Source: Propionibacteriales bacterium
GTDB lineage: Bacteria > Actinomycetota > Actinomycetes > Propionibacteriales > Nocardioidaceae
Length of the DNA: 57,139 bases
Assembly (NCBI GenBank): GCA_025929075.1
Contig: JAICMS010000003.1
Span: 1 to 57,139 of the forward strand
Direction: 5' to 3'
The position numbers were made by a program, and so were the translations under genes. How positions within the stretch are numbered: the first letter of the stretch is position 1; each line of letters starts with the position of its first letter. Positions 1 through 57,139 of the stretch are shown here, piece after piece. The notes below the pieces were generated by a model. It did no database searches and was not told the DNA's origin. It saw only the letters and a list, made by a program, of their open reading frames with translations.

Positions 1-707
1 GGCGGAAGCAGCCGCTCGCAGCGGTCCCGCAGCCGCTTGACGTCGGCTGCGCCGAGCCGGGCGACGATGTCGCCGGGTGGGCCGACGCCGAGCGTGAAGG
101 GATCCCACCAGTCGGCGAAGGTCTCGAACCGCAGTACGACGACGAGCCGGTCAGAGACGATGTCGTGTAGACCCGCCTGAAGGGCGAGCTCGGCGAGCTG
201 GCCCTCGCCCGTACCGGGCCGGTCGGACTCGTCGACAGCATCGGGCACGACCTCGTGTGCCGCCTCGTAGAAGGTCGCGAGCGGGCCGGTGCCGCCGGCC
301 GCGTCCCAGACGCAGGCCGCGACAACGCCGCCAGGTCGGGTGACGCGCGCCATCTCCCGCAGGCCGCTTGCGGGGTTGGGGATGAACTGCACGACAAGTT
401 GGGCCAGTACGACGTCGTACTCAGCGTCGGCGAACGGCAACTCTTCGGCCGAGGCGAGCTGCACGCCGACGCCAGGGAAGCTTTCCTTCATCGCAGCGAC
501 GAAGGGCTCCGAGGGGTCGGCCGCGTCGACGGACTCCGCGCCCAGCCGGCGCACCAGCTCAGCGGTCAGCGCCCCAGGCCCGCAGCCGACGTCGAGCGCA
601 CGCATACCCGGGCTGACACCGGCGAAGGTGGCGAACTGGACGGCGAGCCGCTCGGAGAACCGGCCCATGAACTTGCGATAAGCCTCAGCCGAGACCTCGA
701 ACGCCAT
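1..707 (-). CDS. Class I SAM-dependent methyltransferase, C-terminus outside window
   Basis: The first 235 codons of a reading frame that runs off the left edge. The translation has the Rossmann methyltransferase motif LDVGCGPG near residue 39 (motif I), an acidic ADPSE turn (motif II) and the DVVLAQLVVQF segment typical of UbiE/Methyltransf_11 enzymes, so it should transfer a methyl group from S-adenosylmethionine to a small molecule; the substrate cannot be read. The ATG at 707 is preceded by a TACCGT -10-like hexamer (minus strand, 714-719) that ends 6 nt upstream, which suggests a leaderless mRNA. The start overlaps the end of the degraded HAD frame by 23 bp. Confidence 0.85.
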   Translation of the reverse strand, partial: MAFEVSAEAYRKFMGRFSERLAVQFATFAGVSPGMRALDVGCGPGALTAELVRRLGAESVDAADPSEPFVAAMKESFPGVGVQLASAEELPFADAEYDVVLAQLVVQFIPNPASGLREMARVTRPGGVVAACVWDAAGGTGPLATFYEAAHEVVPDAVDESDRPGTGEGQLAELALQAGLHDIVSDRLVVVLRFETFADWWDPFTLGVGPPGDIVARLGAADVKRLRDRCERLLP

Positions 708-1104
708 CGCCACACGGTATCGCTGGTGGGGAGGGGAGAGCGCCGATCGCGGCGGCGCCGGTCGGCGCCACGCACGTCGGTTGCGACCAGAGGCAGAAGG
801 GCCAGGCGCGACCGTGGCTGATCCAGGTACTGCCGACCCCGGCGAGCGCGGCCCCGACGATGTCGGCGTGGGCGGTGTCGCCGACCATCCACGCGCCGTC
901 GAGCGTGCCGCCGACAAGGTTTGCCGCGAGCTCGAAGATTCGGCGATCGGGCTTGGCCACGCCGACCGTCTCGGAGATCACCCAGCCGGCGAGGAGCGAG
1001 TCGAGGCCGGCACGGCGGATCTTCGCCTCCTGGCGGTTGGTACTGCCGTTGGTGACGACGACCAGCCGTCGAGCGATCGACATTGTGGTCGCCAGAGCAA
1101 CCAC
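685..1104 (-). pseudogene. HAD-family hydrolase fragment, N-terminus missing
   Basis: The frame encodes the C-terminal half of a haloacid-dehalogenase-like hydrolase: motif II (VVVTNGS), the motif III lysine (GVAKPDRRIF) and motif IV (MVGDTAHADI). The N-terminal cap region and the catalytic DxDxT nucleophile motif are absent. Homology stops just before motif II, exactly where a 13-bp-arm inverted repeat (1076-1113) lies, and an in-frame stop follows 27 bases upstream of the first GTG. I looked for the missing half on the far side of the second repeat copy (past 1564) and found no DxDxT. The last 30 or so residues also look non-homologous. A functional enzyme is very unlikely. Confidence 0.7.
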
Positions 1105-1113
1105 AATGTCGAT
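1076..1113. repeat. Palindromic repeat, copy A (perfect 13-bp arms)
   Basis: The arms ATCGACATTGTGG and CCACAATGTCGAT surround a 12-nt loop, TCGCCAGAGCAA. The element sits at the breakpoint of the HAD fragment. The first 26 bp from 1077 recur exactly at 1539-1564. Confidence 0.85.
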
Positions 1114-1134
1114 GTCATTGCCGCGGCTGACCCC

Positions 1135-1416
1135 TCATACCGACGGCTGCGGCGGATTGAGCGGCCATAGGACCAGCTCCAGCTCCACGTCGGGGCCTAA
1201 CTCCGTGCGCAGCTGGCTAGCCAAGCCCTCCACTTGGTCCGCGTACCACCGTCGGGCCGCTTCGCTGTCCCAGCCGCTCTCATGGTCGAAGTGAGCCTCG
1301 AAGTGCGCTTCCCAGCTCCGGAGGCTGGCCGCGAGCTCCGCCGAAAGGCCACGATCCTCTGGTTCGACCATGCCCTGCCGATCCCACAGCGGCGACTCGG
1401 CGGTGTAGTCGCTCAT
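1135..1416 (-). CDS. Conserved hypothetical protein (about 93 aa)
   Basis: A small acidic, tryptophan-rich soluble protein that I do not assign to a named family. It has a run of the type LRSWEAHFEAHFDHESGW, then RWYADQVEGLASQLRTEL and an ELVLWPL end. No signal peptide or membrane segment is seen. The frame is open back to an ATG at 1458; the internal ATG at 1416 (MSDYTAESPLW) is taken as the start because the 14 residues before it are Arg/Ser-rich and look untranslated, but neither start has a good ribosome-binding site. The gene is bracketed by the two copies of a 26-bp direct repeat, so it may have arrived or been duplicated as a cassette. It could be co-transcribed towards the HAD fragment. 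Confidence 0.55.
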   Translation of the reverse strand: MSDYTAESPLWDRQGMVEPEDRGLSAELAASLRSWEAHFEAHFDHESGWDSEAARRWYADQVEGLASQLRTELGPDVELELVLWPLNPPQPSV

Positions 1417-1797
1417 CAGTCGGACGTAGCCCGATGCGCGCGACCGGTCTGACGCCATGCCCCCCAGCGTGTCACCCGCTGACTCGGCTCACGCCCCCAC
1501 CCGTCGTACCGGATGTGGCCTCGTCGCCACGCGAAGAGTCGACATTGTGGTCGCCAGAGCAACCGAAATGCCTCAACTTTGCGGACGGCCTCCGCCGCGG
1601 GACAACCGCGACCAGCCTCGGTTCGCCCGAGCCGTTCCGTGAGCTCCTCGTCTGACTCACTTCCCGGCTGCTGTCGAACCGAGGCCGGTCCACGATGCCC
1701 GACCTCGACGCCATGGGCTCGCCATCGGCGCCACCCTCCTTCGAGGTCGGGCACTGGTTTCGCAGACACGCGGCGGCCTCGCCTCCCACCGGCCGTG
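1417..1797. other. Intergenic stretch without a supportable gene
   Basis: Several overlapping frames are open here only because of the high GC content; none has a recognisable domain or a plausible start. The stretch holds copy B of the 26-bp repeat (1539-1564). It may be the decayed remains of former sequence upstream of the HAD fragment. Confidence 0.6.
1539..1564. repeat. 26-bp direct repeat, copy B
   Basis: This is an exact 26-bp match to 1077-1102, in the same orientation and 462 bp away. The second palindrome arm present in copy A is degenerate here (CCGAAATGCC instead of CCACAATGTC), so only copy A can form the full hairpin. Confidence 0.85.
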
Positions 1798-2286
1798 TCA
1801 GCGCTGTTCGCCGGTTGGCCGGCGCCGCAGGCCCCCGGTCAGGTTCCACGCGCGGTCGTACCCCGCGGCGAGGCGGGCCAGCGCGAGCGCGCCGACGAGC
1901 AGACCGAAGTCACGCAGCGCGATGTCGTAGAAGCCGGAGTAGCTCAGCAGGTTGATGATGATCCCCGCGAGCCACAGCGCCACGACGTAGCTGGCGTAAC
2001 GGGGCTTGATCGTGACGAGGACTGCCGCCAGGATCTCGATCCCGCCGACGACGTACATGGCGGTCTGTGCGGAGAACGGCAGGATGTCCACGATCCAGGG
2101 TGCCAGGTATCCCGGCCAGTCGGCGTTGAGGACCTTGGCGAACTTGTCGATGCCCATCCACAGCGGCAGCACGACGTACCCGATGTGCAAGAGCACGTAG
2201 GCGCCATACGCGGGATCTCGGATGCTGCGCTCCCAGGTATCGACGAGATGGTGGGTGACCGGCGGGTGTACCGCAGTGGCGGTCAT
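1798..2286 (-). CDS. DoxX-like integral membrane protein
   Basis: A 162-aa protein with about four hydrophobic segments and the DoxX-type layout: a first helix followed by GIDKFAKVL, then the second helix beginning VVGGIEILAAVLV. These are small inner-membrane proteins; in some bacteria they take part in thiol or oxidative-stress handling, but the biochemical role is unclear. The ATG at 2286 has a strong ribosome-binding site (AAGGAG, 2292-2297). A minus-strand promoter is visible: TTGACA (2345-2350), 17-bp spacer, AACACT (2322-2327). It is divergent from the cysteine-containing regulator, which is the obvious candidate to control it. Confidence 0.75.
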   Translation of the reverse strand: MTATAVHPPVTHHLVDTWERSIRDPAYGAYVLLHIGYVVLPLWMGIDKFAKVLNADWPGYLAPWIVDILPFSAQTAMYVVGGIEILAAVLVTIKPRYASYVVALWLAGIIINLLSYSGFYDIALRDFGLLVGALALARLAAGYDRAWNLTGGLRRRPTGEQR

Positions 2287-2291
2287 GGTGA

Positions 2292-2369
2292 CTCCTTCTA
2301 TCGATAACGGGTGTTGCTTTTAGTGTTGCCTCGGTCACACCATTTGTCAAGGGCAGTTAGTGATAGAGT
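2292..2369. promoter_or_regulatory. Divergent promoter region of DoxX and the ArsR/SufR-like regulator
   Basis: Minus strand: TTGACA (2345-2350) and AACACT (2322-2327) with 17-bp spacing, serving DoxX. Plus strand: TAGAGT (2364-2369) ends 6 nt before the GTG of the regulator, so that message would be leaderless. Two direct copies of GTGTTGC lie between them (about 2311 and 2323, 12 bp apart) and overlap the DoxX -10, a reasonable operator position. The operator role is inference. Confidence 0.5.
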
Positions 2370-2375
2370 GGCCTG

Positions 2376-3053
2376 GTGAGTCCGACCGATGCCGGCCTGG
2401 ACGCCCTGGCCGACTTGAGCAACCTGGTCGACCCGGTACGTCGTCGGTTATACGAGTACGTCGTGTCCCGCTCCTCGCCGGTGACGCGCGAGGAAGCGGC
2501 CGCGGCCGTCGGCATCGGCCGGACGCTGGCGGCGTACCACCTGGACAAGCTGACCGCGTCAGGGCTGATCGAAGCCGGCTACGCCCGACCGGAAGGACGT
2601 GGCGGCCCGGGCGCCGGGCGGCCGGCCAAGCACTACGTCGCGGCAGAGCGGGAGTTGTCGGTCAGTGTCCCGGCTCGCAGCTATCTCCTGATCGCCAAGG
2701 TCCTGGCCGAGGCGGTGGCCGCGGACACCAGCGGCGCGGCGCGCGCCGCCGCCACCAGAGCAGCCCGCGAGATCGGACAGACAGTGTCGGCCGGCGCTGA
2801 TCTGGAGACGGCGCTGCGCGGATGCGGTTATGAGCCGGTGAGCACCGCTGACGGTGACATCGTCTTGCGGAACTGCCCCTTCCACCAGTTGTCGAAGGCC
2901 CATGTCGACCTCGTGTGTGGACTCAACCTCGAGCTGATCACGGGCATCCTCGAGGGCACGGACGAGCGGGCGGACGAGGCGGTGCTTGCACCGCAGGACG
3001 GTCGGTGCTGCGTGATCATCCAGAACAGCCGGGCTTCGAAGCCAGCGGGCTAG
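2376..3053 (+). CDS. ArsR/SufR-like winged-helix regulator with C-terminal Cys/His ligand set
   Basis: A 225-aa protein. Residues about 18-92 form a winged helix-turn-helix (DPVRRRLYEYVV, then EEAAAAVGIGRTLAAYHLDKL, then a Gly-rich wing ending RPAKHYV). The C-terminal half resembles the SufR-like group of COG2345 regulators: Cys150, Cys167-Pro-Phe-His170, His176, Cys181, and Cys211-Cys212. In cyanobacterial SufR comparable cysteines hold an iron-sulfur cluster, so this protein probably senses redox, NO or metal status. The GTG start directly follows a TAGAGT -10 by 6 nt and has no Shine-Dalgarno, which fits leaderless translation. Its divergent neighbour DoxX is the likely target. The ligand set is seen; the cluster and the target are inferred. 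Confidence 0.75.
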   Translation: MSPTDAGLDALADLSNLVDPVRRRLYEYVVSRSSPVTREEAAAAVGIGRTLAAYHLDKLTASGLIEAGYARPEGRGGPGAGRPAKHYVAAERELSVSVPARSYLLIAKVLAEAVAADTSGAARAAATRAAREIGQTVSAGADLETALRGCGYEPVSTADGDIVLRNCPFHQLSKAHVDLVCGLNLELITGILEGTDERADEAVLAPQDGRCCVIIQNSRASKPAG

Positions 3054-3153
3054 CTCTCGGCTGGTCCGGCAGGCCAGCAGAGGCGGCGCGAGCGTGGTGT
3101 GCCGGCTCGGATCGCCCCTGGGCCAGCGTGATGCGGCGAGTCAAGATGGTGGC

Positions 3154-3555
3154 GTGAGTGAGCGTCCGGGTAATGGATCTGCCACCAGCGGTGCCTCGGC
3201 TCTCGGTTGGCCCTGCTGGATCGGGGTCGTCGCCGACGACCTGGACCGCCAGCGCCGCTTCTACCGTGACGTCCTCGGCTTCACCGAGATCGACGACGGT
3301 CCCGGCTGGGTGCAGTTCGACTTCGGCGACGGTCGCCTGGTCGAGGTGATCCAGCGATCCGACGAGGCTCAGTACGATGCCGTCCGCTGCCAGGTTGGGT
3401 ACGAGGTGGCCGACATCGCCGGCGCCCGAGACGCTCTCGTCGCCAAGGGCGTCGAGGCGATCAGCGACCTGCTCGGTGACGCGGCCGCCGGCGGTCGCTG
3501 GTGCTACTTCCGCGACAGCGAGGGCAACGTGTTCGAGCTCAAGGAGCGTGGCTAG
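3154..3555 (+). CDS. VOC (glyoxalase/bleomycin-resistance fold) family protein
   Basis: About 133 aa with one vicinal-oxygen-chelate module: the N-terminal strand and helix (WIGVVADDLDRQRRFYRDVLGF), a central strand pair, and the closing motif WCYFRDSEGNVFELKE, whose final Glu is a usual metal ligand. The substrate is unknown; members include lactoylglutathione lyases, dioxygenases and resistance proteins. The frame is open back to 3094, but the GTG at 3154 is preferred because everything before it is low-complexity linker. The ribosome-binding site is weak. It stands alone between the regulator and a convergent Nudix gene. Confidence 0.75.
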   Translation: MSERPGNGSATSGASALGWPCWIGVVADDLDRQRRFYRDVLGFTEIDDGPGWVQFDFGDGRLVEVIQRSDEAQYDAVRCQVGYEVADIAGARDALVAKGVEAISDLLGDAAAGGRWCYFRDSEGNVFELKERG

Positions 3556-3717
3556 CCGCCCAGCTACCCGGTGGGAGCGGACACCCTGGCATGTTCAGCG
3601 GCAACCGGACGCCGGCCGTGGCCCAAAGTCGCGCGCATCACGTTCGGGCCACCGCGCGTGTTCGGTCGGGGACGGACACCGGGCAGCCACCTTCCCGCGG
3701 GATGCGTCACATGCCAC

Positions 3718-4197
3718 TCAGAAGCCGCTGAGCATGAGCGGACTGGCCGGAACGCCTTCGTCGAGCAGACGCGCGAGGAGGCGGGGGAGTTGGCGCGGCG
3801 CGAAGACAGCTGCCCCGTCGACGAGCTCCCGGCGCGACCACCACCTGACCGCTCGCACGTTCTCGGCGGCAAGCGCCGCTGCCGACAGCGTCGGAGCGGG
3901 GTCGACGTGCGCAGTGCGCAGCAGGTGGACGTGGTCGACCTGGCCGTCCCAGTGGGTCATCGGGAAGATCGCCGTCTTGATCCAGATCTCCGGACCCAGC
4001 TCAGCAATCGTCAGCCCGGTCTCCTCGCGCAGCTCGCGCTGCAGCGCGGACAACCGGCTCTCGCCCGGCTCGAGGCCGCCGCCGGGGTTGGCCCAGAAGC
4101 CCGCGGCCGGCTCGACGCCATCCCAACGGAAGTGCACCAGCAGCACGTTGTGGTCGGGATCGAGAATCAACGCTCGCACGCTCTCCCGAAGTCTCAC
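3718..4197 (-). CDS. Nudix hydrolase
   Basis: A 159-aa protein with a complete Nudix box (GGGLEPGE, then RELREETGL), in which the Glu residues of REETG bind the catalytic divalent metal. It should hydrolyse a nucleoside diphosphate linked to another group; the substrate cannot be predicted. The GTG at 4195-4197 overlaps the TGA stop of the upstream methyltransferase (GTGA), so translation is coupled. A longer frame to 4275 exists but would run far into the methyltransferase gene and adds only Arg-rich sequence. Near the C-terminus, RWWSRREL is the usual segment that follows a Nudix fold. Confidence 0.85.
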   Translation of the reverse strand: MRLRESVRALILDPDHNVLLVHFRWDGVEPAAGFWANPGGGLEPGESRLSALQRELREETGLTIAELGPEIWIKTAIFPMTHWDGQVDHVHLLRTAHVDPAPTLSAAALAAENVRAVRWWSRRELVDGAAVFAPRQLPRLLARLLDEGVPASPLMLSGF

Positions 4198-4940
4198 GAC
4201 GAAGGAGCGCGCGCGTAGACGCTGATGTGCCGAGCGGAGCCGGCGCTGAACGGCTCGCCACGCCACCCGTCCCATCGATTGACGAGTCGCAGGCCGGCGA
4301 CGCGGGCCATCAGGTCGAGCTCGCTCGGCTCGGCCAGTCGGCAGGAGATCGGACCGAGCCGGACACCGTCGTTCGACAGCCTGACGTGGCTCTCGTCGAG
4401 GATCTGCGTCACCGGGTCGTAGCGGTTGACGTCGAGTACGACGACGTCGTTGGCCACACGTTCAGCGTCGACGAAGCTCATCCGACCGCGCAGCCAGGCG
4501 CTCGGCACGCCGGCCTCGACGACGAAGACGCCGTCCGCTGCAAGATGTCGGGCCGCGTTGGCGAAGCAGGCAACCTGACCGTCCTGGCTCAGGATGTTGA
4601 AGATCGTGTTGAAGATCAGGTAGACGAGGCGATAGCCGCCGAGCGCAGGTGCTGTCACACCGGTCATGTCGCCCATCGTCACGTCCAACGCCTGACCGCC
4701 GGGCTTGTCGCGCAATCGAGCGACCATGTCGGCCGACAGCTCGATGCCGTCCACCCGGATCCCCCGCTCGGCCAACGGCAGCGCGATCCGGCCGGTGCCG
4801 ATCGCCAGCTCCAGCGCGGGGCCGCCGCCGGCCAGGCGGGCGAGGAAGTCGACCGTCTCGTCCTCGTCGCCGCGCAGCTCGTCGTCGTACTCAGCCGCTA
4901 CGTCGGGGCCGAAGCTGGCCGCCGGATCGAAGCCCTCCAC
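4194..4940 (-). CDS. Class I SAM-dependent methyltransferase
   Basis: About 248 aa. The core has ALELAIGTGRIALPLAERG (SAM-binding motif I, with the Ala-Ile variant common in actinobacterial paralogues), VDGIELSADMVARL (motif II) and a GDMTG acidic loop, followed by the LIFNTIFNI strand. The substrate is unknown. The GTG at 4940 is chosen because GGGGAGG lies 8-9 nt upstream; the ATG at 4976 would add 12 residues. It is translationally coupled to the Nudix gene downstream by a GTGA overlap, so the two form a two-gene operon. Confidence 0.85.
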   Translation of the reverse strand: MEGFDPAASFGPDVAAEYDDELRGDEDETVDFLARLAGGGPALELAIGTGRIALPLAERGIRVDGIELSADMVARLRDKPGGQALDVTMGDMTGVTAPALGGYRLVYLIFNTIFNILSQDGQVACFANAARHLAADGVFVVEAGVPSAWLRGRMSFVDAERVANDVVVLDVNRYDPVTQILDESHVRLSNDGVRLGPISCRLAEPSELDLMARVAGLRLVNRWDGWRGEPFSAGSARHISVYARAPSS

Positions 4941-5082
4941 ACCGGCAGCCTCCCCGCTGCCGCGACAGCGCCGCAAGTCGTTTGCAGCCGGTAAGGGGCT
5001 CGGTCACACCGTTGAGCCCGCGGTGACGACTGATTCGGTGTTCGTATGCCGGCGCCGTCGAGCACCGCATAGCCTCCGCCTC

Positions 5083-5352
5083 ATGGGAATGATCAAGCAG
5101 TCCAAGATCAGCACCGTCCGCGCCGATGCCCAGCGGGCGCGCGAAGAGGGCCGCCGGGTCTTCGTCGCCGTGTTCAAGGCGGGGGTGCTCAGCAGCGGCA
5201 TGTTCTCCGGTGGGCTGGGACACATCGCCGAAATGATCGAGGCGGTCGAGGCGGAGGGCTGGCGACTGGAGCACTTCACCTACGACAGCACCGAGAGCCG
5301 GACCGACCGGGTCTGCGGCCTCTTCCGCCCGCTCGCCGAGCCCGGCCACTGA
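5083..5352 (+). CDS. Small conserved hypothetical protein (89 aa)
   Basis: A soluble protein with the pattern VFVAVFKAGVLSSGMFSGGLGHIAEMIEAVEAEGWRL followed by a compact alpha/beta end (LFRPL). The middle portion resembles small DUF4177-type folds, in which a strand and a helix precede EGWxL; I call that only a resemblance. The ATG at 5083 is preceded by TAGCCT (5070-5075), 7 nt upstream, so the message may be leaderless. A second ATG lies at 5089. It stands between two leftward genes. Confidence 0.6.
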   Translation: MGMIKQSKISTVRADAQRAREEGRRVFVAVFKAGVLSSGMFSGGLGHIAEMIEAVEAEGWRLEHFTYDSTESRTDRVCGLFRPLAEPGH

Positions 5353-5433
5353 CGGGCGGGGGTCCTAAGCACGACGCATTTAGAGGGATTACGGTCGCCC
5401 TGGCGACCCAAATCCATCATGATCCGTTGACGG

Positions 5434-6675
5434 TCAGACCTGCCGAGCCCTTGCGTGCATGGCCCGGCCCATGCGCTCGACCGCCTCGGTCAGCACTGCG
5501 GGGGAGGTGGCGAAGTTCAGCCGGACATGGCCCCCGCCGCCGGTGCCGAAGACGTGGCCTGAGCTGAGGGCGACCTTGGCGCGGTTGAGGAACATCAGTG
5601 CCGTGCCAGAGAGCTCCGACACCACGGGCAGCTCGTCGCGGCCAGAGCCTGCGTCCGTCTCGGCCTCCTCGATGCCGAGGGCTCGGCAGTCGAGCCACGC
5701 CAGGTAGGTGCCCTCCGGTGGGAGGTAGCCGACAGTGGGCAGGTGTTCGGTGAGCAGGTCTCTCAGCAGTCGACGGTTGGCGTCGAGTCCGGCGAGCAGA
5801 GCGTCGAGCCATCCGCCGCCCTGATCGAAGGCGACGGTGTGGGCGAGGATGCCGAGGTGGGACGGCCCGTGGCTGACCTCTTCGGGCAGCCGCCGGAGAT
5901 CCGCCTCGGCACGAGTTCCGGCGATGAGCAGGGCCGCCTTCAGTCCCGCAAGGTTCCAGCCCTTGGAGGCAGACATCAGCGCGAAGGCGCCCTCGGCGCC
6001 GGGGACGCTGAGGTACGGCGTGAATCGAGCCCCGGGCAGGACGAGCGGTGCGTGGACTTCGTCGGCGATCACCCGCACGCCGTACCGCTCCGCGAGAGCC
6101 GCCACCGCCTGCAGCTCGTCGGCGGTGTGCACGGTGCCGGTGGGGTTGTGCGGGTTGCTCAACAGGTAAGCGGGTCGGCCCCCCTCAGCGCGGGCGCGAC
6201 TGAAGGCGGCTTGCAGGGTGTCGAGGTCGAGCCGTCCGTCGGTGCCGAGTGGAGCCTCCCTCACCCGGCGACCGTCGTGGGTAATGAACGCATAGAACGG
6301 CGCGTAGACCGGCGGGTTGACGATCACGGCGTCGCCGGGGTCGGTCACGAGTCGCAACGCCTCGACCACACCCAGCATGACGTCGGGCACGATCGCGGTC
6401 CGGTCGACGTCGAGGCCGCCCCAACCCCATCGCTGTACGGCGAAGGCGCTGAGCGCTTCGGCGTACGCCATGCCAGTGTCGTGACTGGGGTAGCCGGTGT
6501 CTCCGGCGTCGATCGCATCCTTGAGCGCCTCGACGATGGGCGGCGCGAGTCGGACGTCCATCTCGGCGACCCAGAGCGGCAGGACGTCTGGCGGATGGGC
6601 GCTCCACTTCATGCTGGTCCGCGCCCGAAGCTGCTCGAGCGACAGCTCCTCCAGCGGGTTCATCGGTTCAGCCAC
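5434..6675 (-). CDS. PLP-dependent aminotransferase / C-S lyase (PatB/MalY type)
   Basis: About 413 aa, fold type I. It opens with the PatB/MalY signature [19 protein letters not shown], has the substrate-binding SNPHNPTGT, the PLP-phenol Asp in [10 protein letters not shown], the Schiff-base lysine in [12 protein letters not shown] and a C-terminal VRLNFA arginine. Family members cleave cystathionine or other C-S substrates or act as aminotransferases. The GTG at 6675 ([11 protein letters not shown]) is preferred because GGAGGAGG lies about 9 nt upstream; an ATG follows 4 codons later, and the longer frame to 6762 adds Arg-rich sequence. It lies 112 bp downstream of dnaB on the same strand. 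Confidence 0.85.
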
Positions 6676-6787
6676 CTGGTCCCACCTCCTCCCGTTACCG
6701 CGGCGCCGACCGGCACGACGAGACAAGTCAACCCGGCCGTAGGCAACCGTCGATGCGCGCACCTGCTCCGGAGACGACGTTGGTGGC

Positions 6788-8176
6788 TTACTCGGGTGCC
6801 ATGTCGACGAAGCGGGAGTAGTGGCCCTGGAAGGCGAGCACGATGTCGCGGGTCGGGCCGTTGCGGTTCTTGGCGACGATGAGGTCGGCCTCGCCGGGGC
6901 GGCTGGAGTCCTTCTCGTAGGCGTCCTCGCGGTGCAGCAGGATCACCAGGTCGCTGTCTTGCTCGAGGGCGCCGGACTCGCGCAGGTCGGACAACAGCGG
7001 CCGCTTGGAGGTGCGCTGCTCCGACGACCGGTTGAGCTGGGCGATGGCCACGACCGGGATCTCGAGCTCCTTGGCGAGCAGCTTGATCTGCCGGGAGAAC
7101 TCCGACACCTCGACCTGCCGGCTCTCGACCTTCTTCGCCGAGGTCATCAGCTGCAGGTAGTCGATGATGATCAGCCGCAAATCATGCCGCTGCTTGAGCC
7201 GCCGGGCCTTGGCGCGGATCTCCATCATCGTCAGGTTGGGCGAGTCGTCGATGAACAGCGGCGCCTCCGACACCTCGCCCATCTTGCGCACCAGCTTGTT
7301 CCAGTCGTCGTCGCTCATCTGCCCGCTGTGCATGTGGTGCATCGGCACCCGGGCCTCCGCCGACAGCAGTCGCATCGTGATCTCGGTCTTGCCCATCTCG
7401 AGCGAGAAGATCACCGTGGCGAGGTTGTGTCGGATGGCCGCCGAACGCGCGAAGTCGAGGGCGAGCGTCGACTTGCCGATCGCCGGCCGGGCCGCCACGA
7501 TCACCATCTGGCCGGGATGCAGGCCGTTGGTCAGCTCGTCGAGGTCGGAGAAGCCCGTCGGCACGCCCGACATCGCGCCGTCGCGGTTGCTGATCGCCTC
7601 GAGCTCGTCGATCGTCAGCTCCATCAGCTCCGACAGCGGCACGTAGTCTTCGGAGACCCGCCGGTCGGTGACGCTGTAGATCTCTGCCTGGGCCTGATCC
7701 ACGACGTCGTCGACCTGCCCCTCGCCCGCGTACCCGAGCTGCACGACCTTGGTGCCGGCGTTGACCAACCGGCGCAGGATCGCCTTCTCGCGCACGATGC
7801 CGGCGTAGTAACTGGCGTTGGCCGCCACCGGAACCAGCGCGGCGAGGGTGTGCAGGTACGTCGGTCCGCCGACGCGAGCCAGGTCGCCGGACCGCCCCAG
7901 CACGCCGGACACCGTGATCTGGTCGGCCGGCTCGCCGCGGGCGTAAAGGTCGACGATCGCGTCGTACACCAGCTCGTGCGCCGGACGGTAGAAGTCAGAT
8001 CCGCGCAGGACCTCGATGACGTCGGCGATCGCGTCCTTGCTCAACAACATCGCTCCGAGCACGCACTGCTCGGCGTCGTCGTCCTGCGGTGGCAGCCGGC
8101 CGGTGTCGGCGAAGTCAGCATGGCTGAAGCGGTTGTCGCTCGTCGGCCCGCTGCTGCGCAGCTCCGCAATGCTCAC
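6788..8176 (-). CDS. dnaB: Replicative DNA helicase DnaB
   Basis: A 462-aa hexameric 5'-3' helicase. It has an N-terminal helical domain (residues about 30-170), a linker helix, and a RecA-like motor with Walker A ARPAIGKS (229-236), catalytic Glu260, Walker [10 protein letters not shown] (about 335-343) and the arginine-finger region KNRNGPT (about 436-442). The length is normal and there is no intein, unlike some mycobacterial DnaB. The actinobacterial loader candidate DciA is also present, 40 kb away. Position beside rplI/rpsR/ssb/rpsF with an intervening MATE gene matches Streptomyces. Confidence 0.97.
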
Positions 8177-8540
8177 GCGACTCCTTCATACGGCCGATCA
8201 GACCCGGACATCTGCGAGGCTAGGGCGCGGCACCGACACAATGCGGCGCTCGTCTCCACTCGGAAGTCCGAGCTCACCCTCACCCAGCCGAGGTGACGTT
8301 AGTTGGCCCCGACAGATGTGGGAAGCGCGTCGTCAACATCCCTTGTGCGGCGCGCCGACAACACTTGGGGACCGTCTCGGCGTGTCCTGTGCATAGCCTG
8401 CGCATACGGCTGTGGAGGATCCGTGGTGCGGGTGCCGAACCGCCGGTGCTTCCTGCGGCATCGCGGATCCCAGGATGTGGACCGAAAATTCTTGCGACCT
8501 GCGTCCGTCGCCAGGCAGCCCGCGCAAGGGGGAAACCACC
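8177..8540. other. Divergent intergenic region between dnaB and the MATE gene
   Basis: This 364-bp stretch must hold the promoters of dnaB (left) and the MATE exporter (right). I see no clear consensus -35/-10 pair, repeat or RNA gene. A long open frame running from 8412 into the MATE gene is taken as untranslated because a ribosome-binding site (AAGGGGGA) sits just before the ATG at 8541. Confidence 0.5.
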
Positions 8541-9887
8541 ATGCCGGGCAGTGACTCGGGCGGCGTGGGCACAGGCCGGCAGCAGGACCGGGAGATCGCC
8601 CGGCTAGCCGTCCCGGCGTTCGCAGCGCTGATCTCCGAGCCGCTCTTCCTGCTGGCAGACTCCGCGATCGTCGGGCACCTCGGGACCTCGCAGCTCGCTG
8701 CCCTGGGCGTCGCCGGTGTCGTCGTACAGACCGTCGTCGGGATCTTCATCTTCCTTGCCTACGGCACGACGTCCACCGTCGCCCGACACCTCGGCGCAGG
8801 CGACACCGGTCGGGCGCTGGCAGTGGGAGTCGACGGCGCCTGGCTGGCCCTGCTGCTCGGCGCGGTGGCGGCGGTCGGGACGCTGGCGCTGAGCCGCCCG
8901 GTCGTCGACGGGTTCACCAGTGATCCGTCAGTGCGCCACTACGCGCTGACCTATCTGCACATCGCCGCCTTCGGCATCCCCGCGCTGTTGGTGATGCTCG
9001 CCGCGACCGGGGTGCTGCGCGGACTGCAGGACACCCGCACGCCGTTGGCCGTGGCGGTGACCGCCAACCTCGTCAACATCGCCTTGAACGTCTCCTTCGT
9101 CTATGGACTCGGCTGGGGCATCGCCGGCTCCGCGCTGGGGACGCTGACGGCGCAGACCACCGCGGCGGTCGTCATCGGGTACGTCGTGGTGCGGGCCGCC
9201 CGGCGGCACGGTGCCCGGCTGTCGCCGCAGCGCGTCGGCATCGCCGCGGCCTGGCGGGTCGGGGTCCCGCTCGTGGTCCGGACGCTGACGCTACGAGCGG
9301 CGCTGCTGACCGCCACCTACGTGGCGGCCGCGATCTCCACCACAGCCGTCGCGGCCCACCAAGTCGCCTTCACCGTCTGGACGTTCCTGACCTTCGCTTT
9401 GGACGCGATCGCGATCGCCGGGCAGGCCATCACGGGTCGGCTGCTCGGCGCAGGTGATGCGGTCGCGGCCCGGGCGGCGACGCGCCGGATGATGGCGTGG
9501 GGGCTGCTGGCCGGGCTGGTGCTGGGCGCGCTGCTCGCGGCCGCCCGGCCCGTCGTCGTACCGCTCTTCACCACCGACCCGCAGGTGCGAGCGCTCGTCT
9601 CGACGGTGCTCCTGATAGCAGCGCTGCACCAACCGGTGTCGGGAGTGGTGTTCGTGCTCGATGGCGTGCTGATCGGCGCAGGCGACGGGCGCTATCTTGC
9701 GTGGGCTGGGCTGGCCACGCTCGTCGTCTTCGTGCCGTTGGCCCTCGCCGTGCTGTGGGCGGGCGGCGGGCTGACCTGGCTGTGGTGGGCGTTCACCGCG
9801 TTCATGCTCGCGCGGCTGGCCACGCTGCTGTGGCGCGAGCGCGGCGACGCGTGGCTGGTGCTCGGCGCTGCCGCCCCGACCCGCTGA
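8541..9887 (+). CDS. MATE family efflux transporter (DinF-like)
   Basis: A 448-aa polytopic membrane protein with about 12 hydrophobic segments and the two-fold MATE repeat (EIARLAVPAFAALISEPLFLLADSAIVGHLG near the start; TTAVAAHQVAFTVWTFLTFALDAIAIAGQAI opening the second half). MATE proteins export cationic drugs and metabolites in exchange for H+ or Na+. The ATG at 8541 has AAGGGGGA about 6 nt upstream. Streptomyces has a DinF-type MATE gene in the same place between dnaB and rplI. The gene ends at a long hairpin shared with the convergent rplI operon. Confidence 0.88.
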   Translation: MPGSDSGGVGTGRQQDREIARLAVPAFAALISEPLFLLADSAIVGHLGTSQLAALGVAGVVVQTVVGIFIFLAYGTTSTVARHLGAGDTGRALAVGVDGAWLALLLGAVAAVGTLALSRPVVDGFTSDPSVRHYALTYLHIAAFGIPALLVMLAATGVLRGLQDTRTPLAVAVTANLVNIALNVSFVYGLGWGIAGSALGTLTAQTTAAVVIGYVVVRAARRHGARLSPQRVGIAAAWRVGVPLVVRTLTLRAALLTATYVAAAISTTAVAAHQVAFTVWTFLTFALDAIAIAGQAITGRLLGAGDAVAARAATRRMMAWGLLAGLVLGALLAAARPVVVPLFTTDPQVRALVSTVLLIAALHQPVSGVVFVLDGVLIGAGDGRYLAWAGLATLVVFVPLALAVLWAGGGLTWLWWAFTAFMLARLATLLWRERGDAWLVLGAAAPTR

Positions 9888-9900
9888 CCCGCCAGCCCCC

Positions 9901-9962
9901 GCGAAGTGCGGGAAACTGGCGAACTTGTGTCCCGATCTGCGAACCACTTTCCCGCAGTTCGC
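9901..9962. repeat. 62-bp intergenic hairpin, family H copy 1
   Basis: The left arm GCGAAGTGCGGGAAACTGG (9901-9919) and the right arm CCACTTTCCCGCAGTTCGC (9944-9962) pair at 17 of 19 positions. The element lies between the convergent ends of the MATE gene and rplI. Its right arm matches 26359-26379 at 20 of 21 positions, so it is a repeat family and not just a terminator. It could still act as a bidirectional terminator; there is no U-tract. Confidence 0.8.
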
Positions 9963-9972
9963 GGTGCGCGCC

Positions 9973-10419
9973 CTAGGAGGCGACGACTTCGAGGGTGAGG
10001 TCGGCCCACATCTCGTCGTGCACCCGGACCTTCACCTGGTGGACGCCGACGGTCTTGATCGGGTTGCCGAGCTGGATGCGCCGCTTGTCGATCTCCGGAC
10101 CGCCGGCGGACGTGACCGCCGCCACGATGTCGTTGATCGTGACCGCGCCGAAGAGCCGGCCGCTCGACCCCGCCTGAGCGGGGATCGTCACGGTCAGCGC
10201 CTGCAGCTGGTCACGGATCTCCTCGGCCCGCCCGAGGTCGCGCACGTCGCGCACCGAGCGGGCCTTCTTGATGGAGTCGATCTGCCGCTGGGCGCCCTTG
10301 GTCCAGGCGATCGCGAAACCACGCGGCATCAGGTAGTTGCGGCCGTAGCCGTCCTTGACCTCGACGACATCCCCCGGAGTACCGAGGTTGGCGACCTCCT
10401 GGGTCAGGATGAGCTTCAT
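9973..10419 (-). CDS. rplI: 50S ribosomal protein bL9
   Basis: A 148-aa protein with the bL9 N-terminal signature (MKLILTQEVANLGTPGDVVEVKDGYGRNYLMPRGFAI), a long connecting helix and the C-terminal domain with GRLFGAVTINDI. It binds 23S rRNA at the base of the L1 stalk. The ATG at 10419 is fixed by the conserved N-terminus. It is the last gene of the rpsF-ssb-rpsR-rplI set, 29 bp after rpsR. Confidence 0.97.
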   Translation of the reverse strand: MKLILTQEVANLGTPGDVVEVKDGYGRNYLMPRGFAIAWTKGAQRQIDSIKKARSVRDVRDLGRAEEIRDQLQALTVTIPAQAGSSGRLFGAVTINDIVAAVTSAGGPEIDKRRIQLGNPIKTVGVHQVKVRVHDEMWADLTLEVVAS

Positions 10420-10448
10420 CGTGCGTCTCCTGTCGGTGAACCCGGCGG

Positions 10449-10685
10449 TCAGCGGGCGGTCGAGGTGTAGGGCAGCAGGGCCATCTCGCGGGCGTTCTTG
10501 ATCGCCGTGGCGACATCGCGCTGGTGCTGCGTGCAGTTGCCCGTCACTCGACGCGCCCGGATCTTGCCGCGGTCGGAGATGAACTTCCGCAGCATCGCGG
10601 CGTCCTTGTAGTCGACGTACGCGGTCTTGTCCTTGCAGAACGCGCAAACCTTCTTCTTCGGCTTGCGCAGGATTTGCTTGGCCAT
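10449..10685 (-). CDS. rpsR: 30S ribosomal protein bS18, zinc-binding (C+) form
   Basis: A 78-aa bS18. It has Cys-x2-Cys (VCAFCKDK) near residue 14 and a later Cys and His (NCTQHQRD), so this is the C+ zinc-ribbon paralogue and not the zinc-free C- form that some actinobacteria express under zinc limitation. It pairs with bS6 on the 30S platform. It lies between ssb and rplI as usual. Confidence 0.97.
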
Positions 10686-10780
10686 TGTGGTGCTCCCTCT
10701 TGGTGAGCCCGGCTCGCGCCGGAATGGTTGGTGGGTGTCGGTTCAGCGCCGCCCGCCCGAAGGACAGCGGCGCAGGTCGA

Positions 10781-11296
10781 TCAGAAGGGCGGTTCGTCGC
10801 CGGCGTCTCCGGCAGTGGGGGCCGCCCAGGGATCGTTGGCAGCCGAGCTCTGGGCGCCGGCTGCGGCCGGTGCGGCCGAGGCCCACGGGTCGTTGCCGCC
10901 GAAGCCGCTGTCGCTCGAGCCTCCGCCGGAGCGGCTGGTCTTGGTGACCTTGGCCGTGGCGTAGCGAAGGGACGGCCCGATCTCGTCGACGTCGATCTCG
11001 AAGACCGTGCGCTTCTCACCTTCGCGGGTCTCGTAGGACCGCTGCTTGAGTCGGCCCGACACGATCACCCGCGATCCGCGCTGCAGCGACTCGGCAACGT
11101 TTTCGGCCGCCTGGCGCCAGATCGAGCAGCGCAAGAACAGCGCGTCGCCGTCCTTCCACTCGTTGGCCTGCTTGTCGAAGAAGCGTGGCGTCGACGCGAC
11201 GGTGAAGTTGGCCACCGCTGCACCGGAGGGGGTGAACCTCAGGTCAGGGTCGTCGGTCAGGTTGCCGATCACGGTGATCGTGGTGTCGCCTGCCAT
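10781..11296 (-). CDS. ssb: Single-stranded DNA-binding protein
   Basis: A 171-aa protein with an N-terminal OB fold ([28 protein letters not shown]; residues 1 to about 110), a Gly/Ser/Ala-rich flexible linker and the acidic tip DEPPF that recruits partner proteins. It binds ssDNA at forks. The ATG at 11296 has GGAGG upstream. It lies in the rpsF-ssb-rpsR-rplI set. Confidence 0.97.
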
Positions 11297-11410
11297 GTAG
11301 AGCCTCCGTGGAGTGTCCCGTGAAATGTCTCCTGGGATGTCGCCATCCCGCGGGAGTCGCCGCCTCGGGTAGGCGGGTGGAATGTTCGACGCGCGTCGTG
11401 GCGACGCTTG

Positions 11411-11701
11411 TCAGTGGACCTCTGGCCGGATGACCTTGGTCCGCATGACGGACTCGTTGAGCCCGAGTTGGCGGTCCAGCTCTGCGACCGTAGCGGGCTC
11501 CGCCGACAGGTTCACCACGGCGTAGATGCCTTCGTGCTTCTTGTCGATCTCGTAGGCCAGCCGGCGCCGCCCCCACACGTCGACGGACTCGACGCTGCCG
11601 CCGTCCTGGCGGACGAGGTTGAGGTAGGCGTCGAGCGACGGCTCGATCGTGCGCTCCTCGAGGTCGGGGTCGAGGATCACCATCAACTCGTAATTGCGCA
11701 T
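11411..11701 (-). CDS. rpsF: 30S ribosomal protein bS6
   Basis: A 96-aa bS6 ([19 protein letters not shown] at the start, [20 protein letters not shown] in the middle, ending VIRPEVH). It forms a heterodimer with bS18. The ATG at 11701 has GGGAGGTGG about 10 nt upstream. It is the first gene of the leftward ribosomal/ssb set. The leader contains two short hairpins (see findings). Confidence 0.97.
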
Positions 11702-11925
11702 GTGCTGCTATCCACCTCCCGTGGACTTGGCGGTCACGGGCGTTCCGTGACAGGAGGTCACGCGGCGCCTGCATCGTCTGTCCGGGCGTCGGCCCGGCTG
11801 CCCCGCGTGCGCCCAGCGGCTCGCCGGGCGACGCGCCAAGGCTAGCAGCGGGCCGCGGCTGCGCGGTAATCGTCGTCCACAGGCCTGGCCGGTCGCCGTA
11901 CGGCGTGGGGACAGCTCCGAGTCCG

Positions 11926-12001
11926 ACGGGGCAAGCACCTTGTTTCCGGGGCAGGTTTCCCCCGAATTCGGGGTGCCCGCCCCGTAAACGGGGCAAGCAC
12001 C
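11926..12001. repeat. Palindrome bounded by a 14-bp direct repeat
   Basis: The 14-mer ACGGGGCAAGCACC occurs at 11926-11939 and 11988-12001. Between them lies an imperfect inverted repeat centred on CCCCGAATTCGGGG, with flanking arms rich in GGGGC. Such structure downstream of the permease gene could slow or stop transcription. Confidence 0.7.
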
Positions 12002-12003
12002 GG

Positions 12004-12081
12004 GCGGGGGCCGAGGGGAGCGGCGGAGGAGGCCGGTTGCGGGCGGGGGCCGAGGGGAGCGGCGGAGGAGACCGGTTGCGG
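12004..12081. repeat. Tandem 39-bp repeat, two copies
   Basis: Two adjacent 39-bp units (12004-12042 and 12043-12081) differ at one base (GGAGGCCGG versus GGAGACCGG). A partial third copy follows. The purine-rich G tracts are strongly strand-biased. Confidence 0.85.
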
Positions 12082-12108
12082 GCGAGGGGCGGTTGCGGGG
12101 TGGAGGGG

Positions 12109-14652
12109 TTACTCGGTGGCGATGGCTTGGAGTACGTCGAGCTTGGCAGCCCGACGCGCGGGCAGCACCGCTGCCAGCACTCCGATGACCGCGGCCGCGA
12201 CGACGAACACCACCAGCTGGATCCACGGGATGCTCAGCACGTTGAGGCCCTGGTCGGCGAGCGCCCTGACCATCGCCGAGCCGAAGACGATGCCCATTGC
12301 CACGCCGAGCACGGCTCCGAGGACCGCGATCACCACCGACTCCAGCCGGACCATCCGCCGCAGCTGCGCTCGACTCAAGCCGACCGCACGCAGCAACCCG
12401 ATCTCGCGAGTGCGCTCGATGATCGACAGTGCCAGCGTGTTGACGATGCCGAGGATCGCGATCACGATCGCGAGCGCCAGCAGCCCGTAGATCATGTAGA
12501 GGAACTGGTCGATCTGCTTGCTCTGCGCGTCGATGAACTGCTGCTGGGTCTGCAGCGAGATCGTCGGCAGGTCGGCGACGGTCTTCTGGATCTCCGCCGT
12601 GACCGTGTCGATGTCCGCCTTCGGCGCCTTGCTGACGAACAGGTAGGCGTCCATCGGCTTGAGGCCACCGGCCTGCAGGGTCTGCAACGACACGAGGTAG
12701 GGCATCGGCATCGAGTTGGTAGCGAACGTCCCGGCCACCACCACGGTCTGCGTGCCGCCCTGGAGCCTCAGCGGCACCCGCTCCCCGACCCGGAGGTGGT
12801 TCGCCTTCGCCGTACCGGCATCCACCAGGATCGTGTGCGTGGCAGCCGCTGACAGGGCGCCTACAGCCATCCGGACGTTGAGCGTCCGAGCCAGCTGGCC
12901 GACGTCGGCCGCCCCGATCGTGGCGTCGTTCCCGTCGACCTTGCCGCTGGCGATCCGGAGCTCGGCCACCGTCTTCACGCCGGGCAGCGATCGGATCGAC
13001 GCGGCGATGGCGGGCGAGAACGGCGACTGGGTCTTGCTCGACACGATCAACGGTGCTGTCACCGTCTGTCGGATCGCCTGCTCGGTGCTGGCCTTGGTCG
13101 ACTGACCGAAGATCGCCATCGTGGAGACCAGCGTCAGCCCGATCATCAGGGCGCTCGCTGTCGCGGCGGTCCGGCGTGGGTTGCGCAGGGAGTTGGCGGT
13201 CGCCAGCTGCCCGACCGTGCCATAGAGCGACCGATACAGCGCACCGAGTACGGCGACGACCGGGCGCCCGACGACCGGGCTCAGCAGTGACACCCCTACC
13301 AACACCGCGAGTGCCCCCAACCCGATCCCGGTCAGCCCACCCGAACCGGAGCCGATCCAGCCGGCGACGATCGCCGCGATGCCCAAGGCGATGAGCACGC
13401 CGCCGACGACCAGCCGCCGGCCCATGCCGGACTCGCCGAGGGTTACGTCGTCGCGCATCGCCTCGACCGGTGCGACCCGGCTGGCGCGGCGGGCCGGCAA
13501 GTAGGCCGCCACCAGGGTGACGAGGATGCCGACGACGTACGAGACGACGACGGTGCGAACGTGCACCGGCATGGTGGTCCCACTCACGTCGAGACCGATC
13601 AGCCCGAAGAGCCCCTTGAGCGCGATCGCCAGCAGGTAGCCGGCGCCGAGCCCGATGGTCGACCCGATGAAGCCGACGGCAAGCGCCTCCAGCAGCACCG
13701 ACCTGTTGACCTGTCGGCGGGACGCGCCCATCGCTCGGAGCAGGGCCAGCTCGCGGCTGCGTTGGGCGACGAGGATCGAGAACGTGTTGATGATCAGGAA
13801 GATGCCAACCACCAACGCGATCGCTGCGAAGACCAGCAGGAACGTGTTGAGGAAGCCGAGGATCTTGCCGATCTCCTTCTGGTTCTGCGCCGCGACCGCG
13901 TCGCCGGCGCGCGCCGTCACCCCTGTCGGCAGGACGCGGCGGGCCTGGTCGCGAAGTTCCACTTGTGACACCCCGGGCTTGGTGGTCAGCCCGACCTCGG
14001 TGAAGACGTCTCGACCGTGGAAGAACAGCTGCTGGATGGCGGGCCGGTCCCACATCGTCAGCGTCGCCCCCGCGAGGGAGTTGCCCTCGCCGAACGTCAC
14101 AATCCCGGTCAGCCTGGCGGTCATCATCGGGGGGGTGCCTGGGGTCTGAAGATGGACCGTGTCGCCGATCCGGTAGCCGCTCTTGTCGACGGTCTGCTGG
14201 TCGAGGGCGATCTGGTGGACTCCGTGCGGCAGCCGACCGGCGGCAAGGGTGAGGATGCGGTTGCCCGTGATCGCCTTCGTCGGGGTGAAACTGAACGCCA
14301 GCCCGGGGGCTCCGCCGCCACCGACGACCTTGCCATCCGGGCCGATCACGTACACGCCCTGCACCTGGTCGTTGCCGTGCGCCGCGGCGGCTCCCGGCAG
14401 CCGGCCGAGCTGGCGGACGACCGAGGCGGGGATGGTACGGGTGTCCGCGACCGAGTCGAAGCTGCAGGCGCCCTTGGGGCACACCTGGACGTCGGCAGTG
14501 GTCCCTTTGACGATGCCGTCGAACGTCGCCCGCAGCGTGTCGGTGAAGATGAACGACCCGGCCACGAAGGCCACGCCGATCACGATCGCCAGCCCGGACA
14601 GGACCAGGCGAACCTTGCGGGCAAGCAGGTTCCGCAGCGTCACCTTGAGCAT
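12109..14652 (-). CDS. ABC transporter permease, MacB/FtsX type (847 aa)
   Basis: One N-terminal membrane helix (LSGLAIVIGVAFVAGSFIF), a large extracytoplasmic domain, and two FtsX-type core domains, each preceded by three-helix sets; the final FtsX copy ends with the VLAAVLPARRAAKLDVLQAIATE motif. These permeases work mechanically on periplasmic or extracellular substrates such as peptides, lipoproteins or antibiotics rather than as classical channels. The start at 14652 lies 2 bp after the stop of the ATPase gene, so the two are one operon. The specific substrate is unknown. Confidence 0.9.
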   Translation of the reverse strand: MLKVTLRNLLARKVRLVLSGLAIVIGVAFVAGSFIFTDTLRATFDGIVKGTTADVQVCPKGACSFDSVADTRTIPASVVRQLGRLPGAAAAHGNDQVQGVYVIGPDGKVVGGGGAPGLAFSFTPTKAITGNRILTLAAGRLPHGVHQIALDQQTVDKSGYRIGDTVHLQTPGTPPMMTARLTGIVTFGEGNSLAGATLTMWDRPAIQQLFFHGRDVFTEVGLTTKPGVSQVELRDQARRVLPTGVTARAGDAVAAQNQKEIGKILGFLNTFLLVFAAIALVVGIFLIINTFSILVAQRSRELALLRAMGASRRQVNRSVLLEALAVGFIGSTIGLGAGYLLAIALKGLFGLIGLDVSGTTMPVHVRTVVVSYVVGILVTLVAAYLPARRASRVAPVEAMRDDVTLGESGMGRRLVVGGVLIALGIAAIVAGWIGSGSGGLTGIGLGALAVLVGVSLLSPVVGRPVVAVLGALYRSLYGTVGQLATANSLRNPRRTAATASALMIGLTLVSTMAIFGQSTKASTEQAIRQTVTAPLIVSSKTQSPFSPAIAASIRSLPGVKTVAELRIASGKVDGNDATIGAADVGQLARTLNVRMAVGALSAAATHTILVDAGTAKANHLRVGERVPLRLQGGTQTVVVAGTFATNSMPMPYLVSLQTLQAGGLKPMDAYLFVSKAPKADIDTVTAEIQKTVADLPTISLQTQQQFIDAQSKQIDQFLYMIYGLLALAIVIAILGIVNTLALSIIERTREIGLLRAVGLSRAQLRRMVRLESVVIAVLGAVLGVAMGIVFGSAMVRALADQGLNVLSIPWIQLVVFVVAAAVIGVLAAVLPARRAAKLDVLQAIATE

Positions 14653-14654
14653 GC

Positions 14655-15491
14655 TCAGGCTCCCGCCTCGCTGCCGGTGGCCATCGTTCCCGTCGCCGCG
14701 GCCGAGCCCCCTGCCGCAGCGGTGAGGCGCTTGAGCTGCTCCAGCACCAGTTCGGCACTGGGCTGATGTAACTCGTCCACGACGAGGCCGTCGGCGAGGA
14801 AGACGACGCGGTCGGTGTAGGCGGCCGCCACTGGGTCGTGCGTCACCATCACGACCGTCTGCCCGTGGCTGTCGACGGTGTCGCGAAGGAAGCTCAGCAC
14901 CTCAGCGCCGGAGGTCGAGTCGAGGTTGCCGGTGGGCTCATCGGCGAAGACCACGTCGGGCTGCGAGAGAAGTGCCCGGGCGCAGGCCACCCGCTGCTGC
15001 TGCCCGCCGGAAAGCTCGCTGGGACGGTGCGACAGCCGGTCGCGCAGGCCGGTCACGTCGACCACGGTGTCGAACCAGTCCGGGTCGGGCTTGCGTCCGG
15101 CCAGCGACAGCGGGAGCTCGATGTTCTCCTGGGCGGTGAGGGTCGGAACAAGGTTGAACGCCTGGAAGACGAAGCCGACCTTGTCCCGGCGGATCCGGGT
15201 CAGCTCCTTGTCCCCGAGCGTCGACAGCTCGACATCCCCGAGGTAGACCTCCCCGGAGGTCGGCTTGTCGAGCGCGGCCATGCAGTGCATCAGCGTCGAC
15301 TTGCCAGATCCCGAGGCGCCCATGACCGCGGTGAAGCGCCCGGCGGCGAACTCGATGGAAACGCCGTCGAGTGCTGCGACCACGGTGTCCCCTCGGCCAT
15401 AGGTCTTGCGCAGGTCGGCGGCGCGCGCGGCGACGCGGCGGCCCTCCGCGGGCAGGCGGTCCGCGGTGACGGCAGCAGAGATGTTCGACAT
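14655..15491 (-). CDS. ABC transporter ATP-binding protein, LolD/MacB type
   Basis: A 278-aa ATPase with Walker A GASGSGKST (58-66), Q-loop VFQAFNL, signature LSGGQ (160-164), Walker B VVFADEP (180-186) and an H-loop (VMVTHD). It powers the adjacent FtsX-type permease. An Ala/Gly/Thr-rich tail of about 20 residues follows the domain. The ATG at 15491 has GAGGAG upstream and is the first gene of the operon. Confidence 0.92.
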   Translation of the reverse strand: MSNISAAVTADRLPAEGRRVAARAADLRKTYGRGDTVVAALDGVSIEFAAGRFTAVMGASGSGKSTLMHCMAALDKPTSGEVYLGDVELSTLGDKELTRIRRDKVGFVFQAFNLVPTLTAQENIELPLSLAGRKPDPDWFDTVVDVTGLRDRLSHRPSELSGGQQQRVACARALLSQPDVVFADEPTGNLDSTSGAEVLSFLRDTVDSHGQTVVMVTHDPVAAAYTDRVVFLADGLVVDELHQPSAELVLEQLKRLTAAAGGSAAATGTMATGSEAGA

Positions 15492-15711
15492 GACTCCTCG
15501 TCTTGGGCTTGGGGACGCGCCCCCGGTCCGTTGCTTCGGGCGCGCGTAGCCGATCTCGGCGCCCTCAGGCTAACCAGGGCACACCACCAAGCCAATCCGG
15601 TTGATCACCTATACCGCCCCGGAACCGTCCCGGGTGTTGACCCGGGTCCAGCCCCGGGACCGGTCGCCCTCACGGTCGGGTGAGCACCGGCCGGTCGTCG
15701 TACCCGATCCC

Positions 15712-15717
15712 TAGAGT
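15712..15717 (+). promoter_or_regulatory. -10 element for a leaderless message
   Basis: TAGAGT ends 7 nt before the ATG at 15725, and there is no Shine-Dalgarno between them, so transcription should begin at or next to the start codon. No good -35 is visible at 17-18 bp. Confidence 0.5.
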
Positions 15718-15724
15718 GGTCGCC

Positions 15725-16525
15725 ATGGCAGGCCAGCGGATCGGAGCCCACGTCGACCAGCAGGACCCCGTGGCGGAGGCAACCGCCCGGGGGGCCGACC
15801 TCGCCCAGTTCTTCCTGGGTGACCCGCAGGGCTGGAAGGGACCGGTCGTGCAGTACGACGGGGGGCCGGACGCCTTGCGCGCCGCCGCCACCAGCGCCGG
15901 AATCGACCTCTACATCCACGCGCCGTACGTGCTCAACGTCGCCACGACCAACAACCGGATCCGGATTCCGTCACGCAAGCTGCTCCAGCAGCAGGTCGAT
16001 GCGGCGGCCGGGATCGGCGCCAAGGCACTGATCGTCCACGGGGGGCATGTGCTGAAGGCCGACGACCCGGCTGCCGGGTTCGACAACTGGCGCAAATGCG
16101 TCGAGCGGCTGGAGATGAAGGTGCCGCTGCTGATCGAGAACACAGCCGGTGGCGACAACGCAATGGCCAGGATGCTCGAACGGATCGCCAAGCTTTGGGA
16201 GGCGATCGGCTCGGCCGACGGCGGCGACAGCGTGGGGCTCTGTCTCGACACCTGCCATGCTCATGCCGCCGGCGAGGAGCTGGGCAGCCTCGTCGACCGG
16301 GCCCGGGCGGTCACCGGAAGGGTCGACCTGGTGCACGCCAACGACTCGCGGGACCCCTTCGGGTCCGGAGCCGACCGGCACACCAATCTCGGGACCGGCA
16401 GCGTCGGAGCGGACAACCTCGTCGCCGTGGTTCGGGCAGCCGGTACTCCGGTTGTCGTGGAGACTCCGGGCGGAGTCGAGGGTCAGGCCGCCGACATCGC
16501 CTGGCTACGCGACCGCGGCATCTAG
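15725..16525 (+). CDS. Endonuclease IV (deoxyribonuclease IV)-type TIM-barrel protein
   Basis: A 266-aa AP-endonuclease family 2 barrel with the metal-binding series of endonuclease IV: HAPYVLN, HGGH, IENTAGG, CLDTCHAHAAG, HANDSRDPFGSGADRH and a late VVETPGG. These His, Glu and Asp positions hold a trinuclear zinc site that cuts 5' of abasic sites. Length is near normal. The ATG at 15725 is used; an ATG further upstream would add residues with no homology and skip the leaderless promoter. A sugar-isomerase role is possible for the fold, but the HANDS and GADRH motifs favour DNA repair. Confidence 0.85.
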   Translation: MAGQRIGAHVDQQDPVAEATARGADLAQFFLGDPQGWKGPVVQYDGGPDALRAAATSAGIDLYIHAPYVLNVATTNNRIRIPSRKLLQQQVDAAAGIGAKALIVHGGHVLKADDPAAGFDNWRKCVERLEMKVPLLIENTAGGDNAMARMLERIAKLWEAIGSADGGDSVGLCLDTCHAHAAGEELGSLVDRARAVTGRVDLVHANDSRDPFGSGADRHTNLGTGSVGADNLVAVVRAAGTPVVVETPGGVEGQAADIAWLRDRGI

Positions 16526-16534
16526 TGTCCCGCG
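16522..16534. repeat. 13-bp copy of the CTAGTGTCCCGCG repeat
   Basis: CTAGTGTCCCGCG starts within the last sense codon and stop of the endonuclease IV gene. The same 13-mer forms the left part of the hairpin at 21740-21759. The inverted arm is lost here; instead CCGCGGCA occurs on both sides as a direct repeat. Confidence 0.5.
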
Positions 16535-16583
16535 GCAGACGTTCGTTTACCGTTGCGCCCGGTTCGGACCGCCGCCTCGGCGA

Positions 16584-16889
16584 TCACCGCTCGGCCCGCC
16601 GCGTTCCCTTAAGCCTGGTGATCTCTCGTTCCAACCGCTGGGTTTCGGCCTCCAGCTCAAGCACCTGAGCAATGCCGGCGAGGTTGAGACCGCTGGCCAG
16701 CAACGTCGTGATCCGGTCCACCTGCTGGACGTCGTCGCGGCTGTACCGCCGAGTGCCGCCGGAGGTTCGCTGCGGCTCCAGCAGGCCTTTCGCCTCATAG
16801 TGCCTGAGCATCTGCGGATCGACGCCGGTGAGCTCAGCCACGACGGAGATGCCGAACAACCCCCTGTCGGCGGGGAACTCCGCGATCAT
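16584..16889 (-). CDS. MerR-family regulator, HspR-like
   Basis: A 101-aa protein with a MerR winged helix (FGISVVAELTGVDPQMLRHYEAKGLLEPQRTSGGTRRYSRDDV, residues about 11-54) and a short coiled coil at the end (ELEAETQRLEREITRL). The segment NLAGIAQVLELE matches the HspR repressor of actinobacterial heat-shock genes. It overlaps the stop of the J-protein gene by 4 bp (ATGA), and an Hsp20 gene is divergent, so a repressor of this locus is the best reading. I do not see a perfect HAIR box (CTTGAGT-N7-ACTCAAG) in the intergenic region. Confidence 0.75.
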   Translation of the reverse strand: MIAEFPADRGLFGISVVAELTGVDPQMLRHYEAKGLLEPQRTSGGTRRYSRDDVQQVDRITTLLASGLNLAGIAQVLELEAETQRLEREITRLKGTRRAER

Positions 16890-17263
16890 CGATCCGGCCT
16901 CTCGTTCACCGACGGAGACCAGCGCACCGGGCCGGCCACGAACTCGACACCCGCGCTCGGACTCCCACCGGGAGGGCGCGGGTGTCGAGCCCTCCGGGGT
17001 GTCCGCGGGGTGCCCTTAGGCTGCTTCCCCCTCTCGTCTGCGGCGGTCGCACGATCGTCGGCGCTGAGCCGTCGATAGGCCTCCTCAACGGCGAGGAAGT
17101 CGGCGGTGGCGGCCGGGTCACCGCCGAGATCGGGGTGCAGCTGGAGGGCCAGCCGGCGATAGGCGCGCCGGATGGCATCGCGATGGGCGTCGGGTTCCAG
17201 TTCGAGCCGAGCGAGCAGCGCGGACCGCTCAGACCGGTTCAAGGGGACAGGCTGCGCACACAC
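16886..17263 (-). CDS. Small J-domain protein
   Basis: About 125 aa: a J domain (residues about 10-63) with the HPD tripeptide in LQLHPDLGGD and the flanking RRAYRRLALQ and FLAVEEAYRRLS helices, then a disordered Pro/Arg-rich tail. It lacks the Gly/Phe, zinc-finger and client-binding parts of DnaJ, so it probably only stimulates Hsp70 ATPase. The GTG at 17263 follows AGGAGG by about 10 nt; the frame continues upstream without good sequence. It is translationally coupled to the HspR-like regulator. Confidence 0.75.
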   Translation of the reverse strand: MCAQPVPLNRSERSALLARLELEPDAHRDAIRRAYRRLALQLHPDLGGDPAATADFLAVEEAYRRLSADDRATAADERGKQPKGTPRTPRRARHPRPPGGSPSAGVEFVAGPVRWSPSVNERPDR

Positions 17264-17306
17264 GGCGAGGGTCCTCCTCTCCTCCACGGCTAGCGCACAT
17301 TCTAAC

Positions 17307-17335
17307 TTGACATCGTGACGGTGGCGACACAAAAT
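17307..17335 (+). promoter_or_regulatory. Promoter of the Hsp20 gene
   Basis: TTGACA (17307-17312), 17-bp spacer, CAAAAT (17330-17335), a good housekeeping-sigma match. The -35 lies in CTTGACA, which resembles one half-site of the HspR HAIR box. Confidence 0.6.
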
Positions 17336-17412
17336 CTATTTCAGTGGTCATAGATAGTTGGTGGCCCGGCCGTCGGGCTGCCAACCCAAACACGAACGGG
17401 AGGTGCAGCCCC

Positions 17413-17838
17413 ATGCTGATGCGAACCGACCCCTTCCGCGACATCGACCGTCTCACTGAGGCCTTCTTCGGCGGCCAGTCCGGCCCCACGATGATGCCGA
17501 TGGACGCCTACCGGGAAGGCGATGACTTCGTCGTCCACATGGACCTGCCGGGCGTCGAGCCGAACTCGATCGACATGACGGTCGAGAAGCACGTCTTGAC
17601 CGTGCACGCTGAGCGGCAACAGCCGAAGTCGGAGACCGAGCGTGTGGTCGCTGAGCGTCACTACGGGAGTTACAGCCGGCAGCTGTTCCTCGGTGACACG
17701 CTCGACGTCGACAGCCTGACGGCCTCGTACGACGCGGGAGTGCTGACCATCCGCATCCCGGTCGCCGAGCAGGCCAAGCCCAGGAAGATCGAGATCAGCG
17801 GGAACAACACCCGGCAGCAGTTGTCCAAGGCAGGCTGA
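17413..17838 (+). CDS. Hsp20 / alpha-crystallin small heat-shock protein
   Basis: A 141-aa small heat-shock protein with the N-terminal DPFRDIDRLTEAFF arm, the alpha-crystallin domain (MDAYREGDDFVVHMDLPGVEPNSIDMTVEKHVLTVHAER through GVLTIRIPVAE) and the final PRKIEI. It binds unfolding proteins as an oligomeric holdase. The ATG at 17413 has GGGAGGTG about 7 nt upstream. It is divergent from the J-protein and HspR-like operon and followed by a strong terminator. Confidence 0.92.
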   Translation: MLMRTDPFRDIDRLTEAFFGGQSGPTMMPMDAYREGDDFVVHMDLPGVEPNSIDMTVEKHVLTVHAERQQPKSETERVVAERHYGSYSRQLFLGDTLDVDSLTASYDAGVLTIRIPVAEQAKPRKIEISGNNTRQQLSKAG

Positions 17839-17879
17839 CCCGGCGACATCGGCTCAGACACGCCGGCCGACAACCCCGC

Positions 17880-17914
17880 GATGAAGGCTCCGCCACGACG
17901 GCGGAGCCTTCATC
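17880..17914 (+). terminator. Strong hairpin terminator after hsp20
   Basis: A perfect 15-bp stem (GATGAAGGCTCCGCC and its complement) with a 5-nt loop ACGAC, followed by GTTCTGG. The U-tract is poor, as often in high-GC genomes, but stem strength and position support termination. Confidence 0.8.
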
Positions 17915-17953
17915 GTTCTGGTCACTGGTCGGCGTTCGGTAACGTGTCCGGCC

Positions 17954-19069
17954 ATGGAGGCGATCGCCGTCCGCCCGATCGGCGCCGCGGAGCACCTCGA
18001 CTTCCTCGCCACCCAGCCCGACGCCAGCTTCCTGCAGACCCCTGCCTGGGGCGAGGTCAAGGCCGAATGGCGGCACGAGTCGGTCGGCTGGTTCCGTGGC
18101 AGAGCGCTCATCGGCGCCGGTCTGGTCCTCTACCGACAGCTGCCGGTCGTCCCGAGGTCGCTGGCCTACCTGCCGGAGGGGCCGGTGCTCGACTGGTCCG
18201 CGTCAGATCTCGCCGACCAGCTCGCCGCACTCGCCCGCTACCTCCGCGGCCGTGGCGCGTTCGGCATCCGGATCGGGCCACTGGTCGCCGTACGGTCCTG
18301 GGGCGCCGCGACCATCAAGCAGGCCATCGCCGACGGTAGGCACCGCAGATTCGGCGAGGTCGCGCCCGACACCAAGGGCGAGATCGGCCTGACCGTTCGG
18401 GCTGCCCTCGGGGCCGGCGGCTGGCGACAACTTGGCACCGACGCCGGCTTCGGCGCCGGACAGCCGCAGTACGTCTTCCAGCTGCCGCTCGCGGAGCGAA
18501 CCGCCGACGACGTGCTGGGCGGGATGAACCAGCTCTGGCGGCGCAACATCAAGAAGGCGGCCAAGTCGGGTGTCGAGATCACCCAAGGCGGGCTCGGCGA
18601 CCTACCGGACTTCCACCGGCTGTACGTCGAGACGGCGGCCCGCGACCACTTCACCCCCCGGCCCCTCGGCTACTTCGAGCGGATGTTCACCGCCCTGCGC
18701 GGCGAGGACTCCGACCGGATCCGGCTCTATCTGGCCCGCCACGACGGCGACCTCGTGGCGGCGACGACGTGGGTGCAGCTGGGCCGTCACGCCTGGTATT
18801 CCTACGGCGCATCGTCGACGGACAAGCGCGAGGTCCGCGGCTCCAACGCCATCCAGTGGCGGATGATCAGCGACGCGATCGAGGCCGGCGCCACGGTCTA
18901 CGACCTCCGCGGCATCACCGACACCCTCGATGCCGACGACCCACATATCGGCCTCATCCAGTTCAAGCTCGGCACCGGCGGCGAGGCCGTCGAGCTGGTC
19001 GGTGAGTGGGACCTGCCGCTCAACCGCACCCTTTACAAGGCGTTCGACGTCTATATGAGCCGTCGCTGA
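17954..19069 (+). CDS. FemX-like peptidyltransferase (FemAB family)
   Basis: A 371-aa protein with two GNAT-like domains of the FemAB family: FLQTPAWGEVKAEW near the start, LWRRNIKKAAKSGVEI (start of the coiled-coil/second domain), and a C-terminal GSNAIQWRMISDAIEAGATVYDLRGI. It should add the first amino acid of the interpeptide bridge to lipid II using aminoacyl-tRNA, at the inner face of the membrane. TAACGT (17940-17945) lies 8 nt before the ATG, consistent with a leaderless message. Its TGA overlaps the ATG of the alanine-racemase-like gene, as in the comparable Streptomyces region. Confidence 0.85.
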   Translation: MEAIAVRPIGAAEHLDFLATQPDASFLQTPAWGEVKAEWRHESVGWFRGRALIGAGLVLYRQLPVVPRSLAYLPEGPVLDWSASDLADQLAALARYLRGRGAFGIRIGPLVAVRSWGAATIKQAIADGRHRRFGEVAPDTKGEIGLTVRAALGAGGWRQLGTDAGFGAGQPQYVFQLPLAERTADDVLGGMNQLWRRNIKKAAKSGVEITQGGLGDLPDFHRLYVETAARDHFTPRPLGYFERMFTALRGEDSDRIRLYLARHDGDLVAATTWVQLGRHAWYSYGASSTDKREVRGSNAIQWRMISDAIEAGATVYDLRGITDTLDADDPHIGLIQFKLGTGGEAVELVGEWDLPLNRTLYKAFDVYMSRR

Positions 19070-20085
19070 TGCCGGTCACGCTGTACGTCGACGGGCCACG
19101 CTGGCGGGGCCATTTGCGCCGGGTCGTGGCCGATCACCCGGGCCTGGTGCCGGTTGCCAAGGGCAACGGCTACGGCTTCGGCATCGGCAGCCTGGCCCGC
19201 CGGGCCCAATGGTTGGGCGTCGACACCGTCGCCGTCGGCACCTATGCCGAGGTCGCCGAGGTCGAGAAGCGCTTCGACGGCGACATCCTGGTGCTCGAGC
19301 CCTGGCGGCCGTTCCTCGCCGACGTGGTCTACGGTTCGCGCATCATGCACACCGTGGGACGGCTGGCCGACCTCACCGCACTGGGCCACCGTGACGACCG
19401 GCCACGGGTGCTGCTCGAGGCCCTCACGTCCATCGGCCGGCACGGCTTCGCCATCGCCGACATGACCGCCGCGATACAGTCCGCCCGCGGCGTCCGGATC
19501 GAGGGGCATGCTCTGCACCTGCCGCTAGGCAACGGTCACCTGGCGGAAGTGGAGCACTGGCTCGACCAGGCACCCGCTCGGCGCTGGTTTTTGTCCCATG
19601 TCAGCTCACCGGAGATCGACGCGCTGTGCCAGCGCCACCCCGGCGTCGAGTTCCGCCCGCGTATCGGCACGGCTCTCTGGCTGGGAGATCGCGACGCTCT
19701 GTCCTTTCGAGCGACGGTGATCGACATCCACCCGGTCACTGCCGGTGACCGGATCGGCTACCGACAACGCCGGATAGCCCGAGCGGGGGTGGTGGTGGTG
19801 GTCTCCGGCGGTACGTCGCACGGGATCGGTCTGGAGTCGCCGGCCGCGGCGGTCTCAGCCCGGCAGCGGATCACGTCGTTGGCCCGTGGCGGGCTCGATG
19901 CGGCCGGGCGGACGCTGTCGCCGTACGTCATCGACGGCCGCCAGCGCTGGTTCGTCGAGCCGCCGCACATGCAGGTGAGCATGGTGTTCGTCCCGGTGAC
20001 CGCGCAGCCCCCCAGCCCCGGGGACGAGGTCGTCGTCCGGGTCCGGCACACCACCACCCTTGTCGACCACGTCGTCATCAGCTGA
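19069..20085 (+). CDS. Alanine racemase-like PLP protein
   Basis: A 338-aa protein. The Alr barrel is recognised by VPVAKGNGYGFG with the PLP lysine at position 31, followed by a divergent barrel and a beta domain (FRATVIDIHPVTAGDRIGYRQRRIARAG to the end VRVRHTTTLVDHVV). The barrel opening is good, but I do not see the usual GYADG segment carrying the second catalytic tyrosine, so racemase activity is uncertain. The ATG overlaps the FemX stop (TGATG), so the pair is coupled; a wall-precursor role is the natural inference. The last 231 bp also encode, on the other strand, the tail of the GT87 protein. Confidence 0.75.
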   Translation: MPVTLYVDGPRWRGHLRRVVADHPGLVPVAKGNGYGFGIGSLARRAQWLGVDTVAVGTYAEVAEVEKRFDGDILVLEPWRPFLADVVYGSRIMHTVGRLADLTALGHRDDRPRVLLEALTSIGRHGFAIADMTAAIQSARGVRIEGHALHLPLGNGHLAEVEHWLDQAPARRWFLSHVSSPEIDALCQRHPGVEFRPRIGTALWLGDRDALSFRATVIDIHPVTAGDRIGYRQRRIARAGVVVVVSGGTSHGIGLESPAAAVSARQRITSLARGGLDAAGRTLSPYVIDGRQRWFVEPPHMQVSMVFVPVTAQPPSPGDEVVVRVRHTTTLVDHVVIS

Positions 20086-21609
20086 GCCAGCCGGTTCCGC
20101 GACCAGGCCCGCGCTCGTTGGCTCCGACTCGACCGGCTCGCTGTCGATCCCGTCGTCGAAGATGCCGCCGAGCGGGTCGTCGGACAGCCCGTCGGCTCTG
20201 ACCGGGTCATGCCACGGCGACAGCACGTCGCGGACCACCATCACGACCAGATAGAACTCGCCCAGGATCCGCACCACGATGCTGATCGCGTAGACGGTGT
20301 CGAAGGCCCCCGCGGGCACCATAAAGTTCGCGATGTGCATCCAGACGGCGAAGAAGTAGAACACTTCGCTCGCCTGCCAGATCAGCAAATCCCGCCACCG
20401 AGGGCGTGCGAGCGCGGCCAACGGCAGCAGCCACAGAACGTACTGCGGCGAGTACACCTTGTTGACGAACAAGAAGGCCGCGACGACCAGGAACAGCAGC
20501 TGCACGAGCCGCGGCCGCCGCGGCGCCAGCAGGGCAAGCAGCGCCACCAGTAGGCAGGCACAACCGAAGAAGACCCACGTCGTCACGTTGATCACATGCG
20601 GCGAGGCGGTGTGACCGGCCTCCGAGGCGATGAGCCAGAGCGAGCCGTAGTCGGCGCCCCGCGAGGCGTTGAAGCGCCAGAACCAGGTGAAGGCATCCGG
20701 CGACCAGATGTAGATGGGCAGGTCGATGACCAACCACGCGACGGCGGCTGCCACGACAGTCTTGGCGTAGACGCCGAGCCGTCGCTCCCGCACGCACAGG
20801 ATCAGCAGCGGGCCGAGGAAGAACAGCGGATAGAGCTTGGTTGCCGCACCGATGCCGATCAGCAGCCCGGCCAGCACCGGCCGCCGGGTGGCCCAGGCCC
20901 AGAGGAACGCGCACACGCAGCCCACCGCGAGGATGTCCCAGTTGATCGTCGCGGCCAGCGGAAGCACCGGGGCGGCCGCGATCAACATCGCGTCCCAGGG
21001 TCGTCGGCGCTGCGCACGGACGAGCAGGAACAGCCCGCCCAGTAACACCAGGAAGAAGCCCACCGCGTTGACGGCCCAGTAGATCGCGGTGTCGTACTGC
21101 ACGTCGAGGACGGTGCCGACCTCGTCATGGGGGATGGCGCTGAGGTCCGGCGACCGTCCGATGGCGTTGGTGACCGCCGCGGCGGCGCCCATCCAGAGAC
21201 CGGTCAGCACCGGGTACTCCAGCGTCAGGTCGTGGTAGGCCACCTCCGTCTCGGGCCGCTTGACGAGCGGGAGGTCGTTTTGCGGCTCATACGGCCACAC
21301 TCCTTCGGCGAACCCCCGGCCGACGTACAGGTAGGGGATGTCGGTGTAGCACATGTGGGAGAACGGCTTCGGCGACGCGTCGTCGGCCCAGTTGGTGACG
21401 ACGCAGGGCGACTTCTGCACGACGCCCAGCGCGAAGAACACCGCCGCAATCGCGAGCACGACCCGGACCGGCGTCCACCAGCTCAGTCCACTTCGGGCAT
21501 GGTCCCCCAACGGGCCACCGATCGGCCTGCTGGCAGCTCGGACCAGGTCGTCGTCGAGCGTCGGCGCCACCACGTCGTCGGTGCACCGCACGCTGTCGCG
21601 GAAGACCAC
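19855..21609 (-). CDS. GT87-type polytopic glycosyltransferase
   Basis: A 584-aa membrane protein with about 10-11 hydrophobic segments. The GT87/PimE-like pattern is recognised by a long first extracytoplasmic loop with YTDIPYLYVGRGFAEGVWPY, LEYPVLTGLWM, and the later NKVYSPQYVLWLLPL. Such enzymes use polyprenyl-phosphate-linked sugars (often mannose) on the outer face of the membrane. The recognisable part ends near FYLVVMVVRDVLSPWHDPVRADG; the remaining 130 or so residues are acidic, then Arg/His-rich, and are encoded partly antisense to the racemase-like gene, so the tail is probably not conserved. The region equivalent to Rv0051 in Mycobacterium. Confidence 0.8.
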   Translation of the reverse strand: MVFRDSVRCTDDVVAPTLDDDLVRAASRPIGGPLGDHARSGLSWWTPVRVVLAIAAVFFALGVVQKSPCVVTNWADDASPKPFSHMCYTDIPYLYVGRGFAEGVWPYEPQNDLPLVKRPETEVAYHDLTLEYPVLTGLWMGAAAAVTNAIGRSPDLSAIPHDEVGTVLDVQYDTAIYWAVNAVGFFLVLLGGLFLLVRAQRRRPWDAMLIAAAPVLPLAATINWDILAVGCVCAFLWAWATRRPVLAGLLIGIGAATKLYPLFFLGPLLILCVRERRLGVYAKTVVAAAVAWLVIDLPIYIWSPDAFTWFWRFNASRGADYGSLWLIASEAGHTASPHVINVTTWVFFGCACLLVALLALLAPRRPRLVQLLFLVVAAFLFVNKVYSPQYVLWLLPLAALARPRWRDLLIWQASEVFYFFAVWMHIANFMVPAGAFDTVYAISIVVRILGEFYLVVMVVRDVLSPWHDPVRADGLSDDPLGGIFDDGIDSEPVESEPTSAGLVAEPAGSADDDVVDKGGGVPDPDDDLVPGAGGLRGHRDEHHAHLHVRRLDEPALAAVDDVRRQRPPGRIEPATGQRRDPLPG

Positions 21610-21739
21610 GCGCTCATCGTGCCGTATGCGCTCCGGACGGTTCGACGCCGCGCGGTACGGCGACCCGGCGGCCGCCTAGCAGAACGCCGCCCTCGTCGAC
21701 CGCGGCTCCGCCGGTGCCACCGGATCAGCCGACAACCGT

Positions 21740-21759
21740 CTAGTGTCCCGCGACACTAG
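21740..21759 (-). terminator. Short hairpin at the 3' end of the PBP gene
   Basis: A perfect inverted repeat: CTAGTGTC, loop CCGC, GACACTAG. It overlaps the TAG stop of the PBP gene (21756-21758) and lies just before the GT87 gene. The left half recurs at 16522-16534. It may attenuate transcription from the PBP gene into GT87. Confidence 0.5.
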
Positions 21760-23981
21760 TAACCCCTGAGCGCGAACAGGCTCGCAGCAGTGCTGGTCGG
21801 CGGAGTGGTGGGCGGCGTCGTGGGAGGAGTGGTCGGCGGCGTCGTCGTTGTCGGCGGCGTCGTGGGAGGAGTGGTCGGCGGCGTCGTCGGCGGAGTGGTC
21901 GGCGGCGTTGTCGGCGGAGTGGTCGGCGGCGTCGTGGGGAAGGTTTGTGTGGTGGTTGGCGGAGGCGGCGGGGTGTATGTCGGCTTGGTCGTGGTCGGCT
22001 TGGCGCCGGGCAGCTTCTGTGGCGGCGGGAACTGCTTGACCGGAAGGCCCTGCATCGCGACCTTCATGTAGGCGGTCCAGGTGAGGCAGGGGAAGGTGCC
22101 GCCGTAGAACGGGTTGAGGTAGCCACCGTCGAGCGGCTCGTTGCCGTCGCCGCGGACGTACATCACCGCCGTCGACAGCTGTCGTGTGTAGCCGACGAAC
22201 CACGCCGACGACACGTGTTCGGTGCCGCCGGGCGACTGAGCGGTCGCGGTGCCGGTCTTGCCGGCCGCCGGCCGTCCCAGGGCCAGCGCGTTGGTGCCGG
22301 TGCCGATCTTGACGACCTGCTCCAGCGCGTAGGTCACGTTGCTCGCCACCGGCTGGCTGAACGCCTGCGTTCCGCCGCTGTTTTGGTGCTCATAGCGCTG
22401 GCCACCGGAGTCGCTCACCGACTGCACGACGTAGGTGTCGACGTGGACACCGTGGTTGTCGAGGGTGGCGTAGCCGTTGGCCTGGTCGAGCGGTGTCACC
22501 GGCGAGATGCCGAGCGCCACGTTCGAGGTGGGCTGCAGGCCCTTGCGCGGGATGCCGGCGGCCACCGCAGCGTTGATCACCTTCTGCGGGCCGTTGCCTC
22601 CCGGCATGTGGACCGTCATGTCGACGTACGCGGTGTTGATCGACTTCGCGGTCGCGGTGATCAGGTTGACGGTGCCGTAGGAGAAGCCGTTCGGTACCCC
22701 GGACGACTCGCCCTCGTTGTGGACCAGCGTGCCGTCGGCCAGCCGCAGCGGCGAGTTGCCGTCGAAGGTGCTCTGCAGCGTGTCACCCGAGCCGAGGGCA
22801 GCGGCGAGAGCGTACGGCTTGAAGGAGGACCCCGGCTGTCCGCCGTGAGTGGCCCAGTTGAACTGGCTCTGGACGTAGTCGCGGCCACCGACCAGCGCGC
22901 GCACGGCCCCGGTTCCCGGCTGCACGGATGCCAACGCGACGTGCAGATCCTTGTGACCCGGCGGCCGCTGCTGCTGGACCGCCCGGACAGCCGCCTGCTC
23001 GTCCTTGTAACTGAAGGTGGTCACGATCCGCAGGCCGCCGGCATCGATCTGCTCGTTGGTGAAGTGATGCGCCAGCAGCTCCTGGCGGACCATCTGGATC
23101 AGGTAGCCCTTCTGCCCGCCGTACTGGTTGACGGCCTTGATCGGTGCGATCGTCGGCAGCTGAGCCATGTCTCGCTGGGCGGTCGCCTTGCCGAGGTTGC
23201 CCATCTGGGCCATACCCGACAGCACGTATCGGTAGCGCTGCAGCAGCCTGCTGGCGTTGGCCCGTGAGATGGCGGGGTCGAGGTTCGACGGCGAGTTGAG
23301 TACGGCGGCCAGCACGGCGCCCTGTCGGACGTTCAGCGCCTTCGCCGGCTCGTTGAAGTAGGCATGGGCAGCGGCGTCGATGCCGTACGCGCCCCGGCCG
23401 TAGTAGATCGTGTTCAGGTAGCCCTCGAGGACCTGGTCCTTGGTCAGCTCCTGGTCGACCTTGACGGCGAGGAACGCCTCCTTGATCTTCCGCGACAGCG
23501 TCTGCTGCTGGGAGAGGTAGAGGATCTTCACGTACTGCTGGGTGATCGTCGAGCCGCCCTGAGTGGTGTTGGAGGTCAGGTCGTTCCAGGCCGCTCGGAT
23601 GATGCCCTTGGGGTCGATTCCCTGGTTGCTGTAGAAGGTGCGGTCCTCAGCAGAGATCACGGCGTTGCGCACCGGCACCGGCACCTGGCTCAACGGGACA
23701 CTGTGTCGGTTCTGCACGGCGAACTGGCCCAGCACGTGCTTGCCGTCGGCGTAGTAGACCGTGGAGGTCTGCGACTGGAAGGCCGCGTTGGGGTTGGGAA
23801 TGCTGATCATCCGGTAGGCGATGTAGATCGCGATCGCTCCGCAGACGATGATCACCGCCAGCCCGATGCCGCCCCACTTGAGGACCTTGCCCGCGATGTA
23901 GTTGGCGCGGTCCCACCCCGAGGTGTCCCGCAGCCGGATCTTGCCCTTCTTGCCGCTGCCTTGGCCTTTTTCCGGCTTCAC
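21756..23981 (-). CDS. Bifunctional class A penicillin-binding protein (transglycosylase/transpeptidase)
   Basis: 741 aa, a PonA1-type enzyme. A basic cytoplasmic tail, one membrane helix (36-56), a GT51 domain with catalytic Glu112 (AEDRTFY) and GGSTITQQ (142-149), then a transpeptidase with Ser385-SF-Lys388, SIN (447-449) and KTG (575-577). It polymerises lipid II and cross-links stems outside the membrane. The C-terminus is a Pro/Thr tail (about 661-728) of TTPP repeats ending in a short hydrophobic ALRGY segment. The GTG start directly follows the TGA of DUF5318 (TGA GTG). Corresponds to the Rv0050 position. Confidence 0.95.
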   Translation of the reverse strand: MKPEKGQGSGKKGKIRLRDTSGWDRANYIAGKVLKWGGIGLAVIIVCGAIAIYIAYRMISIPNPNAAFQSQTSTVYYADGKHVLGQFAVQNRHSVPLSQVPVPVRNAVISAEDRTFYSNQGIDPKGIIRAAWNDLTSNTTQGGSTITQQYVKILYLSQQQTLSRKIKEAFLAVKVDQELTKDQVLEGYLNTIYYGRGAYGIDAAAHAYFNEPAKALNVRQGAVLAAVLNSPSNLDPAISRANASRLLQRYRYVLSGMAQMGNLGKATAQRDMAQLPTIAPIKAVNQYGGQKGYLIQMVRQELLAHHFTNEQIDAGGLRIVTTFSYKDEQAAVRAVQQQRPPGHKDLHVALASVQPGTGAVRALVGGRDYVQSQFNWATHGGQPGSSFKPYALAAALGSGDTLQSTFDGNSPLRLADGTLVHNEGESSGVPNGFSYGTVNLITATAKSINTAYVDMTVHMPGGNGPQKVINAAVAAGIPRKGLQPTSNVALGISPVTPLDQANGYATLDNHGVHVDTYVVQSVSDSGGQRYEHQNSGGTQAFSQPVASNVTYALEQVVKIGTGTNALALGRPAAGKTGTATAQSPGGTEHVSSAWFVGYTRQLSTAVMYVRGDGNEPLDGGYLNPFYGGTFPCLTWTAYMKVAMQGLPVKQFPPPQKLPGAKPTTTKPTYTPPPPPTTTQTFPTTPPTTPPTTPPTTPPTTPPTTPPTTPPTTTTPPTTPPTTPPTTPPTSTAASLFALRGY
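21790..21945. repeat. Minisatellite coding the Pro/Thr tail of the PBP
   Basis: On the plus strand, units built from GGCGGAGTGGTC and GGCGGCGTCGTG alternate for about 150 bp. They encode repeated TTPP on the minus strand. The alternation of two 12-bp units gives an approximately 24-bp period. Confidence 0.75.
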
Positions 23982-24389
23982 TCAGTCGTCCTCGACGGTG
24001 CGCTGCCGACGCGGTGCTTTCCGCGGGACTCCGTCGCCGACGACGTAGGACTCCACCAGGTGGTTCCAGCTGCAGCCGCGACAGATCTCCAGGACGTAGA
24101 TGCGGATCTCGCCATGCTCGTGCGCCATCTCCTCGATCTCTGCGCGTGACTTGATCCGGCCGGAGTACTGACCGAGCTCCTCGCCGAAGACGTAGGACAG
24201 ATGGGCGAGGGGTTCCTTGCGGCAGACCGGGCACAGCGTATCCGTGGGCTCGCCATGGTGCTTGGCCGCCAGCAAAGTGTAGGGGTCGGCGTCACACAGA
24301 TCGTCACGCATGATCCCGCCCCCGCGCAGCGACGACAGCTTCGCCCGCCGCTGCAGCGAGTAGTCGATGACCGAGCGCTGGGACCACAT
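23982..24389 (-). CDS. DUF5318 family protein (zinc-finger-like)
   Basis: A 135-aa protein with two Cys pairs, Cys-Pro-Val-Cys (TLCPVCRKE) and Cys-Arg-Gly-Cys (EICRGCSWNH), that probably hold one zinc. The N-terminus MWSQRSVIDYSLQRRAKL is the family's usual start, fixing the ATG at 24389 although the frame is open to 24494. The biochemical role is unknown. It is conserved directly upstream of the class A PBP in actinobacteria (Rv0049 position) and its stop touches the PBP start, suggesting an envelope-related job. Confidence 0.85.
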   Translation of the reverse strand: MWSQRSVIDYSLQRRAKLSSLRGGGIMRDDLCDADPYTLLAAKHHGEPTDTLCPVCRKEPLAHLSYVFGEELGQYSGRIKSRAEIEEMAHEHGEIRIYVLEICRGCSWNHLVESYVVGDGVPRKAPRRQRTVEDD

Positions 24390-24457
24390 GGTGCTACGAG
24401 GGTACGCGGTTTCGCGGCCGCTGCGGTGCCCGACGGGGTGCTGTTTGGCTAGCGCCC

Positions 24458-24491
24458 GATGTATCGATACGATACGTTCGACCGATACATC
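24458..24491. promoter_or_regulatory. Inverted repeat, candidate PadR operator
   Basis: Perfect 9-bp arms GATGTATCG and CGATACATC with a 16-bp spacer. The outer ATGT and ACAT are typical of PadR operators, although the spacing here is longer than the common 8 bp. An additional internal CGATACGATACG adds overlapping half-sites. It lies between the divergent DUF5318 and PadR starts and could regulate either. Confidence 0.65.
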
Positions 24492-24541
24492 CACGGCGTG
24501 CCCACCGGCCCGTCCGTGGGTGACCGAGCAAGGAGGCGCGG

Positions 24542-25201
24542 GTGGCGAGCCGCCGCGGCGACACCCTCGAGCTGGCAGTCCTCGGGCTGCTGCACGAGTC
24601 GCCGATGCACGGCTACGAGCTCCGCAAGCAGGTGACCGGGCTGCTCGGCTGGGGCCGGGTGCTGTCCTACGGGTCGCTCTACCCCTGCCTGAAGCAGATG
24701 CTGCGCGGCGGGCTCATCTGCGAGGACACCTCGCCGAGCGGCGCCGACACGCTGGCCGCACGAGCAAGCCGGCGCGGGCGGATCGTCTACAAACTCACCG
24801 CAGAGGGCAAGGAGCGGTTCGCCTCGCTGGTCTCCGCCGCGGGGCCGAGCGCCTGGGAGGACGAGAACTTCGGCGTCCACTTCGCGTTCTTCGCCTCCAC
24901 CAGCGCCGAGAACCGGCTGCGCATCCTCGAGGGACGGCGCAGCCGTCTCGAGGAGCGGCTCGAGGGAGTCCGGGCGCTGCTGTCCCGCTCCCGCGAGCGG
25001 GTCGACACCTACACGCTGGAGCTACAGCGGCACGGCCTGGAGTCGGTCGAGCGTGAAGTGCGTTGGCTGACCGAGCTGATCGACAGCGAGCGGATCGGTA
25101 GCGGCCAGATATCCGGTACGGCGGCGGCCCGCCCGGCTGCCGACAGCAAGACCATCGACCACGCCCACGGAGAACCGTCGGGTGCTGACAACGGGAAATG
25201 A
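24542..25201 (+). CDS. PadR-family transcriptional regulator
   Basis: A 219-aa protein. N-terminal PadR winged helix ([23 protein letters not shown], then [16 protein letters not shown], then a wing with [13 protein letters not shown]), residues about 8-95, and a C-terminal helical dimerisation domain (vir_C_class II-like). The GTG at 24542 has AAGGAGG 7 nt upstream. It is 10 bp from ino1, with which it is paired in mycobacteria too (Rv0047c-Rv0046c). It probably senses a small ligand and represses its own operon through the inverted repeat just upstream. Confidence 0.9.
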
Positions 25202-25211
25202 GGATCACCGC

Positions 25212-26291
25212 ATGGGTTCGGTACGTGTAGCCATCGTCGGCGTCGGTAACTGCGCGACGTCGCTCATCCAGGGCGTCCACTACTACCAGGACGCCGACCC
25301 GAACGGCTCCGTGCCCGGGCTCATGCACGTCCAGTTCGGCGAGTACCACGTCAACGACATCGAGTTCGTCGCCGCGTTCGACGTCGATGCGAAGAAGGTC
25401 GGGTTCGACCTCGCCGACGCCACCACGGCCAGCGAGAACAACACGATCAAGATCTGCGACGTGCCGCCGACCGGTGTCATCGTGCAGCGCGGCCACACCC
25501 TGGATGGCCTGGGCAAGTACTACCGGGAGACGATCGACGAGAGCGACTCCGAACCGGTCGACGTCGTTCAGGTGCTCAAGGACACCAAGGCCGACGTGCT
25601 CGTGTCCTACCTGCCGGTGGGCTCCGATCAGGCCGACAAGTTCTACGCCCAGTGCGCGATCGACGCGAAGGTCGCGTTCGTCAACGCGCTGCCTGTCTTC
25701 ATCGCCTCCGACCCCGAGTGGGCCCAGAAGTTCGCCGACGCCGGCGTCCCGGTCGTGGGCGACGACATCAAGTCACAGGTGGGCGCGACGATCACCCACC
25801 GGGTGCTGGCCAAGCTGTTCGAGGACCGCGGCGTGGTGCTCGACCGCACCTACCAGCTCAACGTCGGCGGCAACATGGACTTCAAGAACATGCTCGAGCG
25901 CGAGCGGCTGGAGTCCAAGAAGCTCTCCAAGACCCAGTCGGTGACGTCCAACATCCACCACGACCTCGGTGCCAAGAACGTCCACATCGGACCGAGCGAC
26001 TACGTCCAGTGGCTCGACGACCGCAAGTGGGCCTACGTCCGGCTCGAGGGTCGCGCGTTCGGCAACGTCCCGCTCAACATGGAGTACAAGCTCGAGGTCT
26101 GGGACTCCCCGAACTCAGCCGGCATCATCATCGACGCGCTGCGGGCGGCCAAGATCGCCAAGGACCGCGGCATCGGCGGTGCGGTGCTGTCCGCATCGTC
26201 GTACCTAATGAAGTCTCCGCCGGTGCAGCGTCCCGACGACGAGGGCCGCGCCTGGGTCGAGGCCTTCATCCGCGGCGACGTCGACCGCTAA
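25212..26291 (+). CDS. ino1: Myo-inositol-3-phosphate synthase (Ino1)
   Basis: A 359-aa protein with an N-terminal Rossmann motif ([19 protein letters not shown]) and the inositol-1-phosphate synthase core ([52 protein letters not shown]). It converts glucose-6-phosphate to inositol phosphate, the entry point to mycothiol and phosphatidylinositol lipids. The ATG at 25212 has AATGAGGA upstream, and the gene is in an operon with the PadR regulator. A hairpin follows its stop. Confidence 0.96.
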
Positions 26292-26308
26292 CCAACCTCC
26301 GCAGCCCA

Positions 26309-26389
26309 CGCCCCCCGCAATTGCCGGAAAGTGGCTGGACAAACCGGACGCCGGCCAGCCACTTTCCCGCAATTCGCGGAAGGGGGGCG
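26309..26389. repeat. 81-bp intergenic hairpin, family H copy 2
   Basis: An outer pair CGCCCCCC (26309-26316) with GGGGGGCG (26382-26389), and inner arms 26315-26338 with 26355-26379. The right arm matches the copy at 9944-9964 at 20 of 21 positions (CCACTTTCCCGCA then A or G, then TTCGCGG). It sits between ino1 and the MFS gene. Confidence 0.85.
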
Positions 26390-26408
26390 GTGGGACACTG
26401 GGCGAACG

Positions 26409-27716
26409 ATGCGATTCGTCGCCGCGCTGCGGCATCTGCTGAGGCAGCGGTGGTTCCGGCGGCTGTTCGCCGTCCGGGTCACCGGGCAGTTCGCCGACGG
26501 CTTCCTCCAGATCGCGCTGGCGTCGTTCGTGCTGTTCTCGCCCGAGCGGCAGCCGGACGCTCCGGCGATCGCCCTGGCGTTGACCGCGGTGCTGCTGCCC
26601 TACAGCGTTCTCGGACCCTTCGTCGGCGTCTTCCTCGACCGGTGGAGCCGGCGGCAGATACTCGTCGTCGCGAATCTTCTGCGGGCGCTGCCAGTCACCG
26701 CTGTGGCGGTCGAGGTGGCCCTCGACCGCACCTCGGCCGACCTCTTCGTGCTGATCCTGCTGGCGATGAGCGTCAACCGCTTCCTGCTCGCCGGCCTTTC
26801 GGCCTCGTTGCCGCACGTCGTGGAGCCGGAGGAGCTGGTGCTCGCCAACTCGGTGACGCCCACGACGGGGACGCTCGCCTTCTTCGCCGGCCTGGGCTGC
26901 GCGACGCTGCTGCGAGCGGGCCTGCCGGGACGCAGCACCGACGCGCTGATCGTTTTGATCGCCGTTATCGGTTACGTCGCCGCGGCCGGACTGGCAGCGC
27001 GCATGCCCCGCGACCTGCTCGGCCCCGACCGGCTCGCTGACTCCGAGACTGTGCCAGCGGCGCTGCACGACGTCGTCCGCGGCCTGCGGGACGGTCTGCA
27101 GCACCTGCACGAGCGGCCGATCGCGGCCCGGGCGTTAGCCGTCGTCGCCGCTCACCGATTCCTTTACGGCATCTGGATGGTCCTGACCGTCCTGCTGTAC
27201 CGCAACACGTTCTACGCACCACGCCAGAGCGGCGCGGCGCTCAACGCACTCGGCGTCGCGCTGGCGGCGGCCGGAGTCGGGTTCCTGCTCGCCGCGATTC
27301 TGACGCCAGTGGCGACCAGCCGGCTGATGCCGCAACGCTGGATCGTCGTGCTGCTCCTCGGCGCAGCCGTTGCGATGGTGCTGCCGGGAAGCCTGTTCGC
27401 ACAGCCCGCCATGGTGGCAACGGCACTCGTGCTCGGGCTCTCCGCGCAGAGCGTCAAGATCTGCGTGGACACCCTCGTCCAGACCGGCGTCGAAGACGAC
27501 TTCCGCGGCCGCGTCTTCGCGGTGTACGACGTCCTCTTCAACGTGATGTTCATCGCGGCCGCTGCCGTGGGGGCGCTGATCGTGCCGGCCGACGGCAGGT
27601 CCTACCTCGTCGTCGGACTGCTCGCCGCCGGCTATGCCGTGGCCGCCGGTTGGTACCAAACGCGGGCGGCTACTCAGTCGATGTCCCCGGTCTCGGTGCT
27701 GCCACGAGAGCGCTGA
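26409..27716 (+). CDS. Major facilitator superfamily transporter
   Basis: A 435-aa carrier with about 12 hydrophobic segments. It opens MRFVAALRHLL and has the MFS loop with the VFLDRWSRRQILVVANLLRALPV pattern (D-x-x-x-R-R/K) between helices 2 and 3. It belongs with the MFS-3/enterobactin exporter-type group; the substrate is unknown. A longer frame begins at 26331, but the first 26 codons are translated hairpin repeat, so the ATG at 26409 is preferred. The position between ino1 and pcnA is conserved in Streptomyces. Confidence 0.85.
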   Translation: MRFVAALRHLLRQRWFRRLFAVRVTGQFADGFLQIALASFVLFSPERQPDAPAIALALTAVLLPYSVLGPFVGVFLDRWSRRQILVVANLLRALPVTAVAVEVALDRTSADLFVLILLAMSVNRFLLAGLSASLPHVVEPEELVLANSVTPTTGTLAFFAGLGCATLLRAGLPGRSTDALIVLIAVIGYVAAAGLAARMPRDLLGPDRLADSETVPAALHDVVRGLRDGLQHLHERPIAARALAVVAAHRFLYGIWMVLTVLLYRNTFYAPRQSGAALNALGVALAAAGVGFLLAAILTPVATSRLMPQRWIVVLLLGAAVAMVLPGSLFAQPAMVATALVLGLSAQSVKICVDTLVQTGVEDDFRGRVFAVYDVLFNVMFIAAAAVGALIVPADGRSYLVVGLLAAGYAVAAGWYQTRAATQSMSPVSVLPRER

Positions 27717-27751
27717 CCGCGCCGCCGACGGCTAGCTGAGCCGCCCAGCCC

Positions 27752-29197
27752 CTAGTGCTGACGATCGGCCCACCAGGCGAGTAGATCCTCGCGCGCTCGC
27801 TCCGCACCGAGCGGTCCTTCGTCGAGGCGAAGCTCAAGCAGGTAGCGGTAGGCCTCACCGACCGTCGGCCCCGGCGCGATCCCGAGGATGTCCATGATCT
27901 GGCGGCCGTCGAGGTCCGGCCGCATGGCCGCGAGCTCCTCGTCAGCGGCCAGCCGCTCGATCCGGGCCTCGAGGTCGTCGTAGGTTCGCCGCAACCGCTC
28001 CGCCTTGGCGGCGTTCCGGGTCGTGCAGTCGGCGCGGGTCAGCACATGGAGCCGGTCGAGGAGCGGGCCGGCGTCGCGGACGTAGCGCCGCACTGCCGAG
28101 TCGGTCCACTCACCGCTGCCGTAGCCGTGAAAGCGCAGATGCAGCTCGACAAGCCGAGAGACGCCGTCGACCTGCTCCCGCGAGAAGCGCAACGACTGCA
28201 GACGCTTGCGGGCCATCTTGGCTCCGACCGTGTCGTGGTGGTGGAACGTCACGGTGCCACCGGCCGCGAACCTCCGGGTCTTCGGCTTCCCGATGTCGTG
28301 CAGCAGAGCCGCCAGCCGGGTGATCAGGTCCGGCCCGCCGTCCGGCAGACGGTCCTCAAGCGCGATCGCCTGCTCCAGCACGATCAGGCTGTGCTCGTAG
28401 ACGTCCTTGTGGCGATGGTGCTCGTCGCGCTCCAGCCGCAGCGCCGGCAGCTCCGGCAGCACCCGATCCGCCAGCCCGGAGTCCACGAGCAGGGCGAGCC
28501 CCGGTCGCGGGCGGTCCGCCAGGAGCAGCTTGACCAGCTCGTCGCGGACCCGCTCGGCGGACACGATCTCGATGCGGCCGGCCATCGCGCGGATCGCGCC
28601 CACCACCTCGGGGGCGACCTTGAACCCGAGCTGCGCGGCGAACCTCGCCGCTCGCATCATCCGCAGTGGGTCGTCGGTGAACGACTCCTCCGGCGTCGAC
28701 GGCGTCCGCAGCACTGCCGCTGCGAGGTCGTCGAGCCCACCGAAAAGGTCGACGAACCTGCGCTCTGGCAGCTCGACAGCCATCGCGTTGACGGTGAAGT
28801 CCCGGCGACCGAGGTCGCCGGCCAGCGAGTCGCCGAAGATGACGTCCGGCTTCCGCGAGTCCGGGTCGTACGCGTCGCTGCGGTACGTCGTGATCTCTAG
28901 CCGGTGCTCGCCGATCTGAGCGCCGATCGTGCCGAAGTCCCGACCCACGTCCCACGTCGCGTCGACGGCGCCGCGCAAACATGCCTCGATCTGCTCCGGT
29001 CGAGCCGAGGTCGCGAAGTCGAGGTCCGTCCCCAGCCGGCCCAGCAGCGCGTCTCGGACCGACCCCCCCACCAGCGCGATCTCGTGACCGGCCGCCGCAA
29101 ACCGCTCGGCCACCGCGTCGACCACCGGCGCCGCCCGGACGAGCTCGCGCACGGCCGTGCGCTGGACGTCGCTCAACGACCGCCGGCTGTCGGACAC
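27752..29197 (-). CDS. CCA-adding tRNA nucleotidyltransferase
   Basis: A 481-aa protein of the class II polA superfamily: GGSVRDALLGR (44-54), the DxD metal pair in LGTDLDFAT (58-60), ARFAAQLGF and ERVRDELVKLL in the neck, and an HD domain with LLHDIGKPK. It adds or repairs 3' CCA on tRNA, which this genome needs because its tRNA-Ile gene lacks CCA. The GTG at 29197 is preceded by TAAGGT (minus strand, 29206-29211) 8 nt upstream, consistent with a leaderless message. Corresponds to Rv3907c (pcnA) and divergent from DUF6049. Confidence 0.93.
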   Translation of the reverse strand: MSDSRRSLSDVQRTAVRELVRAAPVVDAVAERFAAAGHEIALVGGSVRDALLGRLGTDLDFATSARPEQIEACLRGAVDATWDVGRDFGTIGAQIGEHRLEITTYRSDAYDPDSRKPDVIFGDSLAGDLGRRDFTVNAMAVELPERRFVDLFGGLDDLAAAVLRTPSTPEESFTDDPLRMMRAARFAAQLGFKVAPEVVGAIRAMAGRIEIVSAERVRDELVKLLLADRPRPGLALLVDSGLADRVLPELPALRLERDEHHRHKDVYEHSLIVLEQAIALEDRLPDGGPDLITRLAALLHDIGKPKTRRFAAGGTVTFHHHDTVGAKMARKRLQSLRFSREQVDGVSRLVELHLRFHGYGSGEWTDSAVRRYVRDAGPLLDRLHVLTRADCTTRNAAKAERLRRTYDDLEARIERLAADEELAAMRPDLDGRQIMDILGIAPGPTVGEAYRYLLELRLDEGPLGAERAREDLLAWWADRQH

Positions 29198-29253
29198 GAT
29201 CCACCACCTTATGGGTGCCGGTTCGGGTCGTGGGTGCGGACGCCTCGGCCCAC

Positions 29254-29259
29254 TAGGCT
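29254..29259 (+). promoter_or_regulatory. -10 element upstream of a short leaderless frame and DUF6049
   Basis: TAGGCT, separated by 6 nt (CAGACC) from a GTG at 29266. No good -35 at 17-18 bp is visible. It is the likely promoter of the DUF6049-murJ run. Confidence 0.5.
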
Positions 29260-29265
29260 CAGACC

Positions 29266-29295
29266 GTGATTCGACAGGCCGGGGGGAGTCGGTAG
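29266..29295 (+). CDS. Possible leaderless upstream peptide (9 aa)
   Basis: GTG at 29266 opens nine codons (MIRQAGGSR) and ends TAG at 29293-29295, two bases before the GTG of DUF6049 at 29298. Spacing from TAGGCT to the GTG is what leaderless actinobacterial messages show. The codons also contain the GGGGGAG that would serve as ribosome-binding site for DUF6049, so translation of the peptide could affect that of the next gene. Too short to be judged by composition. Confidence 0.3.
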   Translation: MIRQAGGSR

Positions 29296-29297
29296 TC

Positions 29298-31439
29298 GTG
29301 TCCGGCTCGTCGGCGCCGCCTCAGCGGTTGCTGCGCCGCCTCGGCGTGGCGAGCTGTGGTTTGGCGGTTCTGGTCGCCATCGTCTCACTGGTCGCGGTCC
29401 CGCCGTCGTACGGCGACAGCCTCGGCCCACAACGCGCAGCCGGACCGGGCAAGCTCCAGGTGACGATCGACACTGTGTCTCCCGCGGCGCTGAGACCGGG
29501 CGACGAGCTCCAGCTCACCGGCACGGTCACGAACCCGGACAAGATCGAGTGGCTCGACGCCCAGGTCTACCTGCTGATCTCGCCCGACCCCGCGACGACG
29601 CTGGACGGACTGCAGCAGTTCGCCGCCGTGCCCGACGACGTCGGGTTCGGGACGACGATCGTGACGTTCGGCCTGTTCGATCAGATCGGCGACCTGCCGC
29701 CCGGCGCCGAGTCCGGTTACGTGCTCACGATCCCTTACGACCAGCTGCCGATCAGCGGCGCGCCCGGCGTCTACCACGTCGGGGTCAGCGTCCTGGCCGG
29801 CACCCGCCAGGGCCGCGACATCAACTCCGACGGCCGCGCCGACACGCTCGTCCCGCTGCTGCCCAAGACACCGCCCGCCCGGTCGGCCAAGTCGGTCGTG
29901 CTGCTGCCGATCACAGCGCCGGTGAAGCGCCTCCCCGACGGCGCTTTCCTCGACGACACCCTCGCGCACTCCCTCGCCTTCGGCGGCCGACTCCGCAACC
30001 TGCTCAGCTTCGCCCAGGCCGCCCCGCCGAAGAGCGTCCAAGTGGTGATCGATCCCGCCGTACTGGCCGCCATCCAGGCGATGAGCCAGGGGTACGTCGT
30101 CCGCAGCCTCGCCGACGTGGCGGCCGGCACCAAGGGCACGCCCGGCACCGGCCGAGCCGACGCCGTCACGTGGCTGGCCGACTGGCGCGAACTGCGGGCG
30201 CGGACAACCGTGCTGATGCTGCCGTGGGGGGCCCCTGCGGTGAACTCGCTGGTCTCTCACCGTCTGGGCGGAGTAGCCCGCGCCGGCGTGGCGGCCAGCC
30301 GGCACTACGCGAGCATCACGCGGCTCAACGCGTTGGTCGCTGGCTGGCAGGCCACCAGCCGGACCACGCCGCGGTCCTTGACGCTGCTGCAACGGGCCGG
30401 GACCACCCTGCAGATTCTTTCACCCGCCAATCTGCCCGACCTTCAGCCTGCTGCCGGCCGCTCGACGCCACCCAGCGTGGTCTCCATCCCGCGACCACAC
30501 GGGTCGGTGCCGGTGCTTGTCGCCAGTCGCTCGCTGGCGGGACAGCACGTCACCCACAGCACCACCGCTCTGCAACTGCGTCAGGAACTGGTCGCCGACG
30601 CCACGGTCCGGGCGCTGTCCGGCATCGCCCACCCCGGTCTGACGGTCCTGGGCCTGCCCTTCAACTGGAACCCGGGGCCGGGCGCCGCCGGTGTGGGGCT
30701 CGACGCCGCCTTCCGGCTACCGGTGCTCGCCGGCCGGCTGGCCACCAAGGTCGTCTCGCACGGCAGTGTCGACTACACGGGCACCGTGCGGGCGCCGGTC
30801 ACCCGACAGCCTGGACTCTCGTCGGACCTCTTCGCCGCCATCCGGCGGCTCCGCGGCACGGGGACGACGTTCTCCTCGATCCTGTCCGGCTCAGACCGCG
30901 CCGGGATCACCTTCCAGCGACACCTCGCCGAGTCCGGATCCAACGCCTGGCGGTGGGCGCCTTTCCTCGGCATCTCGCTGACGAACGCCCAGGCGGACGC
31001 CGACGCCCGCAAGATCAGACACGTCACAGTGACAGGCCCGCCTTTCGTGGCGATGTCGAGCAACTCCGGCAGGTTCGCCATCACGGTGTCCAACGGACTG
31101 CGCAGTGAGGTGACGGTCCGCTTGGACGTCACCGCCCAGGACCCGGCGCTGCGCTTCGGTCCGTTGGACAAGGTGGTGCTGGCGCCTGGCCAGCGCCGCG
31201 ACATCCAGGTGATCGGCACCGCCAAGGGGAGCGGCATCACCGCCGTCCAGGCGCAGTTGGCCACTCCGCAGGGCCACCCGTTCGGCAAGCCCTGGCGGTT
31301 CGACGTCCGCACCACAGAGATCGGGCTGGTCATCTGGGGTGTGATGGGGGTGGGGGCGGCGGTCCTCTTCGTCACTGCGGGTTTCCGGATCGTCAGGCGG
31401 ATCCGAGGGGGCTGGCGCCGGCGGGGAGCCGAAGGCTGA
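29298..31439 (+). CDS. DUF6049 family secreted/membrane-anchored protein
   Basis: A 713-aa protein: a signal sequence (RLLRRLGVASCGLAVLVAIVSLVAV), a large extracytoplasmic part beginning with an Ig-like beta domain (LQVTIDTVSPAALRPGDELQLTGTVTN), a central domain, a second beta-sandwich near 590-690, a C-terminal membrane helix (IGLVIWGVMGVGAAVLFVTAGF) and a basic tail. It corresponds to Rv3909, always next to murJ, so an accessory role in lipid II flipping or wall growth is likely but unproven. GTG at 29298 with GGGGGAG about 9 nt upstream. Its TGA overlaps the murJ ATG (TGATG). Confidence 0.85.
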   Translation: MSGSSAPPQRLLRRLGVASCGLAVLVAIVSLVAVPPSYGDSLGPQRAAGPGKLQVTIDTVSPAALRPGDELQLTGTVTNPDKIEWLDAQVYLLISPDPATTLDGLQQFAAVPDDVGFGTTIVTFGLFDQIGDLPPGAESGYVLTIPYDQLPISGAPGVYHVGVSVLAGTRQGRDINSDGRADTLVPLLPKTPPARSAKSVVLLPITAPVKRLPDGAFLDDTLAHSLAFGGRLRNLLSFAQAAPPKSVQVVIDPAVLAAIQAMSQGYVVRSLADVAAGTKGTPGTGRADAVTWLADWRELRARTTVLMLPWGAPAVNSLVSHRLGGVARAGVAASRHYASITRLNALVAGWQATSRTTPRSLTLLQRAGTTLQILSPANLPDLQPAAGRSTPPSVVSIPRPHGSVPVLVASRSLAGQHVTHSTTALQLRQELVADATVRALSGIAHPGLTVLGLPFNWNPGPGAAGVGLDAAFRLPVLAGRLATKVVSHGSVDYTGTVRAPVTRQPGLSSDLFAAIRRLRGTGTTFSSILSGSDRAGITFQRHLAESGSNAWRWAPFLGISLTNAQADADARKIRHVTVTGPPFVAMSSNSGRFAITVSNGLRSEVTVRLDVTAQDPALRFGPLDKVVLAPGQRRDIQVIGTAKGSGITAVQAQLATPQGHPFGKPWRFDVRTTEIGLVIWGVMGVGAAVLFVTAGFRIVRRIRGGWRRRGAEG

Positions 31440-33109
31440 TGGGCCGATCCGACTCCTCCGGAGTCCTGTCCGCCAGCACCGTGATGGCCGCGGGCACCAT
31501 CGTCTCGCGGATCACCGGGTTCGTGCGAAGTGCCCTGCTGGCGGCGGCGATCGGGCTGACCACTGCACACGCCGACCTCTTCAACGTGCCCAACACCATT
31601 CCCAACAGCCTTTACATCCTGGTCGCCGGGGGCATCTTCAACGCCGTACTGGTGCCGCAGCTCGTCCGGGCGATGCGCAACGACCCCGACGGCGGTGACG
31701 CCTACGCCAACCGGGTGATCAGTCTGGGCGCGATCGTGCTTGCCGGTGTCACCGCGCTGCTCATCGTCATCGCACCCCTGCTGCTGCGGCTGTTCGTGAG
31801 CGGCGAGTACTTCGCCGACCCCGACCTTGCCGGGGAGCAGAGCTCAATGATCGCCTTCGCCAGGTTGTGTCTGCCACAGATCTTCTTCTACGGCATGTAC
31901 GTGCTGATCGGCCAGATCCTCAACGCTCGTGGCCGGTTCGGGCCGATGATGTGGGCCCCGATCGCAAACAATCTGGTGGCGATCGGAACGATCGCGATCT
32001 ATTTGGTGGCGTACGCCGACAGGCCGGCCACGGGTGCCTACACCGCTGGACAGGAGGCGCTCCTCGGCGTCGGCTCCACTGTCGGTATCGCCCTGCAGGC
32101 ACTTCTCCTGTTGCCCTACCTCAGGCAGACGGGGTTCGTCGTGAGGCCGCGGCTGGACTTCCGCGGGACCGGGCTCGGCCACACCTTGCGGCTGGGGCTC
32201 TGGACGATCGGCTTCGTGATCGTCAACCAGATCGCCTTCTTTGTGATGACGCATCGGGCGACCTCGGCCACCGCCGACAGCACCCATGGAGCCGGCTACT
32301 CGGTCTACGCCAGTGCCTTCCTGCTGACCCAGGTACCGCATTCGATCGTCACCGTGTCGCTGGCGACCGCGACGATCCCGCTGGTTTCCCGGCTCGCCGC
32401 CGAAGGCCGGCTCGGCGAGCTCTCCGCAGAGCTGTCGCGCACGCTTGAACTCGTCCTGGTGGTGATCGTCCCGGTCGCCGTCGGCCTGCTGGTCCTCGGG
32501 CCGGCGATGGCCACTGTGGTGTTCGGCTGGGGCGCAGCCGCCGGCCACACCACGAGCCTGGGTACGACGTTGATCGCCTTCGCTCCCGGGACGTTGCTGT
32601 TCAGCATGCACTACGTGATGCTCCGCGGCTTCTACGCGATCGAGGACACCAAAACGCCGTTTCTGATCCAGTCGCTGGTGGCTGCCGTCAACATCGCGCT
32701 GGCCATCGGACTGACCCTCATCGTGTCGCCGGACCTGGTCGCGCCGATGCTCGCGCTGGCGTACGGCGCCAGCTATGCCGCCGGCGCCACGGCATCGGCC
32801 ATCGTGCTCTCAAGTCGGCTGGGCGGGTTCGGCGGTCACCCGCTGGTGCGGTTCGTCGTACGAGTAACCGTGGCGTCGCTGCCGGCAGCAGCGGTGGCGT
32901 GGCTGGTGGTGCGCGTGCTGGGCGCCGCGGGCTTCGCCGTCACCAGCCGGGGAGACGCCGTGGTCCTCATCTGCTGCGGTGGGCTCGCCGGAGGCGGCGT
33001 CTACCTCCTGTTGGCGCGGCTGATGCATATCAGCGAGATCACCAGCCTGGTGCGCCTGCTCGTCGGTCGGGCGGTCGGCCGTCGCCCACCCGCGGCGAGC
33101 GAGTCCTGA
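31439..33109 (+). CDS. murJ: MurJ-type lipid II flippase (MviN)
   Basis: A 556-aa polytopic protein with about 14 hydrophobic segments and the MOP/MurJ opening (ASTVMAAGTIVSRITGFVRSALLAAAIG, then ADLFNVPNTIPN). Other conserved runs are LNARGRFGPMMWAPIANN and MLRGFYAIEDTKTPF. It moves lipid II across the membrane for peptidoglycan synthesis. In Mycobacterium the same protein carries a C-terminal pseudokinase and extracellular domain; here it stops after the membrane part, and those domains are encoded by the next gene. Confidence 0.95.
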   Translation: MGRSDSSGVLSASTVMAAGTIVSRITGFVRSALLAAAIGLTTAHADLFNVPNTIPNSLYILVAGGIFNAVLVPQLVRAMRNDPDGGDAYANRVISLGAIVLAGVTALLIVIAPLLLRLFVSGEYFADPDLAGEQSSMIAFARLCLPQIFFYGMYVLIGQILNARGRFGPMMWAPIANNLVAIGTIAIYLVAYADRPATGAYTAGQEALLGVGSTVGIALQALLLLPYLRQTGFVVRPRLDFRGTGLGHTLRLGLWTIGFVIVNQIAFFVMTHRATSATADSTHGAGYSVYASAFLLTQVPHSIVTVSLATATIPLVSRLAAEGRLGELSAELSRTLELVLVVIVPVAVGLLVLGPAMATVVFGWGAAAGHTTSLGTTLIAFAPGTLLFSMHYVMLRGFYAIEDTKTPFLIQSLVAAVNIALAIGLTLIVSPDLVAPMLALAYGASYAAGATASAIVLSSRLGGFGGHPLVRFVVRVTVASLPAAAVAWLVVRVLGAAGFAVTSRGDAVVLICCGGLAGGGVYLLLARLMHISEITSLVRLLVGRAVGRRPPAASES

Positions 33110-33285
33110 CCTCACCCAGACCTTCCTTGCGTCCTGCAACCAGAGCGCGATAGCGCCCCGCCTGCAGGACGTTGGTGAGAGAAAGCGCCGAAGTAATGGA
33201 GAAGTTCGGCTCCTGCCAGCGCCTACGATTGACCGGAACGGGAACAACCACTCCTCGAGGGGAGCGCTGGCAAGGCGGGAGGGAA

Positions 33286-34839
33286 GTGGACACCGACTCC
33301 ATCGCGCCGGGCACCGTGCTCGCAGACCGCTACGTCATTGAGGACCAGCTCGAGGAGGACGGCGAGTCGGAGTCGTTTCGCGCCCATGACAAGATCCTGG
33401 CCCGATCTGTCGTCGTTCACGTTCTGTCGTCCGCTTCCCCCTTGGCCGCTGGCATGCTTGATGCAGCAAAGCGGGCGTCTCGGGTCACCGACCCGCGCAT
33501 CCTGCAGGTGCTCGATGCCGTCGATGATGGTGAACACAGCTATGTGGTCAGGGAGTGGGTGACCGGCCGGTCGCTCGACGTGGTACTCGGCGAAGGCCCC
33601 CTACCCGCCCACCGGGCCGCCTCCCTGATAGCGGAGGTCGCGGCGGCGATCTCGAGCGCTCACCGCGCCGGGCTCGCGCACCAACGCCTCTCCCCCGACG
33701 CCGTCGTCCTGACTGCCTCCAGCGGCGTCAAGGTGATCGGGCTGGGAACCTTTGCTGCTCTCCGGTCCGCCACCTTCGAAGTCGATGATCCGGAGGCCGC
33801 CGACGCCCGCGATCTAGGCCGGCTGCTCTACGCCTGTCTCACCGCCCGCTGGCCGGGTGGGGACTGGGGTGACCTCGCCGCGGCTCCCACTGAGCACGGC
33901 CGGTTGCTCCGACCCAGACAGGTCCGCGCCGGCGTACCGCGGTCGCTCGACATGCTGTGCGACCGGATCCTTGGTGACCCGCCGCGGGCTGGGCGCCCGG
34001 TCACCACGGTGGACGAGGTGCGGTCGTCGCTGTCCACGATCCTGACCAACAATGGCTTCACCGAGGCGTCGGCGCCGCAGCTGATGGCGCCCGTCGTGGC
34101 CGAGGTCGGGCCGGCCGCGCCACCGCCAGCACTGCTTGCGCTCGACAATGACGGTCCGGTGACCGGCGAGCAGGCGGCGATCACGCTGCCGGGCCAGGGT
34201 GGGGACTCCCGCACTCGCCATACCCTCCTGCTGGCCGCCGTCGCTGTCCTCGTCGTCGGAGGGCTGCTGCTCGCCTATCTCGTCGGTCGCCACGGCCTCG
34301 GCCAGACGCCTCCTGCCGAGGCGAAGACCGGTGTGCAGCACCGGACACCACCGGCGACGACGACCCAATCGCCCGCGACGCACCCCCTCCCGATCAGCTC
34401 GGCGACGGCGTTCGACCCCCCGCCGGGCAACGGCGTCGAGAACTCCGGCGAAGCCGATCTGGCGATCGATGGCAGCAAGCAGACCGCTTGGACCACGATG
34501 ACCTACTACAACTACCCGAACTTTGGTCGCCTGAAGCCCGGTGTCGGGCTCATCCTGGACCTTGGCCGGCAACAAGAGGTCACCACGGTGACGCTCCGGC
34601 TGGTCGGTGAGCCCACCGGCGTGCAGGTGCGCGCCGCCCCGGCCAGCGCGGCCCAACCGCCAGACACCACTGCCGGTTTCCGGCTCGCTGCGACCCGACC
34701 GCGCGCCGGCACCGTCACGAGCATCGCGCTCGCGAAGCCGGTGACGACGAGGTTCGTGCTGGTCTGGCTCACCTCGCTGCCGAGCGAGGGGGGCAACGCG
34801 TACCGCGGCGGCATCGCCGATGTCACGATCCGCGGTTGA
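33286..34839 (+). CDS. Membrane-anchored pseudokinase with extracellular beta domain (MurJ partner)
   Basis: About 517 aa. Residues about 12-270 align to a Ser/Thr kinase fold but lack catalytic residues: the VAVK lysine is His (SVVVHVL), HRD is HQR (LAHQRLSPDAVVL), and DFG is GLG (VIGLGTF). A membrane helix follows (TLLLAAVAVLVVGGLLLAYLV), then a Pro/Thr linker and a discoidin-like domain (GSKQTAWTTMTYYNYPNFGRLKPGVGLILDLG). This is the kinase-homology plus carbohydrate-binding-like half of mycobacterial MviN as its own gene. The GTG at 33286 is uncertain; an ATG at 33196 would add 30 residues. Confidence 0.8.
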   Translation: MDTDSIAPGTVLADRYVIEDQLEEDGESESFRAHDKILARSVVVHVLSSASPLAAGMLDAAKRASRVTDPRILQVLDAVDDGEHSYVVREWVTGRSLDVVLGEGPLPAHRAASLIAEVAAAISSAHRAGLAHQRLSPDAVVLTASSGVKVIGLGTFAALRSATFEVDDPEAADARDLGRLLYACLTARWPGGDWGDLAAAPTEHGRLLRPRQVRAGVPRSLDMLCDRILGDPPRAGRPVTTVDEVRSSLSTILTNNGFTEASAPQLMAPVVAEVGPAAPPPALLALDNDGPVTGEQAAITLPGQGGDSRTRHTLLLAAVAVLVVGGLLLAYLVGRHGLGQTPPAEAKTGVQHRTPPATTTQSPATHPLPISSATAFDPPPGNGVENSGEADLAIDGSKQTAWTTMTYYNYPNFGRLKPGVGLILDLGRQQEVTTVTLRLVGEPTGVQVRAAPASAAQPPDTTAGFRLAATRPRAGTVTSIALAKPVTTRFVLVWLTSLPSEGGNAYRGGIADVTIRG

Positions 34840-34875
34840 CGCGCGCGCCCGCTCCTGTCCGAGCCTCACGATGGT

Positions 34876-34902
34876 GGGAATCAAGCAGCCATAGGATCTG
34901 TT
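34876..34902 (+). promoter_or_regulatory. SigR/SigH-type promoter of trxBA
   Basis: GGGAAT (34876-34881), 18-bp spacer, GTT (34900-34902, followed by GG). This is the consensus of the thiol-oxidative-stress sigma factor of actinobacteria, which controls trxBA in Streptomyces. It lies 60 bp before the trxB start. Confidence 0.8.
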
Positions 34903-34962
34903 GGACTGCACGCCGGCCGGGAGCATCCGGGGCCGGCGACTCGAATCCAGAGTGAGGTCAGC

Positions 34963-35925
34963 GTGTCCGACGACGTGCGCAACGTCATCATCATCGGCTC
35001 CGGACCAGCCGGTTACACGGCTGCCGTCTACGCCGCGCGGGCCGATCTGCACCCGCTCCTGTTCGAGGGAGCCGTCACCGCCGGTGGGGCATTGATGAAC
35101 ACCACCGAAGTGGAGAACTTCCCGGGATTCCCCGACGGCATCATGGGCCCCGCGCTGATGGACGACATGCGCCGACAGGCGGAGCGCTTCGGCGCCGAAC
35201 TGGTCACCGACGACGTCACCGACGTCGACCTCAGCGGCGAGGTCAAGATCGTCCGCGACAGCGCGGGCAACTCCCACCAGGCCCGGTCTGTCGTGCTCGC
35301 GATGGGGTCGGGCTACCGCAAGCTGGCCCTGCCTGACGAGGAGCGGCTGTCGGGCCACGGGGTGAGCTGGTGCGCCACCTGCGATGGGTTCTTCTTTCGC
35401 GGACAACACATCGCCGTCGTTGGCGGTGGCGACTCCGCGATGGAGGAGGCGACCTTCCTGGCGAAGTTCGCGAGCAAGGTCACCGTCGTCCACCGCCGTG
35501 ACAGTCTGCGGGCCAGCAAGATCATGGCCGCCCGCGCAACAGCGAACGACAAGATCGAGTTCGCCTGGAACTCCGAGGTCGCCGGGCTGCTCGGCGCCGA
35601 TCGGCTCAAGGGCCTCGTGCTGCGTGACACGGTCACCGGTGCCACTCGCGAGCTCGACGCAACCGGGCTCTTCATCGCGATCGGTCACGACCCCCGCTCA
35701 GAGCTCGTACGCGGACAGGTCGACCTCGATCCGGCCGGCTATGTGCTCGTCGCGTCCGGGAGCACCAGGACCAACCTCGACGGGGTCTTCGCCTGCGGCG
35801 ATCTGGTCGATCACACCTACCGGCAGGCAGTCACCGCGGCCGGCACCGGGTGCATGGCGGCGCTGGACGTCGAGCGCTTCCTCGCCGCCAAAGAAGACGC
35901 AGAGGTTGTCGCCGTCGCCCCATAA
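34963..35925 (+). CDS. trxB: Thioredoxin-disulfide reductase
   Basis: A 320-aa flavoprotein: FAD-binding GSGPAG (12-17), redox-active Cys137-Ala-Thr-Cys140, NADPH-binding [15 protein letters not shown], and the C-terminal FAD segment [23 protein letters not shown]. It reduces thioredoxin with NADPH. GTG start at 34963. It is followed 86 bp later by trxA, forming a trxBA operon under a SigR-type promoter. Confidence 0.97.
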
Positions 35926-36011
35926 CCTAGAAGACATTGCGCCTCGGGGGCGACGACGACTCCCGACCATTTCCCGACCCATGCAATGCGACGCAAACCG
36001 AAGGAGATCAG

Positions 36012-36341
36012 ATGAGCGGCCTGAAGGCTGTCACCGATGCGGAGTTCCAGTCCGAGGTCCTCGAGCAGGACAAGCCCGTGCTCGTCGACTTCTGGGCAGA
36101 GTGGTGCGGTCCGTGCCGGCAGGTGGCGCCGATCCTCGACGAGATCGCGGCCGAGCACAGCGACAAGATGGTTTTCCGCTCGCTCAACGTCGACGAGAAC
36201 CAGTCCACGACCGCGCGCTACCGGGTGACCGGCATCCCGGCGATGAACGTATACAAGGGCGGCGAGCTGGTGCGCTCGATCGTCGGCGCCCAACCGAAGG
36301 CGGCTTTGCTGCGTCAGCTGTCGGAGTTCATCGACTCCTGA
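36012..36341 (+). CDS. trxA: Thioredoxin
   Basis: A 109-aa thioredoxin with the WCGPC active site (Cys32, Cys35), the cis-proline in GIPAMNVY and a normal length. It is the electron donor for protein disulfides and enzymes such as ribonucleotide reductase. The ATG at 36012 has AAGGAG at 36001-36006; a longer frame from 35937 is rejected because of that site. Its stop codon and that of the convergent GNAT gene lie in a single palindrome. Confidence 0.97.
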   Translation: MSGLKAVTDAEFQSEVLEQDKPVLVDFWAEWCGPCRQVAPILDEIAAEHSDKMVFRSLNVDENQSTTARYRVTGIPAMNVYKGGELVRSIVGAQPKAALLRQLSEFIDS

Positions 36342-36350
36342 GCCGGCTCA
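36339..36350. other. Palindrome holding two convergent stop codons
   Basis: TGAGCCGGCTCA: its first three bases are the trxA TGA and its last three are the TGA of the opposite-strand GNAT gene. Only six bases separate the stops. Confidence 0.9.
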
Positions 36351-37022
36351 GTCCGGGCTCAACTCCTCCCGGGGACTGACCCCGATCGGGCCCGCCCCCT
36401 TGTCGGGGATGATCCGGCCGGGTCGGATGGCGCCCAGCCATCGCTCCACGGCGACCTCGACATCGTCACGCCAGCTGAGGACGCTGCGCAGGTCGAGCCG
36501 CAGCCGTGGGTAGCGCGGATGCGCTTGGACTGTGCGGAAGCCAACAGCGGTGAGGAACCCGGTCGGAACCAGACAGCGGTTCTCGTGTCCTTGGGCGTCG
36601 CCGAACACCTCGACGGCCCTGACGCCTCGACGCCGGGTGAGGTCCTTCACAACCGATTGCATGAGGACCCTGCCCAGCCCTCCGCCGCCGTAGCCGGGCA
36701 GGATCCGGGCGGTCAGCAGCAGGACGGCATCGTCGCTGACCGGCGAGGCCATCGCCGCCTGCGCGCCCTCGGCGTACTCCGGAGGCGCGTAGAGGGCGAA
36801 GCCGGCGATCGAGCCGTCGACGTACAGGAGCCGGCCGCAGCTACCCCAGTCCAACAGCACCGCCGAAAGCCACTCGTCCTTAGTCCTGGCCCCGTCCTGG
36901 GCCGTCCCGTCGGCGTCTAGGTATCCCGGTCGCGAGCCGAGCTCCCACAAGGTGCAGGACCGACAAGGGGCCGGTAGGTCGGCGACGTTGTCCAAGGTCA
37001 GCGATGTCAGCTTGCGACCCAT
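36348..37022 (-). CDS. GNAT-family N-acetyltransferase
   Basis: A 224-aa protein. An N-terminal Cys-x2-Cys (APCRSCTLWELG) is followed by a GNAT core: LLYVDGSIAGFALYAPP, LLTARILPGYGGGGLGRVLMQSVVKDL (acetyl-CoA loop) and VFGDAQ-GFLTAVGFRTVQ. The substrate is not known. A GNAT gene convergent with trxA and upstream of parB is a constant feature of the Streptomyces origin region. Only 6 bp separate the two convergent stops. Confidence 0.85.
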   Translation of the reverse strand: MGRKLTSLTLDNVADLPAPCRSCTLWELGSRPGYLDADGTAQDGARTKDEWLSAVLLDWGSCGRLLYVDGSIAGFALYAPPEYAEGAQAAMASPVSDDAVLLLTARILPGYGGGGLGRVLMQSVVKDLTRRRGVRAVEVFGDAQGHENRCLVPTGFLTAVGFRTVQAHPRYPRLRLDLRSVLSWRDDVEVAVERWLGAIRPGRIIPDKGAGPIGVSPREELSPD

Positions 37023-37189
37023 GAGGAGCGTCCGTTCATCCGCGTTGTGGGGCCCTGGTCCAGGCTGCCATCGTAGTGCTCAGCGCCCGTGGCTAGCTGG
37101 CATGTCCACCAGTCGACAGGTCACTTAGTCGACAAAGCGATGAACCGGTTTAGCGCTGAGCCGACAGAGCAACGGGCCACCACATCGAC

Positions 37190-38119
37190 TCATCCACCCG
37201 CGCCCGCGGCGCCACCGGGATCCATCACCTGCAAGATCCGTTGCAGGTCGTCAAGGGAGGCGAACTCGACGGTGATGGCGCCCTTCGTCCGGCCCAACCG
37301 CACCTTGCACCTCGTCTCGAACCGCTCGCTCAGCCGTGCGGCGATCTCCGTGAGTCCCGGCGCCACCGGCCGGGCACGCGGAGTCCGAACCGCCTGGTCG
37401 TCGGCGGCAGGAAGGCTGACCAGTTCCTCGAGTCCGCGTACCGAGATGCCCTCGGCGACCGCGCGCTCGGCAAGTGCTTCCTGGCGCGCCGGGTCATCGA
37501 GCGCCAGCAGCGCGCGGGCATGGCCGGCGGAGAGAACGCCAGCGGCTACCCTCCGTTGCACCTTGGCCGGTAACTTCAGCAGCCGCAAGGTGTTGGAGAT
37601 CTGCGGCCGGGACCGGCCGAGCCGGCTGGCGAGGTCCTCGTGCGTGCAGCCGAAGTCATCGAGGAGCTGTTGATAGGCCGCAGCCTCCTCGAGTGGGTTG
37701 AGGTTCGCCCGGTGCAGGTTTTCCACGAGCGCGTCCCGCAGCATGGCGTCATCTGAGGTCTCGCGGACGATCGCCGGGATCGTGGTCAGGCCGGCCTGCG
37801 TCGCTGCGCGCCATCGCCGCTCGCCCATAACCAGCTCATAGGAGCCGTCTGCGATGGAGCGGACCACGACCGGCTGCAAGAGCCCGATCTCCTGCACCGA
37901 CGCCACCAGCTCGGCCAACGCATCTGGTTCGAACTCCGAGCGGGGCTGTCGTGGGTTCGGCACGATCGCCCCGACCGGAACCTCCGCGAAGTGTGCGCCG
38001 GCGACGTCAGCCGGTCCCGCCGCTGCGACCTCCGTGACCGCATCGCCGGTCGCCTGTTTGGCGCCGGTGGGGATCAGGGCGCCGAGCCCGCGCCCGAGCC
38101 CACGTTTGGTCGTGGTCAT
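37190..38119 (-). CDS. parB: Chromosome-partitioning protein ParB
   Basis: A 309-aa ParB/Spo0J. N-terminal CTP-binding domain with [13 protein letters not shown] and GERRWRA, an arginine-rich [21 protein letters not shown] stretch, a helix-turn-helix ([26 protein letters not shown]) and a C-terminal dimerisation region ([24 protein letters not shown]). It loads on parS and recruits SMC. The start overlaps the parA stop (ATGA). Two parS sites are close by. Confidence 0.97.
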
Positions 38120-39258
38120 CCTTCGTCCTCCCGCTGCTCACTGAGTTCCACAGCCACATCGAGGTAGCACAAGGCGCCTACAGACCCCGGGTCGTAGGTC
38201 AGAACCGTCTGCCCGTAGCTGGGTGCCTCCGAGATCCGGACCGAGCGCGGCACGGCCGTCTTCAGCACCAGGTCGCCGAAGTGCGACCTCACCTCGTCCG
38301 CGACGCCCGAAGCGAGTCGGGTGCGGCCGTCGAACATGGTCAAAACGATGGCGCCGACCCGGAGGCCCGGGTTGAGGTGCTCCTTGACCGAGTCGATGGT
38401 CCGCAACAGCTGACTCAGCCCCTCGAGGGCGTAGTACTCGCACTGGATCGGGATCAGCATCTCGTCACAGGCGGTCAGTCCATTCACGGTGAGCAGGCCC
38501 AGCGACGGTGGGCAGTCGATCAGCACATAGTCGACACGACGACCAGCCTCGTCCTCTGCTGCCAGGTACGCATCGAGCGAGCGCCGGAGGCGCGTCTCCC
38601 GAGCGACCATCGACACCAGCTCGATTTCAGCGCCGGCAAGGTCGATCGTGGCGGGTACGGCGACGAGACCGGGCACCGCCTCGCACTCGACTGCAATCTC
38701 CACGATCGGCGTGCCGTCGACGAGGATGCCGTAGGCGCTGGGCGTGCCTTCCGGGTGCTCAAGGCCGAGAGCAGTGGAGGCGTTTGCCTGCGGGTCGAGA
38801 TCAATGACCAGCACCCGCAGGCCGTGCTGGGCCAGCGCCGCCGCCACGTTGACCGCGGTCGTGGTCTTGCCCACGCCGCCCTTCTGATTCGCAACCACCA
38901 GCCGTCGAGTGGCGGCCGGCCGGGCGAGGTGGCGACGCAGCGGACGTCGGTCGTGGACCGCGGTGGCATGCGCGCTGGCCTGCGCTACCGGGTGGTTGGC
39001 GTTCTCATCGGGGGCGAAACTGCTGGCTACCTGCGCCGCCGTTGGCACGCCGTTGGCGGCCGCCACATCGAGTTGGCCGTCCTCACCCGCGCGATCCTCT
39101 GCGACATCCGGCGCGCTTGGAGGGTGAGCAGCAACATGGGAAGGCTGAGTTTCACGTGAAACATCCGGCCAGCCGAGTCCCGGCTCCGCGGACCCGGCGC
39201 TTCCGGGCCACCCGAGACCAGGCACCACCTGCTGGTCCACCGCAGTGTCCTCGCTCAC
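38116..39258 (-). CDS. parA: Chromosome-partitioning ATPase ParA
   Basis: 380 aa. The deviant Walker A motif KGGVGKTT lies at 126-133 and is followed by [20 protein letters not shown] and the CEYYALEGL segment. It drives origin segregation together with ParB. The 115-residue N-terminal extension before the ATPase is low complexity, with two copies of PGLGWP, and contains the parS-encoded peptide DVSRET. The GTG start at 39258 is therefore uncertain, but parS inside the coding extension is frequent in actinobacteria. Confidence 0.93.
39148..39163. promoter_or_regulatory. parS site (15 of 16 matches)
   Basis: GTTTCACGTGAAAC (39149-39162) is the palindromic core of the bacterial parS consensus; with flanks it matches 15 of 16 positions. 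It lies inside the N-terminal part of parA and is the likely ParB nucleation site near oriC. Confidence 0.93.
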
Positions 39259-39279
39259 GCCACCTCCGAGGCTGTCGTC

Positions 39280-40020
39280 TCAGCCGCCTTGCCGGCCGGT
39301 CGACTCTATCCGAACCACTGTTGTCGGCGGCGTGACCACGCCCGCACCAAGACTGTGGATGCTGATCGACCCGGCGCCCAGCCTTCGCAAAGCCGCCCGC
39401 GACTGTTCGAGCTCCGCATCGACGCTGGTCCCCTTCAGCGCGAGCACTGAGCCGCGGGGTCGCAGAAGCGGCAGCGCCCAGCCGGCCAGGGTAGCGAGAG
39501 GAGCCACTGCACGAGCCACCACGACGTCGGCCGGCACCGGAACCGGCCAGCCGGCATCGGTCACGGCGGTTCGACCCCGCCGCGTGCGAAGCCCCTCAGC
39601 CCGAGCCCGACACACGGAAGTATTCGCTAGTTCGAGCTCGCCGAGCGCCTCCTGCAGGAAGGTGGTACGGCGCAGCGAGGGCTCCAGCAGCGTCATCGTC
39701 ACGTCCGGACGCGCCAGCGCCACGACGATGCCGGGCAGTCCAGCGCCAGACCCGAGGTCGATGACGTGAGCTGCGGCCGGGATCAACTCACTGACGACGA
39801 CGCAGTTGAGGATGTGTCGTTCCCACAGCCGGCCGGCCTCCCGCGGCCCGATCAGCCCACGCTGGACTCCGGTTGTTGCCAACATGTCGACATAGCGACG
39901 AATCTCTTTGTCGTGCTGAGGAAACAGCCGTCGCAGCAGCGCGAGATCGACTCCGGCGGGATCGTTCGGCGGTTCCACGTGAAACGGCCCGGGCCTCAGG
40001 CCGGCAGCACCACCACGCAC
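39280..40020 (-). CDS. rsmG: 16S rRNA (guanine527-N7)-methyltransferase RsmG
   Basis: About 246 aa. Signatures: QRGLIGPREAGRLWERHILNC, the SAM motif VIDLGSGAGLPGIVVAL, LLEPSLRRTTFLQE and VVVARAVAPLATL. It methylates G527 of 16S rRNA; loss gives low-level streptomycin resistance. The GTG at 40020 overlaps the jag stop by 25 bp and includes the parS-like second site; the start is not certain because no ribosome-binding site is seen. Confidence 0.94.
   Translation of the reverse strand: MRGGAAGLRPGPFHVEPPNDPAGVDLALLRRLFPQHDKEIRRYVDMLATTGVQRGLIGPREAGRLWERHILNCVVVSELIPAAAHVIDLGSGAGLPGIVVALARPDVTMTLLEPSLRRTTFLQEALGELELANTSVCRARAEGLRTRRGRTAVTDAGWPVPVPADVVVARAVAPLATLAGWALPLLRPRGSVLALKGTSVDAELEQSRAALRRLGAGSISIHSLGAGVVTPPTTVVRIESTGRQGG
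39972..39985. promoter_or_regulatory. parS-like site, one mismatch
   Basis: GTTCCACGTGAAAC differs from the parS core at one position. It lies at the 5' end of rsmG, 823 bp from the strong parS in parA. Confidence 0.7.
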
Positions 40021-40598
40021 CGGGTGGGCTCGACGCCTTCTGACTCACTCCGAAGGCCGGCCTGGGCGACGGCGTCATGCACGACCTTCCGCTCAAACGG
40101 CGTCATCGGCGACAGCTTGACGGCCTCCCCGGACTCCTTGACATCCGCCACCGCGTCCTCCGCGAGCAGCTCCAGGTTCTTGCGGACGGTGGCCCGGTGT
40201 CCACCGATATCGAGCATCAGCCGGCTCCTCTCACCGGTCTGCCGGTAGACGGCCAGCCGAGTCAGCTCCTGCAGTGCCTCAAGGACCTCGCCAACCTCAC
40301 CGACCAGATGCTCCAAGGCCTCGCCCACGACCGAGACCGCCGCTCGGTCGCCCTCGACGTCGAGGTCGATGTCACCGTCGAGGTCTGCGATGTCGAGCAG
40401 CTCCTCCAGGTAGTCCGCTGCGATGTCGCCCTCGGCCTCGAGTCGCTTGACCCGGTCACCACTTGCCGGGGTCGCGGCGTCACCTGGCTCCGCCGGCTGC
40501 ATTGTGTCCTGGTCGATCTCGTGGTCCGCCTCGTTGGATGCCTGCGGCGCCGCAGCTGGGGTTTCCTGCTCGGGCGCCACGTTGGTCTGCTCGGTCAT
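39996..40598 (-). CDS. Jag/KhpB-like R3H-domain RNA-binding protein
   Basis: A 200-aa protein: an acidic, disordered N-terminus (about 1-60), a KH-like domain (LEELLDIADLDGDIDLDVEGDRAAVSVVGE...), and a C-terminal R3H domain (LSPMTPFERKVVHDAVAQAGLRSESEG). It binds RNA and works with KhpA or with YidC function in other bacteria; the role is not settled. Conserved position between yidC and rsmG. The stop overlaps the rsmG start. Confidence 0.92.
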   Translation of the reverse strand: MTEQTNVAPEQETPAAAPQASNEADHEIDQDTMQPAEPGDAATPASGDRVKRLEAEGDIAADYLEELLDIADLDGDIDLDVEGDRAAVSVVGEALEHLVGEVGEVLEALQELTRLAVYRQTGERSRLMLDIGGHRATVRKNLELLAEDAVADVKESGEAVKLSPMTPFERKVVHDAVAQAGLRSESEGVEPTRCVVVLPA

Positions 40599-40647
40599 GA
40601 TGCTCCGTCCTGCTGTCTCGACGACCCACCGTTCGTCGCCGTACGAG

Positions 40648-41607
40648 CTATTTGCGCTTGCGCTTCTTACGGGAGTTGCGCCGCGGTTGGTTTCGCGCCG
40701 GGGGTGGCGGGGGCTGCGTGGCTGGGGGCATCGGGCCGTCGCCGGCGCCGCTCTCGGCGATCGCCGGTGTGGCAGAGCCGGCGCGCTTCTCGAGCTCGCG
40801 TTTCCGCTTGGCCTCGAACGCCGGCGTGCCGGGCGTCGGATTGTTGCGGATGACGTAGAACTGCTGCCCCATCGTCCACAGGTTGGAGGTGCTCCAGTAG
40901 ATCAGCACGCCGATCGGGAACGCGATGCCCCCGATGGCGAAAACGACGGGCAAAACGTACAGCAACATCTTCTGTTGCTGCGCATATTGGCCAGTCAGGG
41001 CCGATTCGGGCATGTTCTTGCGCATCAACTGCCGCTGCGTGGTGAACGTCGTCGCGGTCATCAGCACGACTAACAGAGCGGTCACCACCTTGACGGTGAC
41101 CGTCGTGGCGCCGGTGAAGGTGTCGGCGATGTGGACATTGCCGATGGCGGCGTGCCCCAGCGAGCTGACCTGGCTCTGGGTGAAGAAGCCGACCTGCTCA
41201 TGGTTCTTCACCGCGTTGTTCAGCGTACGGAAGAGCGCGATGAAGATCGGCATCTGCAACAACAGCGGGAAGCAGGAGGCAAGCGGGTTGGTGCCGGACT
41301 CCTTGTAGAGCTTCATCGTCTCTTGGGTGAGACGCTCCCGGTCGTGGCCGTACTTCTTCTGCAGCTCCTTGACCCTGGGCTGCAGCAGCTGCAGGTTACG
41401 GCTGTTCTTGATCTGCTTGACGAACAGCGGGATCAGCGCGATCCGGATCACGAGGGTGAGGCCGATGATCGAAAGCACCCACGAGAACCCCGGCGGCATC
41501 CCGATGATGCCGTGGAACAGTTCGTGGAAGACGACCAGGATGCCGGTGGTCACGTAGTACAGGGGCACCAGGATCGCGTGGCCGATCGAGCTCAACGTGC
41601 TGATCAT
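40648..41607 (-). CDS. yidC: Membrane protein insertase YidC
   Basis: A 319-aa protein with the actinobacterial YidC layout: hydrophobic segments near residues 10-30 and 40-60, the cytoplasmic hairpin (LQPRVKELQKKYGHDRERLTQETMKLYKESGTNPLASCFPLLLQMPIFIALFRTL), further helices near 175-195 and 220-255, and a Pro/Arg/Lys-rich tail ending KKRKRK that can contact the ribosome. It inserts and folds inner-membrane proteins. The ATG overlaps the yidD stop (ATGA). Confidence 0.96.
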   Translation of the reverse strand: MISTLSSIGHAILVPLYYVTTGILVVFHELFHGIIGMPPGFSWVLSIIGLTLVIRIALIPLFVKQIKNSRNLQLLQPRVKELQKKYGHDRERLTQETMKLYKESGTNPLASCFPLLLQMPIFIALFRTLNNAVKNHEQVGFFTQSQVSSLGHAAIGNVHIADTFTGATTVTVKVVTALLVVLMTATTFTTQRQLMRKNMPESALTGQYAQQQKMLLYVLPVVFAIGGIAFPIGVLIYWSTSNLWTMGQQFYVIRNNPTPGTPAFEAKRKRELEKRAGSATPAIAESGAGDGPMPPATQPPPPPARNQPRRNSRKKRKRK

Positions 41608-41864
41608 GGCGTTTCACCCCGCATCCGGTGCAGGGGCAGCCGCCAGGAGTACGTCGTCGGCACCGGGTCGTACCCACCGGCGGCCCACGGGTGGCAGCGC
41701 ACCAACCGGGCCGCTGCCAACCAGCAGCCCTTGGCGGCCCCGTGCCGCGTCACCGCCTCCAACGCGTAGGCCGAACACGAGGGGTGATAGCGACAAACCT
41801 GCCCATACAGCGGGCTGATCAGCAGCCGGTAGCCGCGGAGCAGCCAGATCAGCGGGTACTTCAT
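41604..41864 (-). CDS. yidD: YidD membrane-insertion efficiency factor
   Basis: An 86-aa protein with the YidD fingerprint LLRGYRLLISPLYGQVCRYHPSCSAYALEAVTRHGAAKGCWLAAARLVRCHPWAAGGYDPVP. It assists YidC-dependent insertion at the membrane. It overlaps rnpA by 4 bp at one end and yidC by 4 bp at the other, so three genes are translationally coupled. Confidence 0.96.
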   Translation of the reverse strand: MKYPLIWLLRGYRLLISPLYGQVCRYHPSCSAYALEAVTRHGAAKGCWLAAARLVRCHPWAAGGYDPVPTTYSWRLPLHRMRGETP

Positions 41865-42247
41865 GCGCTGGTGGCCGCCGTTCGCCGGGACGGAACCGGT
41901 TGGACGAGAACGCGCCGCAAGCAGCGGTCCACGTCCGCCCCCAGCATGCGCACATCGGCCCCAGCGGCTGCTGGGTTCGCCCGTACGACGACATCACAGC
42001 CGCCAATTCGAGACAGCCGCTCGCGAAGCAGGTGCCGCAGCCGTCGCTTGACCTTGTTGCGCACGACGGCCGAGCCGACGGCACGGCTCACGACCAGCCC
42101 CACCCGGGGCAGTGGGGCCGCCGGGCCGAGGGGGCGGAGCTGACGACGGAGGTGTACGACCACTGTGGTCGACCCGGCGCGGACACCGCCTCGCACGACG
42201 GAGTCGAAGTCGGCGGATCTGGTGAGCCGGTTACCGCGAGGAAGCAC
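41861..42247 (-). CDS. rnpA: Ribonuclease P protein component
   Basis: 128 aa. The usual N-terminus MLPRGNRLTRSADFDSVVRGG and the RNR-motif helix RNKVKRRLRHLLRERL identify RnpA, which binds the RNase P RNA for tRNA 5' processing. The GTG at 42247 lies 12 bp from rpmH. The RNase P RNA gene is not in this window. Confidence 0.95.
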   Translation of the reverse strand: MLPRGNRLTRSADFDSVVRGGVRAGSTTVVVHLRRQLRPLGPAAPLPRVGLVVSRAVGSAVVRNKVKRRLRHLLRERLSRIGGCDVVVRANPAAAGADVRMLGADVDRCLRRVLVQPVPSRRTAATSA

Positions 42248-42259
42248 GGGGACGAGTCG

Positions 42260-42397
42260 CTAGGCGCTGAGCCGGCTGCGACCCTTGCGCCGCCGGTTGG
42301 CCAGGATGGCGCGGCCTGCCCGCGTCCGCATCCGCAGACGGAATCCGTGGGTCTTGTGCCGACGACGGTTGTTCGGCTGGAACGTGCGCTTGCTCAC
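42260..42397 (-). CDS. rpmH: 50S ribosomal protein bL34
   Basis: A 45-aa protein: starts with [19 protein letters not shown] and ends with [12 protein letters not shown], as in all bL34. GTG start at 42397, TAG stop at 42260. It is the first gene of the leftward rpmH-rnpA-yidD-yidC-jag-rsmG-parAB run. Confidence 0.97.
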
Positions 42398-42987
42398 GGG
42401 TCAACGACTCCCACCTCTGGGCTGCCCACGGCAGCCGGGCTCACCGGGCGGCCGGTTCGAACAGCACCGCCCATTCGCACGCCACGACTTGTCGACAAAT
42501 CGACTCGTCGACGAGTCTCCCCAACCGGAGCGTCCCGGCAACGGTCTCGGCGAACCGAGCGGTCCCAAAAACCGCGATCTCGGCCAGTGGCTTGCGAACA
42601 TGCGGCAGTGGTCGACGCCACGCCAACCGGCCCAACGGTACGCGGTCGGCAACGTTGGAGCAAACCGCGGCGAGGGCGTCCCGAACGGGCGCGACCGGGC
42701 CTTGGGTCGGCCGCTCGAAGCGAAGTGTGATGGACGAAGTCGGCGATCCGACGACGACACGCCGAGAGACTCGCCGTACGGTCAAAGAAATCTGGCTCCA
42801 CCTGTGGAGAACCGGTTGAACCGACCCGAGGATTGTTGTTAGCGTCCGGCGGCACCGACGTTTTTCCCCGCCGCTGGCACCGGCACCTCGGGGCTCTGGT
42901 TCGACATCGTGCGCGCCTGCTCAGTGTGCACAGCCTGTGGACAAGCGTGTGGACGCTTCTCTCCGCGGGTCCTCGACGAGATGGTGG
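42398..42987. other. rpmH-dnaA intergenic region with DnaA-box-like sites
   Basis: 590 bp with no supportable gene. DnaA-box-like sequences on either strand: TTGTCGACAA (42489-42498), TGTGGAGAA (42803-42811), a perfect TGTGGACAA (42936-42944) and TGTGGACGC (42948-42956). The last two lie directly upstream of dnaA, where DnaA could autoregulate. Several GTCGAC repeats occur near 42490-42512. The rpmH and dnaA promoters must be here but I cannot assign them. Confidence 0.65.
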
Positions 42988-44409
42988 GTGGTGTCCGTGC
43001 TGGCTGAAGGCGTCGATCTGGACAAGGTCTGGGCCGCTCTTCCCGACAAGCTCCCCGGTAGCGCCAAGGCTTGGATCACCTCGTCCCGGCCGGTGACGAT
43101 CCACGAGAACAGTTTCATCGTCGCCGTACCGAACGACTTCGTCCGCAACCAGATGGAGTCCCGGCTGCGCCCTGGCATCGAAGAGGCGATCAGCAAGGAC
43201 CTCGACCAGCAGCTGCGGCTCAGCGTCACCGTCGACAAGGAGCTGGCCGGCACCGACGGCGTCGACACCCTCGACGAGACCGACGACTCCCCGCTACTGG
43301 CGGCCACCGCCCCGGCCGTTGCCCACCTGAGCTCCCACAACGGCCAGCCGCCGGCGAGCTGGAGCGAGCGCGACACCCGGCTCAACCCCAAGTACGTCTT
43401 CGACACCTTCGTGATCGGTGCCTCGAATCGGTTCGCGCATGCCGCTGCCGTCGCCGCAGCCGAGGCTCCCGGCCACGCCTACAACCCGCTGCTGGTGTAC
43501 GGCGAGTCCGGACTCGGCAAGACCCACCTCCTGCACGCGATCGGGCATTACGTCCGCAGCCTCTACACCGCCGCCCGGGTCCGCTACGTCAGCAGCGAGG
43601 AGTTCACCAACGACTTCATCAATGCCATCCGCGACGACAAGGCCGCCGGCTTCCAGCGCCGATACCGCGAGATGGACGTGCTGCTGATAGACGACATCCA
43701 GTTCCTCGAGGGCAAGATCCAGACCCAGGAGGAGTTCTTCCACACCTTCAACACGCTCCACAACGCCAACAAGCAGATCGTTATCACCTCCGACCGACCC
43801 CCCAAGCGCCTGGAGGCGCTCGAGGACCGACTGCGGAACCGGTTCGAGTGGGGGCTGATCACCGACGTCCAGCCGCCCGACCTGGAAACCCGGATCGCGA
43901 TCTTGTCCAAGAAGGCAGCAACCGAACGGCTTTCCGTGCCGCTCGAGGCGCTGGAGTTCATCGCCAGCCGGATCCAGACCAACATCCGTGAGCTCGAAGG
44001 TGCGCTGATCCGGGTGACGGCCTTCGCCAACCTCAACCGCCAACCGGTCGACCTGTCGCTCACCGAGATGGTCCTGAAGGATCTCATCCCCGAGGGCGGC
44101 GAACCGGACATCACGCCCGCAACGATCATCGCCCAGACCGCCGCCTACTTCGGGCTGTCGATCGACGATCTGTGCGGCACCAGTCGCAGCCGGGTGCTTG
44201 TCAGCGCCCGCCAGATCGCGATGTACCTGTGCCGCGAGCTGACCGAGATGTCGCTGCCGAAGATCGGCCAGCAGTTCGGCGGCCGCGACCACACCACCGT
44301 CATGCACGCGGACCGGAAGATCCGCCAGCTGATGGCCGAGCGACGCAGCGTCTACAACCAGGTCAGCGAGCTCACCAACCGGATCAAGCACCAGGCACAC
44401 CAGCAGTGA
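42988..44409 (+). CDS. dnaA: Chromosomal replication initiator DnaA
   Basis: About 473 aa. Domain I ([20 protein letters not shown]...), a short variable linker, an AAA+ domain with Walker A GESGLGKT (about 172-179) and Walker [10 protein letters not shown] (about 232), and domain IV with the DNA-binding signature [15 protein letters not shown] (about 431-445). It binds DnaA boxes and opens oriC. The frame is open back to 42937, but that part is DnaA-box DNA, so one of the GTGs at 42988-42997 is the start; which one is uncertain. Confidence 0.97.
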
Positions 44410-44872
44410 CCGTCCCGACTGCCGGCCGGGCTCGCTCCGGCCGGGCGGCATGCCGTGTCGCTGACGACCGGCCGCAGTTCCTATATAGGGGTGAGCCCGA
44501 CGTATCGGACGAGCGCACATCCTGGGGACAACGCTGTGGAACACCCGGAGGACGAACGGCCGACAGCTGTGGAGACCTGGGTACGGCGACAGGTGGGTCC
44601 GATGGCGAATCACAGGGCGGTGAACCGGGCGGCGCCGCGCACACAGGCTGTCAACAGGCCCGCAACGCCGCCCACCTGGGCCGATGCCGGTTCTCCACAC
44701 TGTCCACAATTGCTACGGACCTGATGGAAGGGACATTCAGCAGACGAGCATCCAAGTCTGCCGAGCGCCGGGCTGGGGACAACCGTCACAGCGGCGCTGC
44801 GGCCCGCTCCCCGTCCTGCCCACGGAGAGCGGGCCGTGGCAGGATGCAGGCCAGGCAAGGAGGCACCGCAAC
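44410..44872. other. Probable replication origin (oriC), dnaA-dnaN interval
   Basis: 463 bp without a gene. DnaA-box-like sites (consensus TTGTCCACA, either strand): TGGGGACAA (44523-44531), TGTGGAACA (44535-44543), TGTGGAGAC (44568-44576), TTCTCCACA (44691-44699), CTGTCCACA (44700-44708) and TGGGGACAA (44774-44782). An AT-rich palindrome CCTATATAGG lies at 44480-44489. Streptomyces and Mycobacterium have oriC in this interval. None of the boxes is a perfect consensus. Confidence 0.8.
44422..44444 (+). terminator. Hairpin after dnaA
   Basis: 8-bp GC stem (CCGGCCGG both arms) around a 7-nt loop, 13 bp past the dnaA stop. No U-tract; termination is possible but unproven. Confidence 0.35.
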
Positions 44873-46021
44873 GTGAAGTTCCGAGTCGACCGTGACGTCC
44901 TGGCTGACGCCGTGGCCTGGACAGCGCGCAGCATCCCCGCGCGCCCGGGGACGATCCCCCAACTGGCCGGCATCTTGATGGTCGCGGGGCCGGACGGGTT
45001 GGAGCTCAGCGGGTTCGACTACGAGACCTCCGCGCATGCCCAGTTGCCGGTCGAGGTGGCCGACGAAGGCAAGGCGTTGATCTCGGGCCGGCTGCTCGCC
45101 GACATCTGCCGCGCCCTGCCGGACCGGCCCGTCGACGTCAGCATGGACGGCGCCAAGGTCAGCCTGACCTGTGGGAGTTCCCGGTTCAGCATGCAGACGA
45201 TGCCCGTCGAGGACTATCCCGCGCTGCCCGAGCTGCCACCCGTGGTCGGCAGTGTCGACGGCGATGCGTTCGCGGCAGCGGTCGCCCAGGCCGTCACCGC
45301 CGCCGGACGAGACGACATGCTGCCGGTGCTGACCGGCGTCAAGCTCGAGATCGAGGGCGCCACGATCTCGCTCCTGGCCACCGACAGGTTCCGGCTCAGC
45401 CTGCGTGAGCTCGACTGGCGTCCCGAGCAGAATGAGTTCTCCGCCAACGCGCTGGTGCCGGCCAAGGTGCTCGGCGACACCGCCCGGTCGCTGACGGGCG
45501 GCTCCGCGCTGCAGGTCGCGCTCGCTGCCGACGGTGGCGGCAGCGACGGGCTGATCGGGTTCTCCTGGACGGCCGGGGGCAGCGACCGACGGACGACAAC
45601 CCGCCTTATCGATGGGTCGTTCCCGAACGTCCGCCAGCTGTTTCCCGCGACCTCGGAAACGACGGCCGTCGTCGAGGTTGCGGCGCTCGTCGAGGCAGTG
45701 CGGCGGGTTTCGCTCGTCGCGGGCCGCAACACACCGATCCGGCTCACTTTCAGCGATGCCCAGGTGTCGCTCGAGGCCGGAAACGGCGAGGAGGCACAGG
45801 CGTCGGAGTCGCTCGACGCCGCGCTGGACGGCGAGCCGATCACGATTGGGTTCAACCCGACGTACCTCCTGGACGGGCTCGGGGCGATCACCGGCTCCCA
45901 CGTCCATGTCGCGATGACCCTCCCGGCGCGCCCCGCCGCGTTTGCGGGGATGCCCGGCGAGGACGCCGAGCCCGACCTGCAGTTCCGTTACCTGCTGATG
46001 CCGTTGCGGATGCAGGGCTGA
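44873..46021 (+). CDS. dnaN: DNA polymerase III sliding clamp (beta)
   Basis: 382 aa, three clamp domains. It starts VKFRVDRDVLADAVAWTARSIPARP, with IEGATISLLATDRFRLSLRELDW in the second domain and FRYLLMPLRM at the end. It tethers polymerase and repair proteins to DNA. The GTG at 44873 has a strong AAGGAGG (44857-44863); a longer frame to 44684 runs into the origin region and is rejected. Confidence 0.97.
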   Translation: MKFRVDRDVLADAVAWTARSIPARPGTIPQLAGILMVAGPDGLELSGFDYETSAHAQLPVEVADEGKALISGRLLADICRALPDRPVDVSMDGAKVSLTCGSSRFSMQTMPVEDYPALPELPPVVGSVDGDAFAAAVAQAVTAAGRDDMLPVLTGVKLEIEGATISLLATDRFRLSLRELDWRPEQNEFSANALVPAKVLGDTARSLTGGSALQVALAADGGGSDGLIGFSWTAGGSDRRTTTRLIDGSFPNVRQLFPATSETTAVVEVAALVEAVRRVSLVAGRNTPIRLTFSDAQVSLEAGNGEEAQASESLDAALDGEPITIGFNPTYLLDGLGAITGSHVHVAMTLPARPAAFAGMPGEDAEPDLQFRYLLMPLRMQG

Positions 46022-46147
46022 CCGGACGCTCCCGACGCCTGTCGGTGTCCGTGCCAGGCTGAGAGACGAAGGCTGCCGACGCGAGGATGTCTGCTCCCGC
46101 GCAGCGGCTCCACTACCGCGGCGAAGCGCCCGGAGAGAGGACCAGCC

Positions 46148-47065
46148 ATGCACCTCGGACTCGTCGGACTGGGCAAGATGGGCGGCAATATGCGTCAGCG
46201 GTTGCGCGATGCCGGCCACACCGTCGTCGGCTACGACCGCAACCCCGATCTGCGTGACGCCGACAGCCTGGCAGCCATGGTCGACGCGCTTCCGGCACCG
46301 AGGGCGGTGTGGGTGATGGTGCCGGCTGGTGAGCCGACCCGGCAGACGATCGAGGAGCTGGCCGACCTCCTCGCCACGGGTGACGTGGTGGTCGACGGCG
46401 GCAACTCGCGATGGACAGACGACGCCATCCACGCAAGTAAGCTCGACGAGAAGGGGATCGGCTTCGTCGACTGCGGCGTGTCCGGCGGCGTATGGGGGCT
46501 CGAGAACGGCTACGCGCTGATGTGCGGCGGAGATGTCGAGCACGTGGCGATGGTCCAGCCCATCTTCGACGCGCTCAAGCCCGAGGGCGATTTCGGCTTC
46601 GTGCACGCGGGCGGGGTGGGAGCGGGGCACTTCGCCAAGATGGTCCACAACGGCATCGAGTACGGCATCATGCAGGCGTACGCCGAGGGCTGGGAGCTCC
46701 TGCAGAAGGTCGACCTGGTCGACAACGTGACCGAGGCCTTCCGGTCCTGGCGTCAGGGGACTGTCATCCGGTCCTGGTTGCTCGACCTGCTGGTCGCCGC
46801 GCTCGACGAGGACGACAACCTCGACCACATCAGCGGCTACGCCGAGGACTCCGGAGAGGGCCGCTGGACCATCGAGGCCGCGATCGACAACGCCGTGCCG
46901 ATGCACGCGATCACGGCCGCGCTCTACAACCGGTTCCAGTCCCGTCAGGACGACTCGCCGGCCATGAAGGCGGTCTCCGCGATGCGCAACCAGTTCGGCG
47001 GCCACGCGGTGCGCGCCGGTGGCGGACCGCAGGCGACACCGTCGGCCGACATCGAGCACTCCTGA
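46148..47065 (+). CDS. gnd: 6-phosphogluconate dehydrogenase, short (GndA) form
   Basis: 305 aa. N-terminal [15 protein letters not shown] Rossmann motif, [35 protein letters not shown], and [23 protein letters not shown] with the catalytic Lys. It belongs to the about-300-aa class, probably decarboxylating 6-phosphogluconate to ribulose-5-phosphate. The ATG at 46148 has GAGAGGA upstream. A gnd gene between dnaN and recF is the Streptomyces arrangement. Confidence 0.95.
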
Positions 47066-47075
47066 CCCGTCTGCC

Positions 47076-48227
47076 GTGCACGTCGCACGCTTGTCACTCG
47101 TCGACTTCCGGTCCTACCCGGCCGTCGACCTCGACCTGGCGCGCGGTGTCTCCGCCTTCGTCGGACCAAACGGCCAGGGCAAGACCAATCTCGTCGAGGC
47201 TGTCGACTACCTGGCGACCGGGTCATCGCATCGGGTGGCTGGCGACCAGCCGCTGGTCAGGGTCGGCGCCGAGCGGGCCGTCCTGCGTGCCGTCGTACGC
47301 CGAGAGGACCGGGAGATCCTCGCCGAACTCGAGATCAACCCGGGTCGGTCCAATCGAGCCCGACTCAACCGGACCGCGCTGCCGCGCAGCCGCGACCTTC
47401 TCGGCGTCCTGCGGACCGTCGTGTTCTCCCCCGAGGACCTGGCGCTGGTCAAGGGCGACCCCGGCGAGCGGCGCAGGTTCCTCGACGACCTTCTCGTCGC
47501 GCGACAGCCGCGGTTCGCTGGAGTCCGGGCCGACTACGAGCGCATCCTCAAGCAGCGCACCACCTTGTTGAAGACGGCAGCCGGCCGGTCGGGCGGCCCC
47601 CGGCGCGTCGGGGCGGCGGACCTCTCGACGTTGGATGTCTGGGACGCCCATCTCGCGACCGCCGGGTCGGAGCTGCTGTCGGCCCGGCTGCAGCTGGCGG
47701 CCGAGCTCGCCCCGCACGTCCAGCGCCACTACGCCGACCTGGCTCAGTCGGTCCCGAAAGCGGCCGGCGGCAACGACGTCGAGCTCGACTACCGCGCGTC
47801 GGTCCCGGGCACCGACGCGGCGGCGACACGAGAGGTGCTCGCCGAGGCCATGCTTGCCGAGTTGGAGCGACGCCGGTCCGAGGAGCTCGACCGCGGAGTG
47901 ACGCTGGTCGGGCCGCACCGGGACGACGTGGTGCTGGCCATCGGTGCGATGCCCGCCCGCGGCTATGCGAGCCACGGCGAGTCGTGGTCGCTGGCGCTCG
48001 CCCTGCGGCTGGCCGCCTTCGAGCTGCTGCGCGAGGAGGGCGACGACCCCGTGCTGGTCCTCGATGACGTCTTCGCCGAGCTCGACGACCTCCGTCGTGG
48101 CCGGCTCGCCATGTTGGTCGCCAAGACCGAGCAGGTGCTGGTCACGGCCGCGGTGGCGGCCGACGTCCCCGAGGATCTGGTGGAGCACCGGTTCGACGTG
48201 AGGGCGGGGGAGGTGAGCCGTGTCTGA
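47076..48227 (+). CDS. recF: DNA replication/repair protein RecF
   Basis: 383 aa. Walker A GPNGQGKT (30-37), the SMC-type signature [13 protein letters not shown] region and [12 protein letters not shown] Walker B. It helps load RecA at gaps and stalled forks. GTG at 47076 ([21 protein letters not shown]); an earlier frame overlaps gnd and is rejected. Its stop overlaps the DciA GTG by 8 bp. Confidence 0.96.
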
Positions 48228-48762
48228 GGAGCAGCCGCCCCCTGTCGCGGACCACGCCGACGGCCATGACCCGACCGGTCTGGAGGCCGCCAGAAGTCTG
48301 GCGGCAGGTGTTCGCCGTACGGCGAGGAAGCGGCGCGCCGCCCGACGTGACCGTCGCGCCGGCGGGACGGTTGAGCCGGAGTTCTCCGGCGCCCACCCGG
48401 ACGCTCGCGACCCCGCGCTGCTCGGATCGGCGCTCGACCAGCTGCTGGCCGACCGCGGCTGGGACCGACAAGTGGCCGACCACGCGGTGTATGCCAAGTG
48501 GTCGCACATCGTCGGCAGCGAGGTGGCCGCCCACTGCACTCCCGAGCAGTTCGCGGACGCCAAGCTGACGATCCGAACCGACTCCACCGCCTGGGCTACC
48601 CAGCTTCGGCTGCTGGCTCCGAATGTCGTGGCCAGGCTCAACGAGGTGCTCGGCGACGGGAGCGTCACCCGGATCGACGTCGTCGGCCCGGCAGGCCCTT
48701 CGTGGCGGCACGGCCGACGGTCGGTGCGGGGGGGTCGGGGCGCGGGCGACACGTACGGCTGA
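48220..48762 (+). CDS. DciA-like protein (DUF721), helicase-loading factor
   Basis: 180 aa. A basic, disordered N-terminal half ([18 protein letters not shown]) precedes the DUF721 KH-like core: [68 protein letters not shown]. DciA is thought to be the ancestral loader of DnaB, which fits the absence of DnaC in actinobacteria. GTG at 48220 overlaps the recF stop. In Streptomyces it is also between recF and gyrB. Confidence 0.9.
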
Positions 48763-49156
48763 GTCGGCGTTGGGATCGGTGGTCAGTGGTGGTGCCAGAG
48801 TGCTGACAGGGCCCGCAATGGCATGAGGGCGCATGGTGGACCTTGGCGGCCTGCTGTTCGGGCCTGCCAGCAGGCCTGCACCGCCCAGGAGGGGCAGTTC
48901 TGTGTTCATCCGACCCTCGATTCCGGTGGACGACCGCCCCTGATCGGGCTCTGGTTGGCCTATACTGAAACAGCCAAAAGAGGCCGCGTTTCACGCCAGC
49001 CGGGGCCCCGTCGCCTGTGCGACAAGGGTTGCCATTGGGCTCGGCGGGCGGCCTTCGTGCTGAGTGGGGCCTGTCTCGACCGTCGAGCCGGGCGCTGCGG
49101 AGAGGCAGCCTGCCGCGCCGGCCCGGCGCCCGTGTCGAGACCTGGAGGTCAACCGC
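48763..49156. other. dciA-gyrB intergenic region
   Basis: 394 bp. A TATACT -10-like hexamer at 48961-48966 is the best gyrB promoter candidate; a -35 is not convincing. Otherwise no gene or repeat is seen. A long open frame into gyrB begins here but lacks a ribosome-binding site. Confidence 0.55.
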
Positions 49157-51223
<2,067 letters not shown>

Positions 51224-51278
51224 CCCGTGCGCTGGGCGTGCTCAGTGCTCCTGATCGCGACGACGAGGGGAAGCCTCG

Positions 51279-53987
51279 GTGACTGACGACATCACCACCA
51301 CTCCGGAGAGCCCGGGCGGCCGGGTCGAGCCGGTCGAGCTGCAGACCGAGATGCAGCGGGCCTACATCGACTACGCGATGGCGGTCATCGTCGGGCGCGC
51401 GCTACCCGACGTACGCGACGGGTTGAAGCCGGTCCATCGCCGTGTCCTCTACGCGATGTACGACGGCGGCTACCGCCCGGAGCGGGGCTTCTCCAAGTGC
51501 TCCCGGGTCGTCGGCGACGTGATGGGGCAGTACCACCCGCACGGCGATGGCGCGATCTACGACACCCTCGTGCGGCTCAGCCAGTCCTGGGTCATGCGCG
51601 CGCCCCTCGTCGCCGGCCAAGGCAACTTCGGCTCCCCGGGCAACGACCGCCCAGCAGCCATGAGGTACACCGAGTGTCGGATGGCGCCGCTGGCGATGGA
51701 GATGGTCCGCGACATCGACGAGGACACCGTCGACTTCCGGCCCAACTACGACGGGCGCAGCCAGGAGCCGGTGCTGCTGCCATCCCGCTTCCCGAACCTC
51801 CTCGTCAACGGCTCGGCTGGCATCGCTGTCGGGATGGCGACCAATATCCCGCCACACAACCTGCGCGAGGTGGCCGCCGGCGTCCACTGGGCGCTCGAGC
51901 ACCCGGACGCGACGCGTGAGGAGCTGCTGGCTGCGTTGCTCGAGAGGATCAAGGGGCCGGACTTCCCCATGGGCGCCTTGATCGTGGGCACGTCTGGCAT
52001 CGAACAGGCCTACCGCACCGGTCGCGGTTCTGTCATGATGCGCGCGGTTGTCGACGTCGAGGAGGACGCCAAGGGCCGCACCAACCTCGTGATCACCGAG
52101 CTTCCCTATCAGGTGAACCCCGACAACCTGGCCCTGAAGATCGCTGATCTTGCCGTCACCGGCCGGGTTCAGGGGATCGCCGACGTCCGCGACGACTCGT
52201 CATCGCGGACGGGGCAGCGGCTCGTCGTCGTACTCAAGCGCGACGCTGTGGCGCGGGTGGTTCTCAACAACCTCTACAAGCACACCGAGCTCCAGCAGAA
52301 CTTCAGCTGCAACATGCTCGCGCTGGTCGACGACGTGCCGCGGACGCTGAGCCTCGACGCCTTCGTCACCAATTGGGTTGCCCACCAGATCGACGTCATC
52401 CAGCGGCGGACGCGCTACCGGCTGCGGAAGGCCGAGGAGCAGGCGCACATCTACCGCGGCCTGGCCAAGGCGCTCGACGCGCTCGACGAGGTCATCGCAC
52501 TCATCCGTCGAAGCCAGACTGCCGATGAGGCCAGGAGCGGGCTGATCGCACTGCTCGACATCGACGAGGTGCAGGCCGTCGCGATCCTCGACATGCAGCT
52601 GCGCAAGCTCGCTGCGCTCGAGCGGCAGGCGATCATGGACCGGCTGGGCGAGCTCGAGCGCACCATCACTGACCTCAAGGCGATCCTCGCCGACGAGGCG
52701 CGGCAGCGCCAGATCGTCGGGCAGGAGTTGGCGGCGATCGTCGACAAGTTCGGCAACGACCGGCGTACGACGATCATCCCCGGCGAGGGCGATCTGTCGA
52801 TGGAGGACCTGATCCCCGACGAGGAGGTCGTGGTCACGATCACCCGCGGCGGCTACGCCAAGCGGACGAGGGCCGACCTCTACCGGCTGCAGAACCGGGG
52901 TGGCAAGGGTGTCCGCGGTGCCTCGCTGCGCGCCGATGATGTCGTCGAGCACTTCTTCGCCACCAGCAACCATCACTGGCTGCTGTTCTTCACGACCGCC
53001 GGCAGGGTGTACCGGACCAAGGCCTATCACCTGCCGGAGTCGGCTCGGGACGCCCGCGGCAGCCACGTCGCCGGCCTGCTGTCCTTCCAGCCGGACGAGC
53101 AGATCGCCCAGGTGCTGGCCATCCGCGACTACGACAGCGCTCCGTACCTCGTGCTCGCCACCCGGCGCGGCCTGGTCAAGAAGACTCGGCTGACCGACTA
53201 CAACTCGCCGCGTCAGGCGGGGATCATCGCGATCAACTTCCGCGACGACGATGACGAGCTGATCGGCGCGGAGCTGGTCACCGCCGCCGACGACCTGCTG
53301 CTGGTCTCGCGCAAGGGACAGTCGATCCGCTTCCGCGCCGACGACGCCCAGCTGCGTCCGATGGGCCGGGCCACCAGCGGAGTCACCGGTATGCGGTTCC
53401 GCGGCGATGACGAGTTGCTGGCGATGTCGGTGGTCCGGGCGTACGTCGAGGAGGCGGCCGAATCGAGCGTCAGCGCCCCAGGCTCGGGCCTGGACACCGC
53501 CGGGATCTCGCCGCAGTACGTCTTCACGATGACCGAGGGCGGCTATGCCAAGCGCACCGACATCACCGACTACCGCCTGCAGAGCCGAGGCGGCCTCGGC
53601 ATCAAGACCATGAAGCAGGACGACGACCGTGGCGTCCTCGTCGGCGTGTCCATCGTCGAGGAGGGTGACGAGATCTTGTCGATCAAGGCCTCCGGCCAGG
53701 TCGTTCGCACCAAGATCACGAGCGAGGGCGCCAAGCCGTTGCGTCCGACCGGGCGCGACACCAAGGGCGTAATCTTTGTCGATGTCGGTGACGACGACTC
53801 GGTTGTCGCCATCGCGCGCAATACCGACCACGACGACGTCTCCGACGAACCGGTCGCAGACGTAGCCGCCGACCAGGCCGAGGCGACGCCGGACGCCGGA
53901 TTTGAGTCGCCAACCATGGTGCAGGACACTGGCTCAGACGCTCATGACGCCCCCGGCTCGGCGCCACCCGACGAGGAGCAGCCCTAG
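51279..53987 (+). CDS. gyrA: DNA gyrase subunit A
   Basis: 902 aa. Winged-helix/tower domain with catalytic Tyr130 ([10 protein letters not shown]) and a C-terminal beta-pinwheel with the GyrA-box region ([11 protein letters not shown]). The quinolone-resistance region reads [12 protein letters not shown], so the residue equivalent to E. coli Ser83 is Gly91, while Asp95 (Asp87 equivalent) is kept. An acidic tail of about 60 residues follows the pinwheel. GTG at 51279. Confidence 0.97.
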
Positions 53988-54701
53988 ATGACGAACTCCG
54001 GCGACACCGGGCCGGTGGCCCCCCGCAGGCCGCTCGGCCAGCCGGTCGGCGCCGCCGACGCTCCCACGCAGGAGGCTCAGCGCTCGTCGTACGGCGACCG
54101 CGGCCGCACCTACAGCGTCGCCGACGCCCAGACCGGGACGACCGCACCGGTGCCGCCGACCGGGCAACCGGGCGGACCGGGGATACCGGGTGCCGCACCG
54201 GCGAGAGCGACCGGCGTGGCCGCCCCGCCCGGGGGCCATGCGACTGCCGACCGGGCGCGAGCCGACGCTGCCCGCCAGAAAGCTGCCGCCCGAGCTGCCC
54301 GCCGCTCAGCTGCCAATCGGCCGCGCCAGGTCCGGCGCGCGAAGCTGCGACTGACTCGCGTCGACCCCTGGTCGGTCACCAAGATTGCGTTCCTGCTGTC
54401 GATCGCCTTCGGCGTGATGTGCGTGGTGGCGGTGTTCCTGGTGTTCTCGATCTTGAGCGCTGCCGGCGTATGGGACCACGTCAACCAGAGCATCCAGCAG
54501 GTCGTCAGCGAGAGCCCCGGCAAGCAGTTCGACATCAAGCAGTACGTCGGCATGAGCCGGGTGATGGGTATCACGATGCTGATCAGCGTCGTCGACGTCG
54601 TGCTGATCACCGCGCTGGCCACCTTGGGCGCCTTCATCTACAACCTGGCCGCCGCCATGCTCGGTGGCCTTGAGGTCACCCTCGCCGAAGACCTCAACTA
54701 A
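53988..54701 (+). CDS. DUF3566 membrane protein
   Basis: 237 aa. A disordered Pro/Gly/Ala-rich and then Arg-rich N-terminal half precedes LRLTRVDPWSVTKIAFLLSIAFGVMCVVAVFLVF and a second helix pair with SRVMGITMLISVVDVVLITALATLGAFIYNLAAAMLGGLEVTL. This is the actinobacterial DUF3566 protein always found after gyrA (Rv0007 position); function unknown. ATG immediately after the gyrA stop TAG. Confidence 0.92.
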   Translation: MTNSGDTGPVAPRRPLGQPVGAADAPTQEAQRSSYGDRGRTYSVADAQTGTTAPVPPTGQPGGPGIPGAAPARATGVAAPPGGHATADRARADAARQKAAARAARRSAANRPRQVRRAKLRLTRVDPWSVTKIAFLLSIAFGVMCVVAVFLVFSILSAAGVWDHVNQSIQQVVSESPGKQFDIKQYVGMSRVMGITMLISVVDVVLITALATLGAFIYNLAAAMLGGLEVTLAEDLN

Positions 54702-54764
54702 CCCGGCTACTCTCCGGTCGGGTGGGCCGGCGGGCGACGAGTGCCGCTGCGCCCTTCGGGCCGC

Positions 54765-54829
54765 CTCGCGACTGGGAGGTTGCCGCGCGCTCAGAGCCCC
54801 GAAACTCGCGCTACCCTCCCACTCGCGAG
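54765..54829. repeat. Imperfect palindrome between DUF3566 and tRNA-Ile
   Basis: The left arm beginning CTCGCGACTGGGAGG (54765) and the right arm ending CCTCCCACTCGCGAG (54829) pair with a few mismatches. It lies in a 236-bp gap. Confidence 0.6.
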
Positions 54830-54886
54830 TGCTGGGACGGGTTCCGCGTCGGCGACAACCGGTTAGGGGGGCAGTCCGGCGGATGC

Positions 54887-54892
54887 GATAAT
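54887..54892 (+). promoter_or_regulatory. -10 element of the tRNA-Ile gene
   Basis: GATAAT matches the -10 consensus at five of six positions. The tRNA starts 45 nt later. The -35 (TTAGGG at about 17-18 bp) is poor. Confidence 0.45.
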
Positions 54893-54937
54893 GTCCCGAT
54901 GCCGCTGCGGCGGCCGACGGGCTGTCGCCCGCACTCC

Positions 54938-55011
54938 GGGCCTATAGCTCAGACGGTTAGAGCGCTTCCCTGATAAGGAAGAGGTCAGAGGTTCAAGTCC
55001 TCTTAGGCCCA
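54938..55011 (+). tRNA. tRNA-Ile (GAT)
   Basis: 74 nt: acceptor GGGCCTA/TAGGCCC, D arm TAGCTCAGACGGTTAGAGCG, anticodon loop CTGATAA (GAT), T arm GAGGTTCAAGTCCTC, discriminator A. No CCA is encoded (CTAGG follows), so the CCA-adding enzyme is required. Position after DUF3566 is usual. Confidence 0.97.
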
Positions 55012-55035
55012 CTAGGCGAACCACGCATGAGCACC

Positions 55036-55620
55036 TCACGCCGTTGGCGTGACGACGTCGGTCTGGCTCAGACCCCCGTTCAGCGGAGGGCAGCCGTAGC
55101 CGACCGCGAAGCCCAGCCACGGCTCGGTGGCGGAGAACCCCTCGCCCAACGCCGCCCTCGGCACGCTCAGCCGAATCGTGTGCGAGTTCAGTAGACGCAC
55201 GGTGACGTTGTCCTGATTGACTGCTTGCGAATCGCCCTCATAGGTCCTCAGACGAGACGAAAGCAGGTCGAGATCTTGTTGTTGGAACCCGATGCCGACC
55301 TGCCCGCACTCGGGCGGCTTGAGCCAGATTGGCTTTATCGCGTCGAATGTAGTGAACGTGGCCACGACGGTCCTGCTGCTTGTCCTCAGCACGACCCGGC
55401 GCAGCTCAATCGCATATACCGGGGTCGGGTTGCGACGAACGGTGGCGACGCTCGTGACCGTCTCCTGAGGAGAGCCAGCCGGGTGAGGGCTGCCCGTCTG
55501 GTGTGACGCGTCGCCGGTCGCGGTGCACGCCGCAGTCGCCGCCACCACCAAGAGGGAGAGGGCGAGGCACGTCGCCGCGTAGCCGACGCGTTCGCCTGCG
55601 GCACGCACTACATCACCCAC
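55036..55620 (-). CDS. Putative lipoprotein of unknown function
   Basis: About 194 aa. The N-terminus has a hydrophobic signal (GYAATCLALSLLVVAATAAC) ending in a lipobox-like Ala-Ala-Cys, followed by a Ser/Pro/Gly-rich linker and a beta-rich domain (VYAIELRRVVLRTSSRTVVATFTTFDAIKP) with two further cysteines (PPECGQVG; VGYGCPPLNGG) that may pair. I do not recognise the family. It lies between two tRNAs and is not part of the usual synteny, so it is probably an accession of this lineage. GTG at 55620; 55608 is an alternative. Confidence 0.55.
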   Translation of the reverse strand: MGDVVRAAGERVGYAATCLALSLLVVAATAACTATGDASHQTGSPHPAGSPQETVTSVATVRRNPTPVYAIELRRVVLRTSSRTVVATFTTFDAIKPIWLKPPECGQVGIGFQQQDLDLLSSRLRTYEGDSQAVNQDNVTVRLLNSHTIRLSVPRAALGEGFSATEPWLGFAVGYGCPPLNGGLSQTDVVTPTA

Positions 55621-55732
55621 CCTCAGCCGGAACGATCAGCGGAGACTCCCGAGCAGACACTGTTGGAGCCTCGCGGACGTCGCTTCTCTCTTCCCCAATG
55701 TCTGCTAACACGAAGGTCGACGTACGGCGACG

Positions 55733-55764
55733 CCGTGTCAAGTGGGTCGGTCCAGTTGACACGG
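55733..55764. repeat. Inverted repeat, 13-bp arms
   Basis: CCGTGTCAAGTGG (55733-55745) and CCAGTTGACACGG (55752-55764) pair at 12 of 13 positions around a 6-nt loop. It lies in the 319-bp gap between the lipoprotein start and DLW-39. Both arms contain TGTCAA/TTGACA, so it could serve as a divergent operator or be a repeat element. Confidence 0.75.
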
Positions 55765-55939
55765 GATCGTTGCCACTTCTCGACACGTGGCGGCTGAGCC
55801 GAGGCAACGGCAGCCGCAGTGGCAACCGGCTCGTAGCCGTATCGGCCCCACGGCTGCGCCCTGAGATACTGAAGGTGGGCATCCACCGGGCAATCCCCTG
55901 ACGAGCCCTACCGTCCCGTCTTCTTATGAAGGGCAGCAC

Positions 55940-56059
55940 ATGCTGAAGAAGCTCATCGCGATGGCCGTCGTCGGCGTGATCGCCAAGGTCGTGCTAGATA
56001 AGGTGACCGGCAAGAACGACGCAGACCTCTGGGCAGAGGCAACCGACTCCGTTCGCTAG
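55940..56059 (+). CDS. DLW-39 family protein (39 aa)
   Basis: A 39-residue protein: a basic start (MLKKLIAM), a hydrophobic helix (AVVGVIAKVVL), a linker (DKVTGKND) and the signature Asp-Leu-Trp in ADLWAEATDSV. The length and motif match the actinobacterial DLW-39 family, which lies between gyrA and tRNA-Ala; its role is unknown. An AAGGG upstream serves as ribosome-binding site for the ATG at 55940. Confidence 0.92.
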   Translation: MLKKLIAMAVVGVIAKVVLDKVTGKNDADLWAEATDSVR

Positions 56060-56162
56060 TCCGCCGCGCGGCTTCGGCGCATCAGTGGTACGGCTATGTG
56101 CCGATGGCGCTCGACAGGCTGTCCGGTTCGCCGACTGAAGAAGCACCGTAGAGTCAACGCAG

Positions 56163-56238
56163 GGGGACGTAGCTCAACTGGCAGAGCACTGCCTTTGCAA
56201 GGCAGGGGTTGAGGGTTCGAGTCCCTTCGTCTCCACCA
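56163..56238 (+). tRNA. tRNA-Ala (TGC), CCA encoded
   Basis: 76 nt including CCA. Acceptor GGGGACG/CGTCTCC contains the G3-U70 wobble pair recognised by alanyl-tRNA synthetase; anticodon loop TTTGCAA gives TGC. The 3' CCA (56236-56238) is encoded, unlike tRNA-Ile. Confidence 0.97.
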
Positions 56239-56611
56239 TCTGTCTCGGCCGGGCGGTCACCGGCGCGCTAGCGAACGACCGCGCCTCCTGGTCCACCTCC
56301 TGCACTCTCCCTAGAACGCTTACGGGCACGTCCACGTTGCAGACGGGAGAAATCGCCGCTAGCTTCTGCGGCTGCAAGCTGCGAAGCTCCGAACCGTGGA
56401 GGCCTACGCGAGACACGTGAAGGCGGTCGTACCGCCCGATCGACGCGCAGATCGTGCCGCGGAACAACTGGAAAGGGGACGGCAGCCCGCGGGAGCGGCC
56501 ATTCCAACTGGTTTCGCGTCGCCTCGGCGCGTTCTTCGGTGAACCACGGCGTGAGATCGACGTGCTGAGCGCTCACATCTTCTCGTACTGAGAGGTCTCG
56601 GGCTTCAGCGT
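56239..56611. other. Intergenic stretch after tRNA-Ala
   Basis: 373 bp. I see no supportable gene, RNA or clear hairpin. Open minus-strand frames here run through the tRNA and are rejected. Confidence 0.6.
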
Positions 56612-57139
56612 TCAGGCGCTGGCGGGGAACTCGATGATGGTGCGGGCGCCTTCGCCGGCACGCATGCGCTCGAAGGCGTCGTTGATCCCGTCGAGCGTGG
56701 CCCGGTGGGTGATCAGCGGCGAGAGGTCGAGTCGCCCGGCGAGCACGAGCGATGCGAGCGTGCCGATGTCCCGGGCCGGGTCGCTGTCGCCGTAGATCGA
56801 ACTGCGCAGTGTCCGATTGAAGTGGAACAGCTCGAGCGGGTTGAACGACACCGTCTCGGCGCGGCCGCCGACGCCGACGATGACGACCTGACCGCCGCGC
56901 CGGGCCGCCTGCCAGGCCGTCCGGATCGTGTCAGGCCGCCCGATGCACTCGAATGTGTGGTCGGCACCGCGTCCCCCGGTGAGCTTGCGGATCGCCTTCG
57001 CGACCGGCTCCTCTGCGCTGACGAAATCCGTCGCGCCCATCGCCCGCGCCAGCGGCTCCTTGTCTGCCCGCACGTCCACCGCGATGATCGGGTTCGCGCC
57101 CGACCACCGCGCACCGGCGACCGCCGACAGCCCGATCCC
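56612..57139 (-). CDS. Zinc-type alcohol dehydrogenase (MDR family), N-terminus outside window
   Basis: 176 codons of the C-terminal half: the end of the nucleotide-binding GxGxxG (GIGLSAV), the ribose-binding Asp in PIIAVDVRADKEPLARAMGATDFV, GGRGADHTFECIGRPDTI, RRGGQVVIVGVGGRAETVSF and the closing LDGINDAFERMRAGEGARTIIEF. It resembles NAD/mycothiol- or NDMA-dependent class III-like alcohol dehydrogenases; the zinc-ligand half is outside, so the subtype cannot be read. Confidence 0.9.
   Translation of the reverse strand, partial: GIGLSAVAGARWSGANPIIAVDVRADKEPLARAMGATDFVSAEEPVAKAIRKLTGGRGADHTFECIGRPDTIRTAWQAARRGGQVVIVGVGGRAETVSFNPLELFHFNRTLRSSIYGDSDPARDIGTLASLVLAGRLDLSPLITHRATLDGINDAFERMRAGEGARTIIEFPASA

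Follow-up and report, generated by a model that had tools for sequence, protein, structure and literature searches.

The closest described system is MviN of Mycobacterium tuberculosis (Rv3910; structures 3OTV, 3OUK, 3UQC and 3OUN), in which the flippase MurJ is continued within one protein by a pseudokinase, a membrane helix and an outer domain. In the passages of papers citing Gee et al. 2012 that describe its control, PknB phosphorylates a threonine and FhaA docks; a linker of M. tuberculosis MurJ, E541-F680, binds CwlM (PMC6180346). The sections of PMC10166564 (PLoS Genet 2023) that bear on gene order tie the fused mviN form to arabinogalactan-bearing organisms and record that unextended mviN genes of Actinobacteria are followed by a gene for a 'protein kinase family protein', while the part of PMC12599244 concerned assigns the MviN kinase-homology domain to the family ActPs3. 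In mycobacteria the fusion makes the roles of the joined parts in the regulation of MurJ hard to separate.

The locus described here (Table 1) lies in a stretch of 57,139 nucleotides, hereafter the window, from the MAG of a soil actinobacterium of the Nocardioidaceae, with a completeness of 93.86%. MurJ, whose start is overlapped by the stop of the DUF6049 gene, passes both family profiles (264.7 bits for PF03023, cut-off 27.4; 298.2 bits for TIGR01695, cut-off 235.55) and lacks the C-terminal linker and pseudokinase extension of M. tuberculosis MviN. A longer pseudokinase frame from a TTG at 33172 was set aside as an over-extension because the homologues start at the position of the GTG at 33286. 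No sigma-70-type promoter or terminator pattern was found when the gap between the two genes was scanned.

Table 1. Features of the MurJ-pseudokinase locus, in window coordinates; domain boundaries are predicted
Feature	Position	Strand	Remarks
DUF6049 protein	29157..31439	+	PF19516, 102.9 bits against a cut-off of 30.1; upstream neighbour of MurJ
MurJ lipid II flippase, 556 aa	31439..33109	+	ATG start at 31439, TGA stop at 33109
Intergenic gap, 176 nt	33110..33285	+	between MurJ and pseudokinase
Stand-alone pseudokinase receptor, 517 aa	33286..34839	+	GTG start at 33286, TGA stop
Cytosolic pseudokinase domain, residues 1-258	33286..34059	+	motifs, AlphaFold model, fold search
Juxtamembrane linker, residues 259-308	34060..34209	+	low model confidence, poorly conserved
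Single membrane helix, residues 309-337	34210..34296	+	AlphaFold model
Outer CBM32-like / F5_8C-like beta jelly-roll domain, residues 367-517 (about)	34384..34836	+	model and profile

An earlier note on this DNA had ended MurJ at 33109 and read the two as separate genes, naming as the alternative a frameshift in the gap 33110-33285 that joins the two frames. The genes are indeed separate, each with its own start and stop and in different frames. Past its own TGA the MurJ frame meets three further stops within 33110-33286, and the pseudokinase frame is closed upstream and open only from about 33154, beyond the MurJ stop; with the frames blocked on both sides, one indel cannot join them. Separate frames on one strand recur in 77 of 80 named loci from independent assemblies (the best 80 of 165 relatives), two of which, L111 and L187, hold MurJ only as a remnant on the contig (49 and 66 bits). 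On these three grounds a frameshift artefact was rejected. The relatives came from a second contig scan, with an alignment and the pattern [RSL]PRQVRAGV, a first scan with one protein query having found nothing. Since only the best 80 were kept, the named loci lean towards the window's kin, and the invariance of the pattern in alignment A2 (the window plus 54 of 56 non-redundant named rows) is there by construction; alignment A3 excludes the short rows L202 and L204.

The kinase-like domain has VVVH45 in place of VAIK, HQR (132-134) in place of HRD and GLG (152-154) in place of DFG, exactly the losses that had been claimed, and judged by these motifs it is probably catalytically dead. Its activation segment is shortened, about 17 residues of PknB being unmatched in the family profile, as it is in MviN, and W91 occupies the position of MviN W789, where 77 of 89 proteins have Trp. 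The kinship to the MviN domain that had been proposed was borne out by phmmer (3.5e-10 against 3OTV/3OUK) and by a fold search with the AlphaFold model (mean pLDDT 86.6), which placed the chains of 3ouk, 3oun, 3uqc and 3otv at Z 22.2-22.9 (3otv_D 22.9, 3oun_B 22.6). Fold, domain order, lost motifs and the tie to MurJ are shared with MviN, whereas the gene is separate, S30 stands in place of the aromatic F724, which with W789 is one of the bulky residues that fill the ATP pocket in MviN, and the string HQRLSPDA differs from LSIDHPSR, found in MviN and given for ActPs3; ActPs1/Act1 (Nocardia U5EIF8, Hqrlrads), in the part of PMC12599244 that treats it, was weighed as another family for the protein. 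The Ser/Thr kinases PknA and PknB top the fold search at Z about 25 (up to 25.9), which marks likely ancestry and which we would not take as evidence against kinship with MviN; unlike them, the window protein lacks the ATP lysine, catalytic Asp and DFG, and a CBM32-like domain replaces their PASTA outer domain.

Loss of all three catalytic motifs might suggest a decaying relic without function, but this is scarcely credible for a protein whose folded domains are conserved across the class and whose frame is closed at 501-676 aa in 78 of the 80 named loci and in the remaining two is cut short by the end of a contig. Mean pairwise identity is 48-49% in the kinase lobes, 41% in the outer domain and 29%, with 73% gaps, in the linker; the conserved part is the two folded domains, dead kinase and outer domain.

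A membrane helix and a discoidin-like outer domain had also been predicted, and both are supported by the AlphaFold models, the outer domain reaching a pLDDT of 97.5 when modelled alone. Its nearest solved structures are the chitosan-binding CBM32 modules 4zz5 (Z 16.0, 2.1 A over 121 residues) and 4zxe (15.7), with which a matching domain of a Bifidobacterium fucosidase ties (15.1-15.3); eukaryotic IFT25-type and PP25 jelly rolls are nearly as close (14.6-14.7). Both 2v72 (0.0021) and 4zz5 (0.0078) were also matched, independently, by a sequence profile; F5_F8_type_C scores 18.3 bits, under the Pfam cut-off of 28.2. The model thus points to a CBM32-like jelly roll sharing with CBM32 and F5_8 type C domains the fold and the core motif D-G-D-x-x-T-x-W, but differing in being tethered to the membrane on a pseudokinase, with a glycan as putative ligand. 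Among 148 genomes of the class the outer domain is present in 128, in single copy in 123 of these; in three (G040, G044 and G117) the sole match lies off a pseudokinase or is doubtful. Its absence from the other 20 indicates that the pseudokinase module is dispensable in some lineages.

The departure from the fused MviN form to which the earlier note had drawn attention is real, but it is the common state and not an oddity: in the comparison across actinobacteria that it proposed, separate frames occur in 31 family codes, and fusion in 15 loci of three (three in f2, five in f7, seven in f21), with none found among the f1 loci checked. Long open frames suggested fusion in two further genomes, G010 and G023, and this was rejected, the two proteins lying in different overlapping frames. 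The 'protein kinase family protein' gene of PMC10166564, found in the same place beside the same partner, is very probably of the window pseudokinase's kind, so that the split arrangement as such is nothing unusual and has been published before; the tie to arabinogalactan drawn in the relevant section of that paper contrasts with the fusions seen here in f2, in f21 and at L133, a locus of a Propionibacterium MAG. Three changes of the fused label are required on the MurJ tree (76 rows), at least two of them forced by starred branches; a single clade of all fused rows is rejected (p-AU 0.000141), and one of f2 plus f21 is not (p-AU 0.182). With fusion in three family codes that do not form one clade, the mycobacterial fusion looks derived and the split form older, an order that rests on parsimony, both trees being of the 'quick' kind with roots not inferred. 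Left out of the MurJ tree by choice were L041, L048-L050 and L057-L059 (partial or near-copies) and L090-L094, L097 and L098 (pseudokinase absent or doubtful); L192 and L203 were not entered, and L042, L067, L089, L195 and L196 have no MurJ. The pseudokinase tree dropped 11 of 89 rows (L041, L048-L050, L057-L059, L065, L082, L094, L199).

The reverse order, a fused ancestor with a secondary split in the window's lineage, could draw on the non-rejection of an f2 plus f21 clade and on genome G028, probably un-fused within a fused clade, but is very unlikely given 31 split family codes against three fused, the f1 loci and the many separate fissions that a fused ancestor would require. In G028 the pseudokinase falls inside the fused f2 clade and MurJ groups with f31, from which we conclude that the MurJ partner is exchangeable; the two genes lie there on different contigs, and in G019 about 225 kb apart. 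L135 and L141 have no MurJ within 5 kb of the pseudokinase, and the distance between the two is 0.4 to 2.9 kb, enough for another gene, in several families.

Whether the M. tuberculosis switch operates here with its genes merely unfused, PknB phosphorylating a tail Thr and FhaA docking through its FHA domain to restrain lipid II export, can be judged from its components. The FhaA-like partner that had been anticipated is encoded in the window genome (FhaA_N, 2.4e-40; matches to 2lc0 and, for the FHA domain, 3oun_A), clustered with a PknB-like kinase whose motifs, read by eye, are intact and whose frame is cut by the contig end. The conserved phosphosite anticipated alongside it failed to appear: Thr-[Asp/Glu]-x-[Ile/Leu] stands just past the last kinase helix in all five mycobacterial-type (f7) fused proteins, in two of them at residue 947 exactly if MviN numbering is set by F724, but by this definition the linker and tail of the window pseudokinase and of its three nearest homologues hold none. 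Outside f7, Thr with an acidic neighbour and a hydrophobic residue at +3 occurs at twice the shuffled rate in 79 proteins (0.78 per protein against 0.37) and at least once in 33 of them, both figures inflated by near-copies; all five f3 rows carry such a site in SQMD-ET-VAVA/IAVA, and the SQMD-ET-VAVA site is conserved in Kribbella. The CwlM-binding linker is without counterpart, since the window MurJ stops at 556 and the family profile at 539. A query that we take to be CwlM, from its domains and genomic place, found nothing in the window genome at E 1e-8, and was strong in 10 of the 31 genomes searched. FhaA and the outer domain are both present in 126 of the 148 genomes and both missing from 12, all f25, with FhaA alone in eight and the outer domain alone in two; little can be drawn from this co-occurrence, mostly one clade's joint loss, and two of the FhaA-only genomes (G042, G065) retain the kinase part without the outer domain. 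An unfused copy of the mycobacterial switch is thus distinctly unlikely. Of the phospho-controlled adaptor that had been envisaged, the kinship to MviN and the presence of FhaA and a PknB-like kinase stand; the case for a phospho-FhaA mechanism in the window pseudokinase is weak.

The reading we prefer, to which we give about even chances, is that this single-pass dead receptor is a regulatory subunit acting in trans on MurJ or the surrounding peptidoglycan machinery. The CBM32-like domain would read a cell-wall glycan outside, such as a peptidoglycan strand or the sugar of lipid II, and through the membrane helix and flexible linker the cytosolic pseudokinase might serve as a scaffold towards MurJ, PknB or both; the one-protein form and the phospho-Thr/FhaA switch would be mycobacterial additions to an older module. 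Weighing against this reading are the loci in which MurJ and pseudokinase lie apart, the exchange of partner in G028, the nearly equal scores of the eukaryotic jelly rolls, the sub-threshold F5_F8_type_C score and the genomes that lack the outer domain. In its favour, separate events have produced fusions of MurJ with the pseudokinase, and these point to a functional partnership. They also speak, with the usual adjacency of MurJ, against a pseudokinase that mainly regulates active PknB in a back-to-back N-lobe heterodimer, its outer domain an extra ligand input and MurJ a mere neighbour. That alternative, which we consider unlikely, agrees with the PknA/PknB-like fold, with the back-to-back dimers, like those of canonical kinases, ascribed to the MviN domain in the relevant part of PMC12599244, with retention of the pseudokinase where MurJ has moved or been replaced, and with the outer domain on intact-looking kinases, but no fusion to PknB turned up in passing in a survey aimed at MurJ linkage. 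More tentatively than the trans-acting subunit, we would suggest that, in the class Actinomycetes, export of lipid II was ancestrally regulated by a glycan-sensing protein of the stand-alone form, from which the mycobacterial fusion and phospho-FhaA switch were derived and whose sensor was re-used on active receptor kinases.

The comparison suggests that the dead kinase and the outer glycan-type domain are old features and that fusion and the Thr site are mycobacterial additions, and it advises caution in carrying the FhaA model over to other actinobacteria. Two-gene organisms, together with natural moves and replacements of MurJ, make separate deletion and complementation possible.

Three intact-looking kinases, one of them in a Mycobacterium-like genome, also bear the outer domain, an observation that may prove more interesting than the main finding. 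One intact kinase, L089, was rejected as an orthologue, as it lies away from MurJ in a genome with its own MurJ-linked pseudokinase (L216).

The separation of MurJ and its pseudokinase in the window is real, was rightly described in the earlier note and turns out to be an ordinary arrangement. The note had placed the two proteins in separate genes, and its coordinates are correct, as are the motif losses that it reported for the pseudokinase (His for the ATP lysine, HQR for HRD and GLG for DFG). A sequencing frameshift in the 176 nt between the genes, raised at the time as the alternative, is impossible as a single indel, since MurJ's frame meets three more stops past its own within 33110-33286 and the pseudokinase frame is open only from about 33154, i.e. 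downstream of the MurJ stop. The closest named sequences to the window are Nocardioidaceae MAGs. The stretches 34839-34963 and 36341-37190 lack the sigma factor, anti-sigma and CwlM-like genes sited there in Kribbella (locus L146), and between thioredoxin and parB stands a GNAT-like gene alone (19.9 bits, slightly below the Pfam cut-off of 20.7).

Coordinates of the MurJ-pseudokinase pair in the window
Feature	Length	Positions	Strand	Remark
MurJ	556 aa	31439-33109	same as pseudokinase	secure assignment
Pseudokinase	517 aa	33286-34839	same as MurJ	GTG start

The earlier note envisaged a comparison of fused and split forms across actinobacteria: among loci sampled across the class, the split form occurs in 31 family codes, with 0.4 to 2.9 kb between the genes in some, and the fused form, as in M. 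tuberculosis MviN, in three, namely f2 (3/4 loci), f7 (5/5) and f21 (7/7); in f34 (4/4) and f25 (2/2) no pseudokinase was found to adjoin MurJ. We infer that f7 is Mycobacterium-like because of the LSIDHPSR motif given for MviN in PMC12599244. The pseudokinase protein was found in 37 of the 39 genomes searched, the window's own counted, the other two (G015, G017) yielding ordinary kinase-like matches alone. Among 80 named loci (the best 80 of 165 relatives, a sample that leans to the window's kin), 77 have the two genes on the same strand in different reading frames, one is fused (L133, a Propionibacterium MAG) and two (L135, L141) have no MurJ within 5 kb of the pseudokinase; the contigs of L111 and L187 carry just a short MurJ remnant. 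L135 and L141 are, like L042 (genome G019), Aeromicrobium-type loci with the pseudokinase still beside thioredoxin reductase and MurJ elsewhere. At L199 and L218 (G065, f8; a small genome) the pseudokinase lies in a 338-aa frame that adjoins MurJ and lacks the outer domain. Two titles look wrong: L165, titled Spirochaetaceae, is an actinomycete locus, and L179, titled Streptomyces sp. SID13031, is Kribbella-like.

In substance, the split arrangement is already in print: the S6 Fig legend of PMC10166564 (PLoS Genet 2023) mentions a 'protein kinase family protein' gene often downstream of unextended mviN; in an excerpt of the same article, the fused form is said to occur solely in organisms with arabinogalactan. 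Fusion in L133 and f2, and perhaps in f21, speaks against such a restriction. Propionibacteria are not known to have arabinogalactan. No account of the class-wide split/fused history was found in the openly licensed literature searched. On the MurJ tree (76 rows, 61 split and 15 fused) the fused label requires three changes, at least two of them forced by starred branches; a single clade of all fused rows is rejected (p-AU 0.000141) and one uniting f2 and f21 is not (p-AU 0.182). The pseudokinase tree (78 rows) requires four changes, at least three of them forced. That the split form came first and fusion later is a parsimony argument, since neither root was inferred. Genome G028 (L067 and L107) looks un-fused, with its MurJ replaced, because its pseudokinase is nested in the fused f2 clade (support 93 and 99*), its MurJ groups with f31 (99*) on a different contig, and its old locus keeps DUF6049-like and nucleotidyltransferase-like genes immediately ahead of the pseudokinase without an intervening MurJ (neighbours by eye). 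Family f21 does not belong to the order of the window, and yet both of its fused proteins, MurJ and pseudokinase, fall within that order's clade, which may reflect joint transfer or true kinship.

The modelled window protein (mean pLDDT 86.6) is closest in fold to PknA/PknB kinases (Z about 25), the MviN domain scoring Z 22.2-22.9, and its activation segment is shorter than that of PknB. An excerpt of PMC12599244 describes the MviN ATP pocket as filled by the aromatic residues F724 and W789; the latter position is W in 77/89 aligned proteins, window W91 among them, whereas the former is Ser in the window protein. In three proteins (L197, L203, L208) the HRD Asp is lost and the lysine and DFG Asp remain, a pattern that suggests stepwise decay of the catalytic motifs.

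In M. tuberculosis, according to excerpts of PMC10166564, PMC11898655 and PMC6180346, PknB phosphorylates MviN T947, where FhaA docks, and CwlM binds the MurJ linker E541-F680. The earlier note had looked to an FhaA-like partner and a conserved phosphosite; the former holds insofar as FhaA is encoded in the window genome, where a PknB-like frame nearby has intact motifs and is cut by the contig end (by eye). As to the phosphosite, a suitable Thr site stands where the kinase domain ends in 5/5 f7 proteins (at 947 in two of them, numbered from F724), and no such site exists in the window protein or its three closest homologues; candidates occur in 33/79 other proteins, at 0.78 per protein versus 0.37 in shuffles, with near-copies inflating the counts. 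Of 31 genomes searched with a Nocardioides protein that we take to be CwlM from its domains and place, 10 contain a strong match (E below 1e-60) and five nothing stronger than a weak one (1e-8 to 1e-12); the window's genome gave no match, and its sole Amidase_3 protein has no peptidoglycan-binding domain by Pfam. On these grounds the mycobacterial switch does not carry over unchanged.

The pseudokinase probably reads a glycan and regulates MurJ, or its neighbourhood, in trans, a role that we regard as putative. Modelled alone (pLDDT 97.5), its extracellular outer domain is a jelly roll whose closest solved structures, in comparisons that also included Foldseek, are two CBM32 modules that bind chitosan (4zz5, Z 16.0; 4zxe, Z 15.7), on a par with a Bifidobacterium fucosidase domain (15.1-15.3) and followed by IFT25-type and PP25 eukaryotic jelly rolls (Z 14.6-14.7); the sequence profile independently matches 2v72 (0.0021) and 4zz5 (0.0078). 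The domain is found on most MurJ-linked pseudokinases examined, one exception being the f8 protein L199, and, whatever protein bears it, in 128/148 class genomes, five of which have two copies. The bearer is a protein without a kinase in G040 and G044, and in G117 the match (6.6e-7) falls in a frame of 1668 aa that probably encodes an unrelated sugar-binding protein.

A by-product worth following up is that the outer domain also sits on active-looking Ser/Thr kinases with intact motifs (L089 in G119 and L196 in G149, both f17; L211 in G106, f7), of which we found no description in the openly licensed literature searched. The kinase at L211:2375-4153 keeps HRDVKPEN and TDFG in a Mycobacterium-like genome whose own MviN is fused, and could be an active partner or a competitor for the same ligand. 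Kinase-less single-pass proteins bear the domain as well (L212 in G047, L214 in G044, L215 in G063). Its presence on dead and live kinases alike fits a sensor role. The two f17 kinase genes adjoin a DNA polymerase III alpha-like gene (by eye), and their genomes carry MurJ-linked pseudokinases elsewhere (L216, L217).
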